NCBI GenBank assembly: GCA_028293125.1
Contig: JAQGPJ010000071.1
Coordinates: forward strand, 62,001 to 126,000
Source of the DNA: Verrucomicrobiales bacterium
GTDB lineage: Bacteria; Verrucomicrobiota; Verrucomicrobiia; Verrucomicrobiales; V1-33
DNA: 64,000 nucleotides
Reading direction: 5' to 3'
Below the pieces are notes generated by a model. That model was not told the DNA's origin, ran no database searches, and saw only the letters and a list, made by a program, of their open reading frames with translations. Made by a program: the position numbers and the translations under genes. Shown in pieces: positions 1 to 64,000 of this stretch. Numbering within the stretch: position 1 is the first letter of the stretch; each line of letters begins with the position of its first letter.

Positions 1-2
1 AG

Positions 3-269
3 CGGCACAACGCCAACAATGTGGGAGGGGATATCACCGGCGGGGTGATGGATCTTTCCCAGATGTTCACCCGGCCCGTCGCCCGCTGGAATCCCTGGAC
101 CACGCCGGACCGCGGGATCTTCATCTGCTCCAGTTCCACGCCCCCCGGAGGCGGTGTCCACGGCATGTGCGGGCACCACGCGGCGCTGACGGCCTTGAGA
201 AAAGTCTTCGGCCTCCGGCCCCAGGGATTCGGCAGCGTGGACCCGGCGGAGACGGGATCCCGAGCCTGA
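3..269 (+). CDS. Phytoene desaturase-like FAD oxidoreductase, C-terminal fragment
   Basis: This is the 3' end of a gene that begins left of the window; the frame is open from base 3. The 88 visible residues match the C-terminus of the phytoene-desaturase/CrtI-like flavoprotein family, where the second half of the FAD-binding fold carries an N-P-x-x-T-P ... S-S-T-P-P-G-G-G-V-H-G-M-C-G motif followed by H-A-A. Here that stretch is NPWTTPDRGIFICSSSTPPG and onward. Such enzymes dehydrogenate or isomerise carotenoid precursors, or act on related polyprenoid or retinol-like substrates. The fragment cannot tell which. It is 118 bases upstream of the peroxiredoxin start on the same strand. Confidence 0.8.
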   Translation, partial: RHNANNVGGDITGGVMDLSQMFTRPVARWNPWTTPDRGIFICSSSTPPGGGVHGMCGHHAALTALRKVFGLRPQGFGSVDPAETGSRA

Positions 270-387
270 TCGGGGAATGTGCGGCCAAGCCGCACCGGGC
301 GGCACGATGGGGTTGACCTCCGGCGGCGGCGGCGTTATGCGACCAGCCCCACCGATCCGATTTTCAACCCTCACCGCACTCCCTGTT

Positions 388-882
388 ATGGCACTCGCAC
401 CCGGCACCAAGGCTCCTGATTTCAAGCTCACCACCCTCGGCGCCAACGGCCCTGAGTATGTCACCCTGAGCGACCAGGCCGGGAAAACCAACACCCTCCT
501 GCTGTTTGTGCCCATGGCCTTCACGGGTGGCTGCACCAAGGAGCTTTGTGAAATCTCCGCGGGTCTGAATGACTTCACGGGCCTGAACGCCACCGTGCTC
601 GCCATCAGCGGCGACAACCCCTTTGCCCAGGCGGCGTGGGCTGAGAAGGAGAACATCAAAGTTCCCCTGCTCAGCGATTACGACCACACCGTCGCCAAGG
701 CCTACGATGTGGCCTACGACAGCTTCCTGCCGGAGAAAAACCTCGGCCAGGCCGGCGTGGCCAAGCGCTCCGTCTTCATCGTGGACCGCGAGGGTGTGAT
801 CCAGTATGCCGAATCCTACGATTCCCCCAGCGAACTGCCCGACTTCGCAATCATCAAAACCAAACTTGAGGCCCTGAAGTAG
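388..882 (+). CDS. Peroxiredoxin, AhpE/BCP type
   Basis: A thiol peroxidase of 164 residues that would reduce hydroperoxides in the cytoplasm using a thiol donor. The peroxidatic motif P-x-x-x-T-x-x-C is present (PMAFTGGC, Cys49), and a second cysteine follows at position 54 in TKELC, the C-x4-C spacing seen in BCP/PrxQ-type enzymes where it acts as resolving cysteine. The open frame extends upstream to 277, but family members start with M-x-L-x-x-G-x-x-A-P-D-F, so ATG 388 (MALAPGTKAPDF) is chosen. No signal peptide is seen from that start. A distinction between AhpE-like and BCP-like subclasses cannot be made by eye. Confidence 0.9.
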   Translation: MALAPGTKAPDFKLTTLGANGPEYVTLSDQAGKTNTLLLFVPMAFTGGCTKELCEISAGLNDFTGLNATVLAISGDNPFAQAAWAEKENIKVPLLSDYDHTVAKAYDVAYDSFLPEKNLGQAGVAKRSVFIVDREGVIQYAESYDSPSELPDFAIIKTKLEALK

Positions 883-949
883 GAACCAGCAAGTCCCGGC
901 CTTTTTTGCCCCTGTTTCTGTTTCTGTCTCTGTCCATCATTCGTCCGCC

Positions 950-1342
950 ATGCCCCATTACGATTACGTCTGCGAAAAATGCGGCCACGAGTTCGAAATC
1001 TTTCAGTCGATGAACGACAAGCACCTCACCAAGTGCCCCCAGAAAGGCTGCAAAGGCAAGGTGCGCCGCAAAATCGGCACCGGCGCCGGCCTCGTGTTCA
1101 AGGGCAGCGGCTTCTACATCACCGACTACCGCAGCGAGTCCTATAAAACCGCGGCCAAACAGGACAGCGCGGCGGCTTCCTCCGCAGCATCGCCAGCGTC
1201 CTCATCCGAGCCCTCCGCAGCCTCATCTCCCGCCTCCGGGAGCGGAAGCGGCAACAGCGGCGGCGGCGGTGAGAAAAGCACTCCCGCCCCCAAAGCGGAA
1301 AACAAGACCCCCGCCGCGAAAAAATCCAAGCCGGAGACGTAG
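950..1342 (+). CDS. FmdB-family zinc-ribbon protein with long low-complexity tail
   Basis: The first ~75 residues form the small zinc ribbon of the FmdB family (putative regulatory protein): MPHYDYVCEKCGHEFEIFQS with Cys8/Cys11, and a second pair Cys29/Cys34. The conserved V-F-K-G-S-G-F-Y-x-T-D-Y-R segment follows. In this family the second pair is commonly CPxC, whereas here it is spaced CPQKGC. The remaining ~55 residues are Ser/Ala-rich, then Gly-rich, then Lys/Pro/Ala-rich, and are likely disordered. The molecular role of the family is not settled; a metal-binding regulatory role is the usual suggestion. The gene is 67 bases after the peroxiredoxin, same strand, and may be co-transcribed. 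Confidence 0.85.
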   Translation: MPHYDYVCEKCGHEFEIFQSMNDKHLTKCPQKGCKGKVRRKIGTGAGLVFKGSGFYITDYRSESYKTAAKQDSAAASSAASPASSSEPSAASSPASGSGSGNSGGGGEKSTPAPKAENKTPAAKKSKPET

Positions 1343-1487
1343 CCGCAGAGGGTTGGATACAGGCGGGAACAAACGGCCGGCTGACATTTCCCGTGCGCTG
1401 ACACAACGGTATTCTGTTGATGGCGGGAACCGGCATCCGTGCCGAATGCCCGGAATAGAAGCCCGAACAAGCACTCTGCCACCTGTC

Positions 1488-1853
1488 ATGAAGCGGATCC
1501 GGAACTCCGAAGACCATGAGAAGGCGCTGAAGCGTCTTGCGGAGCTCATGACAGCTGATTCCGAAGGGGGCTCCAAAGAGGAGATGGAACTCGGCCTCCT
1601 TGCTTCCTTTGTGGAGGATTACGAGAAACGCACGGTCATGATCCCCGCACCCACTCCTGCGGAGGCCATCCGATTCCGCTTGGAGCAGGCAGGGCTGAAA
1701 CAGCGGGATCTGATTCCCTTCATCGGCTCAAAAAGCCGGGTGTCCGAGGTGCTGTCGGGAAAACGCGAACTGACTCCTGAAATGGTCTACAAACTTCATG
1801 CAGGTCTGGGCATACGGGCAGCGATGGTCAAAGCCGGGAACTGGCCTGACTGA
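1488..1853 (+). CDS. HigA-like antitoxin / HTH transcriptional regulator (orphan)
   Basis: A 121-residue protein with the two-part layout of HigA-family regulators (COG5499 type). There is an N-terminal helical region beginning MKRIRNSEDHEKALKRLAEL and a C-terminal helix-turn-helix around residues 60-110 with the characteristic core GLKQRDLIPFIGSKSRVSEV followed by LSGKRELT. In type II toxin-antitoxin loci such a protein binds its toxin and represses the operon. The frame is open from 1269, but ATG 1488 gives the family N-terminus. The 145 bases upstream are too short for a HigB toxin and no toxin-like frame follows, so this copy looks solitary and may act as an ordinary regulator. Confidence 0.75.
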   Translation: MKRIRNSEDHEKALKRLAELMTADSEGGSKEEMELGLLASFVEDYEKRTVMIPAPTPAEAIRFRLEQAGLKQRDLIPFIGSKSRVSEVLSGKRELTPEMVYKLHAGLGIRAAMVKAGNWPD

Positions 1854-2274
1854 TGATGGGGGATGGCGATGCCTTTGGAGGCCCCTGCTCCACTATGTTA
1901 TGAAAAATGATCAGCGCCATCAGGGCGGCGGTGCCGAAGGTACAGATTTCCGTGATGGGGACCCGCTTCAACCTGCGTTCAAGACCAGGATTGACCCTCA
2001 GCAGGGTCCATGAGGCCCAGGCGCGGTGGAAAAAATAAAATGCCACCCCGGCGCAGGCCAGAACGAGTATGGAAAAACCCAGAGCGGAGCTGGCATGGGA
2101 GCCAAGGATGCTGGCCAAATAAATCCACACCCAGTTCCTTATCCATGAATTGCGGAATCTGTCATTCTCAAAAAATGGCTTCCGGGGGAGCAGGCCCACC
2201 GCCGCGCGGTAGTCCGCGATGACAGCGGCATAACGCTCCCAGGTCCGGACCAGAAAAAAGGAGGGAAACCCCAC
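1828..2274 (-). CDS. Small uncharacterised membrane protein
   Basis: A 148-codon frame from a GTG at 2274, with at least two hydrophobic segments: VWIYLASILGSHASSALGFS/ILVLACAGVAFYFF in the middle and FGTAALMALIIFHNIV near the end. The frame stays open about 40 bases further upstream and there encodes another hydrophobic stretch (LLIPILILLPGVAIAALVG) before a stop near 2322, with no ATG. The true N-terminus may therefore include this helix through an unusual start, or may be lost to a frameshift. It overlaps the end of the HigA-like gene by 26 bases, convergently. I do not recognise the family. Hydrophobic pattern and charge distribution support a real or recently lost protein. Confidence 0.45.
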   Translation of the reverse strand: MGFPSFFLVRTWERYAAVIADYRAAVGLLPRKPFFENDRFRNSWIRNWVWIYLASILGSHASSALGFSILVLACAGVAFYFFHRAWASWTLLRVNPGLERRLKRVPITEICTFGTAALMALIIFHNIVEQGPPKASPSPIISQASSRL

Positions 2275-2815
2275 CAGCGCGGCGATCGCGACACCAGGCA
2301 GCAGGATCAGGATGGGAATGAGTAAAATTCAACCGGTGATTTCCTAGGAGATAAAGGAAAGAAACATACTCAAGTTCGGGTTGGAGGGTGAACAACGTTG
2401 GGCCTATTTTCCATGATTGTTGGATCCCTGCAACTGGCAGGTGACTGCGAGCCGGATAGGGAAACGCTGCGGGGAAAAATTTCATGGCACAACCCGACGG
2501 TGACCAGCGTCCGGGACTAAAGTCGTACAGGGAGGCCATCCGGCTTCCTGACAAAAGTCAATACGAGGACCATAGTCCTATGGTGATTCCTGGCGGCGTA
2601 TGTGATGGTCCGGCATGACCATATCAGCCCCGTGTGATTCCCATCACAAAAAACGATGGCTGAAAACCGGTCGTCACCGGCTGATCAAGCGGGGAAAGCA
2701 ATGCTGCCGCGGGTGTTGTGATCGACCAGTGTCAGCTCGGGTTTGTGCTGGTCATCTCTTGGACGGCGGGAAAACAATATTTAATAATATCCAATTTTAT
2801 TTAACTGATTCACCT
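2275..2815. other. Intergenic region, AT-rich near the NHL gene
   Basis: No convincing gene is seen. The last 60 bases before ATG 2816 are strikingly AT-rich for this genome (aaaacaatatttaataatat and following), which suggests the promoter and leader of the NHL protein gene, but I cannot assign -35 and -10 boxes. A minus-strand frame across 2316-2500 is a possible remnant of the N-terminus of the small membrane protein. Confidence 0.4.
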
Positions 2816-5233
2816 ATGAAAAAATCAACACTCCGACTCAGCCTTGCGGCTTGCGCCCTCACCGTCAGCACGGCTCCGGGGGGTTTCCAGACCCACCAGC
2901 CGGCGGAGGTGATTCTGGGGAATCTGTATGCCCCGACCCAGGCGCTTTATTATCCCATGGGGATCACGGTGGACCCGGTCACGAAAAAAATCTTTGTCTG
3001 TGACACGGGCAGCAACCGGATCCTCCGTTTTCCCGCCGCCGCCGGAGTGACGCCCAAACTTCATCCGGAGGCGGTTCTGGGTCAGGAGAACATGATTGAC
3101 CGGTCATCAGGCACCACGAAGCACCATCTTGACTCTCCCCAAGCAGTGGTTTTTGACGCCGCCGGTCATCTTTGGGTGTCGGATTCCGCGAACAATCGGG
3201 TGCTTCGTTATGACAATCCATCGGTTGGGGAAACCCCGGCTCCCAGCGGAGTGCTCGGGCGTCCTGATTTCGTGACATCCCAGCACGGGTTGGGCGCGGC
3301 CGGCATGTGGAAACCCTCGTCCATGGCCTGTTCAGGCACCACTCTTTATGTGGTGGATGAATCCAACAAACGGGTGCTGCGTTTCGATAATGCCGCCGCC
3401 AAAGCCAATGGCGCCCCTGCCCAGGCGGTTTTCGGACAGGCGGATTTCAACAGCGGAGTCTCCGGTCTCACCGCTAAGAATTTTTCGGTCCCGGGAGGAG
3501 TGGCCCTCACCACCGAAGGCAGTTCCACCACCTTATGGGTATCGGATGTTGACAATGCGCGGGTGCTCGGTTTTCCCAATCCGAACGCCGGCGGCCCCGC
3601 GGGCGCCACAGCCACGCGGGTGCTGGGGCAGGCTGATTTCACCACCAAAGCCAACAACGGCTTTGTAGGGGCCGGGAACCTGTTCTGGCCGGGGCAGCTG
3701 ACCGCCTCCGGCAACAGCCTTTATCTGGCGGACACCGGCTTCTTCCGGGTCCTCCGCTGGGATTCGCCCGGGAGCGGCCAGAACAATCAACTGGCTGCCA
3801 TGGTTTACGGACAGTCGGATTTTTCTTCCGGCAAAGCAGGCACCGCCACCGGGGCCGGGAATGTGCGTGGAGTCTTTGCCGATGGGGACGGAGCGCTTTG
3901 GGTCACCGATATCCAGAAAAACCGGGTGGTGCGTTATGATCAGGCCCGGCAGAAGCCCATGGATTCCGACTTCGATTTTGTGCTGGCCCCTGAAGGAAAC
4001 GATATTCAGGATCCGCCCAGCTTTGGTTCAGGCTTGGCCATTGATCCCGTCTCCGGCAAAGTCTATGTCTCCGATGCCCCGAAAAACCGGGTGCTGCGTT
4101 TCTCCAGCTATGCGGTCCTGGTGGCCGGATACCGGCCGGAGGCAGTGTTTGGTCAGACCGATTTCGCGGGTAAGGATCCGGGTGTCCAATCCACAAGAAT
4201 GAATGCTCCCACGGCTCTGGCCTGTGATTCCAATGATCAGCTCTGGGTGGCGGACACAGGCAACAACCGGGTTCTGCGTTTCACCAATGCCTCAACCCGA
4301 TCCAATGGCCCGGTATCCGGCACGCTGCTCGGACAGCTGGCTTACGGCCTGGGCGGCAGTTCGGCGGGGGCCGGCCGCATGAATGCGCCACGCGGCCTGG
4401 CGGTTGACGGGCAGGGGACCCTGTGGGTGGCGGACTCCGGCAATAACCGGCTCCTGCGCTTCAATCTGGCTCCCTTCAAAGCCAATGGAGCCGTGCCGGA
4501 TGGGTATCAGGGGCAGGCTACGGCCACGGCCAGCGCCCCCGGCCTGACCAGCCGGAATCTGAATTTACCCACCGGGCTGACCCTGAACGCCGGTCGGCTC
4601 TGGGTGCTGGATGGAGGCAATAACCGAGTGCTCCGTTTCGACAGCATCGCCGGACGCTCAAATTTCGCCGCCGCCGACGGGGTGCTGGGACAGCCGGGCT
4701 TCATCACCAAAACCGCCGGCTCCGGCGCGGCGGAGATGAGTGTGGGCGAGGGATGCCTGGTGGTGGACTCCTTCGGGCGGCTTTATGTCAGCGAACGCGA
4801 CAACCGGCGCATCACCTGGTTCAACGCCGCCGCCGGCAAAACCAACGGCGGCATGGCCAACGGGGTGCTGGGCAGATCCGGTTTCGGCGCCACCGACGAC
4901 AGCTGGGACCATCTGCATGTGGGCAAGGTCACCGGCATCGCCATGGATCCCCGTGGATCGCTCTGGGCCGCCGATTCCCTCCGCAACCGGGTGCTGCGTT
5001 TTTCCCCGGTCACACCGGCGGTCACCGCCTGTGAAATGGGAGCCAATAACCATTTCAACATGACCTTCAAAAGCACCACCGGAGCCTTTTATCAGGCGGA
5101 ACGCAGCGCGGATCTGAAAACCTGGACCCCGTCGGGCGCCAAAGTGCAGGCGATCGGTGAAATTGCGGTCTGGAGCGACCCGGCGCTGGCCTCAGGCAAA
5201 CAGTTCTACCGTCTCCGGGAGGTTGCCCCGTGA
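2816..5233 (+). CDS. Secreted NHL-repeat beta-propeller protein
   Basis: An 805-residue protein with an N-terminal signal peptide (MKKSTLRLSLAACALTVSTA). It carries about twelve NHL-type repeats, each containing a variant of L-W-V-A-D-x-x-N-N-R-V-L-R-F, for example SNRILRF, NNRVLRY, NKRVLRF, NNRLLRF and RNRVLRF. Between them lie recurring G-Q-x-D-F linkers (AVFGQADF, RVLGQADF, MVYGQSDF). Twelve repeats would fit two six-bladed propellers. The last ~80 residues form a separate domain ending KQFYRLREVAP, a tail type seen on many verrucomicrobial exported proteins. Open frame begins at 2615; ATG 2816 is chosen because the signal peptide starts there. Ligand unknown; NHL propellers usually bind proteins, RNA or sugars. 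Confidence 0.85.
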   Translation: MKKSTLRLSLAACALTVSTAPGGFQTHQPAEVILGNLYAPTQALYYPMGITVDPVTKKIFVCDTGSNRILRFPAAAGVTPKLHPEAVLGQENMIDRSSGTTKHHLDSPQAVVFDAAGHLWVSDSANNRVLRYDNPSVGETPAPSGVLGRPDFVTSQHGLGAAGMWKPSSMACSGTTLYVVDESNKRVLRFDNAAAKANGAPAQAVFGQADFNSGVSGLTAKNFSVPGGVALTTEGSSTTLWVSDVDNARVLGFPNPNAGGPAGATATRVLGQADFTTKANNGFVGAGNLFWPGQLTASGNSLYLADTGFFRVLRWDSPGSGQNNQLAAMVYGQSDFSSGKAGTATGAGNVRGVFADGDGALWVTDIQKNRVVRYDQARQKPMDSDFDFVLAPEGNDIQDPPSFGSGLAIDPVSGKVYVSDAPKNRVLRFSSYAVLVAGYRPEAVFGQTDFAGKDPGVQSTRMNAPTALACDSNDQLWVADTGNNRVLRFTNASTRSNGPVSGTLLGQLAYGLGGSSAGAGRMNAPRGLAVDGQGTLWVADSGNNRLLRFNLAPFKANGAVPDGYQGQATATASAPGLTSRNLNLPTGLTLNAGRLWVLDGGNNRVLRFDSIAGRSNFAAADGVLGQPGFITKTAGSGAAEMSVGEGCLVVDSFGRLYVSERDNRRITWFNAAAGKTNGGMANGVLGRSGFGATDDSWDHLHVGKVTGIAMDPRGSLWAADSLRNRVLRFSPVTPAVTACEMGANNHFNMTFKSTTGAFYQAERSADLKTWTPSGAKVQAIGEIAVWSDPALASGKQFYRLREVAP

Positions 5234-5430
5234 TACCGCTGAAAAGAAGGCAGGAATGCAAAGTCCGTCTGATCCTTGGGTGCCTGTGCCTGTTCCTTTT
5301 TCAGCTCAGTGCCTGCCGCCGTCTGTCTCCTTGGGAGGTTTACCGCACTCAAAACCAACCCGCATTCAAATCAGTGCTCTGGGGCGGATTTTGTCCGGCT
5401 GTCCAGAGTGTCTCAATCAGGGGCTGCTGA
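5230..5430 (+). CDS. Possible small lipoprotein
   Basis: A 66-codon frame starting at a GTG that overlaps the stop codon of the NHL protein gene (GTGA), which would allow translational coupling. The N-terminus has a basic region and a hydrophobic stretch followed by a lipobox-like LSAC (VRLILGCLCLFLFQLSAC), so the product could be lipidated at that cysteine. The rest is short and has no recognised domain. No homology is recognised and coding bias is weak, so it may be fortuitous. Confidence 0.3.
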   Translation: MIPLKRRQECKVRLILGCLCLFLFQLSACRRLSPWEVYRTQNQPAFKSVLWGGFCPAVQSVSIRGC

Positions 5431-5436
5431 AATGTC

Positions 5437-5471
5437 AAAAAAAGGGGTGACCGCCACTGGGCAGTCACCCC
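5437..5471 (-). terminator. Rho-independent terminator of the ThuA-like gene
   Basis: An 8-bp perfect stem (ggggtgac / gtcacccc, 5444-5451 with 5464-5471) has a run of seven A at 5437-5443 on the plus strand. Read on the minus strand this is a GC stem followed by seven U, placed about 95 bases after the stop of the ThuA-like gene. Confidence 0.8.
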
Positions 5472-5564
5472 GGAAAGGAGTTTGTTGATTGGCCCGCCAT
5501 GCGGGGTGCGGGCTGTCGGCTGAATATAGAATCTGAACCGGAAGCCGGATCCGGGTCCGCCTGC

Positions 5565-6461
5565 TTACTTGGCGGGGGCCGGAGCAGCGGCCTTGGCCTC
5601 ATAGCCGGGGGCGGGTTTGCCTTCGGCAGTGAGGTGGCCGGTGGACCAGAGAAGGCCGCGGGTCACGAGGTCGAGGTATTTGTCGTCCGCCACGGTCTCG
5701 TTGTTGTGGCCGATGGTGGTGGAGAAGACGCGGGTCTTTTTGGGGCCGTACTCATGGCTCCAAGCCACCACAGTCTCGCTGTTGCCCTGCTTGCCCTTGG
5801 CGATGGCCTGGGTGCCGTCGTGGATTTTGATGTTGTTGTAGAGCTCCTCGTTCACGGTGGTCCAGTTTTCCAGACCGTCGGCGATAGTGCCCTTCTGATA
5901 GGTGATTTCGATGGGCTTCTGGGGGCCGTGGCCGCTGGACTGGAGGCCGATGTAGTCGAACCACAGGGATGCGTCGGTGCCGCTGGTGACGGTTTTGCCG
6001 ACATCCGCCGCGGTGCGGTAGGAGTGCATGGCGCAGTGCAGGTTCACGCCGGGGACGCCGTTGCGGTGGGGCTCCAGGATGCGGTTCACCACGGTCAGGT
6101 CCTTGATGTCGGCGGAGCACTCGTCGTGGATCACCACGTCGTAGCCCTCGGCCCAATTCGCTTTGTCGTAGCAGGTGAAGGTGGCTTTGGTGCTGGTATC
6201 GCTGGAGTAGCAGATATCGACCACCAGGTTGGCGCGCTCCTCCAGGCCGGCCTTGAGGATGTCCTTCTGCTTGCCGTAGTCGTGGCAGCAGCCGCCTAGG
6301 ACCAGCAGAGCCTTCAGAGGCTGGACAGTTTCGACGACACCGGCGGAGGCGGGGGCGGGGGCGGGGGCGGCGAGAACCGTGTCCTCACCGGTGGCGAGGA
6401 AAACGATGCCGGTGCTGAACAGGGCGGCGAGGGGCAGGGCGGTGAGAAGCCGGGATTTCAT
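5565..6461 (-). CDS. ThuA-like domain protein, exported
   Basis: A 298-residue protein with a signal peptide (MKSRLLTALPLAALFSTGIV...) and an Ala/Pro linker. A ThuA-like glutamine-amidotransferase-fold domain follows (residues ~48-270). Supporting features are the first strand and loop KALLVLGGCCHDYGKQ, the segment GVNLHCAMHSYR and the late motif FSTTIGHNNETV, all typical of the trehalose-utilisation/ThuA family common in Verrucomicrobiota and Planctomycetota. The classical amidotransferase triad is not obvious. The family is often linked with carbohydrate use, but this neighbourhood gives no substrate. The signal-peptide/linker region contains a short G-rich repeat in the DNA (ggggcgggggcgggggcggc). 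A strong terminator follows. Confidence 0.85.
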   Translation of the reverse strand: MKSRLLTALPLAALFSTGIVFLATGEDTVLAAPAPAPASAGVVETVQPLKALLVLGGCCHDYGKQKDILKAGLEERANLVVDICYSSDTSTKATFTCYDKANWAEGYDVVIHDECSADIKDLTVVNRILEPHRNGVPGVNLHCAMHSYRTAADVGKTVTSGTDASLWFDYIGLQSSGHGPQKPIEITYQKGTIADGLENWTTVNEELYNNIKIHDGTQAIAKGKQGNSETVVAWSHEYGPKKTRVFSTTIGHNNETVADDKYLDLVTRGLLWSTGHLTAEGKPAPGYEAKAAAPAPAK

Positions 6462-6554
6462 GAGTGGAAGGAAGGTGGTGTTGGTGGAGGAGGAGTCTGC
6501 GGTGCGGGTTCAGTTACGGGTTTAGTGCCCTGGTCTATCCCTGTGCAACCCTTT

Positions 6555-9500
6555 TCATATTTCCGGGGATGCGGAGCCGGCCCCCCAGCCGCCGCCGCCG
6601 GGGGTGCGCAGGTGCAGGGTGGTCCCCGCCTCCACGGCCAGGGTGACCGTGCCGGGCAGGTCCTGACGGGTGCCGTCGGGCAGGGTCAGCCATTGACCGC
6701 CGCAGGCCCCCGGTCCCCCGCCCGCAAGGCCGATGGGCGGAGTGAGCCGGTGCTCCGTGAGCAGGGAAACGGTGAGCGGCGCGCGGAAATGATAGCGCCG
6801 CACAGCCCCGCAGCCGCCGGGGAAGGCACCGGCCCCGCCGGAGTGCGGGCGGATTGAGAACTCCTCCAGCCGCACGGGGTAGCGGCGCTCCAGAATCTCC
6901 ATGTCGGTGATGGCGGTGTTGGTCATGTGGGTGTGCACGGCATCCGTGCCCGCATACCCCGGCCCCGCGCCGGAGCCGCCGCAGACGGTTTCGTAATGCC
7001 CGAACGAGGCATTGCCGAAAATGACGTTGTTCATGGTCCCCTGGCTGCCGGCCTCCAGCCCCAAGGCATGCAGCAGGGTGTCCACCACCCGCTGGCTGGT
7101 CTCCACATTGCCGCCCACCACCGCCGGGGACTGCGCGGGATCCTCCGCGAAGTCCGGATTCAGAAAACCCGGCGGCAGCACGAGGTCCACCAGATCCAGA
7201 AAACCCTCATTCAGCGGGATGGGTTCCCCCGTCCACAGCCGCAGCACGTACAGCACGGCGCTGCGGACCACGGCGGGGGTGGCGTTGCGGTTGCCGGGAT
7301 GCACCGCGCCGCTGCCAGTGAAATCGACCGTGAGCCGTCCCCCGGACTTGGTCAGGGAAACCGCGATCGGCGTGCCGTCGTCCAGCGCCTCCACCGCGCG
7401 GGCATCCGTCAGGGGGGCGGTCTCCAGCGTGCGCGCCAGGGCGCGGCGGGCCTGGGCGGTGAGTTGGCCCAGCCGGGCGCGGAGCGTCTCCTCCCCGTGG
7501 GCCTGGCAAAGCTCCAGCAGGGCGGCGGCTCCATGCCGGGCGGCGGCGGTCTGGGCGCGCAGGTCTGCGAGATTGTCCGCCAAAGCGCGGGTGGGGAAGG
7601 GAGCACGGGTCAGCCGGTCCGCGACCTCGTTTTCACAGGAGGCACCGGCCCTTACCAGATGCATGGGCGGCAGCACCACGCCCTCCTCCGCCAAATTCCG
7701 GGCAAAGGCGGGCATGGAGCCGGGCGTGATGCCGCCGATCTCCGCATGGTGCGCCCGGTTGGCAGTGTAGCCCAGCAGAGCGCCGGAGGGAGCGAAGACC
7801 GGGCAGATCACGGTCACATCCGGCAGATGGGATCCGCCGCAGGCCGGGTCGTTGGTCGCCAGCACATCCCCCGGCTGCGGGGGCAGCACGGCCACGCTGC
7901 GGCGCACGCATTCCCCCAAGGCGCCCAGATGCACCGGAATGTGCGGCGCGTTGACCAGCAGGCGTCCGTCCGCATCGAGCAGGGCGCAGGAGTAGTCCAG
8001 CCGCTCCTTCACGTTGGTGCTCACCGCCGTGCGGCGCAGCAGCTCGCCCATGGCATCGACCAGTCCCTGAAAGCGGCAGCGGAACAGCTCGGCGGTGGCG
8101 GCCTCGGACTCCGTTTCCGCAGGTGGTGGCTGTGGTTGTATCTGTGGCTGTGACTGCGGCGGCGGGAGCGTGGTGGAGGCGGAGGCGGGTGCCGGGGACT
8201 CAGAGGCTGCCGGGGAGGGAGCCAATGCGAAATCCGTTCCGCTTCCGCTTCTTCCGGAAATCCGCGCCAGCAGCCACGATCCCTGACTGCCTTGCCGCGC
8301 GGTCCAGCCGGGGTCGATGATCAGAGTGCTGAAGGCGTCCTGCAGCAGGTGCGGACGCGGGGCGGCGGGCGGTATGGAAAGAGCCAATGTTTCCGGAAAA
8401 ACCTCCGCCGCCTCCTCCGGCGCAGGCGGGGAGGCGATGACCCGCAGGGAGACCAGTTCCAAGGGGCGGTGGGGCGGTGGCGGATAGCCATAGAGTTTTT
8501 GAAATTCCTCCGCGAAGGCCGGTGCCAGACCAGCCGGGTCCGCAAAGTCCAGCGTCAGGCTGGTGTCCTGCCCCTGCAGCCGCACCTCCGCGAGGCGTCG
8601 GCGGATTTGGCCGGCGGGGTGGTTCAGGGAATGCAGGGCGCCGGCCTCCAGTTCAGCCACCACCGGTGGCAGATTCAGGACCGCGTCCGCCAGTGGCAGG
8701 AGAATCTGACGCTCCGCGAACCGTTCTGGCAGCGCGGCGGCAGCCCCGGAGGCGCTGAGCAGGCCCGCATCGCGGGGCACGAGGATTTGAGGAATGCCCA
8801 ACTGGTCCGCGATGGCGCAGGCATGCTGTGGACCGGCTCCTCCAAAGGCCACCAAGGTGCAGCCCGCGGGGTCCACTCCGTCGCGCACGGAGATGGACCG
8901 CACCGCCTCCGCCATGCGGCCCACGGCGATTTTCAGCAGTCCGTGGAGCAGTGTGGCGTCGTCGGCGGGAACCGGCAGGCCGTGGTCCGTCATTTTGCGC
9001 TTCAGGGCCTCCAGCGCCGCCAAGGCGGGCGGGCGGCTCAGGGGAATGCCGGCCTTTCCCGGATCCAGCCGGCCCAGCAGCAGATTCACATCCGTCAGGG
9101 TCAGGGGGCCGCCGCGCCCGTAGCAGGCGGGGCCGGGATCTGCTCCGGCGCTGCGGGGGCCGACGGTCAGGCCTGTGGGCGTGACATCGCAGATGGATCC
9201 ACCCCCGGCGGCCACCGTTTCGATGCGCAGGGAAGGGGCCAGAATGACCGACTGCCCCAGCCGCTGCTCGAACTGATACAGAAAATCCCCCTCCCAGCGC
9301 GCCACGTCCGTGCTGGTGCCGCCCATATCCAAGGTGAGAATCCGTGGCAAACCCGCGCGCCGGGCCGCAGCCGCGCAGCCGGCCACCCCGCCCGCCGGGC
9401 CGCTGAGCAGACTGTCGCGGGCGCGGAAGGTCCCCGGCTCCTCCAGCCCGCCGGCGCTGGTCAGGCAGAAAAAGGTCCGGGCCGCCGGCCCCAGGCAGGC

Positions 9501-10490
9501 GCGCACCTTCTCCACAAAGGCATCCATCACCGGAGCCAGCGCGGCGTTCACCACCGCCGTGCGCGCGCGGGGCAGCAAGCGGATCAAGGGCGACAGCTCC
9601 GCGCTCAGGGTGATGCTGGTGAAACCCGCCGCCCGCAGCACGCGGCCCACCGCCTGCTCATGCGCGGGATTCAGATAGGAATGCGCCAGCGCCACGGCGG
9701 CGGTGCGCACTCCCTGCCGCACCAGCTGTTCCGCGATGGGTGCCAAAGTGGCGGGATCGAACCCAGTCAACACATTCCCCCGCGCATCCAGCCGCTCCTC
9801 CACCTCCACGGTGTGGTGGTGCAGTGGATGGTCGCGGTGATGCTGCCGGGCAAACAGGTCGGCGCGGCGCTGGTCGCCGATGGTCAGCAGATCGCGGAAG
9901 CCCCGCGTCACCCAAAAGGCCACCTCCGCCCATTGATTCTCCAGCAGGGCATTGGTCGCCAGCGTGGTCGCCAAGCGGTATTCGTGCGGGGGAAACTCCG
10001 CATCCAGCCGCGTGCCCGTCAGCAGCCGGGCACCGGTCACCGGCGCGGGCTCGCCCGTGTGGATCTCCAGGGTCCAGCCTGCCGCTGCCGCTGCGGCTGC
10101 GGCTGCGGCTGCGGTGCTGTGGTCAGGCCCGGCGGCGGTGCCGATGCCGGAAAGAGCCGCAGGCAGGGCAGGGAAGACCTCCAGCGTGGATCCCGCAGAG
10201 TGCCGCAAGGTGCCGCTCCACGCCGGGATGGAGGGGGAGTCTGGAGAGAATAGTTCCGCCTTCCAGCCGGCAAAAAAATCATCACCCTGCGCCCAGTCCG
10301 CTGTGGCGGAAATCCGGTGGCCGTCCACCACCGTTTTCACCCCGGTCCGCAGGCGTCCGCTGGAGAGAATCTTCTCCCGCCGCCATTCCCCGCCGGGAGT
10401 CCGCGCGCAGCAGTCGGTGAAGGTGCCGCCCCGGTCGACGGCGATCAGCCACAGGGCTCCGCTGTGGTCTTGGGAATCAAGGTCTGCCAT
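6555..10490 (-). CDS. oplAH: 5-oxoprolinase / hydantoinase, fused A and B subunits
   Basis: A 1311-residue cytoplasmic enzyme fusing the HyuA-type ATP-binding half (residues ~1-690) to the HyuB-type half (~790-1311). The N-terminus shows the phosphate-binding loop [12 protein letters not shown], and [26 protein letters not shown] and [12 protein letters not shown] follow. The second half shows [49 protein letters not shown] and the Gly-rich C-terminus. The expected reaction is ATP-dependent ring opening of 5-oxoproline to glutamate; a hydantoinase substrate cannot be excluded. Two low-complexity inserts are unusual: a 12-residue poly-alanine run near residue 135, and a Pro/Gln/Ser linker between the halves. 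The start at 10490 gives the expected N-terminus. Confidence 0.85.
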
Positions 10491-10763
10491 GCCCGTTCCC
10501 TGGCACCGGAAGGGTCGAGGCGCATCCGTTTAAACGGGAGTCCTGCGCGGAAACACCTTCATTAAACGCATTGCGGATGGATGCCGCCCAAAACGCTAGG
10601 ACTGGCTGCCCCGCTCAAGTGGATAGACGATCGGTGGCCCCGGAGCTTGGCTCCGTTGAAAACAAACTGTGCGGAACAGCGTCTTTTCCGAAGACGGGCT
10701 GCTGAATGCACTTGCAGTCCCATTGTCCGTGAGCCCAATAATCCCGTGGATCAACACTCATCA

Positions 10764-11120
10764 ATGCAACTTCTGGAGGTCAGGTCGGGCGACGGGACAA
10801 AGAGCGTAAAGTTCACATGGTGCATGGATGAATGGGGAAGTATTTTCTCTCACCGCATCATCGTCAAAACCTCCGATTTGTTTAAAGAGTTCGATTTGGG
10901 AGGGTGCGCTGGATTTGGCTTCCGGCGCGTGCAGGCGTTTTTCGGGAATGTAGCGGTGGAGCAGTGCAGCCTTGGGTTCCGTAACCCCCATATCATCACT
11001 TATGATCTGACGAGGAGTGTGCAGTCCGGTATTTCCTTGGCTGTGGATGACACTGCCCAAGAGGAATCGTTTGTTATTTCGCTGGATGAAAGTCCGGAGG
11101 CCACGGCGTGCAGCGGATAG
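10764..11120 (+). CDS. Hypothetical protein
   Basis: A 118-residue protein starting MQLLEVRSGDGTKSVKFTWC at ATG 10764; the frame is open from 10581 but the extra N-terminus is compositionally poor. It is predicted soluble, without signal peptide or membrane segment, and contains several aromatic and cysteine residues (WCMDEWG, GGCAGFGFRR). I do not recognise a family. It lies alone between the divergently oriented oxoprolinase gene and the convergent metR gene. Codon use is less GC-biased than neighbouring genes, which could mean recent acquisition. Confidence 0.55.
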   Translation: MQLLEVRSGDGTKSVKFTWCMDEWGSIFSHRIIVKTSDLFKEFDLGGCAGFGFRRVQAFFGNVAVEQCSLGFRNPHIITYDLTRSVQSGISLAVDDTAQEESFVISLDESPEATACSG

Positions 11121-11186
11121 CTGGAAAGAAGGATTGCTTATGGGCCTGAAGGCTACTGCCGGTGGTGGAGGCACCGCCATTTATCA

Positions 11187-12122
11187 TCAAAAAGCCTTGA
11201 TCCCCTGCAGGGAGGCGAAGCTGACCCGGCGCATGATCTGCTGGAAATCCGACATCCACGCCACATGGGCCAGGGTTTCGGTGGTGGCGGCGTAAAGGGC
11301 GCTGCGCAGTCCGTTTTTCCCGATGGGGCGGGAGGCCACGTATTCACGCTCAAGAAAAGGCTGCACGGCCCACCGGGGCATGGCGGCGATGCCGCGTCCG
11401 CTGGCGACGAGCTGGAGAATGGCGACGGTGAGCTCCGTGGCGCGCCGTTTGGCGGGGTCGATGCGGGCGGGGATCAGCACCTCGCGCATGACGTCGATGC
11501 GGTCGTCGGGAATGGGGTAGGTGATCAGGGTCTCGGTGGCGAAATCCCTGGCCGTGAGATAAGTCTTTTTGGTCAGGGCATGCTCCCTCGCCAGCAGGGC
11601 GGAAACCTCGTAGCGGAAGAGTGGATGGAAAGCGGTGTGGGGGCGTTTGATGGCGTGGGAGACGATGACCAGATCCGCCCGGTCCTCATGCAGCAGGCCG
11701 ATGGGGTCGGCATGAAAGCCAGACACCAGATCCTGCTCCACCTCCGGCCAGCGCTCGCGGAAGGCATCCATGGAGGGCATCAGCCAGTCGAAGCAGGAAT
11801 GGCACTCCACGGCGATCCTAAGCTGTCCGGTGCTGCCGCCCGCGATACGGGCCAGATCGCGCTCCGCCTCGGCCATCTGCTGCTCCATGCGGCGGGCCAG
11901 CTCCAGCAGCCGCTGCCCGGCGGGCGTGAGCCTGATGGGCATGGTCCGGCGCTCGAAAAGCGGCAGCCCGCAGAGCTCCTCCATGACCCGCACCTGATGC
12001 GAGACCGCCGGCTGGCTCAGGTGCAGGCGCTCCGCCGCCTTGGACAGGCTGTGGGTGTCCACAATGGCCGAAAGCGTGCGCAGATGCCGGAACTCAAGCG
12101 GCGAGGAGGGGCTGGAGATCAT
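11187..12122 (-). CDS. metR: LysR-family regulator of methionine synthesis
   Basis: A 311-residue LysR-type transcriptional regulator. The N-terminal winged helix-turn-helix (residues ~8-68) reads LEFRHLRTLSAIVDTHSLSK, then AAERLHLSQPAVSHQVR, VMEELCGLPLFERR. The effector-binding domain follows, with the MetR-type features VECHSCFDWLMP and a W-P-E-V-E-x-D-L segment. MetR proteins bind homocysteine and activate metE. The gene is divergent from metE with only 73 bases between the two starts, the standard arrangement, so the intergenic region should carry the operator. I could not find a perfect TGAA-N5-TTCA motif there. Confidence 0.88.
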   Translation of the reverse strand: MISSPSSPLEFRHLRTLSAIVDTHSLSKAAERLHLSQPAVSHQVRVMEELCGLPLFERRTMPIRLTPAGQRLLELARRMEQQMAEAERDLARIAGGSTGQLRIAVECHSCFDWLMPSMDAFRERWPEVEQDLVSGFHADPIGLLHEDRADLVIVSHAIKRPHTAFHPLFRYEVSALLAREHALTKKTYLTARDFATETLITYPIPDDRIDVMREVLIPARIDPAKRRATELTVAILQLVASGRGIAAMPRWAVQPFLEREYVASRPIGKNGLRSALYAATTETLAHVAWMSDFQQIMRRVSFASLQGIKAF

Positions 12123-12195
12123 AAAAATGATGAATGGAGAACGCTAATAGAATGCATTGGATGAAAGTGCAAGATTGCGGCTGGCTCAGGGATTC
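12123..12195. promoter_or_regulatory. metR-metE divergent control region
   Basis: The 73 bases between the start codons of metR (minus strand) and metE (plus strand) must hold both promoters or their proximal parts. A half-site tgaa at 12131 could belong to a MetR site of the TGAA-N5-TTCA type, but the second half is not conserved. No SAM, SAH or cobalamin riboswitch fits in so short a leader. Confidence 0.5.
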
Positions 12196-14571
12196 ATGAG
12201 CAACATCAAAACGCACAACCTGGGTTATCCCCGAATCGGCGAACAGCGGGAGCTGAAAAAAGCGACCGAGGCCTATTGGAAAGGAAAGCTTTCGCAGGAG
12301 GAGCTGCTGGCTGCCGGCAGGCGGCTGCGGGAGACGAACTGGAAAAAGCAGCGGGCCGCCGGCATGGACCTGATCCCGGTCAACGATTTCTCCTTCTATG
12401 ATCAGACGCTCGATATGAGCTGTCTGCTCGGCAATGTGCCGCCCCGCTTCCAGTGGAAGGGCGGACTGATGGATGTGAACACCGTCTTCACCATCGCCCG
12501 CGGCACCCAGGACGGCGCCTCCCCGGCGGCGCACGGGCATGGCGCGGACTGCGGCTGCGGTAACGGTGACGGCGGCGGAAAGAGGGTGTCCACCCACGCC
12601 AGCGAGATGACCAAGTGGCTGGACACGAACTACCATTATATCGTGCCGGAGTTTCAGGCGGATACCCAATTCACCCTTAGCGGCACCAAGGTGTTTGACG
12701 AATTTGAGGAGGCTAAATCGCTCGGCCTGAACGCCAAGCCAGTGCTCATCGGACCGGTGACCTATCTCAGCTTCGGAAAGGTCCAGGACCGGGACCATCC
12801 GGATTTCGATCCCTTCACTCTGTTGGACAACCTGCTGGATGTTTATGCGGAAATCATCGGAAAACTGGCCGCCGCCGGCGCGCCGTGGATCCAGCTGGAT
12901 GAGCCGGTGTTCTCCATGGATCTCAATGACCAGCAGCGCGCCGCGCTGAGGACGGCGTATGACCGCCTCTCCAAGGCCAAAGGGTCCGCCAAACTCATCG
13001 TCGCCACCTACTTCGGCGGCGTGCGCGGCAATCTGAACGACTATCTGGCGCTGCCGGTGGAGGCGCTGCATTTCGACTTCGTGCGCGGTGCGGAGGACAT
13101 CGGTGCGGCGCTGGCGGGGTTCCCCGCTGACAAAATTCTCTCCGTTGGCATTGTCGAGGGACGCAACATCTGGAAAAACAACTATGACGCCTCCCTGGCG
13201 GTGCTGGAGAAAGCGAAAGCCGCTGTCGGCGCGGACCGTTTGTGGGTGGCCCCCTCGTGCTCCCTGATCCATTCCCCCGTCACTCTGGCCAATGAGCCGA
13301 AGCTTGATGACGAACTCAAAAACTGGCTGGCTTTCGCGGATCAAAAACTGGTGGAGGTTGCCGACCTGCGCCAGTTGCTGGATGGAACCGGAGCCGCCGA
13401 GAAGCTTTCCGCCAATGTGCAGGCCGCTTTTTCCCGGCGCACCAGCACGCGGATTCACAATCAGGCCGTCAAATCGCGGCTCAACTCCGTGAAAGCCGGT
13501 GATTTCGACCGCGCCTCCGGTTTCCCGGCCCGGCAACGGAAGCAGGCTGACAAGTTGAAACTGCCGGAGTTCCCCACCACCACCATTGGCTCCTTCCCGC
13601 AGACCCACGAAATCCGCCAAGCCCGCGCGCAGTGGAGGAAGGGCGCGCTTAGCGATGCCGATTATGATGCCTTCCTCAAAGCGGAAACCAAAAAATGCGT
13701 GGAGTGGCAGGATGAGATCGGCATCGACATGCCCGTGCACGGCGAGTTCGAGCGCAACGACATGGTGGAGTACTTCGGAGAGAACCTCGAGGGATTCGCC
13801 TTCACCGGCAATGGCTGGGTGCAGAGCTATGGCAGCCGCTATGTGAAGCCGCCCCTCATTTTCGGCGACATCAGCCGTCCGAAGCCCATGACCGTTTACT
13901 GGTCGCAGTATGCGCAGTCCGTCACCAGGAGGCCGATGAAGGGCATGCTCACCGGCCCGGTGACCATCCTTCAGTGGAGCTTCGTCCGCGACGACCAGCC
14001 GCGCTCCGTCACCACCCATCAAATCGGTCTCGCCATCCGGGACGAGGTCGTGGATCTGGAGACCGCCGGCATCGCCGCCATCCAGATTGACGAGCCCGCC
14101 ATCCGTGAGGGCCTGCCCCTGCGCCGCAGCGACTGGGACCATTATCTCGACTGGGCCGTGAAGGGATTCCGTCTCACCGCCAGCGGGGTGAAGGATGACA
14201 CGCAGATCCACACCCACATGTGCTACTCGGAGTTCAACGACATCATCCAGGCCATCGCGGACATGGACGCCGATGTCATCACCATCGAGACCAGCCGCTC
14301 CAACATGGAGTTGCTTGACGCTTTTGTGGGCTTCCAATATCCCAATGAAATCGGACCCGGCGTCTATGATATCCACTCCCCGCGCGTGCCGACCGAGGAG
14401 GAGATGGTGCGTCTGATGGCCAAAGCCGAAGCGGTGCTGCCGCGCCGCAACCTGTGGGTGAACCCCGACTGCGGGCTCAAGACCCGCGGCTGGGAGGAGG
14501 TCAAACCCTCCCTCATCCACATGGTCGCCGCCGCCAAAACCCTGCGCGCCGCCCAGCCCGCCGTGGCCTGA
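12196..14571 (+). CDS. metE: Cobalamin-independent methionine synthase
   Basis: A 791-residue cytosolic zinc enzyme that transfers a methyl group from 5-methyltetrahydrofolate (polyglutamate) to homocysteine. Both MetE barrels are present: HNLGYPRIGEQRELKKATEA at the N-terminus and TTTIGSFPQTHEIRQARAQW opening the catalytic half. The zinc ligands are His674, Cys676, Glu698 and Cys759, each offset by exactly 33 from E. coli MetE (641/643/665/726). The offset is largely explained by an unusual insert at residues ~105-133, rich in Gly and containing His113, His115, Cys119 and Cys121. ATG 12196 is chosen over the open frame from 12157. It is divergent from metR and followed by metF. Confidence 0.95.
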   Translation: MSNIKTHNLGYPRIGEQRELKKATEAYWKGKLSQEELLAAGRRLRETNWKKQRAAGMDLIPVNDFSFYDQTLDMSCLLGNVPPRFQWKGGLMDVNTVFTIARGTQDGASPAAHGHGADCGCGNGDGGGKRVSTHASEMTKWLDTNYHYIVPEFQADTQFTLSGTKVFDEFEEAKSLGLNAKPVLIGPVTYLSFGKVQDRDHPDFDPFTLLDNLLDVYAEIIGKLAAAGAPWIQLDEPVFSMDLNDQQRAALRTAYDRLSKAKGSAKLIVATYFGGVRGNLNDYLALPVEALHFDFVRGAEDIGAALAGFPADKILSVGIVEGRNIWKNNYDASLAVLEKAKAAVGADRLWVAPSCSLIHSPVTLANEPKLDDELKNWLAFADQKLVEVADLRQLLDGTGAAEKLSANVQAAFSRRTSTRIHNQAVKSRLNSVKAGDFDRASGFPARQRKQADKLKLPEFPTTTIGSFPQTHEIRQARAQWRKGALSDADYDAFLKAETKKCVEWQDEIGIDMPVHGEFERNDMVEYFGENLEGFAFTGNGWVQSYGSRYVKPPLIFGDISRPKPMTVYWSQYAQSVTRRPMKGMLTGPVTILQWSFVRDDQPRSVTTHQIGLAIRDEVVDLETAGIAAIQIDEPAIREGLPLRRSDWDHYLDWAVKGFRLTASGVKDDTQIHTHMCYSEFNDIIQAIADMDADVITIETSRSNMELLDAFVGFQYPNEIGPGVYDIHSPRVPTEEEMVRLMAKAEAVLPRRNLWVNPDCGLKTRGWEEVKPSLIHMVAAAKTLRAAQPAVA

Positions 14572-14633
14572 TCCCGGCCTTTCCGCCACGGGCGGGACTT
14601 CCGCCGCTTTCCCCATTCATTCCCATCTCCGAA

Positions 14634-14664
14634 GCCGTGGAGAGAGTCCGCTCTCCTCCACGGC
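14634..14664 (+). terminator. Hairpin between metE and metF (attenuator or intercistronic terminator)
   Basis: An inverted repeat, gccgtggagagag ... ctctcctccacggc, forms a ~13-bp stem with one bulge and a 4-base loop. It is followed by the pyrimidine-rich tract actttcctttccc and then metF. It may reduce read-through from metE or protect the upstream message. Confidence 0.5.
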
Positions 14665-14687
14665 ACTTTCCTTTCCCATACGCTTCC

Positions 14688-15623
14688 ATGCATATACAGG
14701 ACATCCTCCGTGCCTCGTCATCGCCCACGGTCTCCTTTGAATTCTTTCCCTCCAACACGGCGGAAGGCCAGGAACGGCTGAAGGAGACCATCTCCCGGCT
14801 GGCGGACTGCCAGCCGGACTTTGTGAGCATCACCTACGGCGCCGGCGGCTCCACGCGGGATGCGACCCGGCAGCTGGTGGCCCATGTGAAAGGGAGCACG
14901 GGACTGAATCCCGTCCCGCATTTCACCTGCGTCAACCACCAGCGCGCGGATATCGACGCCATTCTGGCCGGCTACGCGGCCATGGGCATCGGCAATATCC
15001 TGGCCCTGCGCGGGGATGTTCCCCGGAACCTGCCCGGCCACCGCCACCAGGACGATTTCTGCGGCCACTGCGCCGATCTGGTCCGCCACATCCGGGGATT
15101 CAACGCCGGCGGGGCGCATCCTGACAGCCGCGGGTTCGGCATCGGCGTGGCAGGGTTTCCGGAGGGGCATCCCGCCACCCCCAACCGGCTGGCGGAGATG
15201 GATCATCTGAAGGCCAAGGTGGACGCCGGCGCGGACTACATCTGCACCCAGCTGTTTTTCGATAACCGGCATTTCCACGACTTCCGGGAACGCTGTGAGC
15301 TGGCCGGTGTGCGCGTGCCGGTTCTGGCCGGCATTCTGCCCGTGACCACCTTCGCCGGTCTGAGGCGGATGGCGGAGCTGTCGGGCGGGACGAATATTCC
15401 GGGGCGGCTTTTGAGGAGCCTGCTCAAATATCAGGACGACCCGGCGGCGGTCCTCGAAATCGGCCTCCACCACGCCACGGAGCAGTGCTTCGACCTGATG
15501 CACAACGGGGTGTCCGGCATCCACTTCTACACGCTCAACCAGGCTGCCCCGGTCTTGGAGATCCTGAAGCGGCTGGGGAGGAAACCCCGTTATGCAAATG
15601 CGGATCCGGAGGGAAATGCTTGA
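14688..15623 (+). CDS. metF: 5,10-methylenetetrahydrofolate reductase
   Basis: A 311-residue flavoprotein of the MTHFR family that makes the 5-methyltetrahydrofolate used by MetE encoded upstream. Recognisable segments are TVSFEFFPSNTAEGQERLKE (Glu18 corresponds to the conserved catalytic glutamate), PDFVSITYGAGGSTRDAT, NILALRGDVPRN, and KVDAGADYICTQLFFDN. Length fits the bacterial enzyme (E. coli, 296). The start at 14688 (MHIQDILRAS) removes a non-homologous upstream extension of the frame. It forms a metE-metF unit separated by 116 bases containing a hairpin. Confidence 0.93.
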   Translation: MHIQDILRASSSPTVSFEFFPSNTAEGQERLKETISRLADCQPDFVSITYGAGGSTRDATRQLVAHVKGSTGLNPVPHFTCVNHQRADIDAILAGYAAMGIGNILALRGDVPRNLPGHRHQDDFCGHCADLVRHIRGFNAGGAHPDSRGFGIGVAGFPEGHPATPNRLAEMDHLKAKVDAGADYICTQLFFDNRHFHDFRERCELAGVRVPVLAGILPVTTFAGLRRMAELSGGTNIPGRLLRSLLKYQDDPAAVLEIGLHHATEQCFDLMHNGVSGIHFYTLNQAAPVLEILKRLGRKPRYANADPEGNA

Positions 15624-16078
15624 AGGTCCCGACCCGGCCCGGGGCTCACGCGGTGCCTCCGTCCGCCTGAAACATAAACGGCAGCCCCGCCGGCCACGCC
15701 GGGTGAGGGCCGCGTGGAGATTGATGGCTCGCTGAAAAGGGTGGAAAAGGCCTGATGAGCGGATCGCTTCATGGGATGGGATCTTTATCCTGTGCATTGG
15801 CTGGTGCTGAAAAGCTCCCATCAACGGATAAAACACATTCCGGCGGTCACTGTCTGACAAAAAGGGTGCCGGTATGAAGAAAAGAGGTTGTATGCTTCCA
15901 GTATCCGCTTTTCTCCGGCTTTATAAGCGGCGGCCCCGCTGCCGGCCCCGAAAGGGCGCATTAAAAACATGAAGCGAAATAGCTGTTGCAGTTCATTGTT
16001 AATTCCGAATTTGTGCTGGCTTGGCATTCTGATACATGACCATGGCCCGCCAAGCGACCATTTTCCGGAAACAATAAT
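15624..16078. other. Intergenic region without recognised features
   Basis: No supported gene, RNA or clear terminator is seen between metF and the barrel-like protein gene. A minus-strand frame across 15821-16087 has no recognisable coding character. The final 100 bases are more AT-rich and probably contain the promoter of the next gene. Confidence 0.4.
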
Positions 16079-17332
16079 ATGATCCATCCTCCCCGGTTCC
16101 GAAACCTCCCCCCGTCCGGATCATGGATGGCTTCCGCGGCTCTTCGGGTGTCAGGTCTGCTCCTCCTGCCACCCGGCTCCCTTTTGGCGGGCACGGAACC
16201 GCCAGGAAAGCAGCCTTTGGTCAATCTGGACGCCACCGAGACGGCGGCACCGGGAAAATTCCATTTCCGGCTGGGTGCCGGAGCGGCCTACCGCCCCTTG
16301 GAGGGGGTGGAATTTTCGACAGGCTCCCGCTCCGGGCAGGAGAGGCTGGCCTTTCCCTCAACGGCGCTGCGGGGCATGCGTTCGGCGGCGGGTTCCGCTT
16401 CCGGTTTCGCGGACCGGATTTACAACGATGGCTATGTGAGGCGGGATGGCGGCACCGGCAACGATGGCACCACTTGGTACTGGGGATATGAAAATGCGGC
16501 GCAGCTTCAGTCGGACAGTTCCGGAAACCGGATACTGAAATACCAAGGGGCGGGCGACTCCATCACCCGGCAAAGCGGTTCACGCCGGGACTTGGATCCG
16601 GGCGTGTGGGAAGAGGACGGCGACGGGGCGGTGCCGGCCATCCAGCTGGATCTGTCCTGGGATATTCAGCCAAAGCTGACGGTGGGGGGTTCCATGCAGT
16701 ATTCCTATCTGGGTTTCGATGGAGCCCGCAGTCTGAGCAATTTCAGCGCCTCCCAAATCCGCAGCAGTCAGGCTACGGGCATCGAGGACACCTATGTCCT
16801 GGGGGATATCATCGCCCCATCCGCCCCTTATCAGGGCAGCCTGAAGGGGCCAGGACCGCTGATTCCCAACACGCCCGCCTCCCGCTCGGTGCGGCCGGGG
16901 CCGGAACTGGCCAGCAGCCGGACCACCTTTTTCAACCGTATCGAGGAGTCGCTGGACATCCATCTGCACACGCTGAATTTCGGACCGACGGCGGCCACGA
17001 GGATGGGATGCCTGGAGCTGGCGGCTGGCACCGGACTGGCCCTGAACATCGTGGACTGGGACGCCAGCCATACTGAAACCCTGTATGTCCGCCGGGACGG
17101 GCGGGACGCGGAGGTGTACCGGCAATGGAGGGACTACTCCAGCGGAACCGATGTCCTGCCCGGCGTTTACGTGCAGATGGCCGCCACCCTGCCAGTGACC
17201 CGCGGCGTGAGTCTGAGCGCTTTTGGCAACTACACCTGGAGCCGTTCGCTGGAGGCCCAAGTGGGCCCGTCCCGCTTTCATCTTGATCCCTCCGGCTGGA
17301 TGGCCGGGGGAATGATTGGCTGCACTTTCTAG
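16079..17332 (+). CDS. Putative outer-membrane beta-barrel protein
   Basis: A 417-residue protein with a likely signal sequence (ALRVSGLLLLPPGSLLAG, residues ~22-39). The mature part has alternating hydrophobic/polar strands, many Gly, Tyr and Trp residues (GTTWYWGYENAAQLQ, SWDIQPKLTVGGSMQYSYLG) and a C-terminal phenylalanine (MAGGMIGCTF), as in outer-membrane barrels. No specific transporter motif is seen and the family is not recognised. It precedes, by 193 bases, the giant surface protein gene on the same strand and might be part of the same surface-assembly module; that link is inference. Confidence 0.6.
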   Translation: MIHPPRFRNLPPSGSWMASAALRVSGLLLLPPGSLLAGTEPPGKQPLVNLDATETAAPGKFHFRLGAGAAYRPLEGVEFSTGSRSGQERLAFPSTALRGMRSAAGSASGFADRIYNDGYVRRDGGTGNDGTTWYWGYENAAQLQSDSSGNRILKYQGAGDSITRQSGSRRDLDPGVWEEDGDGAVPAIQLDLSWDIQPKLTVGGSMQYSYLGFDGARSLSNFSASQIRSSQATGIEDTYVLGDIIAPSAPYQGSLKGPGPLIPNTPASRSVRPGPELASSRTTFFNRIEESLDIHLHTLNFGPTAATRMGCLELAAGTGLALNIVDWDASHTETLYVRRDGRDAEVYRQWRDYSSGTDVLPGVYVQMAATLPVTRGVSLSAFGNYTWSRSLEAQVGPSRFHLDPSGWMAGGMIGCTF

Positions 17333-17525
17333 CTTTTATCCGGTTTCCATCCGGCGTTTCCTTTTCCGGAGGGAATCCTGTCCGAGGGACGCCTTTGCAT
17401 GCTGTTCAACAACAACCAGGCCTTCAGCCGGTTTGATGGGGGCGCTCCGCTCCCCCGGTGAGAGGCCCCTTTGCGCCTCTCCTCCTGCCTGCCTGCAGGG
17501 CCTTCCCACTCCTTGCTTAAGTCCG

Positions 17526-20500
17526 ATGAAATCCTTTCCCCCTTCCCTATTCAACAGTCGCAATTCCACGCTGTGGCGCTTTTTGGCGGTCCTCGCGCTC
17601 TGGTTTTCCCTGACCGGCGCGCTCCATGCCCAGACCTCCTGGGTGCAGTCCGTGCGCACCGGGGAGGTGATGCGGTTTCTCTTCAATGGCTCCGTCCAGA
17701 GTTACGATCTGGCCAGCCAGGCCTGGCAGCCCGCCGTGGCCCTGCCGAGATCCGGCGCCACGGCGCTGGCCGGGGATGAGGCTGGCATGTTTGTGGCCTA
17801 CGGCACCAAGATCTACGGCTACAGCCCTGCGTTCACGGACGAGGTCTCCCTCAATGCCGTCTCCAATCCGGTGCGCTCGCTTTTTCTGGATGGCAATCTG
17901 CTGCTGGCGGCCCATTCATCCCCCACCGAAGGAAAAGTCAGCTCGTTCAGCCGCACCACCGGGGCCAGGCGGGACACTTCGCCGGCCTCCGCTGATACCT
18001 TGACCGGAGCCTCCCACGCACCGGGGCTGAACCGGATTTTCGGCAGAACCCAGGGAGTCAGTTCCCCGGACCTGTCGAAAGCGGATTACACTGCAGCCGG
18101 AGTGGTGCAGGGACCGGAGAGAGCCTATAATCTTGGAACCCATCCCGATGCCACCCTGACCTTTGTCTCCGCGGACGGGCGCCGGGTGTTTGACAACAGC
18201 GGGAATATCTTCAGCGCGAACAATCTCGCGTGGCTGGGAAGTCTGGGAGGCAAAATCACAGCCATGGCCTGGAAGGGGGATGCTCCCATCGTGCTGCGCG
18301 GGAATGAGTTGATCGCCTATAACAGCATGCTGCTGGAGGAGGGCCGGATGACGCTGCCGGCGGCGGGGGCGGCGGTGGCGGTTCAGGGTGACTATGTTTT
18401 TGTGTTTCAGGCGAACGCGGCGCAGCCGCTGGCGCGGGTCATTCCGCTGGCGCAGCTGAAAGCCTATGCTCCGATCCATGCGGGAAATGGTCTGGGCCTT
18501 GCCTACACCGTCACAGATGCTTTTCTGGACACGTTTGGAGTCGTGAATCTTGTCAGCGCGGAACAGATGAGTGTTTTCCGCTGGTCTCCCGCAAACCATC
18601 TCCACCTGCCTCCGCTGGCGCTTTCCGGATATCCCGCGGCGACGGGCTATGCCGCCGGAAGCAATGAGCTTTATCTGGCCTATGCTGGAAAAACGATGCG
18701 GCGGATGGATCTGAACGCCGCCTCAGCCCCGGAGACGCCCTTCGCCAGTTTCACGGAGGAGATTTTCGGCGTGACGGCCGCGGATCCGTTTATCCAGGCA
18801 TCCTACGAAAATGGATTCAGTGTGCTGGACGCGTCCGCGAAAGTCCTTTTCGGGGAGCATATCGGCCAAGCGTCCAGCCGGGTCAATGCCTGGGATCCCG
18901 GACGCCGGAGAATGTATCATTTTTCAGACCGCTCCTACCCCAGTGATCTGATCTACGACATCATCGGCCCGGACGGTGTCCCCACCGGGCATGGGGAAAC
19001 CCCCTACCATGGAGACTATAAAATCAAAGGCCCCATTCGCCTGAGCCCGGACGCCGGCCGGATTCTGCTGGGCAGTGGCGATATGTATTTTGCCGACACC
19101 CTGACCATCGCCGCCTCACTTCCCTATGAAATTGTGGATGGTGTCTGGAAGGGCCCGTATCTGATCACCATCCGGCTGATCGGCGGTTTGACCCACGTGC
19201 AGCAATGGAGAGGGGCACTGTTCAACGAGCCGGGCATCCTGAAGCAGGTGGAAGGCGAGCCGGTCCGACTGCTCAACACCCCGTATGGACTGCTGCTCAT
19301 CACCTCCCTGAAAGGAGTGCCGCGCTTCACCCTGCTGGATGACGTCCTCAATTCCACCTACACCTCTCCCACACGCCCCGCCTCCCCAGGCACCCCGACC
19401 GTCGCAATGCGCTCCGACACCTCCATCACCCTGACATGGGCGGATCAGTCGGACAACGAGGATAGTTTCCTGGTGAATTACCGCGCCGCCGGCACCTTTG
19501 ATCCATGGACCTTTGGATCCGTTGTGGCGGACAGCAACACAGCGGAATTCAGACAGCTTTCCCCCGGAGTCCCCTTGGAGTTCCGGGTGATGGCGGAGAG
19601 TGGCGGACTGTATTCCGCGCCCAGCGCCATTGTCCGGACCAGCACCCTTTCCGTACCGGGAGAGCCCGCCGGGGAGCCCTACAATCTCACGGTGGCTCGG
19701 GTTTCCGAATCCCGCATCGCCCTGACATGGAGCGACAACGCCAATAATGAAACCGGGTTCGAGCTGCTGCGCTCCACCAATGCGGACGGCTTGGCGGCCG
19801 TTCTGCCCGTTCCTGCGGACACCATCTATTTTGAGGACACCGGACTCACGCCCGGCACTCCGTATTTTTACCGCATCCGCGCCGTCAACGGCGCGGTGCA
19901 GGGTGAATTGTCCAGTCAGGTGAATGCGCGGACGGCCACCACCGCGGCTGCCCCGGCCGCGCCCTCGGCGGTCACGGTCAGCGCCGTCACCGCCACCGGG
20001 GCGCTCATCACCTGGCAGGACAACTCCGCCAATGAGGAGGAGTTCGTGGTCGAGACCGCCCTGGCGCCGTTCGCCGTCTGGACCGCCGCCGCCACGGTGG
20101 GTTATAATGTGAGGTCCGCCACCCTCACTGGTCTCAGTTCCTCCGCCGCCTATTCCGTCCGGGTGCGCGCCGTCAACAGCACCGGCAGCAGTGTCTCCGG
20201 CGCCAAAGCCTTCGCGACCCCAAAGCTGGGGGGCGATTTTGCGGGGCACTCCATGCGGAGCGGGGATGTCTATTACTTCGCCTTCAGCGGCCCGGCCCGT
20301 ATCGAACGCTTCAGCATCCCCACCCGGACCTGGCTGTCCCCGGTGGCCATGAACGCGCCCGCAACCGCTCTGTGGGTGGACAGCGACGGGATTTACGCGG
20401 TGGAGGGCAGAAGCGTGCTGAGGTGGAATCCGGATGGCGGCGGACGCACCCTGCTGAGCACCGCTGGGAATGATATTCTCTCGGTGGCGACCGTGGAGGA

Positions 20501-23500
20501 CGTTCTCATTTATTTCCATGGCTTCACCACCGTCGCTCTTAACAAAAAGACGGGCGTGCTGCTTGATGCCCCCGGCGACCGTGATGGCGGGGTGGGAGTC
20601 TCCTACTATCCTCCCCTGAATCGGCTCTTTCTGCTGGCCACGCCGGGAAGCTCCATCAACCTGGGCATGCTGGATATCGGTCCGGACGGCAAATACTTGG
20701 AGAGTTTTGACAGCCCCGATGGCAGCCGCTATCCCAAGGGCACCCGCACCTTTCCATTCCCCAACGCCGGGCGGGTGGCGGACAACACCGGGAATGTTTA
20801 CAGCACGGACAGCCTGGAGCACCTCGGCACCCTGGGAGCCGCCTTCACGGATCTGGCCTTCCGGGGCCCGGATGTGCCCATCGTCCTGCGCGGGGGCAAA
20901 CTTTTCGCCTACACCAACACGCTGCTGGAGGCCGGCAGTTTTGATCTCGGCTCCACCGCCGGTCAACGTGTCGTCGTGGACGGCACGGACGCCTTGGTGT
21001 TCCTGACGGACAATGGCAATGAGCACGGCCTGTCACTCCGCACGGTGCCTCTGGACAGCCTGCGGGCCCCTGTGCCGGAACTGCCCAAAGACCCCTCGGG
21101 GCTGAGCTTCACGGTGGATGACGCCTTCATGGATCAGAATGGAACGGTGCATCTGCTGAGCAAAGCCCAGTCCAGTCTCTTCCGCTGGTCGGCCACGGCC
21201 CGCAAATGGGAGGACACCATCCCCCTCCTGGGTTCCCCCTCGCGCATCACCCATGCTCCGGATCTGAATTCTGTTTATCTCAATTACCGCAGCAATCAGC
21301 TGCGCCTGATGAAACTGGTGCCGCCCTTCACGGAGGAGTTCTTTGCCAAAGTCATTGGCGATCAGGGGGACATGGCCGCCATGGGGGATCTGGTTTACAC
21401 CACCAGACGGGCTGTTTTTGAAGTCCTCTCGCCGCTTGGCGCTGTCCTTTCCAACGGAGGGGATTCCGGTGGCTACACCGCCACCCAATGCGTCTGGGAT
21501 CCTGTGCGCCGGCGGGTTTATCATTTCCGGGACCGCTCCAACGGCACTTACCTGCTTTTTGAGACCTTCGATGCCACAGGGCAGAAAACGGCCCAGGGAC
21601 AGGCGGACTATCCCAGCCTGGATGGCTCCAAACCCATCCGTGTCAGTGCGGACGGCACCTTGGTGGCGACCGCCACGGGACCCATTTTCCGGGCCAGTGA
21701 CATGAAGTCCGTCACCGTGCTGCAGACCTCGATGAAGGATATGATCTGGCAGGGCAACCGGCTGCTGGGACTGGAGGCCGCCGGAGCCTCGTCCAGCCTT
21801 GTGCAGCGCTGGGACAGCGCTTGGAAGCGCGCGGCCTCCGTCAGCCTGGCCGGAAGTCCGGAGCGCCTTTTCCCGCTGGACGGCGGTCAGGTGCTGGTGA
21901 TCACCCGGACTGAGCCCGGCCGGCCGGTGTTCCATATTCTGGATGCGGATCTGAATCCTGTTTACACCTCCCTGACCGCGCCTCCGGAAATCCTTCAGCA
22001 GCCGGAGTCCCTGCGGGTGAATTTCGGCTCCACCGTGCGGCTGCGGGCCGGCGTGAAGAGCGCCCCGGGACTTTCCTACCAATGGTATTCCGGCAGCACG
22101 GCCATTCCCGGCGCGGTCACGCCGGTGCTCACTCTCTCCAATGCGGGGTCCGGGGACGCTGGGCTTTACAGCCTGGTCATCACCAACGGCAGCGGCACCG
22201 TCACCACCCAGCCCGCCCGGCTTTCCGTCGGTCCTCTGGCCACTCCATTCTTCACACCGGGGAATCTGCTCGTCTCCACTTACAAGGATATTCAGGAGTT
22301 CACCCCTGAAGGGGATGCAGGCCGCACTTTGCCCATCGCTCCAGTGCCCGGTGAATTGTATCCCAATGCTTTGGACTTGGCCGTCGATTCCATCGGCCGG
22401 ATTCATGTAGTCAATTCCGGCAGAGTGGATGGAGTGCCTAAATATTATATCTCCACCTATGACTCCTCCACTGGCACCTGGAGTCATGTGGCCACCGGAG
22501 ATCTCAACTATGTGGAGAGGAGCAGGACAGATCTCGCTGTTTCCGGTGAATGGGCCATCACTTATGCCGGATTGGTGAATGTGGCGACCGGTGAATCCAC
22601 CGCTCTGCCGGGAGGTTTCACCCCCAGTGAGATCATCATGGGGTTGAACAACAATGTTTACGGGGTCAGCGGCCCGGGATCAATCCGGCGCCTGTCCCTG
22701 GACCCCTTGGCCTGGTCCTCCCCTGTGACCCTTTCAGGCACTGCCACCAACGGGGTGAGCGGCTTGGCGGTGGCGGCGGACGGGAAGTTTTTCTCCGCCG
22801 ATCCCTATGGAAAAATCCGGGCGCATTCCGCCACCGGAGCTGTGCTAAGGTCTTTGGACGCTCCCGGGGATTCCGGCTATGTGACGGACCTCAGTTTTTC
22901 CCTGTCCGGAAAGATCGCCGTTGGCTTCACTTACAGTTACATTGCCCTTACGGACAGCACTTTGGCGTCCATCCGCCGGCTGCCGGTTCAAACCGGAGGA
23001 CTTCCGGGAACTTTCACCACGTGGATGCCCGCCATCGCGCGGCCCCGGCCCGCTTTTGCCACTCCGGTGGAGATTCCCGCCGCCACCGAGGACACTCCCT
23101 GGGCTTGGACCCCCGCCGTCACCCATCCGGATCCCGACGCTGTCCTGACCGTGGCCGCTATTCAGCTGCCGGTATGGATGCAGTTCATGGAGGGACGTCT
23201 CTCCGGAACGCCGCTGCAGCGCGACACCGGGGACAATACCCTCATTCTGAGTGTGCAGTGTGGGGATGAAACTCCCGTGGAGCAGACGTTCACCCTGCCG
23301 GTGGCGGAGGTGAATGATCCACCCGCGCACACGGATCCCGCCCTGAACCGTCAGGAGGACGCTGCGCCGGAGGAGGTGGATCTGACCGCTCTGTTCACCG
23401 ATGAGGAGACCGCCTCCGGAGCCCTGACCTACAGCATCATTGCGCCTCCTGCAGGCGTGGTCACCACCTCGCTGACCAACAGTTCCGCGTCCCCGCTCCG

Positions 23501-25073
23501 GCTCGCCTGGCTGCCGGACGCCAATGGCCCGGCCAGTGTCACCGTCCGCGCCACCGACGCCGGGGGACTTTTTGCGGATGCGGTGATCACCATCAATACC
23601 CAGTCGGTCAACGATGCGCCCACGGGATCGCTGGAGCCTCTGGTGCTGGATGAGGATGCCACTCCTGTGGAGATCAGTCTGGACGATTATTTCAGTGATG
23701 TGGAATCCCCGGACGCGGCGCTGGCCTATGAGGCTGTCTCCAGCGCCCCGGCTCTGGCGGCGGCGGCGGTGGTGGTGACCGGCCATACGCTGCGCATCAC
23801 GCCCCAGCCCGATGCCTTCGGCCAGCTGGAGATCCGCGTGCGCTGTCTGGATCCGGAGGGTGCCTCCGTGGAGGCGGCTTTTCCGCTCACCCTGGTCTCC
23901 GTCAATGACCCGCCCCGGGGCAGTCTGCAGTCCGTCGCCGTGGACGAGGACAGCCCGCCCATCACCGTGGATCTGGCAGCGGCCTTCTCGGATGTGGAAT
24001 CCCCGGTCTCCGCTCTGGTGTTCTCCGCGGTCTCCCCGCTGCCCGGCACCGTCACCGCAGTGGTGGCCGGCTCCGTGCTGACCCTCACCCCCCAGCCCAA
24101 TGCCAATGGAGAGGTGACGGTTTCCGTGACCGGCACCGACCCCGACGGAGACAGTGTCACGGTTCCCTTGGCACTGACGATCCGGGCAGTCAACGACCCC
24201 CCGGCCATCGGCGTGGCGCTCCCCAATGTCTCCGCCGGGGATTCCGCCGCCGATGCCGTGATCGACTTCACGCCGTTCGCCACCGACCCCGACACGGGCG
24301 ACCCCCTGATCTGGAGTGTCACCGGCAACACCAACCCTTCGATTTTTAAAACGCTGGCGTTTGATGCCCAGGGACGGCTGACCATCCAGTACGCGCCTTA
24401 TGTCAGTGGCGACGCGGTCGTCACAGTGCAGGTCAGGGATGCTGCCGGCACGTCCGCGCGGAGTGAGTTCCTTATCCGTCTGCCGGTTCTCCCCTCACCG
24501 GAGATCCAGGCTGGCGCGGTTTTGACTCTCAACCGTCAGACTGGCCTCCTGGAGCAGAAGGTCACCGTGCGCAACGGGGCGGGCCGCCCCATCGGGGGAT
24601 TCGAAATCACCGTCACCGGCCTGCCGGTCAACGCCAGTGTTTACAACTCGAGCGGCCGGACTGCGGACGGCGGGTATGTGATCGGATATTACCAGCCCTT
24701 GGCCGCGGGGGAGGAGATCACCTTCATTCTGGAATATTACTCGCCGGCACGGAGTTCCCTCCAGCCTGTGATCACAGCTGCCACCGCCATGCCCCGCGGC
24801 GCTCCGGCTTCGGAGGGCGTCGGCATAGCCATCGACCGCGCGCTGATGCTGGAGTCCGGGAGTTTCCTGATCGAATTCACGGCGGTGCCCGGCGAGCTGT
24901 ATGAGGTCCAGTACAGCGACACCGCGGGCACCTCATGGAGCGATTCCTTCACCCGCATCCGTGCCGCCGGAAACCGCGTCCAGTGGATTGACCGCGGATT
25001 CCCCGCCACCTCCAGCCCGCCCCAGCCCGGCAAATCCCGCTTTTACCGGGTGAGGCATCTCACCATGCCCTGA
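17526..25073 (+). CDS. Giant secreted multidomain protein (duplicated propeller-like units, FN3, Ig, cadherin-like repeats)
   Basis: A 2515-residue exported protein with a signal peptide ending near Ala-Gln36 (ALHAQ). Order: propeller-like unit A (~37-615); three FN3 domains (~616-900), each with a W-x-D-x-x-x-N-E-x-x-F core (ITLTWADQSDNEDSFLV, IALTWSDNANNETGFELL, ALITWQDNSANEEEFVV); unit B (~901-1485), a duplicate of A; one Ig domain (~1486-1570) with YQWYSGSTAIPGA and DAGLYSLVITN; a further propeller-like stretch (~1571-1835); a He_PIG-like domain; about four cadherin/Ig-like repeats with VNDPP linkers (~1940-2310); and a C-terminal domain ending SRFYRVRHLTMP. Likely an adhesin or matrix protein. 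ATG 17526 is chosen over 17316 for the signal peptide. Confidence 0.85.
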   Translation: MKSFPPSLFNSRNSTLWRFLAVLALWFSLTGALHAQTSWVQSVRTGEVMRFLFNGSVQSYDLASQAWQPAVALPRSGATALAGDEAGMFVAYGTKIYGYSPAFTDEVSLNAVSNPVRSLFLDGNLLLAAHSSPTEGKVSSFSRTTGARRDTSPASADTLTGASHAPGLNRIFGRTQGVSSPDLSKADYTAAGVVQGPERAYNLGTHPDATLTFVSADGRRVFDNSGNIFSANNLAWLGSLGGKITAMAWKGDAPIVLRGNELIAYNSMLLEEGRMTLPAAGAAVAVQGDYVFVFQANAAQPLARVIPLAQLKAYAPIHAGNGLGLAYTVTDAFLDTFGVVNLVSAEQMSVFRWSPANHLHLPPLALSGYPAATGYAAGSNELYLAYAGKTMRRMDLNAASAPETPFASFTEEIFGVTAADPFIQASYENGFSVLDASAKVLFGEHIGQASSRVNAWDPGRRRMYHFSDRSYPSDLIYDIIGPDGVPTGHGETPYHGDYKIKGPIRLSPDAGRILLGSGDMYFADTLTIAASLPYEIVDGVWKGPYLITIRLIGGLTHVQQWRGALFNEPGILKQVEGEPVRLLNTPYGLLLITSLKGVPRFTLLDDVLNSTYTSPTRPASPGTPTVAMRSDTSITLTWADQSDNEDSFLVNYRAAGTFDPWTFGSVVADSNTAEFRQLSPGVPLEFRVMAESGGLYSAPSAIVRTSTLSVPGEPAGEPYNLTVARVSESRIALTWSDNANNETGFELLRSTNADGLAAVLPVPADTIYFEDTGLTPGTPYFYRIRAVNGAVQGELSSQVNARTATTAAAPAAPSAVTVSAVTATGALITWQDNSANEEEFVVETALAPFAVWTAAATVGYNVRSATLTGLSSSAAYSVRVRAVNSTGSSVSGAKAFATPKLGGDFAGHSMRSGDVYYFAFSGPARIERFSIPTRTWLSPVAMNAPATALWVDSDGIYAVEGRSVLRWNPDGGGRTLLSTAGNDILSVATVEDVLIYFHGFTTVALNKKTGVLLDAPGDRDGGVGVSYYPPLNRLFLLATPGSSINLGMLDIGPDGKYLESFDSPDGSRYPKGTRTFPFPNAGRVADNTGNVYSTDSLEHLGTLGAAFTDLAFRGPDVPIVLRGGKLFAYTNTLLEAGSFDLGSTAGQRVVVDGTDALVFLTDNGNEHGLSLRTVPLDSLRAPVPELPKDPSGLSFTVDDAFMDQNGTVHLLSKAQSSLFRWSATARKWEDTIPLLGSPSRITHAPDLNSVYLNYRSNQLRLMKLVPPFTEEFFAKVIGDQGDMAAMGDLVYTTRRAVFEVLSPLGAVLSNGGDSGGYTATQCVWDPVRRRVYHFRDRSNGTYLLFETFDATGQKTAQGQADYPSLDGSKPIRVSADGTLVATATGPIFRASDMKSVTVLQTSMKDMIWQGNRLLGLEAAGASSSLVQRWDSAWKRAASVSLAGSPERLFPLDGGQVLVITRTEPGRPVFHILDADLNPVYTSLTAPPEILQQPESLRVNFGSTVRLRAGVKSAPGLSYQWYSGSTAIPGAVTPVLTLSNAGSGDAGLYSLVITNGSGTVTTQPARLSVGPLATPFFTPGNLLVSTYKDIQEFTPEGDAGRTLPIAPVPGELYPNALDLAVDSIGRIHVVNSGRVDGVPKYYISTYDSSTGTWSHVATGDLNYVERSRTDLAVSGEWAITYAGLVNVATGESTALPGGFTPSEIIMGLNNNVYGVSGPGSIRRLSLDPLAWSSPVTLSGTATNGVSGLAVAADGKFFSADPYGKIRAHSATGAVLRSLDAPGDSGYVTDLSFSLSGKIAVGFTYSYIALTDSTLASIRRLPVQTGGLPGTFTTWMPAIARPRPAFATPVEIPAATEDTPWAWTPAVTHPDPDAVLTVAAIQLPVWMQFMEGRLSGTPLQRDTGDNTLILSVQCGDETPVEQTFTLPVAEVNDPPAHTDPALNRQEDAAPEEVDLTALFTDEETASGALTYSIIAPPAGVVTTSLTNSSASPLRLAWLPDANGPASVTVRATDAGGLFADAVITINTQSVNDAPTGSLEPLVLDEDATPVEISLDDYFSDVESPDAALAYEAVSSAPALAAAAVVVTGHTLRITPQPDAFGQLEIRVRCLDPEGASVEAAFPLTLVSVNDPPRGSLQSVAVDEDSPPITVDLAAAFSDVESPVSALVFSAVSPLPGTVTAVVAGSVLTLTPQPNANGEVTVSVTGTDPDGDSVTVPLALTIRAVNDPPAIGVALPNVSAGDSAADAVIDFTPFATDPDTGDPLIWSVTGNTNPSIFKTLAFDAQGRLTIQYAPYVSGDAVVTVQVRDAAGTSARSEFLIRLPVLPSPEIQAGAVLTLNRQTGLLEQKVTVRNGAGRPIGGFEITVTGLPVNASVYNSSGRTADGGYVIGYYQPLAAGEEITFILEYYSPARSSLQPVITAATAMPRGAPASEGVGIAIDRALMLESGSFLIEFTAVPGELYEVQYSDTAGTSWSDSFTRIRAAGNRVQWIDRGFPATSSPPQPGKSRFYRVRHLTMP

Positions 25074-25569
25074 AGCAGCATTTCATAGCGTTTTCATCAT
25101 TAGACCCTGCCAACCTGCCTGAGACGGCTTCCTTGTAGCTCGTACGGACACAATGATGAGAATGCCCGCTCTGCCCGGAATACCTGCCGCCGAGCGGACC
25201 TGCGTCGGCAGGGACGGCTGCATAACCGGCATCCGGCCTGCGGTCACCGGGGGCGGGGCCAGGGGGAATGCTGATGCCATTGACCACATAAAACAGGGCT
25301 GCGTTGGCGGCTAGGCTGACGGTGAAAAGCCACCATGAACGCTCACGGAGGATCAGGCCCGTCAACCCGATCAGCACCCCTGAGGCCGCCAGCACCGCAG
25401 CAAAAAAACCGGCCACAAAGGTGAAACCGCTGTGGACAGCGGAGAGCAGGGAAACGGTGATCAAGCCGCAGATTGGCAGCCCGGCGGCGACCGTCATAAG
25501 CAGCGGGAACGGACGCGGGAAGGCGGAGGGGGAAGAGCCTGTGGTGCTGCTGTGCCGGGGATGCCGCAT
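25060..25569 (-). CDS. Uncharacterised membrane protein
   Basis: A 169-residue frame from ATG 25569 with three strong hydrophobic segments: LLMTVAAGLPICGLITVSLL, FTFVAGFFAAVLAASGVLIG extending to LTGLIL, and WLFTVSLAANAALFYVVNGI. A Pro/Gly-rich polar C-terminus follows. It starts 53 bases after the DUF1501 gene on the same strand, so it is probably co-transcribed. The last 14 bases overlap the end of the giant protein gene, convergently. No family is recognised. The larger frame running upstream to 25875 is antisense-like sequence within the DUF1501 gene and is not used. Confidence 0.6.
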   Translation of the reverse strand: MRHPRHSSTTGSSPSAFPRPFPLLMTVAAGLPICGLITVSLLSAVHSGFTFVAGFFAAVLAASGVLIGLTGLILRERSWWLFTVSLAANAALFYVVNGISIPPGPAPGDRRPDAGYAAVPADAGPLGGRYSGQSGHSHHCVRTSYKEAVSGRLAGSNDENAMKCCFRAW

Positions 25570-25621
25570 GGGATAGCGTCCCACGGCGGGGGCGGGACAC
25601 AACCGGATTACGCGGGAGGCA

Positions 25622-27061
25622 CTAGCCAAAGATTTTCCGATAGGCCTCCCCCTCGTTGAGGGTGGGGCGCTCGGGCCGGCCTTTGAATTTGTAAACGAGG
25701 TCCATGTTGTCCAGCCCGAGGGCCGCGAGGATGGTGGCGTGGAGGTCGTGGACGTGCAGGCGCTCATCCACAGCGTGCAGGCCCAGCTCGTCCGTGGTGC
25801 CGATGGTCTGGCCTCCCTTGACCCCGCCGCCGGCCATCCACATGGTGAAGCCGGTGGGGTTGTGGTCGCGGCCATCGCCCTTCTCGCTCTGCGGGGTGCG
25901 CCCGAACTCCCCGCCCCAGACCACGAGGGTGGAGTCCAGCAGGCCGCGGGATTTCAGGTCCCGCAGCAGGCCGGCGATGGGTTTGTCAATGCTGCGGCAC
26001 AGGCCGGAGTGGTTCTCCTCCATGCGGGTGTGGGCGTCCCACCGGCTGCCCGCCCCGCTGTAGAGCTGCACGAACCGGGTGCCGCGCTCCACCAGCCGGC
26101 GGGCGTGCAGACACATGCGGCCAAAGGTTTCCGTGGCTTTCTCATTCAGGCCGTAGAGGGCCTTGGTGGCCTCCGTCTCTTTGGTCAGATCCACGGCCTC
26201 GGGGGCGGCGGACTGCATGCGCCACGCCAGTTCATAGGAGGCGATGCGCGCCTCCAGCTCGCTCTGATCCGGATGCAGGTCCGCGTAGTTGCGGTTCAGC
26301 CGGTTCAGAAAGGCCAGACGGCCCTCCTGCCGCTCCGTGGTCACGTCCATGGGCGTGTTCAGGTTCGGAATCGGCTCCGCGCCCGAGCTCAGGCGGATCC
26401 CCTGATAGGCGGCGGGCATGAAGCCGGCACTCCAGTTGCGCGGGCCGTTGATCACCGGCGAGGGATTGTCCTGCATGACCACAAAGGCCGGCAGGTCCGC
26501 GTTCTCCGTGCCCAGCCCGTAGCTGACCCAGGACCCCAGCGAGGGCCGCCCGCCCAGGGGGCTGCCGGTGTTCATCTGGCAGACGCCGGAGGAGTGGTTG
26601 ATGCCGTCCCCCCAGCAGGAGCGGATCACCGCCAGATCGTCCGCGCACTGGGCGGTGTGCGGCAGCCAGTCGCTGACCCACAGGCCGCTCTGCCCGTGCT
26701 GCGCCCAGGTGCGTTTGCAGCCCAGCAGGGGGGAGCTGAATTCTCCCATGGCGGTGATCACCCTGCGGAAGCTGTCGGGGATTTTCTGGCCCGCCAGGCG
26801 GTTCAGCTCCGGCTTGGGGTCAAAAAGATCGAGGTGGCTAGGCCCGCCCTCCATGAACAGAAAAATTACGCTCCGCGCCGTGGGCGCGCGCTGCGGCAGG
26901 GGACGGGAGGGCAGGGCGGAGGCCGCAGCGGAGCCGGAGTCCGCCCCGGCCACCGGCTGCGTCTGGAGCAGGTGCGCCAGAGCCAGAGTCCCGAATCCAC
27001 CGCCCGCGCGGCGTAGAAATTCCCGCCGGGTGCGGGTGAAAAGAACGTTGTCGCAGCTCAT
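25622..27061 (-). CDS. DUF1501 protein with Tat signal
   Basis: A 479-residue member of the DUF1501 (alkaline-phosphatase-fold sulfatase-like) family abundant in Planctomycetota and Verrucomicrobiota. A twin-arginine signal is visible at the N-terminus (TRREFLRRAGGGFGTLALAH). The family core includes SVIFLFMEGGPSHLDLFDPK, VIRSCWGDGINHSSGVCQMN, GSWVSYGLGTENADLPAFVV, LVVWGGEFGRTPQSEKGDGR and DHNPTGFTMWMAGGGVKGG. These proteins usually sit next to a DUF1549/DUF1553 cytochrome-type gene; that partner is absent here. The function is not established; an envelope location is likely from the Tat signal. Confidence 0.9.
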   Translation of the reverse strand: MSCDNVLFTRTRREFLRRAGGGFGTLALAHLLQTQPVAGADSGSAAASALPSRPLPQRAPTARSVIFLFMEGGPSHLDLFDPKPELNRLAGQKIPDSFRRVITAMGEFSSPLLGCKRTWAQHGQSGLWVSDWLPHTAQCADDLAVIRSCWGDGINHSSGVCQMNTGSPLGGRPSLGSWVSYGLGTENADLPAFVVMQDNPSPVINGPRNWSAGFMPAAYQGIRLSSGAEPIPNLNTPMDVTTERQEGRLAFLNRLNRNYADLHPDQSELEARIASYELAWRMQSAAPEAVDLTKETEATKALYGLNEKATETFGRMCLHARRLVERGTRFVQLYSGAGSRWDAHTRMEENHSGLCRSIDKPIAGLLRDLKSRGLLDSTLVVWGGEFGRTPQSEKGDGRDHNPTGFTMWMAGGGVKGGQTIGTTDELGLHAVDERLHVHDLHATILAALGLDNMDLVYKFKGRPERPTLNEGEAYRKIFG

Positions 27062-27193
27062 GGGGGTTGAATGGCGGGAAATGCCCGCCGCATGGTAGCC
27101 GAACGCGCCGCAGGGGGCAATTTTTCAGGGGCTTTAAATTCCAGGATTCCCGTTGGACCCAGCGCGAATCGGCCATAGGGTGGGAATCAAGTA

Positions 27194-27718
27194 ATGTATT
27201 CCGAGGACAGTATCCAATACGCGCTGGAGACAACGGAGGTTTTGCACGAGCCGGACCGCAGAATTGACACTTTCGGCACCACCAGCTTCCAGTTTCATCT
27301 CATCAGCGAGCTGATGGATGACGTGAGCCAGGTCCGTGTGCGCTCCGGTCAGATCCATGCCGAGCGTCCAACCATCCTGAAGCCCGAGCCCTACTCCGAT
27401 CTGGAGTTCGAGGGATTCGGGGATCAGGCGCATGCCTTCGCCAACTGGATGAAGGAGCGCATCGGCAAATCCGCCCTTCTGCAGTACGGATTCTCCTTCC
27501 GTAAAAGCGATGTCACGGAGAGCATGGTCCACGACTCCCTGGCGGTGGTGACCGACCGTGTGGTGGAAGACGCGAAGCGCTCCGGAAATCCCTTGGCGGC
27601 GGTGATTCTGGGGGTGGACGACACCTGGGAGATCTGCCTGTTGAAGTTCACGATCGAAATGATCCAGAAGTCCCACAGGATCAACCTCTTCGACTTCAAA
27701 CGCCGCGGTCTGATCTGA
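27194..27718 (+). CDS. Conserved-looking hypothetical protein
   Basis: A 174-residue soluble protein (starts MYSEDSIQYALETTEVLHEP) with regular alternation of helices and strands and no signal peptide or membrane segment. Segments such as DTFGTTSFQFHLISELMDDV and QVRVRSGQIHAERPTILKPE are charged and well ordered. The C-terminus is basic (LFDFKRRGLI). I do not recognise a family. It is divergent from the DUF1501 gene and 193 bases upstream of the LysM protein gene on the same strand. Confidence 0.75.
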   Translation: MYSEDSIQYALETTEVLHEPDRRIDTFGTTSFQFHLISELMDDVSQVRVRSGQIHAERPTILKPEPYSDLEFEGFGDQAHAFANWMKERIGKSALLQYGFSFRKSDVTESMVHDSLAVVTDRVVEDAKRSGNPLAAVILGVDDTWEICLLKFTIEMIQKSHRINLFDFKRRGLI

Positions 27719-27911
27719 TCTGATCCGACCTTCGTCCGACGGTGATTTTTGGAAAAGGACAAGGCTTGGAAGCCGTGGCTTTCCGACGCAGAGGCGGGTG
27801 ACCGGATTCGGGCCTCCGGTCCGCTTGGCAAAAGGCTTTTTCCGGAAAAATCCCATTTCGCCCCGGTGCGGGCGTGGTATCTCCCCTTGGTTTCCGATTC
27901 TGTCTCCACTC

Positions 27912-28841
27912 ATGGCCCGGGTTTATCTACGCATCCTTGCCGCTCTGTTCGCCCTCGGGGTGTTGGCCGCCACCGTGTTCGGGGCTTTTTACATTTACCG
28001 CGAAACCTACTTGCCCGAGCGCGCCCGGACGCAGGAGGTGAAGGAGATGCTCAGTTCCAGCGCTCCCAAGGCGGATCCGGGCCGCAAGCAGTTCGACCAG
28101 GCCATGGAGGCCATCCGGCAGGGGGATTTCGAGGCTGCGCGCCGTCAGTTGGTGGAGATTACGGAGGTTTACCGGGACTCCACCCGCTACCAGGACTCCC
28201 GCCGGGTGCTGGGGGAGATGAATCTGGACCGCCTGTTCTCCCGCGCGCCCATGCCGGGGAAGCTGGAGTACACCGCGGTGCGGGGGGACAATCTGGTGGA
28301 GATCGCCAAGCGGTTCCGCAGCACCATCGCCTTCATCAAGCGGGTGAACAACCTGCTGGGCAACATCATCCACCCCGATGACCGCCTGATCCTGTATCCG
28401 CTCGACTTCAGCATCGAGGTCGATCTCGCTGGAAACCGCTTCACCCTGCTGAAGGACGGGCGCTACTTCAAGGACTATGCCATCACCGGACGCAATCTGA
28501 CCCATTCCAAGCTGCCGGAGCAGACGGTCATCGGCGACAAGCCGGCGTGGCTGGACGGCAAAAAGATCCGGCTTACGGATGAACAGTATTCCGCCGCCCG
28601 CAAATGGCTGCAGACCGCCGGAGCCAAGGCCGGCACGTCGGGGGTCATCTTCTGCCCCGCCCCCAGGGCGGCGGAGCCTGCCGCGGTTGGCGCGGCCCCC
28701 GGAAAATTCCAGGAAAACCCTCCGGGGATTTATCTGAGCGAGGACGATATCGAGGAACTTTCCACCCTTGTCCGGGTGGGCACGCCGCTCCAGTTTCTGA
28801 AGACCGCGGCTCCTGCGCCCGCACCCGGCGCGAAGAACTGA
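27912..28841 (+). CDS. LysM protein with degenerate L,D-transpeptidase (YkuD-like) domain
   Basis: A 309-residue envelope protein: an N-terminal membrane anchor or signal (residues ~5-27, LRILAALFALGVLAATVFGA), a helical region, a LysM domain (~118-161, EYTAVRGDNLVEIAKRFRST), then a YkuD-like region. The latter opens with FSIEVDLAGNRFTLLKDGRY and ends with GIYLSEDDIEELSTLVRVGT, which aligns with the segment that in active enzymes directly follows the S-H-G-C-I-R catalytic motif. That motif and the H-G-T histidine are absent, so the protein is expected to bind peptidoglycan without cross-linking it. ATG 27912 starts the anchor. It lies 38 bases upstream of accA. Confidence 0.75.
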   Translation: MARVYLRILAALFALGVLAATVFGAFYIYRETYLPERARTQEVKEMLSSSAPKADPGRKQFDQAMEAIRQGDFEAARRQLVEITEVYRDSTRYQDSRRVLGEMNLDRLFSRAPMPGKLEYTAVRGDNLVEIAKRFRSTIAFIKRVNNLLGNIIHPDDRLILYPLDFSIEVDLAGNRFTLLKDGRYFKDYAITGRNLTHSKLPEQTVIGDKPAWLDGKKIRLTDEQYSAARKWLQTAGAKAGTSGVIFCPAPRAAEPAAVGAAPGKFQENPPGIYLSEDDIEELSTLVRVGTPLQFLKTAAPAPAPGAKN

Positions 28842-28879
28842 TTTTTGCCCCGCAACCCTATCCAAGCCAAGCCAATACC

Positions 28880-29848
28880 ATGCCTCCCGTCCCTCTCGAA
28901 TTCGAAAAGCCCATTCTCGAGCTTCAGAAGCAACTGGATGACCTGGTGCAGAAAAGCACGGACCAGTCCGTGGATGTGAGCGGGGAGGTGCAGGCCATCC
29001 GCGAAAAAATTGAGGTGACCCGCGCGGACACCTACCGCAACCTCACCGCCTGGCACCGGGTGCAGATCGCCCGCCATCCGGCCCGGCCCTACATGCTCGA
29101 CTATGTGCGGGACTGCTTCTCCGAATTCATTGAAATCCACGGGGACCGCCATCAGGGGGATGATGACGCCATGCCCGGCGGCTTCGCCAACATCGGCGGC
29201 CAGCGCGTGGTGGTGGTCGGCCACCAAAAGGGCCGGGAGATCAAGGAGAACCTGAAGCGCAACTTCGGCTGCGCCCACCCCGAAGGCTACCGCAAGGCTC
29301 TGCGGCTCATGCGCATGGCGGAAAAATTCCGCCTGCCCATTGTCACCCTCATCGACACCCCCGGCGCTTTTCCCGGCGTGCAGTCGGAGGAGCGGAACAT
29401 CGCGGAGGCCATCGCCTTCAATCTCCGGGAGATGATGACCCTGAAAACCCCCATCATCGCCATCATCATCGGCGAAGGCGGCTCCGGCGGCGCCTTGGGC
29501 ATCGGGGTGGCGGACCGGGTGCTGATGCTGGAGAACGCCTACTATTCCGTCATCAGCCCCGAGGGCTGCGCGGCCATTCTGTGGAAGCACCGCCAGCACG
29601 CCCCCGAGGCGGCGGAGGCCCTGAAGCTCACGGCTGTCGATCTGGCCAGTCACGGCATCGTGGACGAGGTCCTGCCCGAACCGGTGGGCGGAGCCCAGTA
29701 TTCCCCCGCGGAAACCGCGGCCACGGTCAAGGACGCCATCCTGCGCCACCTCTCCGCCCTCCAGTCCGCCAAACCCGAGACCCTGCTGCGCGAGCGCTAC
29801 GCGAAATTCCGGAAATTCGGCCAGATGGAGGAGGCCATCCCGGCGTGA
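28880..29848 (+). CDS. accA: Acetyl-CoA carboxylase, carboxyltransferase subunit alpha
   Basis: A 322-residue subunit of the carboxyltransferase that moves the carboxyl group from biotin to acetyl-CoA for fatty-acid synthesis (E. coli AccA, 319). Diagnostic stretches are FEKPILELQKQLDDL, the region AWHRVQIARHPARPYMLDYV, IHGDRHQGDDDAMPGGFANI, LPIVTLIDTPGAFPG, and IIGEGGSGGALGIGVADRVL followed by YSVISPEGCAAILWK. The beta subunit AccD is not in the window. It sits close behind the LysM protein gene, suggesting co-transcription. Confidence 0.95.
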   Translation: MPPVPLEFEKPILELQKQLDDLVQKSTDQSVDVSGEVQAIREKIEVTRADTYRNLTAWHRVQIARHPARPYMLDYVRDCFSEFIEIHGDRHQGDDDAMPGGFANIGGQRVVVVGHQKGREIKENLKRNFGCAHPEGYRKALRLMRMAEKFRLPIVTLIDTPGAFPGVQSEERNIAEAIAFNLREMMTLKTPIIAIIIGEGGSGGALGIGVADRVLMLENAYYSVISPEGCAAILWKHRQHAPEAAEALKLTAVDLASHGIVDEVLPEPVGGAQYSPAETAATVKDAILRHLSALQSAKPETLLRERYAKFRKFGQMEEAIPA

Positions 29849-30006
29849 GGTCCTGAGGACCGGAGCGGTACAGCGACGGAGTGAAGGAGTGAAGGAAAGA
29901 CCCCGGTGCGCCGCCTCTCCGCCGTGTGCCCCCGGACCGGACAACCAGCTGGTCAATCCCCCGGTGATGGGCAGGGAAACCGGACTCAAAGGCCAATTTT
30001 GCGGTT

Positions 30007-30032
30007 CCGAAAAGCAAAGCTTGCTTTTTCGG
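30007..30032 (+). terminator. Possible terminator after accA / hairpin before tmRNA
   Basis: The inverted repeat ccgaaaagcaa - agc - ttgctttttcgg forms an 11-bp stem with one bulged T. It lies 160 bases after accA and overlaps the presumed -35 region of the tmRNA gene, so it may be a terminator, an operator, or both. Confidence 0.4.
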
Positions 30033-30048
30033 CATTCCATGCCATGAT
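30021..30048 (+). promoter_or_regulatory. Putative sigma-70 promoter of tmRNA
   Basis: ttgctt (30021-30026) and catgat (30043-30048) are separated by 16 bases and lie ten bases before the mature 5' end at 30059. Each box matches the sigma-70 consensus at four or more positions. This is inferred from spacing to the RNA. Confidence 0.4.
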
Positions 30049-30058
30049 GTTCACTGCT

Positions 30059-30414
30059 GGGGGCGCACCGGTTTCGACCAGTGACTGGAGGCGCAGGCAG
30101 CATGCCGGGGATGAATTGTTGGCCCCGTTAACAATCAGTTCAAAACAAATAAACGCGAACTCCAACGAGCTTGCCCTCGCTGCTTAATTGACAGCGACAT
30201 CCGGGGTCAAATGTCTGTTATGACACTGGGTGCAACTTAACAGGCTGGCTGAAGGACCGGGTTTCCGGGTCCGAGGCGAGATTCAACAGGAGAATCGGAT
30301 CCCGAAATTCCGCCGACGGAAGTTCAGGATCTTAAATCAAATCGCCGGATAAGCATGTAGAAACCTGCGTTAAAAGGCGCTGGGACACGGGTTCAATTCC
30401 CGTCGCCTCCACCA
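30059..30414 (+). ncRNA. ssrA: Transfer-messenger RNA (one-piece)
   Basis: The RNA rescues stalled ribosomes and tags the incomplete protein. The 5' end GGGGGCG (30059-30065) pairs with CGCCTCC near the 3' end, and the sequence ends ACCA at 30411-30414, giving a tRNA-like acceptor. The T arm is visible as gggttcaattcccg. The 5' part contains the usual ...GGTTTCGACC... of the D-like region. The tag reading frame lies at 30155-30187: GCG AAC TCC AAC GAG CTT GCC CTC GCT GCT TAA, encoding ANSNELALAA. Length is about 356 bases. It is a standard one-piece form, not the permuted two-piece type. Confidence 0.95.
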
Positions 30415-30419
30415 CTTTC

Positions 30420-30456
30420 AAAGCCGGCATCAGGAAGTCCTGAATGCCGGCTTTTT
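30420..30456 (+). terminator. Rho-independent terminator of tmRNA
   Basis: The stem aaagccggcat / atgccggcttt continues inward with cagg / cctg around an aagt loop and is followed by TTTTT. It starts six bases after the tmRNA CCA end. Confidence 0.9.
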
Positions 30457-31109
30457 GCGTTCCGGCGGATGACGGTGGTTCGGTCCCGCCCACGATCCCA
30501 ATACCGGAAGGCAGCACACAGGAGCTTCTGAATGGCCCTGTGGCTGTCGCCGGCTGCTTTTTCCCTTACTCCCCGGTGGCTTGGCGGGCCCGTCAGCCCA
30601 TGTCTCAAAGGCCGCCCTGTCCTTTTTAGCAAAGTGCCGGTGATACTCCCCACCACCTTCAGGTGCCCCTCCATTATCGGCCGGAGAGTGGCGCGGACGT
30701 TTGACTGGCAGGCGGAGCCCGCCAGCTTGCCTCCGTTGTCTCCGTTCTTTGCTTATGACAGTCAGGAAAATCTGGAAGGTGCGGTCAGGGACTGGAAAAC
30801 AGAAGGCCCAAGGCAGTCTGTTGCCTGATATGCCGGGTCAGCCTCGCCGGCTGCGGGGTTTCCATCCTGCGACCATCAGTGGCCTGGGCGGCCGTCCGGA
30901 CGGCCGGCTGGTCATTCTTCTCCGGCCGGGCCAGTCTGAATGATAACTTCCCGTCCGTGTGGCGGATGGTGCGCCCATTCCCCAGCGGTGCTGAAGCCAC
31001 TGGAGGGAACGTGAGGGATGTCATCGGCGCATGAGTGGGGACGTTCGGGGAGCCCTTAGGCCTTCGGATGGTGCCGGCCCCGGACCTGCCCGCCTGGAGT
31101 GCGCTGTTT
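30457..31109. other. 650-bp region without recognised gene
   Basis: Frames here are short and compositionally unconvincing. A perfect 18-base palindrome, cggccgtccggacggccg, lies at 30889-30906. No integrase or repeat of the tmRNA 3' end was found nearby, although tmRNA genes are frequent integration sites. Confidence 0.4.
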
Positions 31110-32144
31110 TCAGCTTTCCGATTTTTGGCCGCCGTTGTCCGTTCCCGTTCTCCCGTGTTCCACAGCAGCCTTCTGGAAGGTTTTGGACTGCTGTTCAAGA
31201 AGGCGGGCCCTGCTGAGAAAAATCTCCGCCCGCACAGGGTCCCCGGCCTCCTTCAGACTGGTTCCCCTGCCGCTCAGAAGCATTATACCCTCCTCAAGGC
31301 TGCGGACCACCTGCCAGATCATTTCCCCCGTGGAGTCCATGACCGCCGCCAGCAGGGCGCTGTCCGTGTAGGCATGGCCGGTGTGGCACCGGAACCGCGA
31401 AAGTGGGCCGTCACCGATTCTTGTCAAAGTCCCGTGGCATTCCGGACACGTAAAGGGGGTCAGGGTGCCCATCTCCATGATGCCTTGGCGGATGGCAACC
31501 TCTCCGGCGGCCACTGCCACCTCGGCGGCCAGCAGCTTCTCCGCATCCGGACCGATTGGAGCCGGAGCCGGGAGAGGCTCCGCCGCCAGCCTGCCCAGCA
31601 GAGTTCCCATTTCGGAGGCCGGCAGCAGATAGTCGGGAGCCACATACTCCAACGCACTGAGGGGCATGCTGTCAAACTGGGCTTCGTCGGGATGCTGGAC
31701 GACGGCGGTTCCCCCCAGCTGCTTGATGCTCCAAAGCCCTGAGGTTCCGTCATGAAGTGCTCCGGAGAGCACCACCCCCACCGCGCCCGCTCCGCAGGTG
31801 TAGGCCGCCGAGCGGAACAGCGCGTCAATGGAGGGGCGGAAGCCGTTCTCCTTCGGCCCTCGTTTCACGCCCACCTTCCCCCCCTCGATGAGAAGGTGAT
31901 GATCAGGGGAGGCCACATAAACAGCCCCGCCGCGGATCTCCTCCCCGTCCTGCGGGCAGCACACGGGCAGGGGGCACACATTGCCAAGAATCTCCGTCAG
32001 CAGGCTTGGGCTCCACGGGGAAATATGCAGCACCACAAAGACGGGCACGGCCAGATCCCCAGGCAGGCCGGCGGCGACCTGCTTGAGGGCCTCCACACCA
32101 CCCGCCGAGGCTCCAATCACAATACAGCGGTGGAGTTTTGACAT
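31110..32144 (-). CDS. Stand-alone CheB-type methylesterase with C-terminal zinc-ribbon-like segment
   Basis: A 344-residue protein whose first ~185 residues form a CheB methylesterase domain without the usual receiver domain. The serine nucleophile is in IVIGASAGGVEAL (Ser13), the histidine in VVLHISPWSP (His40) and the aspartate in GALHDGTSG (Asp132), matching the spacing of the Salmonella CheB triad. A short segment with C-P-E-C and C-H-T-G-H (TPFTCPECHGTLTRI) follows, then a helical tail. No chemoreceptor, CheR or CheA gene is nearby, so the target may not be a chemoreceptor. ATG 32144 is chosen; the frame extends 13 codons further upstream. Confidence 0.85.
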   Translation of the reverse strand: MSKLHRCIVIGASAGGVEALKQVAAGLPGDLAVPVFVVLHISPWSPSLLTEILGNVCPLPVCCPQDGEEIRGGAVYVASPDHHLLIEGGKVGVKRGPKENGFRPSIDALFRSAAYTCGAGAVGVVLSGALHDGTSGLWSIKQLGGTAVVQHPDEAQFDSMPLSALEYVAPDYLLPASEMGTLLGRLAAEPLPAPAPIGPDAEKLLAAEVAVAAGEVAIRQGIMEMGTLTPFTCPECHGTLTRIGDGPLSRFRCHTGHAYTDSALLAAVMDSTGEMIWQVVRSLEEGIMLLSGRGTSLKEAGDPVRAEIFLSRARLLEQQSKTFQKAAVEHGRTGTDNGGQKSES

Positions 32145-32373
32145 GGCCACTGCCTTAATACGCAGGTGGCGGAGTGTCAACAAATGCCAAAGTGCGCGGG
32201 TGCCGGCCCATCGGCCCCCTCCGTATCCTGACGGCAGGCTTCCGCGTTACGGCTCATTGATGCGGTGGAGGCTGTGGGGATCCTGACTGAGTGCCGCCGG
32301 TTTTCAATATGCCTTCCCCTGCCAGCCGGTGCCCGGTTTTCCGGCATCGCCACCTGATGATTTGGCGTTTTCC

Positions 32374-32877
32374 ATGGGAACGCCGCCATTTCAAATGAAG
32401 CCGCTTGAGCAATATCTGAATGACCACCTCAGCGGGTCCGCAGGGGCTTTGAGTCTGCTGAAGGCTCTGGCCGCCTCCGACCCGCAGGACAGCGCATTCT
32501 ATCTGGTGCTGCGGGAGGGGATCGCCGCCAACCGCCAAGCCCTCCTGAACATCATGTGGGAACTGGGATGCCGCCGCGTCCACAGCCGGGAGGTGCTGGG
32601 CAAAGCCGTCTCCAAGGCGGGACAGTTCAGGCTTCACTGGCACGGCCTTTCACCCGGAAAGCTGGGCCTGCTGGAGGCACTGGAGGTTCTGGAGCTGGGC
32701 ATCCATGGGCAGTTGATGCTCTGGAGTGTTTTGCGGGAGGAGGCCGCGTCCCGCGGAGCGGATACCGGTCAGGATTTTGAAGAGCTGACGGCCAGCGCCG
32801 AAATTCAGAGGGCCCAGGTTGAAAAGCGCCGGATGGCGGCAGCTGGAAAGGCTTTTGCGGCAGGCCGGCGGGCATAA
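32374..32877 (+). CDS. Hypothetical helical protein
   Basis: A 167-residue soluble, mostly helical protein. Start could be ATG 32374 (MGTPPFQMKPLEQYLND) or the internal ATG 32395 (MKPLEQYLNDHLSGSAGALS); the second begins where regular structure begins. Similar-looking small proteins with an N-terminal Y-L-N-D-H-L-S/A-G-S motif occur in stress-gene neighbourhoods, but I cannot name a domain. Repeated leucine and alanine heptads suggest a four-helix bundle, and the C-terminus is basic. It is divergent from the CheB-type gene. Confidence 0.7.
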   Translation: MGTPPFQMKPLEQYLNDHLSGSAGALSLLKALAASDPQDSAFYLVLREGIAANRQALLNIMWELGCRRVHSREVLGKAVSKAGQFRLHWHGLSPGKLGLLEALEVLELGIHGQLMLWSVLREEAASRGADTGQDFEELTASAEIQRAQVEKRRMAAAGKAFAAGRRA

Positions 32878-33287
32878 ACCAAAACATCCGGCAGCCTATG
32901 ACGCTCCGGCTCTCAATCTGGTGCGCCTGATCCAGTCCGGCTCCTTTGTGATAAATTTATGACGAAAAGATTCAGGCGCTCCGGCAGGACGGAATGATTC
33001 AACTCGAGAACATCTTCGGGCAGGCGATTACCGCCACCAGGCCCGACAGCCGGCCGGAGCCCAAGGGGGGGCGGCGGGGAACAGGGAAGCGGTCCGGCGG
33101 AAGGGACACCACCAAATCCGAATGCGTCCCCGGAGGTGCTGCCGGCGACCTGGTGCTGGGATGGAGGAAATCATCCCCGGCCCGGATTTTTGGACACCCG
33201 GATTTTGGTGCGTGACGTTTTCATGGGAGCAGCGCAAGCGCTCCACCCAGGAGCCGGTGTCCATTCCCGTCCGTGAATAAACCCATT
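32878..33287. other. Intergenic region without recognised features
   Basis: No supported gene or RNA. An AT-rich patch near 32945-32970 (tgataaatttatgacgaaaa) may be promoter-like. The GTG at 33273 belongs to the same frame as the following gene but is not preferred as its start. Confidence 0.35.
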
Positions 33288-33656
33288 ATGAACGCGCCGC
33301 TGTTAAACCGGCTTCAGGGCCTGACCTCCATGTGGTGCCGCCTTACAGGCCGATCGGCGGATGACTTCAACAAGGAGTTTTTTTCGCGGCTCGGGACCCT
33401 CAAGCGCTTTACGGGACAATTCCCCGGTGAGATTCCAGCGGGACTGATCAGGGTTTTTGAGGCAGCCCATCTGCTGGTGCTGCTACCGGAGGGCGAAACA
33501 GCGGAGGAAGACATTCCTCCCCGAAGGATAATGATTTTAAAGTTCAAACGGTCATTTTTTCAACCAGCGGATGAATCCTTAACCGCATTGCAGTTTGCAG
33601 GGCAGGTGCCGGCAAAAGAGCGCGCAGTTGGACAAATTTTCCATTTCAGCCAATAG
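33288..33656 (+). CDS. Small-protein family copy 1 (uncharacterised)
   Basis: A 122-residue protein, one of three paralogues in the window. N-termini align without gaps: MNAPLLNRLQGLTSMWCRL here, MDKTSADRLLILAVIWNGL at 34.9 kb (minus strand) and MNDASLSRLRALAAIWDDL at 50.7 kb. The shared pattern continues F-x-x-E-F-x-x-x-L-x-x-L, seen here as DFNKEFFSRLGTLKRF, then a conserved turn and a F-E-x-x-K/H helix. ATG 33288 is chosen from this alignment over GTG 33273. This copy is longer than its relatives and has an acidic insert and extra C-terminus. No membrane segment or known domain is seen. Function unknown. Confidence 0.65.
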   Translation: MNAPLLNRLQGLTSMWCRLTGRSADDFNKEFFSRLGTLKRFTGQFPGEIPAGLIRVFEAAHLLVLLPEGETAEEDIPPRRIMILKFKRSFFQPADESLTALQFAGQVPAKERAVGQIFHFSQ

Positions 33657-33890
33657 GGGGGTCGGGAATAGTTGGCCGCCAATACCCGATGCCCAAACAG
33701 TGCCGCAAAATGCGGGATGCAAGCCTTAGAAGGGATGCAAAATGCACGGAGGTCCATCGGTGCAGTCCGAAGATATGAGAAAATCTGCCAAGTACATTCC
33801 ATGCTTATCCAGAAATCAAGCTTTGCCAATTCCGAAGGCTTTCAATCCGATCAACACCGCAGCACTGAGCCGCTTCCAGGCGTTTAAATC

Positions 33891-34565
33891 ATGAGTAATT
33901 TATCCGACTTGCGCATCCACGAAAACATTTTGATGGATTTAGCGGCGAAAGGGAACAGGAACGCTTTTGCGGAACTCTACAGCAGACACTCGCGATTGGT
34001 TTACGCGGTGAGCCTGAGGATTCTGTCCGATCCCGAGGAGGCAAGGGATATCACCCAGAATGTTTTCCTGACGCTTTACTGCAGGCCCGCCGCTTGGAAC
34101 CCGCAGTGTGGAAGGCTGGCCGCCTGGCTGGCGGTGGTCTCCCGCAACCGTTCCCTGAATCATGCCCGCAGGCTCAGGCTTCAGGACCGGTGCGCGAGGA
34201 TTCTTCAGGAGGCCGCCGGATCCGAATGGATGCATCCTTCAGCCCCGCCCCTGACTATCAATTCCCGGGCGACAGCCATTCTAAGACAGGCCGTGGGGGA
34301 ACTGCCGGAGCCACAGCGGCAGGCGGTGGAGCTTGCGTTTTTCAGTTCGCTGACCCATCGTCAGATTGCTGATACGCTGTCCGAGCCCCTGGGGACGGTG
34401 AAGGCGCGGATCAGAAGGGGACTGATCCGGCTGCGGGGCAGATGCAGCCGTCTGGGGATCGGGCTGTCGGCTGCGGGACAGGGCAGCGATGCGGAGGATG
34501 GGAGCCTCCAGCCATATGGATGTCCCATGCGGGGACGCAAACTCCGCCGTGCCTCACCATGCTGA
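33891..34565 (+). CDS. ECF sigma factor, orphan
   Basis: A 224-residue sigma-70-family ECF factor. Region 2 spans ~28-95 (FAELYSRHSRLVYAVSLRIL followed by DPEEARDITQNVFLTLY) and the region 4 helix-turn-helix ~145-190 (LPEPQRQAVELAFFSSLTHR, QIADTLSEPLGTVKARIRRG). The overall look is of the SigK/RpoE-like class. A ~35-residue C-terminal extension rich in Gly, Ser and Cys follows and is not part of the sigma fold. No anti-sigma gene is adjacent: the next gene is the small-protein copy on the opposite strand, so regulation must be in trans or through the tail. Confidence 0.88.
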   Translation: MSNLSDLRIHENILMDLAAKGNRNAFAELYSRHSRLVYAVSLRILSDPEEARDITQNVFLTLYCRPAAWNPQCGRLAAWLAVVSRNRSLNHARRLRLQDRCARILQEAAGSEWMHPSAPPLTINSRATAILRQAVGELPEPQRQAVELAFFSSLTHRQIADTLSEPLGTVKARIRRGLIRLRGRCSRLGIGLSAAGQGSDAEDGSLQPYGCPMRGRKLRRASPC

Positions 34566-34677
34566 AACCCGGCTGTAATAATCAGCACCAGGCAGATGGT
34601 TGATCCACCCCGGGCCCAGTCCGGAGCAGGGCCCCAAAAATCAAACGGACCCCATGGTCCCCGGGCAACTCCCCCCG

Positions 34678-34932
34678 TCAGTTGCATCGGTTCAGGCTGG
34701 CCTTGAACTGCAGAATTTTGCTTCTTGGAAATCTTTGCCGGCAGGCCCGGATGACTTTCATCTCGAAAAGCCTGCCCGCGGCACAGTGTCTGTCCAATCC
34801 TGATGCCTGAAGGTTTTTCAAATACTCCAAATCCGAGGCGAACTCCTGCTGGAAGGAATTGGCATGACCGCCGGAAAGACCGTTCCAAATGACGGCCAAA
34901 ATCAGGAGTCTGTCAGCTGAAGTCTTATCCAT
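34678..34932 (-). CDS. Small-protein family copy 2 (uncharacterised)
   Basis: An 84-residue protein starting MDKTSADRLLILAVIWNGLS, paralogous to the proteins at 33288 and 50704. It keeps the family core H-x-x-x-F-x-x-E-F-x-x-D-L-E-x-L (HANSFQQEFASDLEYLKNLQ) and the helix FEMKVIRACRQRF that matches LEHKVLCNLSQLH of copy 3. It is the shortest copy and ends with a basic segment. It has no signal peptide and probably folds into three or four helices. It is convergent with the orphan ECF sigma gene. Function unknown. Confidence 0.65.
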   Translation of the reverse strand: MDKTSADRLLILAVIWNGLSGGHANSFQQEFASDLEYLKNLQASGLDRHCAAGRLFEMKVIRACRQRFPRSKILQFKASLNRCN

Positions 34933-35244
34933 ACTGAAGGTTCAACATCCGGATCACAGGTCAGATGCATAAAATAATTCAAATTTAATAATCATACCAA
35001 TATTTTTCAATGCGAATCACATGGAGCAAAGCTCTGTGGCCTTGGTGGCGATGTCGTCCAGGATCAGAGGGCACTGTGGATGTCTCAAAGCTACCCATAA
35101 TTTCAGGGATTCTTGCAAAGTGCGGGCACCCGGGTCCAAAATATGGCAAAACGCACCATAGGATAAGACTGATTCCCTTAAAAGCACCACGGTTGGGTTC
35201 CTGCATGGGCTGGCCCCACAACCAACCCAACCCATCCAATCCAT
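34933..35244. other. Intergenic region, AT-rich at its left end
   Basis: No supported gene. Bases 34970-35010 are AT-rich and may contain the promoter of small-protein copy 2 on the minus strand. A minus-strand frame around 35017-35100 has some protein-like composition (LWVALRHPQCPLILDDIATK) but no start context or recognised homology. Confidence 0.35.
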
Positions 35245-35742
35245 ATGGAACTTGATACATTGAAGGATCTTTACATCCACGAACTGCAGGACCTTTACAG
35301 CGCTGAAACCCAGCTAGTCGGGGCTCTGCCTTTGCTGGCGGAGGCCGCCAGTGACTTCGACCTCAAATCAGCCTTTGAACTCCATCTGGAGGAGACGCGG
35401 ATCCATGTCACCCGGCTGGAGGAGGTGCTTAAACTGGCGGGTGCAGGCACTGAAGGAGAGAAGTGCAAAGGCATGGAGGGCCTCCTGAAGGAGGGACAGG
35501 CCCTGATCGAGGAGGAGGCTGATCCGGAGGTGCTTGACGCCGGTCTGATTGTCGCCGCCCAGAAGGTGGAGCATTATGAGATCGCGGGATATGGCAGTGT
35601 CCGGGCCTTTGCCGAACTGCTGGAGGAGGACGAGGCCGTCGAAATCCTCTCCACCACCTTGGAGGAGGAGCGGAACACGGATGAGAAGCTCACCCATCTG
35701 GCCATGACCGTCATCAATGTGGCCGCGTCCACGGAAAGTTGA
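35245..35742 (+). CDS. YciE/YciF-type ferritin-like protein (DUF892)
   Basis: A 165-residue four-helix protein of the DUF892 family, whose E. coli members YciE and YciF are stress-related ferritin-like proteins. Family hallmarks are LKDLYIHELQDLYSAETQLV, a helix with H-L-E-E-T-x-x-H (FELHLEETRIHVTRLEEVLK), the central VAAQKVEHYEIAGYGSVRAF and the final LEEERNTDEKLTHLA. The repeated E-x-x-H residues are candidate metal ligands. A role in protection during general or oxidative stress is the usual inference. It stands alone. Confidence 0.92.
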   Translation: MELDTLKDLYIHELQDLYSAETQLVGALPLLAEAASDFDLKSAFELHLEETRIHVTRLEEVLKLAGAGTEGEKCKGMEGLLKEGQALIEEEADPEVLDAGLIVAAQKVEHYEIAGYGSVRAFAELLEEDEAVEILSTTLEEERNTDEKLTHLAMTVINVAASTES

Positions 35743-36479
35743 ACCGCGCAAACTGCCGGGTTCCGGATCAACTATCCCCCCGGAGATTGGCCCCCTTTTT
35801 GGAGTGCATCCCAAAGAAAGACAGTCCCGCACTCCGGGAGTGCGCCCTCACCGCACAGGAGGCCAATCCAATGGAGGAACAGGACGAAGAATTGCCAGCT
35901 TTGCCGGCAGAAAGAGGTAGGCTGGGGCGGCCATGATCAGGCCTCGATATCCCGCCTCCTCTTTGCCGGCGCTGACAGCCATAGGTGCCTGCCGGAGCCC
36001 TTCAATGGATCCGGCAGGCGAACTTGGCTTACCCTGCGTTGGAGCGGTGTTCATTCAGAGCGGCCGCAGGACAAAACCTATCACTCCTCCTCGCCGTTCC
36101 TGGGAAGCCGGAGCCCAACCGGAATTCAGATTCATACCGTGAGTTATTCAAAACACTCTGCATTTCCGTTTTCCGGGCTTGGAGTCCGGACCTGACGTTT
36201 GGAGGCTGTGTTCCCCACCCCGTGAGGACGCGGTTTCAGGCTCGGACGCTGGCGTGCGGGGCAGTATCAAAAGGGACGGAGCAGGACCACGCCGCCGGCG
36301 GAACTCCACTTTCCGAAATTCTGCCCTATGAGTGGAAAACCCATGGGGTTTTCCGGACATTGCATGGTGCCCCGGCGGCATGAGTCCAAAATTCACAGAC
36401 CGCAGCTGTCCGGAAACCCGAAACCGGTTTCGCCTCCGCGCCTTCAGGCTTCGAAGGTCGAAAAATTCACATCAAAACC
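35743..36479. other. 740-bp gap without recognised gene
   Basis: Frames in all six phases are short or have no protein-like pattern. Small inverted repeats occur, such as gcactcc/ggagtgc at 35829-35843. Together with nearby pseudogenes it may represent decayed coding DNA, but I see no recognisable remnant. Confidence 0.35.
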
Positions 36480-37046
36480 ATGGCAAAGACCCCACCTCCG
36501 GATCTGCATGATCTTATTGAGGAAATCCATGACCAGCTCATTGGCTCCATAATGCTTCAGCAGATGACTCTGTGCCGGAAAATCCCGGAGTCGGAGATCG
36601 ATATGTGGGCAACTCTTTATGCTTGGTGCGGTGACGACTGCCCCACAGCGGCCATCACTGAGGACGAGGCGGCGCGTCTTCCGGAATTATCCTGTCTCCC
36701 CTACTTGTCTCCGCGGAATCATGAGGTTTTCTCCGAGACATCCGCCTACATCCTTCCCGATTCCAAGCACTGGATCCTGGTGGCCCGGCATGCCGCCGCG
36801 CGGACAGAGTTTCCAGTCACGGAGGACGGGACCGTCGTTTATGAATGTCCCATGCTCACTTTTGTGTTCAACTTCGGAAACTGCGTGGGCACCGCCGCCT
36901 ACAGCCTTGACGGGGTTGCGACTCTTGAGGATCTCGACTGGAAGGCGGGCTGCTCCATGGCAGTGGCCCGGCAGTTCGACGGGCAGGAAATGGCGAGGAC
37001 CCGTCGGAAAATCCTTTTGGCCATCCGGAAGTTCTATCTGGATTAA
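36480..37046 (+). CDS. Hypothetical protein
   Basis: A 188-residue soluble protein starting MAKTPPPDLHDLIEEIHDQL, with clear amphipathic helices and beta segments (HWILVARHAAARTEFPVTED, MLTFVFNFGNCVGTAAYSLD). No signal peptide or membrane segment is seen. It contains six cysteines (one in CGDDC), but no known zinc motif. I recognise no family. It lies 120 bases before the P450 remnant on the same strand; there is no evidence that they were functionally linked. Confidence 0.7.
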   Translation: MAKTPPPDLHDLIEEIHDQLIGSIMLQQMTLCRKIPESEIDMWATLYAWCGDDCPTAAITEDEAARLPELSCLPYLSPRNHEVFSETSAYILPDSKHWILVARHAAARTEFPVTEDGTVVYECPMLTFVFNFGNCVGTAAYSLDGVATLEDLDWKAGCSMAVARQFDGQEMARTRRKILLAIRKFYLD

Positions 37047-37168
37047 AAGGCTGAAGCCTGGTGCCGGGAAACAGCATCGGCCATGTCCACTGTATCCTGC
37101 ATGCAGGCCCGGCCAGCGCGTTGCCGCACCATGTGTCGGGGACAACTGCTGGAGCCGCACTTCCCGCG

Positions 37169-38177
37169 TGGGAGGCGCGGAGGCGGGTAATTCTCTTTGA
37201 TGAGGCGCAGAAACTCCTTTGCCGTGCGGCATGCCTGTGGGCTGGTGTGCCGCTGAGGGAGCGCGAGGCCGGCCGCCGGACGTCGGATTTTGGCCTGATG
37301 GTGGACGGCTTCGGTGGCGTTGGACTCCGCTGCTGGCGTGGCAAAGCCGCGCCGACGGACCAAAAAATGGATCGAGGGTCTGGTGGCCGAAACGCGCGGC
37401 CGCACCTTGCCGGTTGCTCCCGGCACCGTTCTGCATGTGATCGCCACCCACCGGGACGGCGGGGGGAATCTTCTCGACACCCATACCGCTGCAGTCGAGA
37501 TCATCAATGTGCTGCGGCTCACTGTGGCGGTCGCCACTTGGATCGCCTTCGCCGCCTTGGCGCTGCATGAACATCCGGAGTGGCACCGTCGCCTGCGGGA
37601 GGCTGGTGCGGAAAATGAGGAAAGGCTGACATGGTTTGCCCAGGAGGTGCGCCGGTATTATCCTCCCTTCGGTCCATTCGTTGGAGTCCGGGTGCGCGCG
37701 GATTTTGAATCGCGGGGGGCGGATTTCAAACAGGGCACTCTGGTGCTGCTGGACCTCTACGGCACCAACCGTGATCCGCGGGAATGGCAGGACCCGGAGC
37801 GGTTTGCGCCCCAGCGTTTCCGCAACTGGAGCGGCAACCCCTTCAATTTCATTCCGCAGGGAGGTGGCAACCCCCACCGCAGCCACCGCTGCACCGGGGA
37901 GCGGGTCGCCGTCGAACTGCTCAAAGCCTCTCTGCGGCTGCTGATGTCCCGCATGGAGTATGAGGTGCCCCCGCAGAATCTGTACTTTCCTCTGTCATGT
38001 ATGCCGACGCTGCCCAAAAGCGGGTTTGTGAGGCAGGTGAGGGCCGTGATGTCTGACCTCAAATTGCGGGCGGGACTTGTCTCCCCGCCAAAACGGAGGG
38101 AGCCGCCTGGCTGTATATACGCTTCATCAGGTTCAAGTCCGGCAACGCCGGGTTCCATCGCCGGTTCATTGGAATGA
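37169..38177 (+). pseudogene. CYP152-type cytochrome P450 (fatty-acid peroxygenase) remnant
   Basis: The coding sequence is split between two frames and lacks its 5' third. Phase starting near 37169 encodes RRRVILFDEAQKLLCRAACL, then WAGVPLREREAGRRTSDFGL and MVDGFGGVGLRCWRGKA. A one-base shift near 37340 moves homology to the next phase: RRTKKWIEGLVAETRGRTLP, LLDTHTAAVEIINVLRLTVA, WNPFNFIPQGGG-type segment (NPFNFIPQGGGNPHRSHRCT) with the haem-ligand cysteine, and YEVPPQNLYFPLSCMPTLPK. These match the P450-BSbeta/CYP152 family, which hydroxylates or decarboxylates fatty acids with hydrogen peroxide. About the first 130 residues are missing. It is most likely inactive. Confidence 0.82.
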
Positions 38178-38495
38178 TTCAGAAAAATCACGCCTGCTTT
38201 CAGCAGCAAAGGCTCCATGGCAAAAAGTCATAATTTTTCCTTCATATCCTGCGTATTGCGTCGGAAGCCCTGCCGCTGGTTCTGTGCTTGTCGGGGAAAT
38301 AGCCATAATCGGCCCCGGCATTAAACCAGCAGAGGCCGGCCCTGCGGAACACGCTGACGGCAGCAGGGAATAAGCAGTGTCCGGCTCTCCGGATCATAGC
38401 GAACCCCCCCCATTCCCTGTGCGGTCCCAGGCGTTCAGCATTCCTGACAGCAACCCAACCCCACTTACAGCACGGCAACCTCAATACCAACATCA
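38178..38495. other. Intergenic region without recognised features
   Basis: No gene, RNA or clear regulatory site is recognised between the P450 remnant and the membrane protein gene. It presumably carries the latter's promoter. Confidence 0.35.
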
Positions 38496-39509
38496 ATGAA
38501 CACCTCACCTCAAGTCACGGATCTTCCGCACTCCTCCCGTATTCCTGTGAACGCTCCACGGTCTGCGCGCCGTATCTCATGGGGGGCGGTTCTCGCTGGG
38601 GCTGTCATGGCTTTGGCCTTGCAGCTTCTGCTCACCCTGCTGGGGGCGGGAATTGGGCTCAGCACCATCAATCCCATGTCGGAAAGCGGTAATCCCGCCC
38701 AGGGACTGGGAACCGGAGCTGCGATCTGGTGGTTCATCACCGGGCTGTTGTCGCTGTTTGCGGGCGGTTGGGTGGCAGGACGGCTGTCGGGCACTCCGCG
38801 CCCTACGGACAGCACTCTGCACGGGCTGCTGACATGGGGGCTGAGCACCCTAGTTACTTTTTATCTGATCACCACCTCGCTTGGCTCCCTGATCAGCGGA
38901 GCTGCCGGAATGCTGGGCAGGGGACTGAGCGCTGCGGGCCATGGTGTGGCCGCGATGGCTCCCCAAGCCGGACAGGCCATCAATGACGCCCTGAAGCAGA
39001 ATGGGATCGACACCACCCAGATCCGCAATGAGGCCGAAACCCTGCTGCGCCAGACGGGCAAGCCCGCTTTGCAGCCCGAAAATCTTCAGAATCAGGCCCA
39101 GAACGCCGGAGACCAAGCTCAGAATCAGGCGCAGGCCGCGGCTGAAAATCCCCAGAATGCCGGCGCGGATCTTGATACTTTGATGAAGAACCTGTTCCGT
39201 GAGGGACAGGACACCGTAGCCGCGGCTGACCGCGATGCGGCGGTGAATGTGGTAATGCAGCGCACCGGTAAACCACGTCCCGAAGCTGAGCAGATCGTGG
39301 ACCGCTGGATTGCCACTTGGCAGACCACCAAGCAAAAAGCCAAGGAAGTGGCTGCCCAGGCGGAGCAAAAAGCCCGCGAAGCCGGGGAGAAGGCTGCGTC
39401 CGGTCTGTCCAAACTGTCTCTGATGGCCTTTTTCGCCTTGGTGCTGGGAGCCGGTGCCGCCGCTTTCGGTGGACGTCATGCCACCCCCGATACTGTTTTG
39501 GAAGTCTGA
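38496..39509 (+). CDS. Uncharacterised membrane protein with coiled-coil Gln/Ala-rich region
   Basis: A 337-residue inner-membrane protein. Hydrophobic segments are at ~30-58 (WGAVLAGAVMALALQLLLTL), ~75-97 (AIWWFITGLLSLFAGGWVAG), ~112-140 (WGLSTLVTFYLITTSLGSLI) and near the C-terminus (~308-325, LMAFFALVLGAGAAAFGG). Between the third and fourth lies a ~150-residue soluble part rich in Gln, Asn and Ala (NLQNQAQNAGDQAQNQAQAA) and a charged helix with KAKEVAAQAEQKAREAGEKA. The layout matches hypothetical membrane proteins found with YciE/F- and DUF2382-type stress genes. No enzymatic motif is seen. It is followed by a strong terminator. Confidence 0.8.
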   Translation: MNTSPQVTDLPHSSRIPVNAPRSARRISWGAVLAGAVMALALQLLLTLLGAGIGLSTINPMSESGNPAQGLGTGAAIWWFITGLLSLFAGGWVAGRLSGTPRPTDSTLHGLLTWGLSTLVTFYLITTSLGSLISGAAGMLGRGLSAAGHGVAAMAPQAGQAINDALKQNGIDTTQIRNEAETLLRQTGKPALQPENLQNQAQNAGDQAQNQAQAAAENPQNAGADLDTLMKNLFREGQDTVAAADRDAAVNVVMQRTGKPRPEAEQIVDRWIATWQTTKQKAKEVAAQAEQKAREAGEKAASGLSKLSLMAFFALVLGAGAAAFGGRHATPDTVLEV

Positions 39510-39573
39510 CCCACCACCGAACAACCGGTCCAACCGCTCCTCCAACTGAGGGCGGAACCGGGGATGCCACACG

Positions 39574-39620
39574 CGGCGCGGAATTCACCGGTTTTCGGTA
39601 ATTCCGCGCCGTTTGTCTTT
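39574..39620 (+). terminator. Rho-independent terminator
   Basis: A 12-bp perfect stem (cggcgcggaatt / aattccgcgccg) with an inner accg/cggt pairing is followed by tttgtctttt. It closes the membrane protein transcription unit. Confidence 0.85.
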
Positions 39621-39731
39621 TCAAATCGGGCTGTGATTTCCGGATAGGCCCCTACTTGGGATTTACACGTTTGCGGATAATCAGATAGAAAAAGAATGCG
39701 GAAGGATTGAAATTTACTTTTGGTATTTTTC

Positions 39732-39992
39732 ATGAAAATCCGTCGGTATATCGAATGCCTATCCAACGAAATGGAGCGCAAAGGCGGTTTTGCTTCTGTC
39801 AGCGTTCTTTTTAATGAAAGGGAGCACCATTGGAAGGTCAGCGCGGAAAATACTAAAACGGGTGCATGGGCCTGTCATCTGATCCCGGAATCGGTGTGTC
39901 GCCGCTATGAAAACTTGTCTTCGGAGGCCATTTCCGCCCATATTCAGAGGTGTTTCCTCCTGTCCGGCGTTCCCGCCTTTGAATGTCGGTGA
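39732..39992 (+). CDS. Small hypothetical protein
   Basis: An 86-residue soluble protein from ATG 39732 (MKIRRYIECLSNEMERKGGF). Two short strands, SVSVLFNEREHHWKVSAENT, and two helices can be imagined. The upstream 60 bases are AT-rich, consistent with a promoter, and the coding part has lower GC than its surroundings. No family is recognised. Confidence 0.5.
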   Translation: MKIRRYIECLSNEMERKGGFASVSVLFNEREHHWKVSAENTKTGAWACHLIPESVCRRYENLSSEAISAHIQRCFLLSGVPAFECR

Positions 39993-40141
39993 ATTTGATG
40001 GCTGACCGCCATTAGTGTTTCCGGATTGCTTCACTGGACTGCTGCTTTCCGATTATCCAACAAAGCAGCGCAGGTTTGGGATTTTGCCCATGCCGGTTGG
40101 AAGCCGTATTCTCAACATTTCCAGCCGGAATCACTTCCCGC

Positions 40142-40399
40142 CTAAAGCGCCCTGTCAAGAATGGTGAAGATCGTCACGTCGGACAGCCCGGCAAACGAGG
40201 CGTCCCACAGACTGTCAACCGCCGGGTGCAGCACCAGGAAACGTTCGGTGCCAAGGAGCAGGAGGCAGTGCTCCCTGATGATGTCGCCAATCCGCACCCC
40301 CTGAACATGGACGCGGATGCGCCCACAACCGCGCCATTGGGGATCGGACGGCCCGGGATGGGCCTTAATGGCAAAATCCTGCGGTTGTCTGAAAATCAT
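40142..40399 (-). CDS. Small hypothetical protein, possible immunity-protein fold
   Basis: An 85-residue frame from ATG 40399: MIFRQPQDFAIKAHPGPSDP, then strands RIRVHVQGVRIGD and a C-terminal helix SLWDASFAGLSDVTIFTILD. The pattern of an N-terminal FAI strand, a central I-G-D turn and a final L-W-D-x-x-F-x-x-L helix resembles single-domain immunity proteins of polymorphic toxin systems (Imm42-like), but I cannot verify this. No toxin gene is adjacent. Protein-like composition makes it more convincing than the overlapping plus-strand frame. Confidence 0.4.
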   Translation of the reverse strand: MIFRQPQDFAIKAHPGPSDPQWRGCGRIRVHVQGVRIGDIIREHCLLLLGTERFLVLHPAVDSLWDASFAGLSDVTIFTILDRAL

Positions 40400-40570
40400 G
40401 GCGGGCTGTCACGGTGCAACGGGCCTGCGCCACCACCGTGCGGCGCATGGATAGTGTTGTTTCCGGATCGTTGATTATGACTCTGCGCCAAGGCAACCGG
40501 GACTTTGCCAGACCTCCTATTGCCCACCGCCTCCCTGTGCGCATCGTCCAGATCCGGTTTTATTCTTCGC

Positions 40571-41008
40571 ATGATCATCATCCGTCCCGCAACTCCCGCG
40601 GACCTCCCCGTACTCGCGGGGATTTTCCTCTCCTCCCGGCAGCACGCCTTCCCATGGGAGGATGCCAGTTCCTTTCAAACCGGAGACTTCGACGCACAGA
40701 GGGAGGGAGAGGTCATCAGGCTGGCGGAGGACGCCTCCACCGGCCAGCCGCTTGGGTTTATCTCGGTCTGGACCCCGGAGCGCTTTATCCACCACCTGTT
40801 TGTCGACCCCGACCGGCTGGGGCAGGGTGTTGGCCGGAGGCTGCTGGACGACCTTGCCTCCTAGCTGCCGCCTCCTTGGCGGCTCAAATGCAAAACCGCC
40901 AACCGGGCGGCCCAGGGTTTCTACCTCCATCTCGGCTGGCGCGAACTGTGCCGCGTGGACGATCCCGCGGGGGAATATGCGCTGATCGAGTTTGGAGTTG
41001 CCGCCTGA
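40571..41008 (+). pseudogene. GNAT-family N-acetyltransferase interrupted by one amber codon
   Basis: The frame opens MIIIRPATPADLPVLAGIFL and carries the acetyl-CoA-binding core IHHLFVDPDRLGQGVGRRLL. It meets TAG at 40862-40864 directly after LLDDLAS, then continues in the same phase: PPPWRLKCKTANRAAQGFYL followed by HLGWRELCRVDDPAGEYALI and ends at TGA 41006. The second part is the normal C-terminal half of a GNAT enzyme (C-K-T-A-N-x-x-A-x-x-F-Y-x-x-x-G-W). Without the stop it would be a 145-residue protein of normal length. A single base change (from CAG or TGG) explains it. The truncated product lacks the last strands and is probably inactive unless the stop is read through. Confidence 0.85.
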
Positions 41009-41013
41009 TGTGT

Positions 41014-42669
41014 TTATGGGGATTCCGCTTTCGTTTTTCCATTGGCGCGCTCCGGCAGTGCCTGGCCAGCGGCATCTATTTCCGTAACCGTGATGGCTGC
41101 AAAAACGCGGGAGTCATCGGAGGTTCCGCTGAGGGAAAAGAACGCTGTGTGACGATGCGGGACCATGCCGGCAAAATCAACTTCGATGGCATTGTTTTCG
41201 GGGCCGGCCACTATATCCACTGAACCTGACAGCTTTGTCACTTCCCCCTCCACCCAAGGAAGTATCAAGATCCTGATCGCCGGCTGCGCGCCGTCAGCGC
41301 CGGGTGCAGACCCGCCTTCGCCGGAGGAGCCGGGATCTTTCACGGGCGCTGTTTCAGTTCCAGCACCGGGCCCGTTGCCGTTTTCCGCCGGTGCAAAAAT
41401 TTCCACTTTCGCCTCCACACCGGACCGCGTGATGGCTGAGGGGGCCGTCATCAGATCCACGCCTTTCCGCTGACTCAGTTCCCGCATCAGCATTTGGAAG
41501 CCCGGATCGTCCAGCAGCTGGTTCTCCAGCGGATAATCGATGAAGAGATTAATAAACTTGGTGGACAGGAAAACGGTGGGCCCTGTCTTTCCCCGGACGT
41601 TTGGCAGTTTTTGATCCAGGGTCCAATGCGCGGCAGTAGTCAGAGTGGCCCGCAGTCCGGCGGCTCCGCTGTCATACACGACGGACGCTCCGTTTCCCAT
41701 GGGCACTCCCCATGCCCGCAGGCGGGCCTCGATAACATTGCCGGGGTCCGGTTCATCCGCCAAGCCAGGCGCTTGGCGCAGATCCTTTTCGGACAGAATG
41801 TATTCCCGGCTGACCAGTTCGCGGTCATCAGGCGGCTGGCCATCCTCCCCTGTCCAAGGCACGAAGGTCAGCACCCCGGCTTCCGGGCATGCCACCCGGC
41901 ACTGCACCGAGGCAGCATACCACTCCACGGCCTCCATCAGGGCCATGGTCTGAAACGGCAGGCTGAGGGTGGTGGAGGTGATTTTTTCCGCCACCGCCGG
42001 GTCCTCCGGCATTCTGAAGGTCATGGCGGCGATTTCCGCACGATTCAGGTGGTTGAGGGCTTTGGCTCGGCTAAGAAGATGGTCCACAGCGGCGGGGATG
42101 GATTGGGGCTGGTCCAGCTGCAGGTCCGTCAGGCCGTAATGGACCGTCAGTTGCCGGAAGGCCAGAGCCTCAGCCTCCTGCTCCGGGGTCCGGACTGAAA
42201 CCGAAGCCGGAACGGGATTTCCTGGCCGGGCCACAGCGGCCTCCTGAAACAGAGGACGGTGAACTGGCCGGGACGCCTGATCCATGCCGCTGCCGGACGG
42301 ATGCCGGAGTTGAAAATGCACCACCAGAGCCGCGCCCGTCAGCAGGGCCGCCGCAGCCAGAGTGCGCCGGGTCCATGGATGGCGGCGGTGTCCGACGGGA
42401 GGCTGTGGAATGGGAATGAAAATGGGAACAGACTGGGCCACGGAATCGGAACCGGCGGGAGTGGCCGTGATGGCGGACAGCCAGGCAGCGGTTGGAACCC
42501 GTGTCCCCGCCGGGGCAAAGTGCCCCTCCAGCGCCGTCTCCAGCCTGGCCGCATGGACCAGAGTGCGGGCGGATGAGGGATCAAGGCACAGGGTTTCCTC
42601 CAGCAGGCGCTGGTCCCCATCGGTAAGGGTGCCGGCCAGATGGGCTTCGATAAGGGTGAGTGGAATCAT
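41014..42669 (-). CDS. Putative anti-sigma factor with secretin-like periplasmic region
   Basis: A 551-residue membrane protein whose start overlaps the stop of the ECF sigma gene (ATGA), so the two are translationally coupled. The N-terminal ~60 residues form a short helical cytoplasmic domain (MIPLTLIEAHLAGTLTDGDQ), a single membrane helix lies at ~102-118 (RTLAAAALLTGAALVVHF), and the rest is periplasmic. The periplasmic part includes a STN/secretin-N-like stretch and a segment, MRELSQRKGVDLMTAPSAIT, that recalls the V-L-S-A-P-x-x-x-T core of secretins, then RSGVEAKVEI. This combination suggests an anti-sigma protein whose outer part senses an envelope signal. The anti-sigma role is inferred from position and topology. 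Confidence 0.7.
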   Translation of the reverse strand: MIPLTLIEAHLAGTLTDGDQRLLEETLCLDPSSARTLVHAARLETALEGHFAPAGTRVPTAAWLSAITATPAGSDSVAQSVPIFIPIPQPPVGHRRHPWTRRTLAAAALLTGAALVVHFQLRHPSGSGMDQASRPVHRPLFQEAAVARPGNPVPASVSVRTPEQEAEALAFRQLTVHYGLTDLQLDQPQSIPAAVDHLLSRAKALNHLNRAEIAAMTFRMPEDPAVAEKITSTTLSLPFQTMALMEAVEWYAASVQCRVACPEAGVLTFVPWTGEDGQPPDDRELVSREYILSEKDLRQAPGLADEPDPGNVIEARLRAWGVPMGNGASVVYDSGAAGLRATLTTAAHWTLDQKLPNVRGKTGPTVFLSTKFINLFIDYPLENQLLDDPGFQMLMRELSQRKGVDLMTAPSAITRSGVEAKVEIFAPAENGNGPGAGTETAPVKDPGSSGEGGSAPGADGAQPAIRILILPWVEGEVTKLSGSVDIVAGPENNAIEVDFAGMVPHRHTAFFSLSGTSDDSRVFAAITVTEIDAAGQALPERANGKTKAESP

Positions 42670-43250
42670 AACGGCTGGACGTTGGAAATTGGACGGGGTG
42701 CGGGGCTGTCATCCTCCTCTTCCTGCCGTGACAGGCGGCGGCGGATGCAGTCCCCCAGCGCGGCCCGCAGACGGCTGAGCTGCTGGTAAATGGCAGTGGC
42801 GGAGGTCCCGAAGCGGGAGGCCAGCTGGCTGATTTCCTCGCGACCCGCGTAGCGGCGCGTGAGCAAATCCGTGGACCGGGCGGGCAGATGCTCCAGGCAT
42901 TCCGCCAAGGCGGTTTCGGTTCCCTGCGCGGTGGAGCTGCCGGAGGATACAGTCATTTCCTCTCCAAAAGCCCGGTCCAGAGCCTCCACCGCCTCCGGTC
43001 CCATGGTCAGCAGGCAGCGGCTGTCCCTCCGCAGCTGGTCGAAGACCTTGTGCCGCGCAATGCCCCGCCCCCACGCCCCAAAGGAGCGCGCCGGGTCATA
43101 GTGGTGGAAATTCCGCCACAGGGTCAGCGCCACCTCCTGCATCACATCCTCCCGCGCCGCCGGCAGCCTGACCACGCTGGCGATGAAGGCGCGCAGATCC
43201 GCCTCATGGGCCAGAAACAGTTTTTCGAAACGGCGGGCAGTATTGATCAT
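42666..43250 (-). CDS. ECF sigma factor
   Basis: A 194-residue ECF sigma factor. Region 2 includes RRFEKLFLAHEADLRAFIAS and EDVMQEVALTLWRNFHHYDP; region 4 includes LPARSTDLLTRRYAGREEIS followed by QLASRFGTSATAIYQQLSRL. It resembles the verrucomicrobial/planctomycete ECF class that pairs with FecR-like or other membrane anti-sigma genes. ATG 43250 (MINTARRFEKLF) is preferred to the upstream TTG at 43298. Its stop codon is embedded in the start of the downstream membrane protein gene. The pair probably controls an envelope or surface-polysaccharide regulon. Confidence 0.88.
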   Translation of the reverse strand: MINTARRFEKLFLAHEADLRAFIASVVRLPAAREDVMQEVALTLWRNFHHYDPARSFGAWGRGIARHKVFDQLRRDSRCLLTMGPEAVEALDRAFGEEMTVSSGSSTAQGTETALAECLEHLPARSTDLLTRRYAGREEISQLASRFGTSATAIYQQLSRLRAALGDCIRRRLSRQEEEDDSPAPRPISNVQPL

Positions 43251-43385
43251 GGGACGGGCTTCCTCCACTCTTTCGCGGGGAAGCCCGTTTTTTGACAAAG
43301 ATTTCCGCCAAAGCGGTGACTTCGGGAATTCAGACGGTCACATGCCGCCGGGTGCCGGCTATGGTGAATCCTTATGGAGCCCCGC

Positions 43386-45380
43386 TCAGCCACCCATTAA
43401 AGGCCGCACGGCATCCGCCCAGAGCTGATAGCCTTTGGCGGAGGGGTGGAGGCTGTCAGGCATCAGATCGGCGGGGATATGGCCGGCGGCATCCAGGAAC
43501 TGTGGCCCGATGTCCAGGAAGACCGCTCCGGCGGCCTTGGCCATGTCCGGGAGCAGGGCGTTGATGGCAGTGATCTCCGCGCGGGCGGGATCGGAGGCGG
43601 AGCCTCCGCGCGGAAGGACGCCCATCAGAATGATTTTGGCGGATGGGCATTTGAATTTGGCCTGCAGCATGACGGCCTCGATGCCCTCCGCGATTTCGGC
43701 GGGGGTGTTTTTGCGCGCGTTTTCAGTGCCGGCGAGGTTGTTGGTGCCGATGAGGATGACGATGGTTTTGGGGCTCAGGCCGTCGAGTTCCCCGTGGCCG
43801 ATGCGCCACAGCACATTCTGCGTGCGGTCCCAGCCAAAGCCGAGATTCAGCGCGGAGCGCCCGGCGCGCAGTGCGTCCCAGAACTCCTGGCCTCGGCCGC
43901 GGTTGGGCTCATGCGGTTGTCCGCCCCAGAAGTGGGTGATGGAGTCGCCGATGAACACCAGTTCCGGCTTTTCCGTGCGGATCAGCCGGAGGACGGCGGC
44001 ATGGCGCTGGTCCCAATCATAAAAATCCTGTTCCAGCCGGCTGCGGGGGATGCAGGCAGTGTTTTCGGCAGTGCCGGGGGATTCCAGAAAAGGGGTGCTG
44101 GTCACCAAGCCGCGGGAATCCGTGGCGGTCAGGAAAAAGGTGAGGAGCTGCTCCTCCGGCAGGGCAGCGGTGAGGGTGGATCCAGTGACGGTGGCAGGCA
44201 GGGTGCGCCAGGCGCGGGTCTGCCACCTGCCGGTGTCCGTGGTGACGTGCAGGGCGGCGGAGGCCGGAGCCGGCCCGGACAGCACGGCGGCGCTGACCCT
44301 GCGGCCCCCCACGCTCATTTCCCCCAGGCGGGTCAGCGGCGGGGACCCGGAGCCGGAGCCGGGACGCAGCACGCTGTCGATGAAGGCGTCCACCTCCCGG
44401 AAGGTCCAGATATGGCCGTGCGGCAGATCCACCTGCACGGACAGAGTGCGGCGCTCCTCCGGAATCAGGCGGAAGGTTTTGCGGTAACTGTCCGGCGGGT
44501 AGGCGAAATCATGCGTGCCGTTGAGGAAAAGCACCGGGCAGACCGCATTGGGCAATGTCTGCGAGGGATCCAGCAGGCGCAGCCAGCGGCTGCGGCCATC
44601 CTCCGTCATGGCTGCCAGGGTGCGGTCCCGCCAGTAACTGTTGTCACCCAGAAAGCCGCAGCCGTACACCGGCACCGCCACTTTCAGCTTGGGATCCAGT
44701 CCGGCGGTCAGACAGGTGAGGTAGCCGCCCCAGCTGATGCCGGTGATGCCAACACGGCCGGCGTCCACCTCCGGCAGGGAGGCCAGCAGGGCATGGCCAC
44801 GCAGCACGGCGGCGACCGCATGGTAGGTCCACGTGTCCCGGGCGGCGGCGTCTGTGAAGTTAGTGAATTTGGTGCCGTCGTCCTGATTGGGCCCGGCGTC
44901 CGCGTGCCGCTGCCCGTCCGGTCCCTGTCCGGAGGTATCCATGGCCAAGGCGGCGTAGCCGCGCTCCGCCCAATGCTGCGCCCATTCCTGAAAAGCCTTG
45001 CCGCCGCCGCCATGCACCAGCAGCACCGCCGGCCATGGGCCGGGCGTTTTCGCCGCGTCCGGCAGCCCCAGCCAGGCAAAGACACGCGTGGGGTTGCCCT
45101 TCAAAGGCTCACCCTCATACCACACCTGCTGTGTGAGCCTCTGCACCGTTCCCCGCGTGCTGGCGGGCGGGGCACCCAGCAGCCGCGGCACATCCCACAG
45201 CATGGCGGCGGTAAGGGGCGCTGCCGGTTCCGGCTGCGGTGGCTGCTGCTTTTGCTCCTGCGCTGGTGCCTCCTGAGCCGGAGCCATGGAGAACGCAATC
45301 AGAAAGATGAATGCCGGCAACAGAGGCGAAAGTCTCAATGACAGGCAGGAGCGGGCGGATGAGGATTGGCGTTTTCCCAT
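43386..45380 (-). CDS. Fused acetylesterase (alpha/beta hydrolase) and SGNH/GDSL hydrolase
   Basis: A 664-residue exported protein with two catalytic domains. After a signal peptide (LSPLLPAFIFLIAFSMAPAQ), residues ~60-345 form an alpha/beta hydrolase of the acetyl-xylan-esterase type: AVLLVHGGGGKAFQEWAQHW, nucleophile in GITGISWGGYLTC, aspartate in LNGTHDFAYPP and histidine in DLPHGHIW. After a ~90-residue linker domain, residues ~445-664 form an SGNH hydrolase: ELVFIGDSITHFWGG, VILIGTNNLAGT and DSLHPSAKGYQLW. It probably removes acyl groups from polysaccharides outside the cell. ATG 45380 is chosen for the signal peptide. Confidence 0.87.
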   Translation of the reverse strand: MGKRQSSSARSCLSLRLSPLLPAFIFLIAFSMAPAQEAPAQEQKQQPPQPEPAAPLTAAMLWDVPRLLGAPPASTRGTVQRLTQQVWYEGEPLKGNPTRVFAWLGLPDAAKTPGPWPAVLLVHGGGGKAFQEWAQHWAERGYAALAMDTSGQGPDGQRHADAGPNQDDGTKFTNFTDAAARDTWTYHAVAAVLRGHALLASLPEVDAGRVGITGISWGGYLTCLTAGLDPKLKVAVPVYGCGFLGDNSYWRDRTLAAMTEDGRSRWLRLLDPSQTLPNAVCPVLFLNGTHDFAYPPDSYRKTFRLIPEERRTLSVQVDLPHGHIWTFREVDAFIDSVLRPGSGSGSPPLTRLGEMSVGGRRVSAAVLSGPAPASAALHVTTDTGRWQTRAWRTLPATVTGSTLTAALPEEQLLTFFLTATDSRGLVTSTPFLESPGTAENTACIPRSRLEQDFYDWDQRHAAVLRLIRTEKPELVFIGDSITHFWGGQPHEPNRGRGQEFWDALRAGRSALNLGFGWDRTQNVLWRIGHGELDGLSPKTIVILIGTNNLAGTENARKNTPAEIAEGIEAVMLQAKFKCPSAKIILMGVLPRGGSASDPARAEITAINALLPDMAKAAGAVFLDIGPQFLDAAGHIPADLMPDSLHPSAKGYQLWADAVRPLMGG

Positions 45381-45519
45381 GGATAGCAAAGAATCAGCGG
45401 ACAAACAGACGGTGACGGTGAGGAATGCGGGGGAATACGCCGCCGTGCCGCGTTTCTTATGGGCCAATGATAAAGCAGGGCGGAATCGGCCTCGCGGTGA
45501 GGATGCGGAAAGCCATCCT

Positions 45520-46956
45520 TCAGCCGGACGCCGCGATGCGCTCCAGATCCGCGCGGGTGTCCGCATAGGTGGTGCGGAAGGCCAAGGCCGCGGGGTCGGG
45601 GGCCTCGCCGCGCAGGCGGCAGAATTCCTCATAAAGTCCAGACCACCAGTTGCGGTGCTGCGTCAGGCCGTCAGTGCGGTATTTCTTCCAGTCGCTGACC
45701 ACCTTGCTCCAGCAGGCACTGCCGTAGGCCGCGGCCTTGTGGGGATCGTTGTCGAAGTCCTTCACATACCAGTCGCGGCCGATGCGGGCGTGCAGCACCT
45801 CGTCCGCCCAGTCGTAGTCCTGGAAGAGGCGGGACAGGGGATCGCCGGACTCGGTGCCCACCTCCCACTCGTAGCGCTTGCCGGTTTTGTTCATGAGGCC
45901 CTGCTCGATGAACCACAGCACCGCATGGCGCTCGCGCGGGGTCAGCTGCTCGTTCAGACCCTTGGACCAAGTGAAGTTCACCATCACAAAAGCCGGCCAG
46001 TCGATGCCCAGGGCGGTGAACCCGGCCTCGCCCATCATGGCGTGGCGGGCCTCGTCCCACAGCTGACGGGTGAGGTCCCGGTAAAAGCCCCACGGCTTGT
46101 CCTCGATCTCCGTGAGGATGGAGGCCATCATCTCCGGCACGTCGATCTCGCGCAGCCGCTTGTAGTACATCATCAGCGTCTTGGCGCGGGCCGGGAAGTC
46201 AGGGTTGTATAGAAATGCCTCGGCATGGACTCCCATATTGTAGGGATCGGGGAAGCGGGCGTCGCGGCGCGGGGTGCTGTCGTATTTCCAGCCTTGGGCG
46301 GAGAACTGCGGCACCAGCGGTCGGGGATCGACGGGGCCGGATCCGCTCATGGTGCCGGCGGCGGCCATGCAGTCGGCCAGCAGCTGGCCCCAGACTTCGC
46401 CTCCCTGGGCGGGGCAGACGGTGGGCAGATCCGAAGCCAGGGCCTCGCGGCCCCACTGGATCATCTCCCCAATCTCCTGAAAGGCGAATTTCAGAATGCG
46501 GCACGTGGGGGCATCGGCCAGCGGATTGGTGTCCGCCAGATGCCGCTCCATGGCGTCCCGCAGGGCGGGCAGGGCCACCTGATGGATGCCGTGGATGACA
46601 TCCGTGGGGGTGGGCGCGGCTTGGATTTCGTCAAAAAACAGCCGCAGTGCCTCATTGGGGACCTTCTCCAGCCCCAGCGGGGGATGCCGCATCTCCGCCA
46701 CACGATCGCGCAGGGCGGTGACGTGCTCCGCGCACAGGTGGGCGTGCAGGCTCCAAGCCATCTTCAGCTCATAAACCGGCTCCGCCGTCAGCCGCGAAAC
46801 CAAAATCCGCCAGCAGCGCAGAAGCGCGTAGTGATAACACTTCAGCCGGTCCACACAGCCTTCGACACTGATGCCGGGAGAGGCCATCCGCTCCAGGCCG
46901 CCGAGGCCGGCGCATTCCGGGAGCCGCAGGTGGGCACGGGTGCTGATCATGAGCAT
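45520..46956 (-). CDS. Ferritin-like superfamily protein, uncharacterised
   Basis: A 478-residue soluble, mostly helical protein. A ferritin-like diiron helix pattern is suggested by LTRQLWDEARHAMMGEAGFT (D-E-A-R-H) and by a second helix with E-x-x-H type residues (YELKMAWSLHAHLCAEHVTA). Further helices carry many conserved-looking Trp and His residues, for example WFIEQGLMNKTGKRYEWEVG and DYDWADEVLHARIGRDWYVK. It resembles the DUF455-like/MiaE-like group in layout, though I cannot assign the reaction. There is no signal peptide. It lies 140 bases upstream of the fused hydrolase gene on the same strand. The start may be at 46956 or 46950. Confidence 0.75.
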   Translation of the reverse strand: MLMISTRAHLRLPECAGLGGLERMASPGISVEGCVDRLKCYHYALLRCWRILVSRLTAEPVYELKMAWSLHAHLCAEHVTALRDRVAEMRHPPLGLEKVPNEALRLFFDEIQAAPTPTDVIHGIHQVALPALRDAMERHLADTNPLADAPTCRILKFAFQEIGEMIQWGREALASDLPTVCPAQGGEVWGQLLADCMAAAGTMSGSGPVDPRPLVPQFSAQGWKYDSTPRRDARFPDPYNMGVHAEAFLYNPDFPARAKTLMMYYKRLREIDVPEMMASILTEIEDKPWGFYRDLTRQLWDEARHAMMGEAGFTALGIDWPAFVMVNFTWSKGLNEQLTPRERHAVLWFIEQGLMNKTGKRYEWEVGTESGDPLSRLFQDYDWADEVLHARIGRDWYVKDFDNDPHKAAAYGSACWSKVVSDWKKYRTDGLTQHRNWWSGLYEEFCRLRGEAPDPAALAFRTTYADTRADLERIAASG

Positions 46957-47248
46957 AAGGGAAAAGTTGAGGTGCGGGTGAGGGATGCGGCGGGGCCGTG
47001 GATATCAAACAGGAACAGGAAAGCGCGGAAAAACGCAAACCCGAAGCGGAAAGATCCAACGCGGCGTGGCGGCGGACCTTTCAGAACCGCATGGAGGGAG
47101 GTCGTTGGAAGAGAGCCGGAACCTCCTCAAAATAGGGTCCTGACCAACGCGGACCGCCGCCCTGAGGGCAGTGCGATTTCAGCGGGAATGGACACGGAAA
47201 GGAGTGTCCCCGCTTTCCCGGAGCCAAATCCGGAACCGATGTGTTATA

Positions 47249-48370
47249 TTACTTGGAGGAATCGGGTTCCCTCTCCGCTTTGCCGTCCGGAGCGGATTCT
47301 TTTTCCTTGCCCGCCGGCGCGGGATCCGCAGGTGGCATTTTCCAGGCGGTCAACCAAGTGAAGGATTTGGGCTCGGCTTTCAGGCGGGTGCGGAGGACGG
47401 CCTCCATGGACGGCATGTGGCCGGCACCGTAGAAAAGGCAGACGCGCTTTTTGGAGGGATCGGCCAGGACCTCGTCCAGCTTTTTAAGGGCCACATCGTT
47501 GCGGCCCGCGATGAGGGCGCTGTTTTGCCCCAGGATTTTCTTTTCCAGGATCTGCTCGCTCTCCGCCAGCAGCTGGCCGAAGACGATCTTGAAGCGGGCG
47601 GCGGCTTTGTCGCTGTAGAACATGAGGATCAGATCGCCCAGTCCGATCTGCTGGGCGGCGCGGAATTTCTCCGACACCGCGGGATCGCTGCTCAGCTCCA
47701 TGGACTTCAGCATCAGCTGCATCATGGATTCGCCGCGCTCCTTCTGCATTTTTTCAAACTCCTCGCCCGTGGCGTCGGCATGGATGAAGTTCGGGCGCGT
47801 GTAGTCTATATTCTGCAGCTGGAACTCCAGCCGCAGCAGGCGGCCCATGGTCTGCTGAAGCATGCGCAGAGGATGCGGGGGAGCGGGCTCGTCATCGGCT
47901 TCAGAGGAATCCACCTTCCCCTGTAGGGCGGAGGGATCGCCGACGAGTTCGAAAAGTACCGCATCGTACCCGGCCAGCCGCTTGTTCAGATCCTGATAAT
48001 AAGCCTTGTCCCCCAGATGGACCACGCCCACCAGATCCACGATGCGGCCGTCCGGCAGGCAGAAGGAGGCCAGTCCGGTCTCCATGCGTGTGCTGTCGGT
48101 GTCGGCGGCCATGCGCACATAGTCGGGACCGTCGTCCCCGTGTCCGGCACTGGCATCAGCACCGGAATCGGCGTGCGTGTCCGGGGAATCGGAGTCCTTC
48201 CCGCCGGCGTCCTCCTGTTTTGCGGAGGATGCTTCGGCCTTGGCCGCGGCGGCGGCGGCACGTTCCGTGGATTGCAGGGCGGCAGCGGCGGCGACGGAGA
48301 AGGAATTGGCAAAAGCCCCGGCCCCTGTGAGCCAGAGGCAGGCCAGCGTGGAGAGAAAATGGCGTTTCAT
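47249..48370 (-). CDS. TraB/Tiki-like (GumN/PrgY family) protein, exported
   Basis: A 373-residue protein with a signal peptide (MKRHFLSTLACLWLTGAGAF), an Ala/Asp/Ser-rich linker (~30-85) and a TraB/Tiki-fold domain. Two short metal-binding signatures typical of the family are present: VDLVGVVHLGDKAYYQDLNK early, and RVCLFYGAGHMPSMEAVLRT near the end, along with FELVGDP after the first. Animal Tiki proteins are metalloproteases, while the bacterial members are poorly characterised; a peptidase role is possible. The C-terminus is Lys/Glu/Pro-rich. It is 64 bases downstream of the DUF5069-like gene, same strand. Confidence 0.82.
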   Translation of the reverse strand: MKRHFLSTLACLWLTGAGAFANSFSVAAAAALQSTERAAAAAAKAEASSAKQEDAGGKDSDSPDTHADSGADASAGHGDDGPDYVRMAADTDSTRMETGLASFCLPDGRIVDLVGVVHLGDKAYYQDLNKRLAGYDAVLFELVGDPSALQGKVDSSEADDEPAPPHPLRMLQQTMGRLLRLEFQLQNIDYTRPNFIHADATGEEFEKMQKERGESMMQLMLKSMELSSDPAVSEKFRAAQQIGLGDLILMFYSDKAAARFKIVFGQLLAESEQILEKKILGQNSALIAGRNDVALKKLDEVLADPSKKRVCLFYGAGHMPSMEAVLRTRLKAEPKSFTWLTAWKMPPADPAPAGKEKESAPDGKAEREPDSSK

Positions 48371-48434
48371 GGCGTGGTTTGGCAGGGCTGGGGTTGGAAA
48401 GATTAAAGGATCAGCGGGGAATCAAGCGCTGGCC

Positions 48435-48971
48435 TCAGCAGGATCTGCCCCTGCTTTTCACATATTCGATGATCTTGGAGTCATCATCCCCGGCCGCCCA
48501 GACCGTGCGCAGGAAATCGGCGGGATGGAGGTCGTATTCTTTCAAAAACCGACGGTCGCCGCCGCAGCCATACATCAGATCGGGCTCCATCTCACCGTGC
48601 AGCTTGGCACGCGCCTTGACGATGATGCGGGGGAGCCAGGCGATGCCGTCCACTTCGGCGGTTTTGGCGGGCAGCTCGGAGGTTTGCACCTCGTGCGTGC
48701 TCAGCTGGCCATGCTGGATTACTTTCAGGTAGTCCCGGCGCACGGCGGCGATGAGGAGGGCGGTGCCGGGAAGGGGATCGCCGTAACCCTTGTAGTCCTC
48801 CACAAAGTCAAAAAGCTCACGGGGCTTGCAGCCGATGCTTTTCAGAAACGCCAGATCGTCAGCGCTGTAGTAAGTGTCGAAATCGGTGTTGCCGCTTTCG
48901 AACTTTTTCACGCACTGGTCAAAAAGGGCAAGAAAGCGGTCGCTCCAACTATAGGATGGGGTGGTGGACAT
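48435..48971 (-). CDS. DUF5069-like protein
   Basis: A 178-residue soluble protein. The central part, VDGIAWLPRIIVKARAKLHG followed by LMYGCGGDRRFLKEYDLHPA, resembles the DUF5069 core (W-L-x-R-x-x-x-K-A-R-A-x-L, then a Y-x-C-G-x-D-x-x-F-L segment). The end, FLRTVWAAGDDDSKIIEYVK, matches the family's last helices. No function has been assigned to the family. It is likely co-transcribed with the TraB/Tiki-like gene downstream. Confidence 0.7.
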   Translation of the reverse strand: MSTTPSYSWSDRFLALFDQCVKKFESGNTDFDTYYSADDLAFLKSIGCKPRELFDFVEDYKGYGDPLPGTALLIAAVRRDYLKVIQHGQLSTHEVQTSELPAKTAEVDGIAWLPRIIVKARAKLHGEMEPDLMYGCGGDRRFLKEYDLHPADFLRTVWAAGDDDSKIIEYVKSRGRSC

Positions 48972-49150
48972 GGAATGCGGGTATGGGTTGCAGGGTTGGG
49001 GTGGGTGGGAAAGAGAGCAGGCGGAGCGGGAGACAGAGCAGGGCAGAGCTCTGAAGTGTAAATGAACGAATGATGAAGAATGAAAGGAACGAAGGCTGTT
49101 GAACGACGAGGATCCGATCCGGTTGATGGAAAAACGTCCGCGGCAGTGGC

Positions 49151-49795
49151 TCAGTCATTGGGATTCAGCAGACGGTGGACAGTGGCCGCCGTGGCTCCGG
49201 CGGCGGCTCCCGCGACAAAATAGATCAGCAGATACCAGAACGGTGCCAGTCCGGCGAGGACCAGCCCCAGCCCCAGCGCAGGATTGAAGGCGGCCAATCC
49301 GTAAACACACCGGCTCCCCGCATACAGGCACAGGCCGATGGCGGCTCCGAAAAAGCCATTTCCCGCCAGCTGGCGCGCCGTGGTCACATGCAGAACGGTG
49401 GAGGCCAGCAGAAAGGTGAAGAGAAACTCCCCGAAAATGAATGGCACCATGCCCATGGGAGGGGATGCGGTGGCGTCGGCCAGCTGTTCCGGCAGGCCGG
49501 CCCCGGGAACTGGAGCCCCACCCAGCACCCGGAACGCGGCGTAGCCTGCCAGTGCGCCGGAGAACTGGGCTGAAAAACAGTGCAGCATTTCCGTTTTGCC
49601 CATTTTCCCGCGCAGCCACAGGGCCACCGTGACCGCCGGGTTGAAATTCCCCGCCGCAAGATAGCCCAGGCTCCAAGTCATGATGGCCAGGGTGCAGGCC
49701 GCGGCCAGCATATCCCGCGAGGCCAGGGCCACCGTGCATAAAAAGAAGGTGCCAAGAAATTCCGCGAAAAGTCTGTTCATGAGCCGGTGTTCCAT
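49151..49795 (-). CDS. Aquaporin/MIP-family channel with altered selectivity filter
   Basis: A 214-residue six-helix membrane channel. The two half-helix motifs are present: YLAAGNFNPAVTVALWLRGK (first NPA at ~52-54) and VYGLAAFNPALGLGLVLAGL (second NPA). In nearly all aquaporins and glyceroporins an arginine directly follows the second NPA and lines the ar/R filter; here it is leucine, confirmed in the DNA. Substrate preference is therefore uncertain and may be a small neutral solute other than water or glycerol. ATG 49795 (MEHRLMNRLFAEFLG) or ATG 49780 could be the start; the GTG-type extension to 49819 is not needed. Confidence 0.85.
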   Translation of the reverse strand: MEHRLMNRLFAEFLGTFFLCTVALASRDMLAAACTLAIMTWSLGYLAAGNFNPAVTVALWLRGKMGKTEMLHCFSAQFSGALAGYAAFRVLGGAPVPGAGLPEQLADATASPPMGMVPFIFGEFLFTFLLASTVLHVTTARQLAGNGFFGAAIGLCLYAGSRCVYGLAAFNPALGLGLVLAGLAPFWYLLIYFVAGAAAGATAATVHRLLNPND

Positions 49796-50045
49796 AACCA
49801 GGGGCGGGAGGGGATTCAACCAGCGTTTGCGGGAGGATCAGGGCCTTCAGTGGGGCCGGGCAGGGGGACGGAATCAGTTTTCCAGCCTGAGGCGGTGCCG
49901 GTCCCGGCGATCAATTGAATCCGCAAAGACCGCCGCCTTTACGGGAACAGGCTGAGGATGGCGCAGCCCCTGTTAAGGCACCTGCTTTGACAGGGCGGAG
50001 GAACTGGCTGGCCATTTCCGCACGCACGTGTTATGGGGGATTCCC

Positions 50046-50420
50046 ATGGCATTTTTAAAGGCAGCCGCACCGGTGATAGAATGGGCCATTCTGCTGGTGG
50101 CGGGGTTTTTATTTTTGTGCTTGGGTCTCTCATTTCCAACCGGTGCGGATGCCGCGGAGGCCTCAGGCATCGTTAAGACGGTTTCCAGTCAGTTCGGGCT
50201 TCTGGAGAATAGCGGTGGACAACGCGCTTTTTACTTCAGTCCACATCCCCGGCATTCCGAAATTGCGGTGTATGACAACTACTCGATGGCTGAACAGGAC
50301 CGCATCCTTGAAATAGCCCGGACGGTGCGAAGAGAAAAGGCGACCAAACCCGTCTGGGTTGTCTTTTACGGGATCAGGTCGCAGAACAAGGATTCAATCC
50401 GCAAGGAGATCATTCATTAA
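50046..50420 (+). CDS. Hypothetical membrane-anchored protein
   Basis: A 124-residue protein with an N-terminal hydrophobic segment (FLKAAAPVIEWAILLVAGFL followed by FLCLGLSF) that can act as an anchor or signal, and a soluble part of ~85 residues with strands and one helix (SGIVKTVSSQFGLLENSGGQ, KPVWVVFYGIRSQNKDSIRK). ATG 50046 is preferred to GTG 50028. No family is recognised. It is flanked by ~130 bases and ~280 bases without genes. Confidence 0.55.
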   Translation: MAFLKAAAPVIEWAILLVAGFLFLCLGLSFPTGADAAEASGIVKTVSSQFGLLENSGGQRAFYFSPHPRHSEIAVYDNYSMAEQDRILEIARTVRREKATKPVWVVFYGIRSQNKDSIRKEIIH

Positions 50421-50703
50421 CGATATTTTGCAAACCGGCTGTCCAGCCGATTGATAAAAGGGGCAACTCCCTTGCCTGCGGATGCCTATTCAACTGGAAG
50501 CGGTAAACCGGTACGGGGCAGTCATGATTTCCAGCATTAAATTGTCCAGGAGGAATAATCGTTGAAGCGGCAGTGTCATGCCTGCGGCCAGCTGTGAACA
50601 GATGGGGCGAATCAAGGAGTGTGGCTTGTGTAATCGTTTATTAACCCTGCCATTTTAGGCGTATCCGCGGCATCGAAGTTTTATAGTCTATCGTAAAAGC
50701 GGC

Positions 50704-50985
50704 ATGAACGATGCATCCCTCAGCAGGTTGCGGGCGCTGGCCGCCATCTGGGACGACCTTGCCCGCACTCACTCACATGCCTTTTTCAACACGGAGTTTT
50801 TTCAGGATCTTGAAAGGCTGAACCGTTTTCAGGAGGAGTTCCCGGGAAAATCCCCTGACTTGCTGGTCGGTATTCTGGAGCATAAAGTTCTTTGCAATCT
50901 CAGCCAGCTGCACTCGGGAAAGGAAATAGTGCAGGCGCGGGCCCGGCTGGCGCAGCCTGATACGGAGAAAGCCTGCACGGCCTGA
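50704..50985 (+). CDS. Small-protein family copy 3 (uncharacterised)
   Basis: A 93-residue protein (MNDASLSRLRALAAIWDDLA) paralogous to those at 33288 and 34678. It has the core THSHAFFNTEFFQDLERLNR followed by FQEEFPGKSPDLL, sharing F-P-G with copy 1 and the H/K-V-L helix with copy 2. The C-terminal helix QARARLAQPD parallels LQFKASLN of copy 2. It has no signal peptide and is probably an all-helical cytosolic protein. The leader immediately upstream is AT-rich (gttttatagtctatcgtaaa). It is convergent with the secreted hypothetical protein gene that ends 31 bases away. Function unknown. Confidence 0.7.
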   Translation: MNDASLSRLRALAAIWDDLARTHSHAFFNTEFFQDLERLNRFQEEFPGKSPDLLVGILEHKVLCNLSQLHSGKEIVQARARLAQPDTEKACTA

Positions 50986-51015
50986 AAATTGCCGTGGATC
51001 ACCGCGGTGGAGGAT

Positions 51016-51483
51016 TCACTTAGGGACTTTGATCTCGTTTTCAGGAATGCGCCGGGTATTGACGGTGATATGAAGAGCATTGGGGTCACCCCACGCGTTG
51101 TGGCCCAGCGTCCAAGTCTCAGCCTGTTCCAGTGCTTTCGCTTCGCTCTCCGTGATCAGTTCCTCGTTGGCGTCACTGAAGCTGACGCTGAGTTTGACCC
51201 CTTTGCAGGCGGCCAGCCGCGTCAGGAATTCATTGAGGGAGGCCGCGTCCCCCTCATAACGGAGCGTGGAGACCGCATTGACAAAGCAGCCGCCGGCAAA
51301 GCGGAATTTTTTGTTGCTGAGCACCTTCATGATCTCTTCGCCATTTGAAAATCCGGAAGGAAAACTCAGGGAGGGACAGTCCAGCGTGCCTGCCAAACCA
51401 TGAACACGGCAGGGGGATATCAGCCCGGCGCAAAGAATCAGGAGGAGAGTAGTGGGAATACGCGTACGCGGGAAGGTGTTCAT
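51016..51483 (-). CDS. Secreted hypothetical protein
   Basis: A 155-residue protein with a signal peptide (RIPTTLLLILCAGLISPCRV) and a mature part of alternating strands and helices (SNKKFRFAGGCFVNAVSTLR, FLTRLAACKGVKLSVSFSDA). ATG 51483 is chosen because the signal peptide begins there; the open frame runs on to 51606. The pattern of a short periplasmic domain with two cysteines suggests one disulfide. No family is recognised. Confidence 0.65.
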   Translation of the reverse strand: MNTFPRTRIPTTLLLILCAGLISPCRVHGLAGTLDCPSLSFPSGFSNGEEIMKVLSNKKFRFAGGCFVNAVSTLRYEGDAASLNEFLTRLAACKGVKLSVSFSDANEELITESEAKALEQAETWTLGHNAWGDPNALHITVNTRRIPENEIKVPK

Positions 51484-51829
51484 AAGACAGGTCGGAAGAA
51501 TAGGGATTAAGTGAATGGCAGCGCAAGAACGCGGTGTGTGACATAAATGCCGGGGCTGATCCGCGCGGGGAGGGGCAACCACAAATCCAGTTATATCTCC
51601 AGGCAATTTCGTCTCATTTCAGCTGGGTGCCATGCGTTTTAGTAAACACTCTGTAAAATCAACTTGAGCTTATTCGGCGCGGAGCAGGCTTTCCAATCCT
51701 GGGTTTAATTAAACTCAGTTATTAAAAAGTATTTTGTTCCCGTATCAGCTGATTTTAACTTTATGCGCCGGGGAAGACTGTCGCCTGTCCGCCTGCTGGA
51801 ACCATCAACCAGATCGCCTTTCTCAAATT

Positions 51830-52120
51830 ATGTCCCAGGAACTTCGTGCCAAGCTGAAAGCTGCCAGAAAAAAACTGGAATTGACCCAGAATGAAGCCGC
51901 CCAAGCGTGGGGCGTGCCCGTGAACACCCTCATTTGCTGGGAGAATGACCAGCGCACCCCCGCTGCTTTCTCCCTGAAAATGCTGAATTCCATGCTGAAT
52001 GAAATTCTGGCTGAGAAGGGAGGAAAGGCGGCTGGAAAACCAGAAAAAAAACACGCTTCAGCCCCATGCGGAACTCCCGGCCCCTGTTCTGAACAGCGCA
52101 CCTTCGGCCCTGCGGAATAA
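51830..52120 (+). CDS. XRE-like helix-turn-helix protein
   Basis: A 96-residue DNA-binding protein. The N-terminal ~60 residues form an XRE-type helix-turn-helix: LRAKLKAARKKLELTQNEAA followed by QAWGVPVNTLICWENDQRTP, with the typical L-T-Q-x-E-A-A and W-E-N-x-x-R-x-P signatures. The last 30 residues are low-complexity and probably disordered. Start ATG 51830 is at the beginning of the fold. Its target is unknown; the leader is AT-rich, and it might regulate itself. Confidence 0.78.
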   Translation: MSQELRAKLKAARKKLELTQNEAAQAWGVPVNTLICWENDQRTPAAFSLKMLNSMLNEILAEKGGKAAGKPEKKHASAPCGTPGPCSEQRTFGPAE

Positions 52121-52449
52121 CTGAGTATTATGCCCCGATCAGCAGGGCGGTGAAGAGCTGCTATAGATTGAGAGTTGGGCGCTGATCTGCCGTGGTGACT
52201 GCATGCCCAGCATCGGCCATGCCGCCGATTTGAAAACAGAAAAAAGAGCGCCCCTGATCCGGGGCGCTCCTGGCGTAAATTTCAGCTGAATTCCTGCTTT
52301 GACCTTTAACGTGTTTGCAAAGTCTTTGCCGTTGGCTGAATGGATTCAGATGGAGTCGGTCAGGCATTTTTCAATTAGAACGCCTGAATTCATTGGACTT
52401 GGCTGCAATTTCTGCCGAAGACTTGAAATCTGATAAACAAAGCCGAAAA
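52121..52449. other. Intergenic region with one terminator
   Basis: Apart from the minus-strand terminator at 52241-52269, I see no gene or RNA in the space between the XRE-like gene and the convergent PRC-barrel gene. Confidence 0.4.
52241..52269 (-). terminator. Rho-independent terminator, minus strand
   Basis: The 9-bp stem gagcgcccc / ggggcgctc (52246-52254 with 52261-52269) is preceded on the plus strand by an A run, giving U residues after the stem on the minus strand. It is 180 bases beyond the end of the PRC-barrel/DUF2382 gene and probably serves it. Confidence 0.7.
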
Positions 52450-53229
52450 TCACCGCCGGGCACCGGTCGTATTCCTCTCCACCTCCACATCTTCTTTCCG
52501 CAGAGTTTCGGAAATGGTGCTTTCCTCGGATTCAGCAACCTTGGTGGCCTTCACGGCACCCGCTGATTCAACCGTTTTCCGGACCACTGCCTCCTCCTCG
52601 GTCAGTGGGATGGAGATCATCTTCTCCACAAAAGGTTCGGCTCCAGGCCCCCTGCCACTGTCGGACACGCGTTCGACCACCACTTCCTCATGCCGCAGCT
52701 CCACGGGCTGGTTTACCACTTCTGTGCGCACCACCTTGCGCAGACGCACCTCTCCCTGACTCACCTGTCTTTTTTCCACGTGGAGTTTCTCTTCAGCCAA
52801 GGGAACCTCCACGGTTTTTCCTTCTCCAGTCAGCGTCTCCGCGGACCGCCGATCCGTGCGAACGGTATTGCTGGCCTGCGTAGCCGGCGTGCTAAGGCCT
52901 TTGCCGGCAGTGGTGCTGCTTTCATACTCCATCTGATAGTGGGACCGCAGGCGGCTTTCTTCGTTATCGCTCAGGTCGTCGGAAAATAAATAGCTGGGTG
53001 AGGATTTGATAAGGTCTTCCGTGTAGGGAACTTTAATCGTTTGGGCATGATGGTCGATGACTGCATTCCGCGCGGGCACCACGTGGGTCTGGCCCAGACC
53101 CAGCCAGCCGGTGCTCACTCCCAAAAAATCGGGATCGTCATTGCCGTCAGTCCAGACATTTTCGACCTTGCCGACTTTGTCGCCGCTGGAGTCATAAACC
53201 TCATAATCAAACAGGGTATTGGTGCTCAT
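52450..53229 (-). CDS. PRC-barrel and DUF2382 domain stress protein
   Basis: A 259-residue protein with a PRC-barrel domain at the N-terminus (FDYEVYDSSGDKVGKVENVW, residues ~5-80) and a DUF2382 (YsnF/AvaK-type) domain at the C-terminus (~130-250). DUF2382 hallmarks are VEVPLAEEKLHVEKRQVSQG, EVRLRKVVRTEVVNQPVELR and HEEVVVERV, repeated in modified form near the end (ISIPLTEEEAVVRKTVESAG). The family is associated with general stress in Bacillus and cyanobacteria. ATG 53229 is chosen because the PRC domain begins there; the upstream 47 codons of open frame have no homology. Confidence 0.9.
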   Translation of the reverse strand: MSTNTLFDYEVYDSSGDKVGKVENVWTDGNDDPDFLGVSTGWLGLGQTHVVPARNAVIDHHAQTIKVPYTEDLIKSSPSYLFSDDLSDNEESRLRSHYQMEYESSTTAGKGLSTPATQASNTVRTDRRSAETLTGEGKTVEVPLAEEKLHVEKRQVSQGEVRLRKVVRTEVVNQPVELRHEEVVVERVSDSGRGPGAEPFVEKMISIPLTEEEAVVRKTVESAGAVKATKVAESEESTISETLRKEDVEVERNTTGARR

Positions 53230-53699
53230 AATATTGTATGGGTTTGGTTGATGTTCTGACAGGCCGGGCAGGATGCTGAATGGGCAGTGCCGCTCAGGGC
53301 ACTGGCGATCCCCGGTTTCCTGAGGGCCGGATGATGTCAGGCGGCATTCCTTTCGCGCGATGTGTGCCAAGGCTTTTCCAACCGGGTTTCCCCGTAGTCC
53401 GGCGGATTACGGTTTTGCCGGGCGAGGCAATCTGCGGAACAGCCTCCGAACGGATGGCTTTTTGCCATGACTGCTTTTTCAAGAGACTGTTTGGTCAAGT
53501 GGCGGCAGCCGTCCGGGCAGCGCCATGCAGCCGGCTGATTTAAATTCAAAGCCGGGCTGAAGTATGTAAATTAACGATTAAGAATTACGTCTGTGGGTAT
53601 CCCGTGACACGGGGATACTTGACGAGGCCGGGTTACGGCTCTGAACGCTTTCCCTTCGGAGATGGGTCCATGGGCGTGCCGTGCAATTTTTTATTCCAA
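53230..53699. other. Intergenic region without recognised gene
   Basis: No supported coding region. A short inverted repeat gtatccc / gggatac at 53597-53618 lies upstream of the LamG pseudogene. The stretch near 53540-53590 is AT-rich (agtatgtaaattaacgatta) and may be the old promoter of that gene. Confidence 0.35.
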
Positions 53700-55310
53700 A
53701 TGAAGGCTGTATCCATACGTCAATTTCAGCAGGCCGCCCTTTCGGCTCTCGTCTTTTTCCCGCCTCCGCCGGAGCGGAGATTCTGGTCAATCTGAATGTC
53801 TCGGCCCTGCCGGCGGGACCGGTCACTTCCTAGGCCAACACCGCCACCCGTGGGGAGGCGGTTTCACCGCTTCCGGGACCCGCAGGCGGCGGTCGTGCAG
53901 TCCGTGAAAGCCATCACCTTCGCCGGCAGCGGGGATTTTTTCGCGGGGCCCGAGGCACCGGACAGTGTCTCCGGGATCAATCCCAACCGGTCAGCGGAGG
54001 CGTGGGTCTTCAATCCCACCGTCGAAGATGAGGAGACCATCATCGGTTGGCGCCACCGGGAGGGGCGCACGGGACCAACATGTTCTTCAACTACGGCACC
54101 AATGGCTCCTACGAAGCGGCAGGGCAATGGGATGCCGGACCGGATATCGGCTGGATCAACGGCGGTGGCGCACCGGCGGCCGGTTCGTGGCATTATCTGG
54201 TCTACACCTATGACGGCAACGGCGCTGCGGATCAAGGAACAGTCCAAGTGTATGCCGGCGGAGTGCTGATGAATTTCCAGCTGGTGGGAAACTTGGAAAC
54301 GCACATCAGGGATTCCCCTTTGTCGTGGGCGGCCAGAATGACGACAGCGGCCTGCGCATCCCGGTGGAGGGCGACTATCTCTTCGGATACCGTGGGGACG
54401 ACGGCAGCTTTCTGACCATCGACGGGCGCCGGCTTTCTCCGCGCTGGTGCAGAACACCAGCGGCTTCTCGGTGATCGCCAGGGGACAGGCTCTGGCGCTG
54501 GCGAATTCCGGCTCCCTGCGGGCGGCGGCCAATGCCGCGACCTTCACCGCCGGTGCCGGTGTCGACGGAGCCTTGGCCGGCAGCACTGACAAGGCGTTGA
54601 AAAACGTCGCCGGTCAGACGGTGGAGGCTCCATGGAGTGCCGGTCTGAATCCATAGAACGCCTTCACGGTGGAGGCCTGGCTGAAGCCTGCGGTGGAGAA
54701 TGCCGCCGGAACCCTGACCTGCGCCCTGTCCAGTGGACGGTTTGGCGATCCCCGCACCGGCTGGCTCATCTACCAGTCGGACACGGGCTGGAACTTCCGT
54801 ACCTATTATAACAGCGGTCTGGCCACCGCCGTGAATATCGCCGTGGAGGCCCCGCCGGTCGCCGGCACCTGGTGGTATCACGTGGTCGCCACTTGGAATG
54901 GCACAGTGGGGAAAATTTATGTGGATGGCGCGGCTTCCGAGGAGGGGCTGCCTTCCGACCCTGAAAATCCCTATGTACCCCCTGCCAGCGGATCCTTCCG
55001 CTTTGGCGCGCGGGCGGATAACGCCTTTCTCTGAAGCGGGGACATTGATGAGGTGGCGGTGTATCCCGCTGCGCTGGATGCGGCCACGGTCCAAGCCCAC
55101 CTCAGCAACGGAAAGGATGCCGGACGCGCGGTGCCTTATGAGACACTGGTGCAGGCCGGCAGTCCTCCGGCCTACTGGCGCATGAATGAGACGGACAATG
55201 TGGTGCGCAACTTCATCGCCACGGATGCCGCCACCGGCGACAGCGCCACGATCGGACGCATTCATATTGCTGCATGCTTGAAAAGGGCCGGGGATGAACG
55301 TCAGCCCTGA
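53700..55310 (+). pseudogene. LamG-domain secreted protein, heavily decayed
   Basis: An original gene starting at ATG 53700 with a signal peptide (MKAVSIRQFQQAALSALVFF, cleavage after A-S-A-G-A once the phase is corrected). Homology jumps through phases near 53760, 53850, 54055, 54305 and 54435, and the frame is interrupted by TAG 53831, TAG 54654 and TGA 55032. Reassembled parts read ILVNLNVSALPAGPVTS, KAITFAGSGDFFAGPEAPDS, VSGINPNRSAEAWVFNPTVE, GTNMFFNYGTNGSYEAAGQW, SWHYLVYTYDGNGAA, GFPFVVGGQNDDSGLRIPVE, and a second LamG unit AFTVEAWLKPAVENAAGTLT with DEVAVYPAALDAATVQAHLS. It would have been a carbohydrate- or surface-binding exported protein. Confidence 0.85.
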
Positions 55311-56101
55311 AGCAGCGACTGCGCGCCGTCCACATAGATCTCGGTCCCACTGACGTGGCGGGAGGCCTCCGAGGCCAGGAAAAGCGCCACCTTGGCCACG
55401 TCCTCCGCCTTGCCGGGGCGTCCCCGGGTCAGGGGAACATCGCCTTGGGGAAACTTGACGGGAAGGTGCAGGATTTCGATATCCCGCCGCTCGGTGGAGT
55501 CGTCGATATGGGTCTCAATGGCTCCGGGGCAGATGGCGTTGACCCGGATGCGGTGGCGCGCCAGTTCCAGCGCCGTCATTTTGGCGAACGCCACCTGCGC
55601 GGCTTTGGAGGTGGCATAAGCAGACGCGCCGGAGTTGCTGAACATGCGGTTGCCATTCACGGATGAGACAATAATCACACTGGAGTCACCGGCTTTTTTG
55701 AGAAGGGAAAGCGCCAGCTTCACCGTCAGAAAGGTGCCGCGCAGATTGATGGCCAGCGTCGTGTCCCATTCCTGGATTTCCATCTCCTCCAGCGGAGCCC
55801 ACACTCCGTTGATGCCGGCGTTGGCAATGACCACATCCAGACGGTCCCATCTCTCTTCCGTGGTGCGAAAAGCGGTTTGCATTTGCTCAGCACTGGAGAC
55901 GTCGGCGGTCAGCATAAAATGCCCGGATTCATTTCCGCCTATTTCCAGGAGTGCACTCTCCAACTCCTCCGGAGTGCGGCCCAGCAGGGCCAATTTCGCT
56001 CCTGCCTGGGCCAAGGCGATGGCGCACGCCAAGCCGATGCCGGAGCCGGCTCCGGTGACGAGGGCGTTTTTTCCCGCCATGGAATAATCAGATGTGCTCA
56101 T
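55301..56101 (-). CDS. SDR-family oxidoreductase
   Basis: A 266-residue classical short-chain dehydrogenase/reductase. The nucleotide-binding T-G-x-x-x-G-I-G is in NALVTGAGSGIGLACAIALA (residues ~13-32), followed by NAG (VVIANAGINGVW), the catalytic serine region (SVIIVSSVNGNRM) and the Y-x-x-x-K motif (ASAYATSKAAQVAF). The C-terminal VDGAQSLLQG is typical of the glucose/3-oxoacyl-ACP reductase-like subfamily. Substrate cannot be predicted. The end overlaps the LamG pseudogene end by ten bases, convergently. No operon partner is evident. Confidence 0.93.
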   Translation of the reverse strand: MSTSDYSMAGKNALVTGAGSGIGLACAIALAQAGAKLALLGRTPEELESALLEIGGNESGHFMLTADVSSAEQMQTAFRTTEERWDRLDVVIANAGINGVWAPLEEMEIQEWDTTLAINLRGTFLTVKLALSLLKKAGDSSVIIVSSVNGNRMFSNSGASAYATSKAAQVAFAKMTALELARHRIRVNAICPGAIETHIDDSTERRDIEILHLPVKFPQGDVPLTRGRPGKAEDVAKVALFLASEASRHVSGTEIYVDGAQSLLQG

Positions 56102-56498
56102 TGAATCATCAGTTCGTGAAAATTTAAAACCTGCCAGCTTCGCTCAACTCTCCCAGCTGCCCCGCCATTTGGCGGTGGCCTGCCGAAGCCACCCATCCTG
56201 CGGCAGCCTGCGCACAGCCCGCGGTGGAACACTCCAAAGCGGCACTGCCGAAATCACCAATTCCGAGCCGGCGGTTTCCCCGCCGCCTCATTGAAAGGCA
56301 CCCCGGTTGGCCGGCGGTTTTTGAAGCTTGGGCCGGAGAAAAGTTTTGATAGAAACAAGTCCGCCGGAGGCGCAATGCGTCTCCGGCGGCTCATCGGGGT
56401 TTAAATTCAATACTGCGGCGGGAAGCTTCAAAACATGCCCCGTGCAGTGGTTGATCTTCAATCGGGTTTGAATGGTGCGCGATCCAGCGCGGAGAAAA
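56102..56498. other. Intergenic region with terminator
   Basis: Only the minus-strand terminator at 56361-56389 is supported. The remaining bases must also contain the promoter of the SDR gene (minus strand), near 56110-56200. Confidence 0.4.
56361..56389 (-). terminator. Terminator of the envelope-stress operon
   Basis: A 9-bp stem ccgccggag / ctccggcgg with an 11-base loop; on the minus strand it is followed by a T-rich tract (acttgtttctatcaaaactt). It is 110 bases past the end of the DUF3618 gene. Confidence 0.6.
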
Positions 56499-57563
56499 TC
56501 AGGCGGTCAAGTGCGGTGTTTTGACGGCTTCCCCTGCCTGTTCCGCCGCCTTTCGGATCACCTCACCGGTTTTGCCGGCCAGTTCCGTCAGCTTTTCACC
56601 AGCGGCCTCGGCTGTGATGCCATGGGCGCTGGCCTCATCCACCAGTTTATCGCCCAGCTCTCCGGCGGCGGCTTTGCCTTTTTCCAGCAGCTCCTCACCT
56701 TTCTCCTTTACAGTTTCCATCAGAGCGTCGGATTTTTCACCCATCAGCTCATCTTCTTTCCGGGTGGTCGGCAGAAGGACACCCACCAAGGCTCCCAGAG
56801 CCGCAAAAGCGACCCCCACCGCCAGTGGATACTCCTCCACCGCCTCCTTGGCCCGTTCCATGGTCCGGTCATACTGGTGCTCCAGACTATGGCCGGTCCT
56901 GCTCAGTGCGTTGTGGCTCCGCTCATAGAGATGGTGGGCCTTGTCATGACCCTGGTCATAAAGATCATGCGCCGCCTCACGGCCCCGATCATACAGATTG
57001 TGGGCCATTTTTCCGGTTTCGCTGGCACCATCCGCAAAGGCTGATGCTTTGTTTTTCACCTTGTCCACAGTTTCCATAACCGCCTCTTTGGCATCGTGAG
57101 CCTTTTCTTTGATTTTGTCCATAATTCCTGGTTCATCTTCAGTTTCTGTGTCATTGGTGCCTGCTCCGGAAGGGAGGGAGGAAGGGTAACCGTAGGCACC
57201 GCGGTCTGTCAGGCTTTTGCCTGTGTTTTTAGGGCTGGCCACCCGGGGCTTTGACTCCGCCTCATCATCCTTCAGCATCAGCCAGAGAGCGCCGGCACCG
57301 ATGAGAAGGGACGGGACAGGATTGTCTCGCACATGCGCGGTGAGGGCACGATAGGTTTTTTTCACACCATTGCCCTCCGGCAGGCTGGAGCTGTTTTTAT
57401 CCCACCAGTCCATGGCGGAATTGACCAGCGAGCGAGGCGACAGCCGGTTGCCCAGCTCCTCCAGCGTGGAGTCCATGCGGTCACGGGTATTGCGGATGCC
57501 GGCCTCGATTTCCGCGCTGCTGCGCGTTCCATCTGTTTCAGGGTAAGTTTGAGTGGTGCTCAT
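56499..57563 (-). CDS. DUF3618 protein with LEA-like 11-residue repeats
   Basis: A 354-residue protein, last gene of a three-gene operon. The N-terminus has the DUF3618 signature, a helix with E-x-x-x-R-x-R-x-x-M-x-x-T-L-x-x-L-x-x-R-L (AEIEAGIRNTRDRMDSTLEE LGNRL, split here), then a basic region and a short hydrophobic helix. The middle has charged coiled-coil helices and three tandem 11-residue units: AHNLYDRGREA, AHDLYDQGHDK, AHHLYERSHNA. A second hydrophobic helix (LAVGVAFAALGALVGVLLPT) and Lys/Glu-rich helices follow. Such proteins occur with holin-like DUF1469 proteins in envelope-stress operons. ATG 57563 overlaps the upstream stop (ATGA). Confidence 0.85.
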   Translation of the reverse strand: MSTTQTYPETDGTRSSAEIEAGIRNTRDRMDSTLEELGNRLSPRSLVNSAMDWWDKNSSSLPEGNGVKKTYRALTAHVRDNPVPSLLIGAGALWLMLKDDEAESKPRVASPKNTGKSLTDRGAYGYPSSLPSGAGTNDTETEDEPGIMDKIKEKAHDAKEAVMETVDKVKNKASAFADGASETGKMAHNLYDRGREAAHDLYDQGHDKAHHLYERSHNALSRTGHSLEHQYDRTMERAKEAVEEYPLAVGVAFAALGALVGVLLPTTRKEDELMGEKSDALMETVKEKGEELLEKGKAAAGELGDKLVDEASAHGITAEAAGEKLTELAGKTGEVIRKAAEQAGEAVKTPHLTA

Positions 57564-57973
57564 GATATTTTGTTTTGAATCCATTGCTTGTCATCCTTCA
57601 GAGTGCCGATGGTGCGGTCCGGAGTCAGGTTGTCCTTCTTGAAGGAATTCAGGGCACTGAGGATAATGGCGACGCTGATGCCGCCGGTGATGAGAGCCAC
57701 CACCAGAAAGCCCAGGAAGGCTGCCGTGCCGGTGCTCATGCCCCAGGAATCAAACAGGCTTCCCAGAGCGAAGCCCAACCCCATCAGCAAGGGGATCAGA
57801 GCCGTATAGCCCAGCAGCGCACCGACGGCCAGCAGCACCGCGTTGCGTGAGAATTTTGACACTTTCTCGGCTACTTCTGTTTTGGCCAGGGCGATTTCCT
57901 CCCGCACCAGTGCGGTGGTGTCATCGCGCAGTTGCTTCAGAAGGCCGGCCACGCTGTTTTCGTCGGTGCTCAT
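57560..57973 (-). CDS. Holin-like DUF1469 (YqjE-type) membrane protein
   Basis: A 137-residue protein with an amphipathic N-terminal helix (LLKQLRDDTTALVREEIALA followed by KTEVAEKVSKF) and two membrane helices ([40 protein letters not shown]). This is the layout of the phage-holin-like DUF1469 family, which has no proven lytic role. Its stop codon overlaps the start of the DUF3618 gene. ATG 57973 is chosen; the frame extends 13 codons upstream into the preceding gene's end. Confidence 0.88.
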   Translation of the reverse strand: MSTDENSVAGLLKQLRDDTTALVREEIALAKTEVAEKVSKFSRNAVLLAVGALLGYTALIPLLMGLGFALGSLFDSWGMSTGTAAFLGFLVVALITGGISVAIILSALNSFKKDNLTPDRTIGTLKDDKQWIQNKIS

Positions 57974-58008
57974 AAGTTTTAAATATGGAGAGTTGGGGGC
58001 GGTCCGGT

Positions 58009-58875
58009 TCAAAGGGTTTGCCCATGATCACTCCACGATTGGGCGGGATGAGTGTAGGTGCTCGCACCCGCGCCCACTGGCGTGCCGGTTCCCGCGCCCA
58101 CATTCCGGACCGCACGGCTTCCCGAAGCTTTGATAAACCGGGCACCGATGAGGCCGGCGATAAAGAGCCCGCCGAAAAACAGTTCCGGTCTGCGGCGCGC
58201 CAGACCGTTCAGACCCTGCATGATCTGCCGGGGATCGGATTCCTGCAGATACTGCGACAGGCGGTTGAGCTGCTGGGCTGCAGCCTGAGCGGGTCCGGCC
58301 AGAAGATTCGCCTCGCCGCTTTCACTCAGCTTGTTGGATACTGTGCCCACAGCGTCGGCATACTCTTTAGCTTTCTGAGAAAGGGTATTCTTTCCGCTGG
58401 CAGCGTAGCGCATGCCGGCCTCACGCAGGTTTCCCACGGCCGCTTTGGCCTCCTCCTTGATTTTGTTTCCGGTTTCCGATGCTTCGGAGACCACCGCTGA
58501 TTTCAGTTTTTCGCCTTCCGTTTTAAGCTTGTCCAAGGCGGCCGGGTGATCACTGCCTTGAGGATTGGACCCGGAATGGCCCACTGATCCATATTGGTAC
58601 CCTTCGTTTCCGGATGGAGAAGAAGGAGTAGTTCCATAGCCGACCGGCTCCACGCCATTTGTCCAGCCGGCATTCTGTGGCAGAGCAGAGCCAAGTTGGT
58701 CCCCTTCGGTTTTGAGCGGAGAGGGGAAACTCGTCTGGCCGCCGGCGGTGCGGTTCCCATTGGTGCCGTCCGGCTGGTAGGGAAGGTCCGATCCTAGTTC
58801 GTCCCCTTCAGTTTTAAGTGGAGCCTGGGGGGTGGCTTGAATGCTGCCTGGAGTGAATGGAGGTGGTTCGTTCAT
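58009..58875 (-). CDS. Repeat-containing membrane protein, first gene of envelope operon
   Basis: A 288-residue protein. The N-terminal ~110 residues are Pro/Gly/Thr/Ser-rich and contain two copies of a unit APLKTEGDELGSDLP / SPLKTEGDQLGSALP, each followed by a W/T-N-G element; a third K-T-E-G appears in LDKLKTEGEKLKSAVVSEAS. The middle is a long charged helix (KIKEEAKAAVGNLREAGMRY), and a hydrophobic helix (ELFFGGLFIAGLIGARFIK) lies near residues 230-248. The set (this protein, DUF1469, DUF3618) resembles the rhizobial 'nutrient deprivation-induced protein' cluster. The leader contains the AT-rich tract tttaaaattttatag. Confidence 0.8.
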   Translation of the reverse strand: MNEPPPFTPGSIQATPQAPLKTEGDELGSDLPYQPDGTNGNRTAGGQTSFPSPLKTEGDQLGSALPQNAGWTNGVEPVGYGTTPSSPSGNEGYQYGSVGHSGSNPQGSDHPAALDKLKTEGEKLKSAVVSEASETGNKIKEEAKAAVGNLREAGMRYAASGKNTLSQKAKEYADAVGTVSNKLSESGEANLLAGPAQAAAQQLNRLSQYLQESDPRQIMQGLNGLARRRPELFFGGLFIAGLIGARFIKASGSRAVRNVGAGTGTPVGAGASTYTHPAQSWSDHGQTL

Positions 58876-59273
58876 ATTTTTCAGAGTTTAAAATTTTATA
58901 GGGGCGGATGTCTGCCGGAGGTGAACCGGAGAAGTGGATGAAGGCCTTTGCAACATGCGGACCAGCGGGTTTTAAGGGAGACTATCGCTGCGTGTCGTGC
59001 ATATTGCCGCATTATGGTTAGTTCCTGTGGCAAACCGCATGACTGCCGCTGATCCTCCGGCATGCAGCGCGGCCAATGTGGATTTTGCATTCACGGAATG
59101 GCTGGAAAAAAAGCTTTCCAATCCATTGCCGGAGACATGGCTGAGCTCTGTTTTCAGTCTGTAATGAAAAAAATTCTCTTAATAACTCAAAATGGAACAA
59201 GTGCGCCTTACCGCGTGAACCCAGCCCGCCAAAGCGGTAAGATGGTATGGCTTATGCAAAAGAGGAGGGCCTC
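58876..59273. other. Intergenic region with probable divergent promoters
   Basis: No supported gene. The left part holds the AT-rich leader of the envelope operon (minus strand); the right part precedes the small lipoprotein gene, with agaggaggg as its ribosome-binding site at 59260-59269. Confidence 0.4.
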
Positions 59274-59429
59274 ATGAAAAAAACCATCCATCTTCTTTCC
59301 ACGCTGGGCTTGACCGGCATGATCCTAGGCTTGGCATCCTGCCAAAGCGCTCCCAAAACCGCGCCGCCGCAGGCTGCCGCCGAAATGCAGGATCATGGCA
59401 AGCCCAAGGGCAAGCCCGGCACTCCCTGA
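59274..59429 (+). CDS. Small lipoprotein
   Basis: A 51-residue lipoprotein precursor: MKKTIHLLSTLGLTGMILGL followed by ASC at the lipobox (G-L-A-S-C), so the mature protein would begin at Cys23. The short mature part is Ala/Pro/Lys-rich (QSAPKTAPPQAAAEMQDHG). A strong Shine-Dalgarno-like agaggaggg lies five to six bases before ATG 59274, deciding the start. The size is similar to entericidin-type proteins, but there is no sequence match. Probably an envelope stress or structural lipoprotein. Confidence 0.7.
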   Translation: MKKTIHLLSTLGLTGMILGLASCQSAPKTAPPQAAAEMQDHGKPKGKPGTP

Positions 59430-59739
59430 TGGGACAGGTGTCCGGATTTGAATCCGGCGACACTGGTTCCACAGGCGGACGTGTCATTCGGCGTTTGCCT
59501 CCTGCCGCTTTTCAGGATCAAGCTGCCGCCACCTGTTCCCAAGCTGATGGAGAGATTGGCGAGGCGGCGATTCTGTGTTGCAGACAATTGCACTTCCCGC
59601 TGTGACAAATCACAGCGGCTTGCCGCGTTTTTCCGCCAAAAGTCCGCGTCCACAGGTAACCCGGCTCGGCATGAACCATGCAGAGAGCCCGGTGTCATTC
59701 TAGACAGTTCCGTCTTCGTGAAAACTCCTCATTGTATTT
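59430..59739. other. Leader region with hairpins before the esterase gene
   Basis: A perfect inverted repeat ccgctgtga - caaa - tcacagcgg (59597-59618) overlaps a second small hairpin gcgg - cttg - ccgc (59615-59626) followed by gttttt. The two are mutually exclusive, an arrangement found in attenuators. No open frame of interest. Confidence 0.4.
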
Positions 59740-60843
59740 ATGAAATCACCCCAGCAAACCGCCGTTCTCAGCTTTTTACCCTTGGTCTTTTTGGCCACTG
59801 CTCCAGCCGGAGCCCAAGTTGAGGTAAAAAAGGATCCTTCAATCGACGAAGCGGTGCAGATCCCGGTGCTGCCGCCCAAAGCGGACCCGCAGATGCAGGC
59901 TGTGCTTGACAAACTGGCCAGTCTGGGCGGTGAGCCCATTGAGACCCTGAGCCCGAAGGAGGCCAGAAAACAGCCCACTCCGGCGGATGCGGTCATGCTG
60001 CTGCTGAAGGACCAAGGCAAATGGAAAAAGGAGGACGTCGCCAAGGTGGACAACATCTCCATCGAGCTGAAGGGCAGGGACGTAAAGGGCCGCGTCTATG
60101 TTCCTGAAGGGGAGGGACCGTTTCCCGTCATCTTTTATATCCATGGCGGTGGGTGGGTCATCGCGGACCTCGACACTTATGACGCCACACCGCGGGCCCT
60201 TGCCAACAGCGTGGGCGCAGTGGTAGTCTCCACCCATTACCGGCAGGCCCCGGAGCACAAATTCCCGGCGGCCCACAACGACGTTTTCGGAGCTTATCAA
60301 TGGACCCTCAAAAACGCCCATAAATGGAATGCCAATCCCAAAAGGATCGCCGTGGCGGGTGAGAGCGCCGGGGGCAACATGGCTGCCAGCATCTGCCGTC
60401 TGGCGGCGGACGAAGGCATTCAGCTCCCCCTGCATCAGGTGCTGATCTACCCGGTGGCGGATTCTAAAATGGACACCCCCTCCTATATTGAAAACGCCAT
60501 TGCCAAGCCGCTCAGCGCTCCCATGATGAAGTGGTTCGCCGATCATACCTTTGAATCCAAGGAGGATGCGGAGGATCCGAAATTTGCCCTCCTGAAAAAA
60601 ACGGATCTCAAGGGCCTGCCGCCCGTCACCATTGTCACCGCACAGATCGACCCCCTCCGCTCCGAGGGCGAGGCTCTGGCGGAGAAGTTCAAGCAGGCCG
60701 GCGTGCCGGTCTCCTACCAGAATTATGACGGCGTGACCCACGAGTTTTTCGGCATGGCCGGCGCGGTGGACAAGGCGAAGGAGGCCCAAGCCTTTGTGAC
60801 CGCGAATCTCAAGGCGGCTTTCGCGGACAAGCCCGCCGAATAA
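59740..60843 (+). CDS. HSL-family esterase/lipase, exported
   Basis: A 367-residue alpha/beta hydrolase of the hormone-sensitive-lipase (family IV) type with a signal peptide (LSFLPLVFLATAPAGAQ). The oxyanion motif H-G-G-G is at ~135-138 (FYIHGGGWVI), the nucleophile Ser209 in AVAGESAGGNMAA, the acid Asp304 in TAQIDPLRSEG and the histidine His334 in GVTHEFFGMA. It would hydrolyse short acyl esters, possibly acetylated sugars or aryl esters, outside the cytoplasm. A helical region (~30-105) precedes the catalytic domain, as usual for the family cap. It probably forms a single-gene unit followed by a hairpin. Confidence 0.92.
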   Translation: MKSPQQTAVLSFLPLVFLATAPAGAQVEVKKDPSIDEAVQIPVLPPKADPQMQAVLDKLASLGGEPIETLSPKEARKQPTPADAVMLLLKDQGKWKKEDVAKVDNISIELKGRDVKGRVYVPEGEGPFPVIFYIHGGGWVIADLDTYDATPRALANSVGAVVVSTHYRQAPEHKFPAAHNDVFGAYQWTLKNAHKWNANPKRIAVAGESAGGNMAASICRLAADEGIQLPLHQVLIYPVADSKMDTPSYIENAIAKPLSAPMMKWFADHTFESKEDAEDPKFALLKKTDLKGLPPVTIVTAQIDPLRSEGEALAEKFKQAGVPVSYQNYDGVTHEFFGMAGAVDKAKEAQAFVTANLKAAFADKPAE

Positions 60844-60882
60844 CGGTAGACCCGGTCAAACCCCGAAGCTTGAGACCTTATC

Positions 60883-60918
60883 AGGCCGGGTAAAGGGCAT
60901 AGGCTCCTTGCCCGGCCT
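60883..60918 (+). terminator. Probable terminator of the esterase gene
   Basis: aggccgggtaaagg pairs with ccttgcccggcct apart from one mismatch and one bulge, forming a stem of about 12 bp. Only a weak T-tract (gcctgtttct) follows. Confidence 0.55.
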
Positions 60919-61124
60919 GCCTGTTTCTATCGGGTCATTGCAGGTGGAAAAGTCTGTAAATTTTGCATGCATCGGATTTCCGGATCATAAAAACACCGGA
61001 TGGGCGCATTAAATGATCTTAAAGAATGCTGAGGAGAACGTATGAGGTGGCGACAGTCCGGCATGCGGTCCACTGATGGAGGCCACCGCGTGCCGGCACA
61101 GCCTTTTTCTCCTTGGATTTTACT

Positions 61125-64000
61125 ATGACACGAGTCCGTTTTTCTCCGCCATTGTTTCTGCGTCCAAGCCTTTGTCTGAGTCTGAGTCTGAGTCTGGGGG
61201 CATTGCCGGCACTGATTCCGGCGGCGGACGCGCCGCTGACGGAATGGGTGCCGGCGGTCGGGAAGGAAAAGGGAAAACCGGCTTGGAGCCGGGAGCTGGG
61301 GAGTCACCGGGTGGTGATTGAGGTATCGTCGAATACGGCTGCATCCGGCAAGGTGCGGGCGGTGCTGAACTGGCGGCGGCGTGATCCCGCGCCGGAGAAA
61401 AAGGCGGTGCTGGTGCGGGAGTTGGAAAGCGGCAAACCGGTGTCTCTGGCGGCGGTGGTCCGCTGCGATGCCGAGGCCGGCGAACTGGTGTTCGAGCCGG
61501 TGCCGGGGGTAAGCCGGTATGCGGTATATTTTCTGCCGGTGAAAATCACGGGCGGGGCGTTTCCCGTGGGGGAATACACGCCGCCTGCTGAAACCGCTCC
61601 GCCGGAGTGGCGGCAGGCGGCAGGGCTGGCTGATGGTTCGTGGAGAAAGTGGCCGCTGGCATCCGTGGTGGCGTGGGAGGCCATCAGCGCGCATGAGGCT
61701 TGGAATGACATGGAGATCACCGCCACGGTGGAGGAGGTGAAGGGTCTGGCTAAAGCGCCCTTTATGGTCAGGCTGGAAACGCGTGAGCATCCCGTGCGCA
61801 TGTTCGATCATCTGCCCCGGCGGTGGGTGGAGGCTCCGCCGCCATCGGTGCTGCCGGTACGGCCTTCCGAGTACTTTGTTTTTCAAATCGCGGTCCATTC
61901 ACCGGGGACGGATCTGAAGTCCGTGCAGCCTGAATTCACCCTGCTGTCGGGGCCGGACGGACAGCGGCTGGAGGCGGACCGTTTCACCTGCTTCAACACC
62001 GGGGGCGTGGATTGGAAGGGGATGCCCCTCGCCAAAACCGTGGACGTGCCGGCGGGCCGGGTGCAGCCGCTGTGGTGCGGCGTGCAGGTGCCGGCGGATG
62101 CGGGGCCCGGGCTGTATCAGGGCTCCGTGGTGGTGAGGACAGGCGGCGGGGAAAGCGTGACGGTGCCGCTGGCGTTGCGAGTCGGAGGCGAACCGCTGGC
62201 CAGTCATGGGGATGACAGTCCGGAATCCCTTTCCAAACTGCGCTGGCTGGACTCCACCGTGGCCCAGGATGATGAGCTGCCGAAAGGTTATGAGCCGCTG
62301 AGGATTGATCATCTCTCCATCGGCTGTCTGGGCCGCACCGTCACGCTGGGAAGCGGGGGGCTGCCCGCCAGCATCGTCAGCCACTTCAACAGCGCCAACA
62401 CGGCAGTCGATTCCGCGCTGCGGCTGGAGCTGCTGAAAAGCCCGATGCGGTTTGTGGTGACGGACGATGCCGGCCAGCCGTTGCCGTTGACGGCGGATCC
62501 GGTGCGGATGGGGCAGGGCACACCGTCCGCCGTGGATTGGGAGTCCGGCTTCAGCGGCGATGGCGTGCGGCTGGCGGTGAACGGGCATATGGAGTTTGAT
62601 GGCTCACTCTCCTTCCAAGTGGCGGTCAGCGGCTCCCGGCATGTGGGCGGCATCCGTCTGGAGACGCCGCGCACGCCGGACACGGCCACGCTGTCCACCG
62701 GTCTGGGGCAGGAGGGCGGGCGCGCGCCGGAGTCGCTGGACTGGAAATGGGATGTGGCCCAAAAGCATCAGGACAGCCTGTGGCTGGGGACGGTGAATGG
62801 CGGTCTGCGGGTGCTGCTGAAGGATGACCGGCACGTGCGCGCCGCCGTCAATATCCACTACACGCGCCGCCCGCTGCACGAGCCGGTGTCGTGGGCCAAT
62901 GGCGGGGACGGCGGCATCCATTACGCGGACCATACGCTCACGGCCTGGAGCGGCGCGCGGGAGCTGAAGCCGGACGCCCCGCTGGCCTTCAACTTCGACC
63001 TGCTGGTTACTCCTTTTCACACCCTGCGCACGCGGGAGCAGTTCACGGAGCGCTATTTCCACACCTCGCAGGTGCCTGAGGATGAGGCCGGCTATTTGGC
63101 CCGGGCGGCGCAGGCTGGGGCCAATCTGGTCAATATTCATCAGGGCAACCGGCTGAACCCCTATATCAACTATCCCTTTCTCACGGTGCCGGGGCTGGAG
63201 TCCTTCACCCGCACGGCGCACGCGCGGAACCAGCGTGTGAAGTTCTACTACACCATCCGCGAGCTGAGCAACTGGGCTCCCGAACTGTTTGCTCTGCGCT
63301 CGCTGGGGAATGAGATTCTGTTGTCCGGCAAGGGCGGCGGCCATCCCTGGCTGGAGGAGCATCTGGCCGGTGATTACTGGCAGGCGTGGTTCGAGGGCGG
63401 CGTGCAGGACGCCTCGGTCCTGACAGCCACTCTCAGCCGGTGGAACAATTTCTATATCGAGGGGCTCCAGTGGCTGGTGAAAAACGCGGGGTGCGACGGC
63501 ATCTATCTGGACGACATCTCCTATGACCGCGGCACCATGCTCCGGGCCCGCAAGGTCTTGGACCGCGACTGTCCGCGTGGAGGCCGCATCGATCTGCATT
63601 CCTGGAACGAGCTGAACGGAATGGCGGGGTTTGCCAACTGTGTGAATGTCTTCATGGACAGTCTGCCCTTTGTGGACCGTATGTGGTTCGGTGAGGGACA
63701 TGAATACTCCGGCCCGCCGCCGGAGCATTTTCTGGTGGAGATCAGCGGCATTCCCTTTGGCCTGATGGGGGAGATGCTGGAGGGGGGCGGAAATCCCGCG
63801 CTGGGCCTGACTTTCGGCATGACGGGACGGCTCGGCTGGGGCGGCGATCCCAAAGCGGTGTGGAAGCTGTGGGATGACTTCGGGGCGGCGGACGCGGCTT
63901 TCAGCGGCTGGTGGGACCGGGACTGCCCGGTTTGGGTGGCCGGTGGGGCGGAGGATGCCGTGAAAGCCTCCGTCTGGACCAAACCCGGAGCCGCTCTCAT
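61125..64000 (+). CDS. Secreted glycoside-hydrolase-like protein (GH123/DUF6067-type), 5' part
   Basis: The frame opens at ATG 61125 and has no stop before the window ends, giving 958 codons of an incomplete gene. The start is MTRVRFSPPLFLRPSLCLSL, with a signal peptide containing a (Leu-Ser)n run encoded by a ctgagt repeat. The body has beta-rich N-terminal domains (WVEAPPPSVLPVRPSEYFVF, VDWKGMPLAKTVDVPAGRVQ). A catalytic-barrel-like part follows, with NPYINYPFLTVPGLESFTRT, VKFYYTIRELSNWAPELFAL, LVKNAGCDGIYLDDISYDRG and HSWNELNGMAGFANCVNVFM. These resemble the GH123-like/DUF6067 group. The acidic pair in YLDD is a plausible catalytic site. The opposite-strand frames here are shadows. Confidence 0.75.
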   Translation, partial: MTRVRFSPPLFLRPSLCLSLSLSLGALPALIPAADAPLTEWVPAVGKEKGKPAWSRELGSHRVVIEVSSNTAASGKVRAVLNWRRRDPAPEKKAVLVRELESGKPVSLAAVVRCDAEAGELVFEPVPGVSRYAVYFLPVKITGGAFPVGEYTPPAETAPPEWRQAAGLADGSWRKWPLASVVAWEAISAHEAWNDMEITATVEEVKGLAKAPFMVRLETREHPVRMFDHLPRRWVEAPPPSVLPVRPSEYFVFQIAVHSPGTDLKSVQPEFTLLSGPDGQRLEADRFTCFNTGGVDWKGMPLAKTVDVPAGRVQPLWCGVQVPADAGPGLYQGSVVVRTGGGESVTVPLALRVGGEPLASHGDDSPESLSKLRWLDSTVAQDDELPKGYEPLRIDHLSIGCLGRTVTLGSGGLPASIVSHFNSANTAVDSALRLELLKSPMRFVVTDDAGQPLPLTADPVRMGQGTPSAVDWESGFSGDGVRLAVNGHMEFDGSLSFQVAVSGSRHVGGIRLETPRTPDTATLSTGLGQEGGRAPESLDWKWDVAQKHQDSLWLGTVNGGLRVLLKDDRHVRAAVNIHYTRRPLHEPVSWANGGDGGIHYADHTLTAWSGARELKPDAPLAFNFDLLVTPFHTLRTREQFTERYFHTSQVPEDEAGYLARAAQAGANLVNIHQGNRLNPYINYPFLTVPGLESFTRTAHARNQRVKFYYTIRELSNWAPELFALRSLGNEILLSGKGGGHPWLEEHLAGDYWQAWFEGGVQDASVLTATLSRWNNFYIEGLQWLVKNAGCDGIYLDDISYDRGTMLRARKVLDRDCPRGGRIDLHSWNELNGMAGFANCVNVFMDSLPFVDRMWFGEGHEYSGPPPEHFLVEISGIPFGLMGEMLEGGGNPALGLTFGMTGRLGWGGDPKAVWKLWDDFGAADAAFSGWWDRDCPVWVAGGAEDAVKASVWTKPGAAL

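Follow-up and report, generated by a model that had tools for sequence, protein, structure and literature searches.

In bacterial pseudogenes disrupted by a single nonsense codon, one point lesion and no other damage are found in a dispensable, patchily distributed gene with intact relatives. The locus described here lies in a window of 64,000 nucleotides (the whole stretch of DNA analysed) from a Verrucomicrobiales bacterium, whose genome is referred to as G000. It resembles such pseudogenes in all of these respects, its dispensability being probable, and the only difference seen is the youth of its lesion. Among protein families the closest are the GNAT N-acetyltransferases: PF00583, PF13508 and PF13673 all match the read-through frame above their curated cut-offs, and the frame differs from these enzymes in carrying a stop ahead of the C-terminal part of the domain. 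Overall, our analysis suggests that the locus is most likely a young nonsense pseudogene and, failing that, the product of a consensus error.

The GNAT reading frame and its amber codon

The features identified at the locus are as follows.

40571..41008, + strand: GNAT N-acetyltransferase, most likely a pseudogene; 145 codons, a single TAG among them, followed by TGA
40571..40864, + strand: 97-codon 5' part as far as the TAG; Pfam Acetyltransf_1, E-value 1.4e-07
40862..40864, + strand: in-frame amber stop codon TAG, identified by translation; homologues vary in the facing column
40865..41005, + strand: 47-codon 3' part that includes the C-terminal GNAT segment (LKC...N..A..FY...GW); conserved columns kept

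Translation of 40571-41008 gave 97 codons, TAG, 47 codons and a TGA at 41006-41008, with zero further stops. Read through the TAG, the protein matched Acetyltransf_1 up to profile position 116 of 116 and the E-value fell from that of the 5' part alone, listed above, to 5.9e-11. The original prediction that both halves of a GNAT domain lie in one phase, with the TAG at 40862-40864 between them, is thus borne out by translation and Pfam, and its coordinates are correct. PF00583 scored 43.1 bits in the read-through frame against a cut-off of 20.7 and covered profile positions 11-116 of 116; the 5' part alone covers positions 10-84 of 116, so the whole domain is not contained in one translated product. 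In the Pfam search the 47-codon 3' part on its own gave no GNAT match. Its coding score is 9.2 in the GNAT frame while the remaining five frames score 3.2, -8.1, -10.6, -12.0 and -16.5, and five homologues from the same order aligned to the GNAT frame gap-free around the TAG. We take QGVGRR, near residues 84-89 of the 5' part, to be the GNAT acetyl-CoA loop, and the conserved segment downstream of the TAG is presumably the C-terminal segment of the domain. The single frame, the read-through Pfam match, the coding-like 3' part, the gap-free alignment and the open frames of the homologues together show that the two halves are parts of one gene, which to judge from its sequence encodes a small GNAT N-acetyltransferase with its frame broken by the TAG.

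A separate C-terminal protein was considered and rejected: the first in-frame ATG, GTG or TTG of the 3' part is the GTG at 40955, which lies beyond the FY...GW segment. CTG, a rare start codon, occurs in the 3' part at 40865 and 40946.

Homologues, conservation after the stop and its age

Analysis by tblastn of 85 homologous loci (80 plus five) revealed none with a stop inside the aligned segment, and three more loci (L265-L267) are likewise open; relatives whose GNAT frame ends at the same position, a check raised with the original prediction, were therefore not found among the 85. The nearest relatives found (L037, L020, L265, L266 and L267) are 47-55% identical to the query. Within the family, only the organism's own genome among 13 has a match, and in the phylum matches at E<=1e-20 occur in six of 387 genomes, its own included. 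The host order is the one that holds the Verrucomicrobium and Brevifollis relatives (matching loci L069 and L075). Shared gene neighbours were not seen around L003, L005, L007, L020 or L037, and no orthologue was found through a conserved genomic neighbourhood. Several plasmid-borne homologues are annotated as GNAT family N-acetyltransferase; a search for GNAT relatives on viral contigs and a search for defence families both gave none. The patchy presence of the gene and the lack of a match in the 12 other family genomes fit a dispensable gene that was probably acquired horizontally.

Column conservation was assessed in an alignment of 81 homologues, four of the 85 being omitted: L069 and L075 were taken to share their genomes with L005 and L006, L044 is a presumed duplicate, and the reading of L096 is over-long. 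The query keeps 18 of the 18 columns conserved at >=90% in the 5' part; since the 80-locus set was gathered by 5'-half patterns, the higher conservation of this half is partly inflated by construction. In the 3' part all eight columns conserved at >=90% are kept, as are all 11 conserved at >=60%. The difference in identity between the two halves of the query is no outlier, 10 of the 81 homologues being more extreme in the same direction. The column facing the TAG holds a residue in 81 of 81 aligned sequences and shows 16 kinds of residue, among them tryptophan (L037, L020 and L021), arginine (L265-L267), histidine and lysine.

Retention of all 11 conserved 3' columns suggests that the stop is young. 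In a neutral simulation, an open frame with these 11 columns kept was obtained in 76% of cases at a divergence (d, substitutions per site) of 0.01, in 26% at 0.05, in 7% at 0.1 and in 2% at 0.15, and under this model the retained columns are compatible with neutral divergence of up to about 0.1 per site. The claim that the downstream half is fully conserved in pattern is upheld, whereas of the claim that the mutation is very recent only the youth stands, since a neutral divergence of 0.05-0.1 could leave the same picture.

Origin of the in-frame TAG

It is very probable that the GNAT gene is an ordinary, fairly young nonsense pseudogene in its host. One base change, presumably real, would have created the amber codon just ahead of the conserved C-terminal segment. 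Translation would stop at codon 97 and leave a product of 97 residues that lacks the final third of the fold that binds acetyl-CoA; because the conserved C-terminal segment lies downstream of the TAG, this product is probably inactive or unstable. The 3' part would be free to drift, with too little time having passed so far. In favour of a pseudogene are the one frame with one stop and no other lesion, the intact homologues, the patchy distribution of the gene, the use of TAG as an ordinary stop and the presence of other broken genes nearby, such as a LamG-like gene at about 53.8-55.3 kb; against it count the zero decay of the 3' part, with 11 of 11 conserved columns kept, the absence of RF1 and L31 from the assembly and a slight lean of the in-frame stops of other genes towards TAG. 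Random nonsense mutation computed in the codon usage of the host would give TAG in 54-60%, TGA in 19-22% and TAA in 19-27% of cases, so TAG, as the commonest random nonsense codon, is the expected lesion in this gene.

An error of consensus or assembly at the TAG, or a variant carried by a minority in a mixture of strains, either of which would mean an intact gene in the living population, is unlikely. A single base decides the matter, the assembly is in 120 contigs and a 3' part free of decay would be seen in such a case too, but the site is internal to a contig of 244 kb, at a distance of 102.6 kb from one of its ends, and the clustering of frame changes and two stops in the LamG-like gene points to real decay of a single gene rather than to evenly spread errors.

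Reading through of the amber codon at a useful level, giving some full-length acetyltransferase, is very unlikely, even though the 3' part is conserved and coding-like and offers no in-frame ATG, GTG or TTG at which translation of an independent C-terminal protein containing the conserved segment could begin. Of the 47 tRNA places given by Rfam, ARAGORN could read 46, none of them with a CUA anticodon; the one remaining place is a weak match of 31.7 bits that ARAGORN did not call, and the survey covers the tRNA types that Rfam or ARAGORN detects, types missed by both falling outside it. The 120 nt after the TAG, searched for a stimulating RNA structure, fold like shuffled sequences (z -0.87, pseudoknots left out), and a stop at the site is kept by none of the 85 homologues. 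Furthermore, TAG serves as an ordinary stop in the genome, where it ends 68 of the 554 genes called in 864 kb, and those TAG-ended genes in the first 464 kb mostly run into non-coding sequence. The suggestion that the stop is read through thus found no support, given the lack of a CUA tRNA and of an unusual fold, the ordinary use of TAG and the differing residues that face it in other genes, although low-level leakiness may occur.

Two further RNA features were observed. At L101:497-2112 (contig C48 of G000) ARAGORN called six clustered tRNA genes (Gln, Met, three Leu and Lys), several of which score low in Rfam; the Leu genes, unusually short at 76-77 nt, may be element-borne. A tmRNA gene with the tag peptide ANSNELALAA is present at window positions 30059-30414.

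In-frame TAG codons and release factor 1 in the host genome

At least seven further genes in the 864 kb have a frame that looks coding apart from an in-frame TAG. They are listed below; the LamG, vWA and subtilase labels are ones we assume from sequence pattern.

Window 54654: in-frame TAG in the LamG-like gene
L146:1917: in-frame TAG in the L146 gene
L149:6429: in-frame TAG in a vWA-like gene
L150:6434: in-frame TAG in the L150 gene
L153:1294: in-frame TAG in a tyrosine recombinase (integrase), identified by its match to XerD
L153:3982: in-frame TAG in a subtilase-like gene
L254:3952: in-frame TAG in the L254 gene

In the same 864 kb one certain in-frame TGA (window 55032) and two doubtful ones (L151:17192 and L163:3633) were found, and no in-frame TAA. 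Visual inspection served to tell these cases from antisense shadows and gene boundaries, and its depth was uneven, with closer attention to the first 464 kb than to the last 400 kb, and to TAG than to TGA. The excess of TAG is somewhat beyond what mutation alone would give in a small sample in which TAG was looked at hardest; because codon usage predicts 54-60% TAG, the lean towards TAG is close to expectation. The residues facing these codons are A, S, P and N in the LamG-like gene, F in the L150 gene, R in the integrase, and W, M, Y, V and L in the L254 gene, while no alignable relatives were found for the L146 gene, the L149 gene or the subtilase-like gene. This variation in the facing residue between genes argues against TAG having one fixed meaning as a sense codon.

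The LamG-like gene occupies window positions 53760-55300 and shows several changes of coding frame as well as the TAG at 54654 and the TGA at 55032; on its sequence it appears to be a decayed pseudogene. Two in-frame stops were also observed in other genomes: a presumably IspH-like frame of G004 contains a TAA (L208:13806), and a presumably restriction-like frame of G003 has a TAG close to its end (L242:9042).

Release at UAG is carried out by release factor 1 (RF1). The search of G000 for prfA recovered only prfB and a small relative, although completeness is put at 99.1%, and the gene for ribosomal protein L31 (rpmE) was likewise not found in this assembly. RF2 is present (L143 and L173) with its SPF motif intact. 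Where L31 was found in the family, in nine genomes, it adjoins an RF1-like match on the same contig in all nine. Among 141 genomes of the order that are >=95% complete, prfA was above the cut-off in 137, the exceptions being G000, G059, G071 and G095. The assembly of G004, of the same genus, also lacks both RF1 and L31, at a completeness of 86%, and by identity the RF2 of G004 is closer to the RF2 of the RF1-bearing G003 than to that of G000. Comparison with the gene order of G003 did not place a gap at rpmE-prfA: synteny is not preserved, and the closest neighbouring gene is contig-internal. An assembly gap is the likeliest explanation for the absence of RF1 and L31 from G000, because RF1 is likewise missing from three further near-complete genomes of the order, and because TAG is still a common terminator and no tRNA was seen to read UAG; that all other genomes listed as 99-100% complete in this survey have prfA counts against it. 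With RF1 not found in the assembly, normal termination at UAG is deduced from stop usage and not from the factor. From the parts of the literature on UAG reassignment, RF1 and Verrucomicrobia that were available, nothing was used as evidence.

Comparison of terminal TAG between genomes gave 43 of 311 genes here, 49 of 232 in G004 and 78 of 251 in G003; the lower share here fits loss of RF1 as well as ordinary variation. That UAG is turning into a sense codon in this lineage, RF1 having been lost with L31 and tolerated in-frame TAGs accumulating, is exceedingly improbable: the absence of these two neighbouring genes from a nearly complete assembly, the eight genes with in-frame TAG in 864 kb and the rarer terminal TAG than in G003 are set against the 68 genes still ended by TAG, the lack of a CUA tRNA among those read, the differing residues opposite the TAGs, the retained SPF motif of RF2, the apparently non-essential nature of the broken genes, the RF2 of the incomplete G004, which sides with an RF1-bearing genome, and the three other genomes without RF1, which make a gap plausible. 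Just as hard to credit is the fuller version, in which RF1 and L31 were lost, UAG is leaky and nearly neutral, the GNAT gene is one of many tolerated cases, and a large-genome bacterium is early in a code change.

As a single gene, the young nonsense pseudogene that we prefer is of little significance, a patchily distributed acetyltransferase on its way out. If the loss of RF1 were true, the genes with in-frame TAG would be relevant to the conversion of a stop codon into a sense codon.
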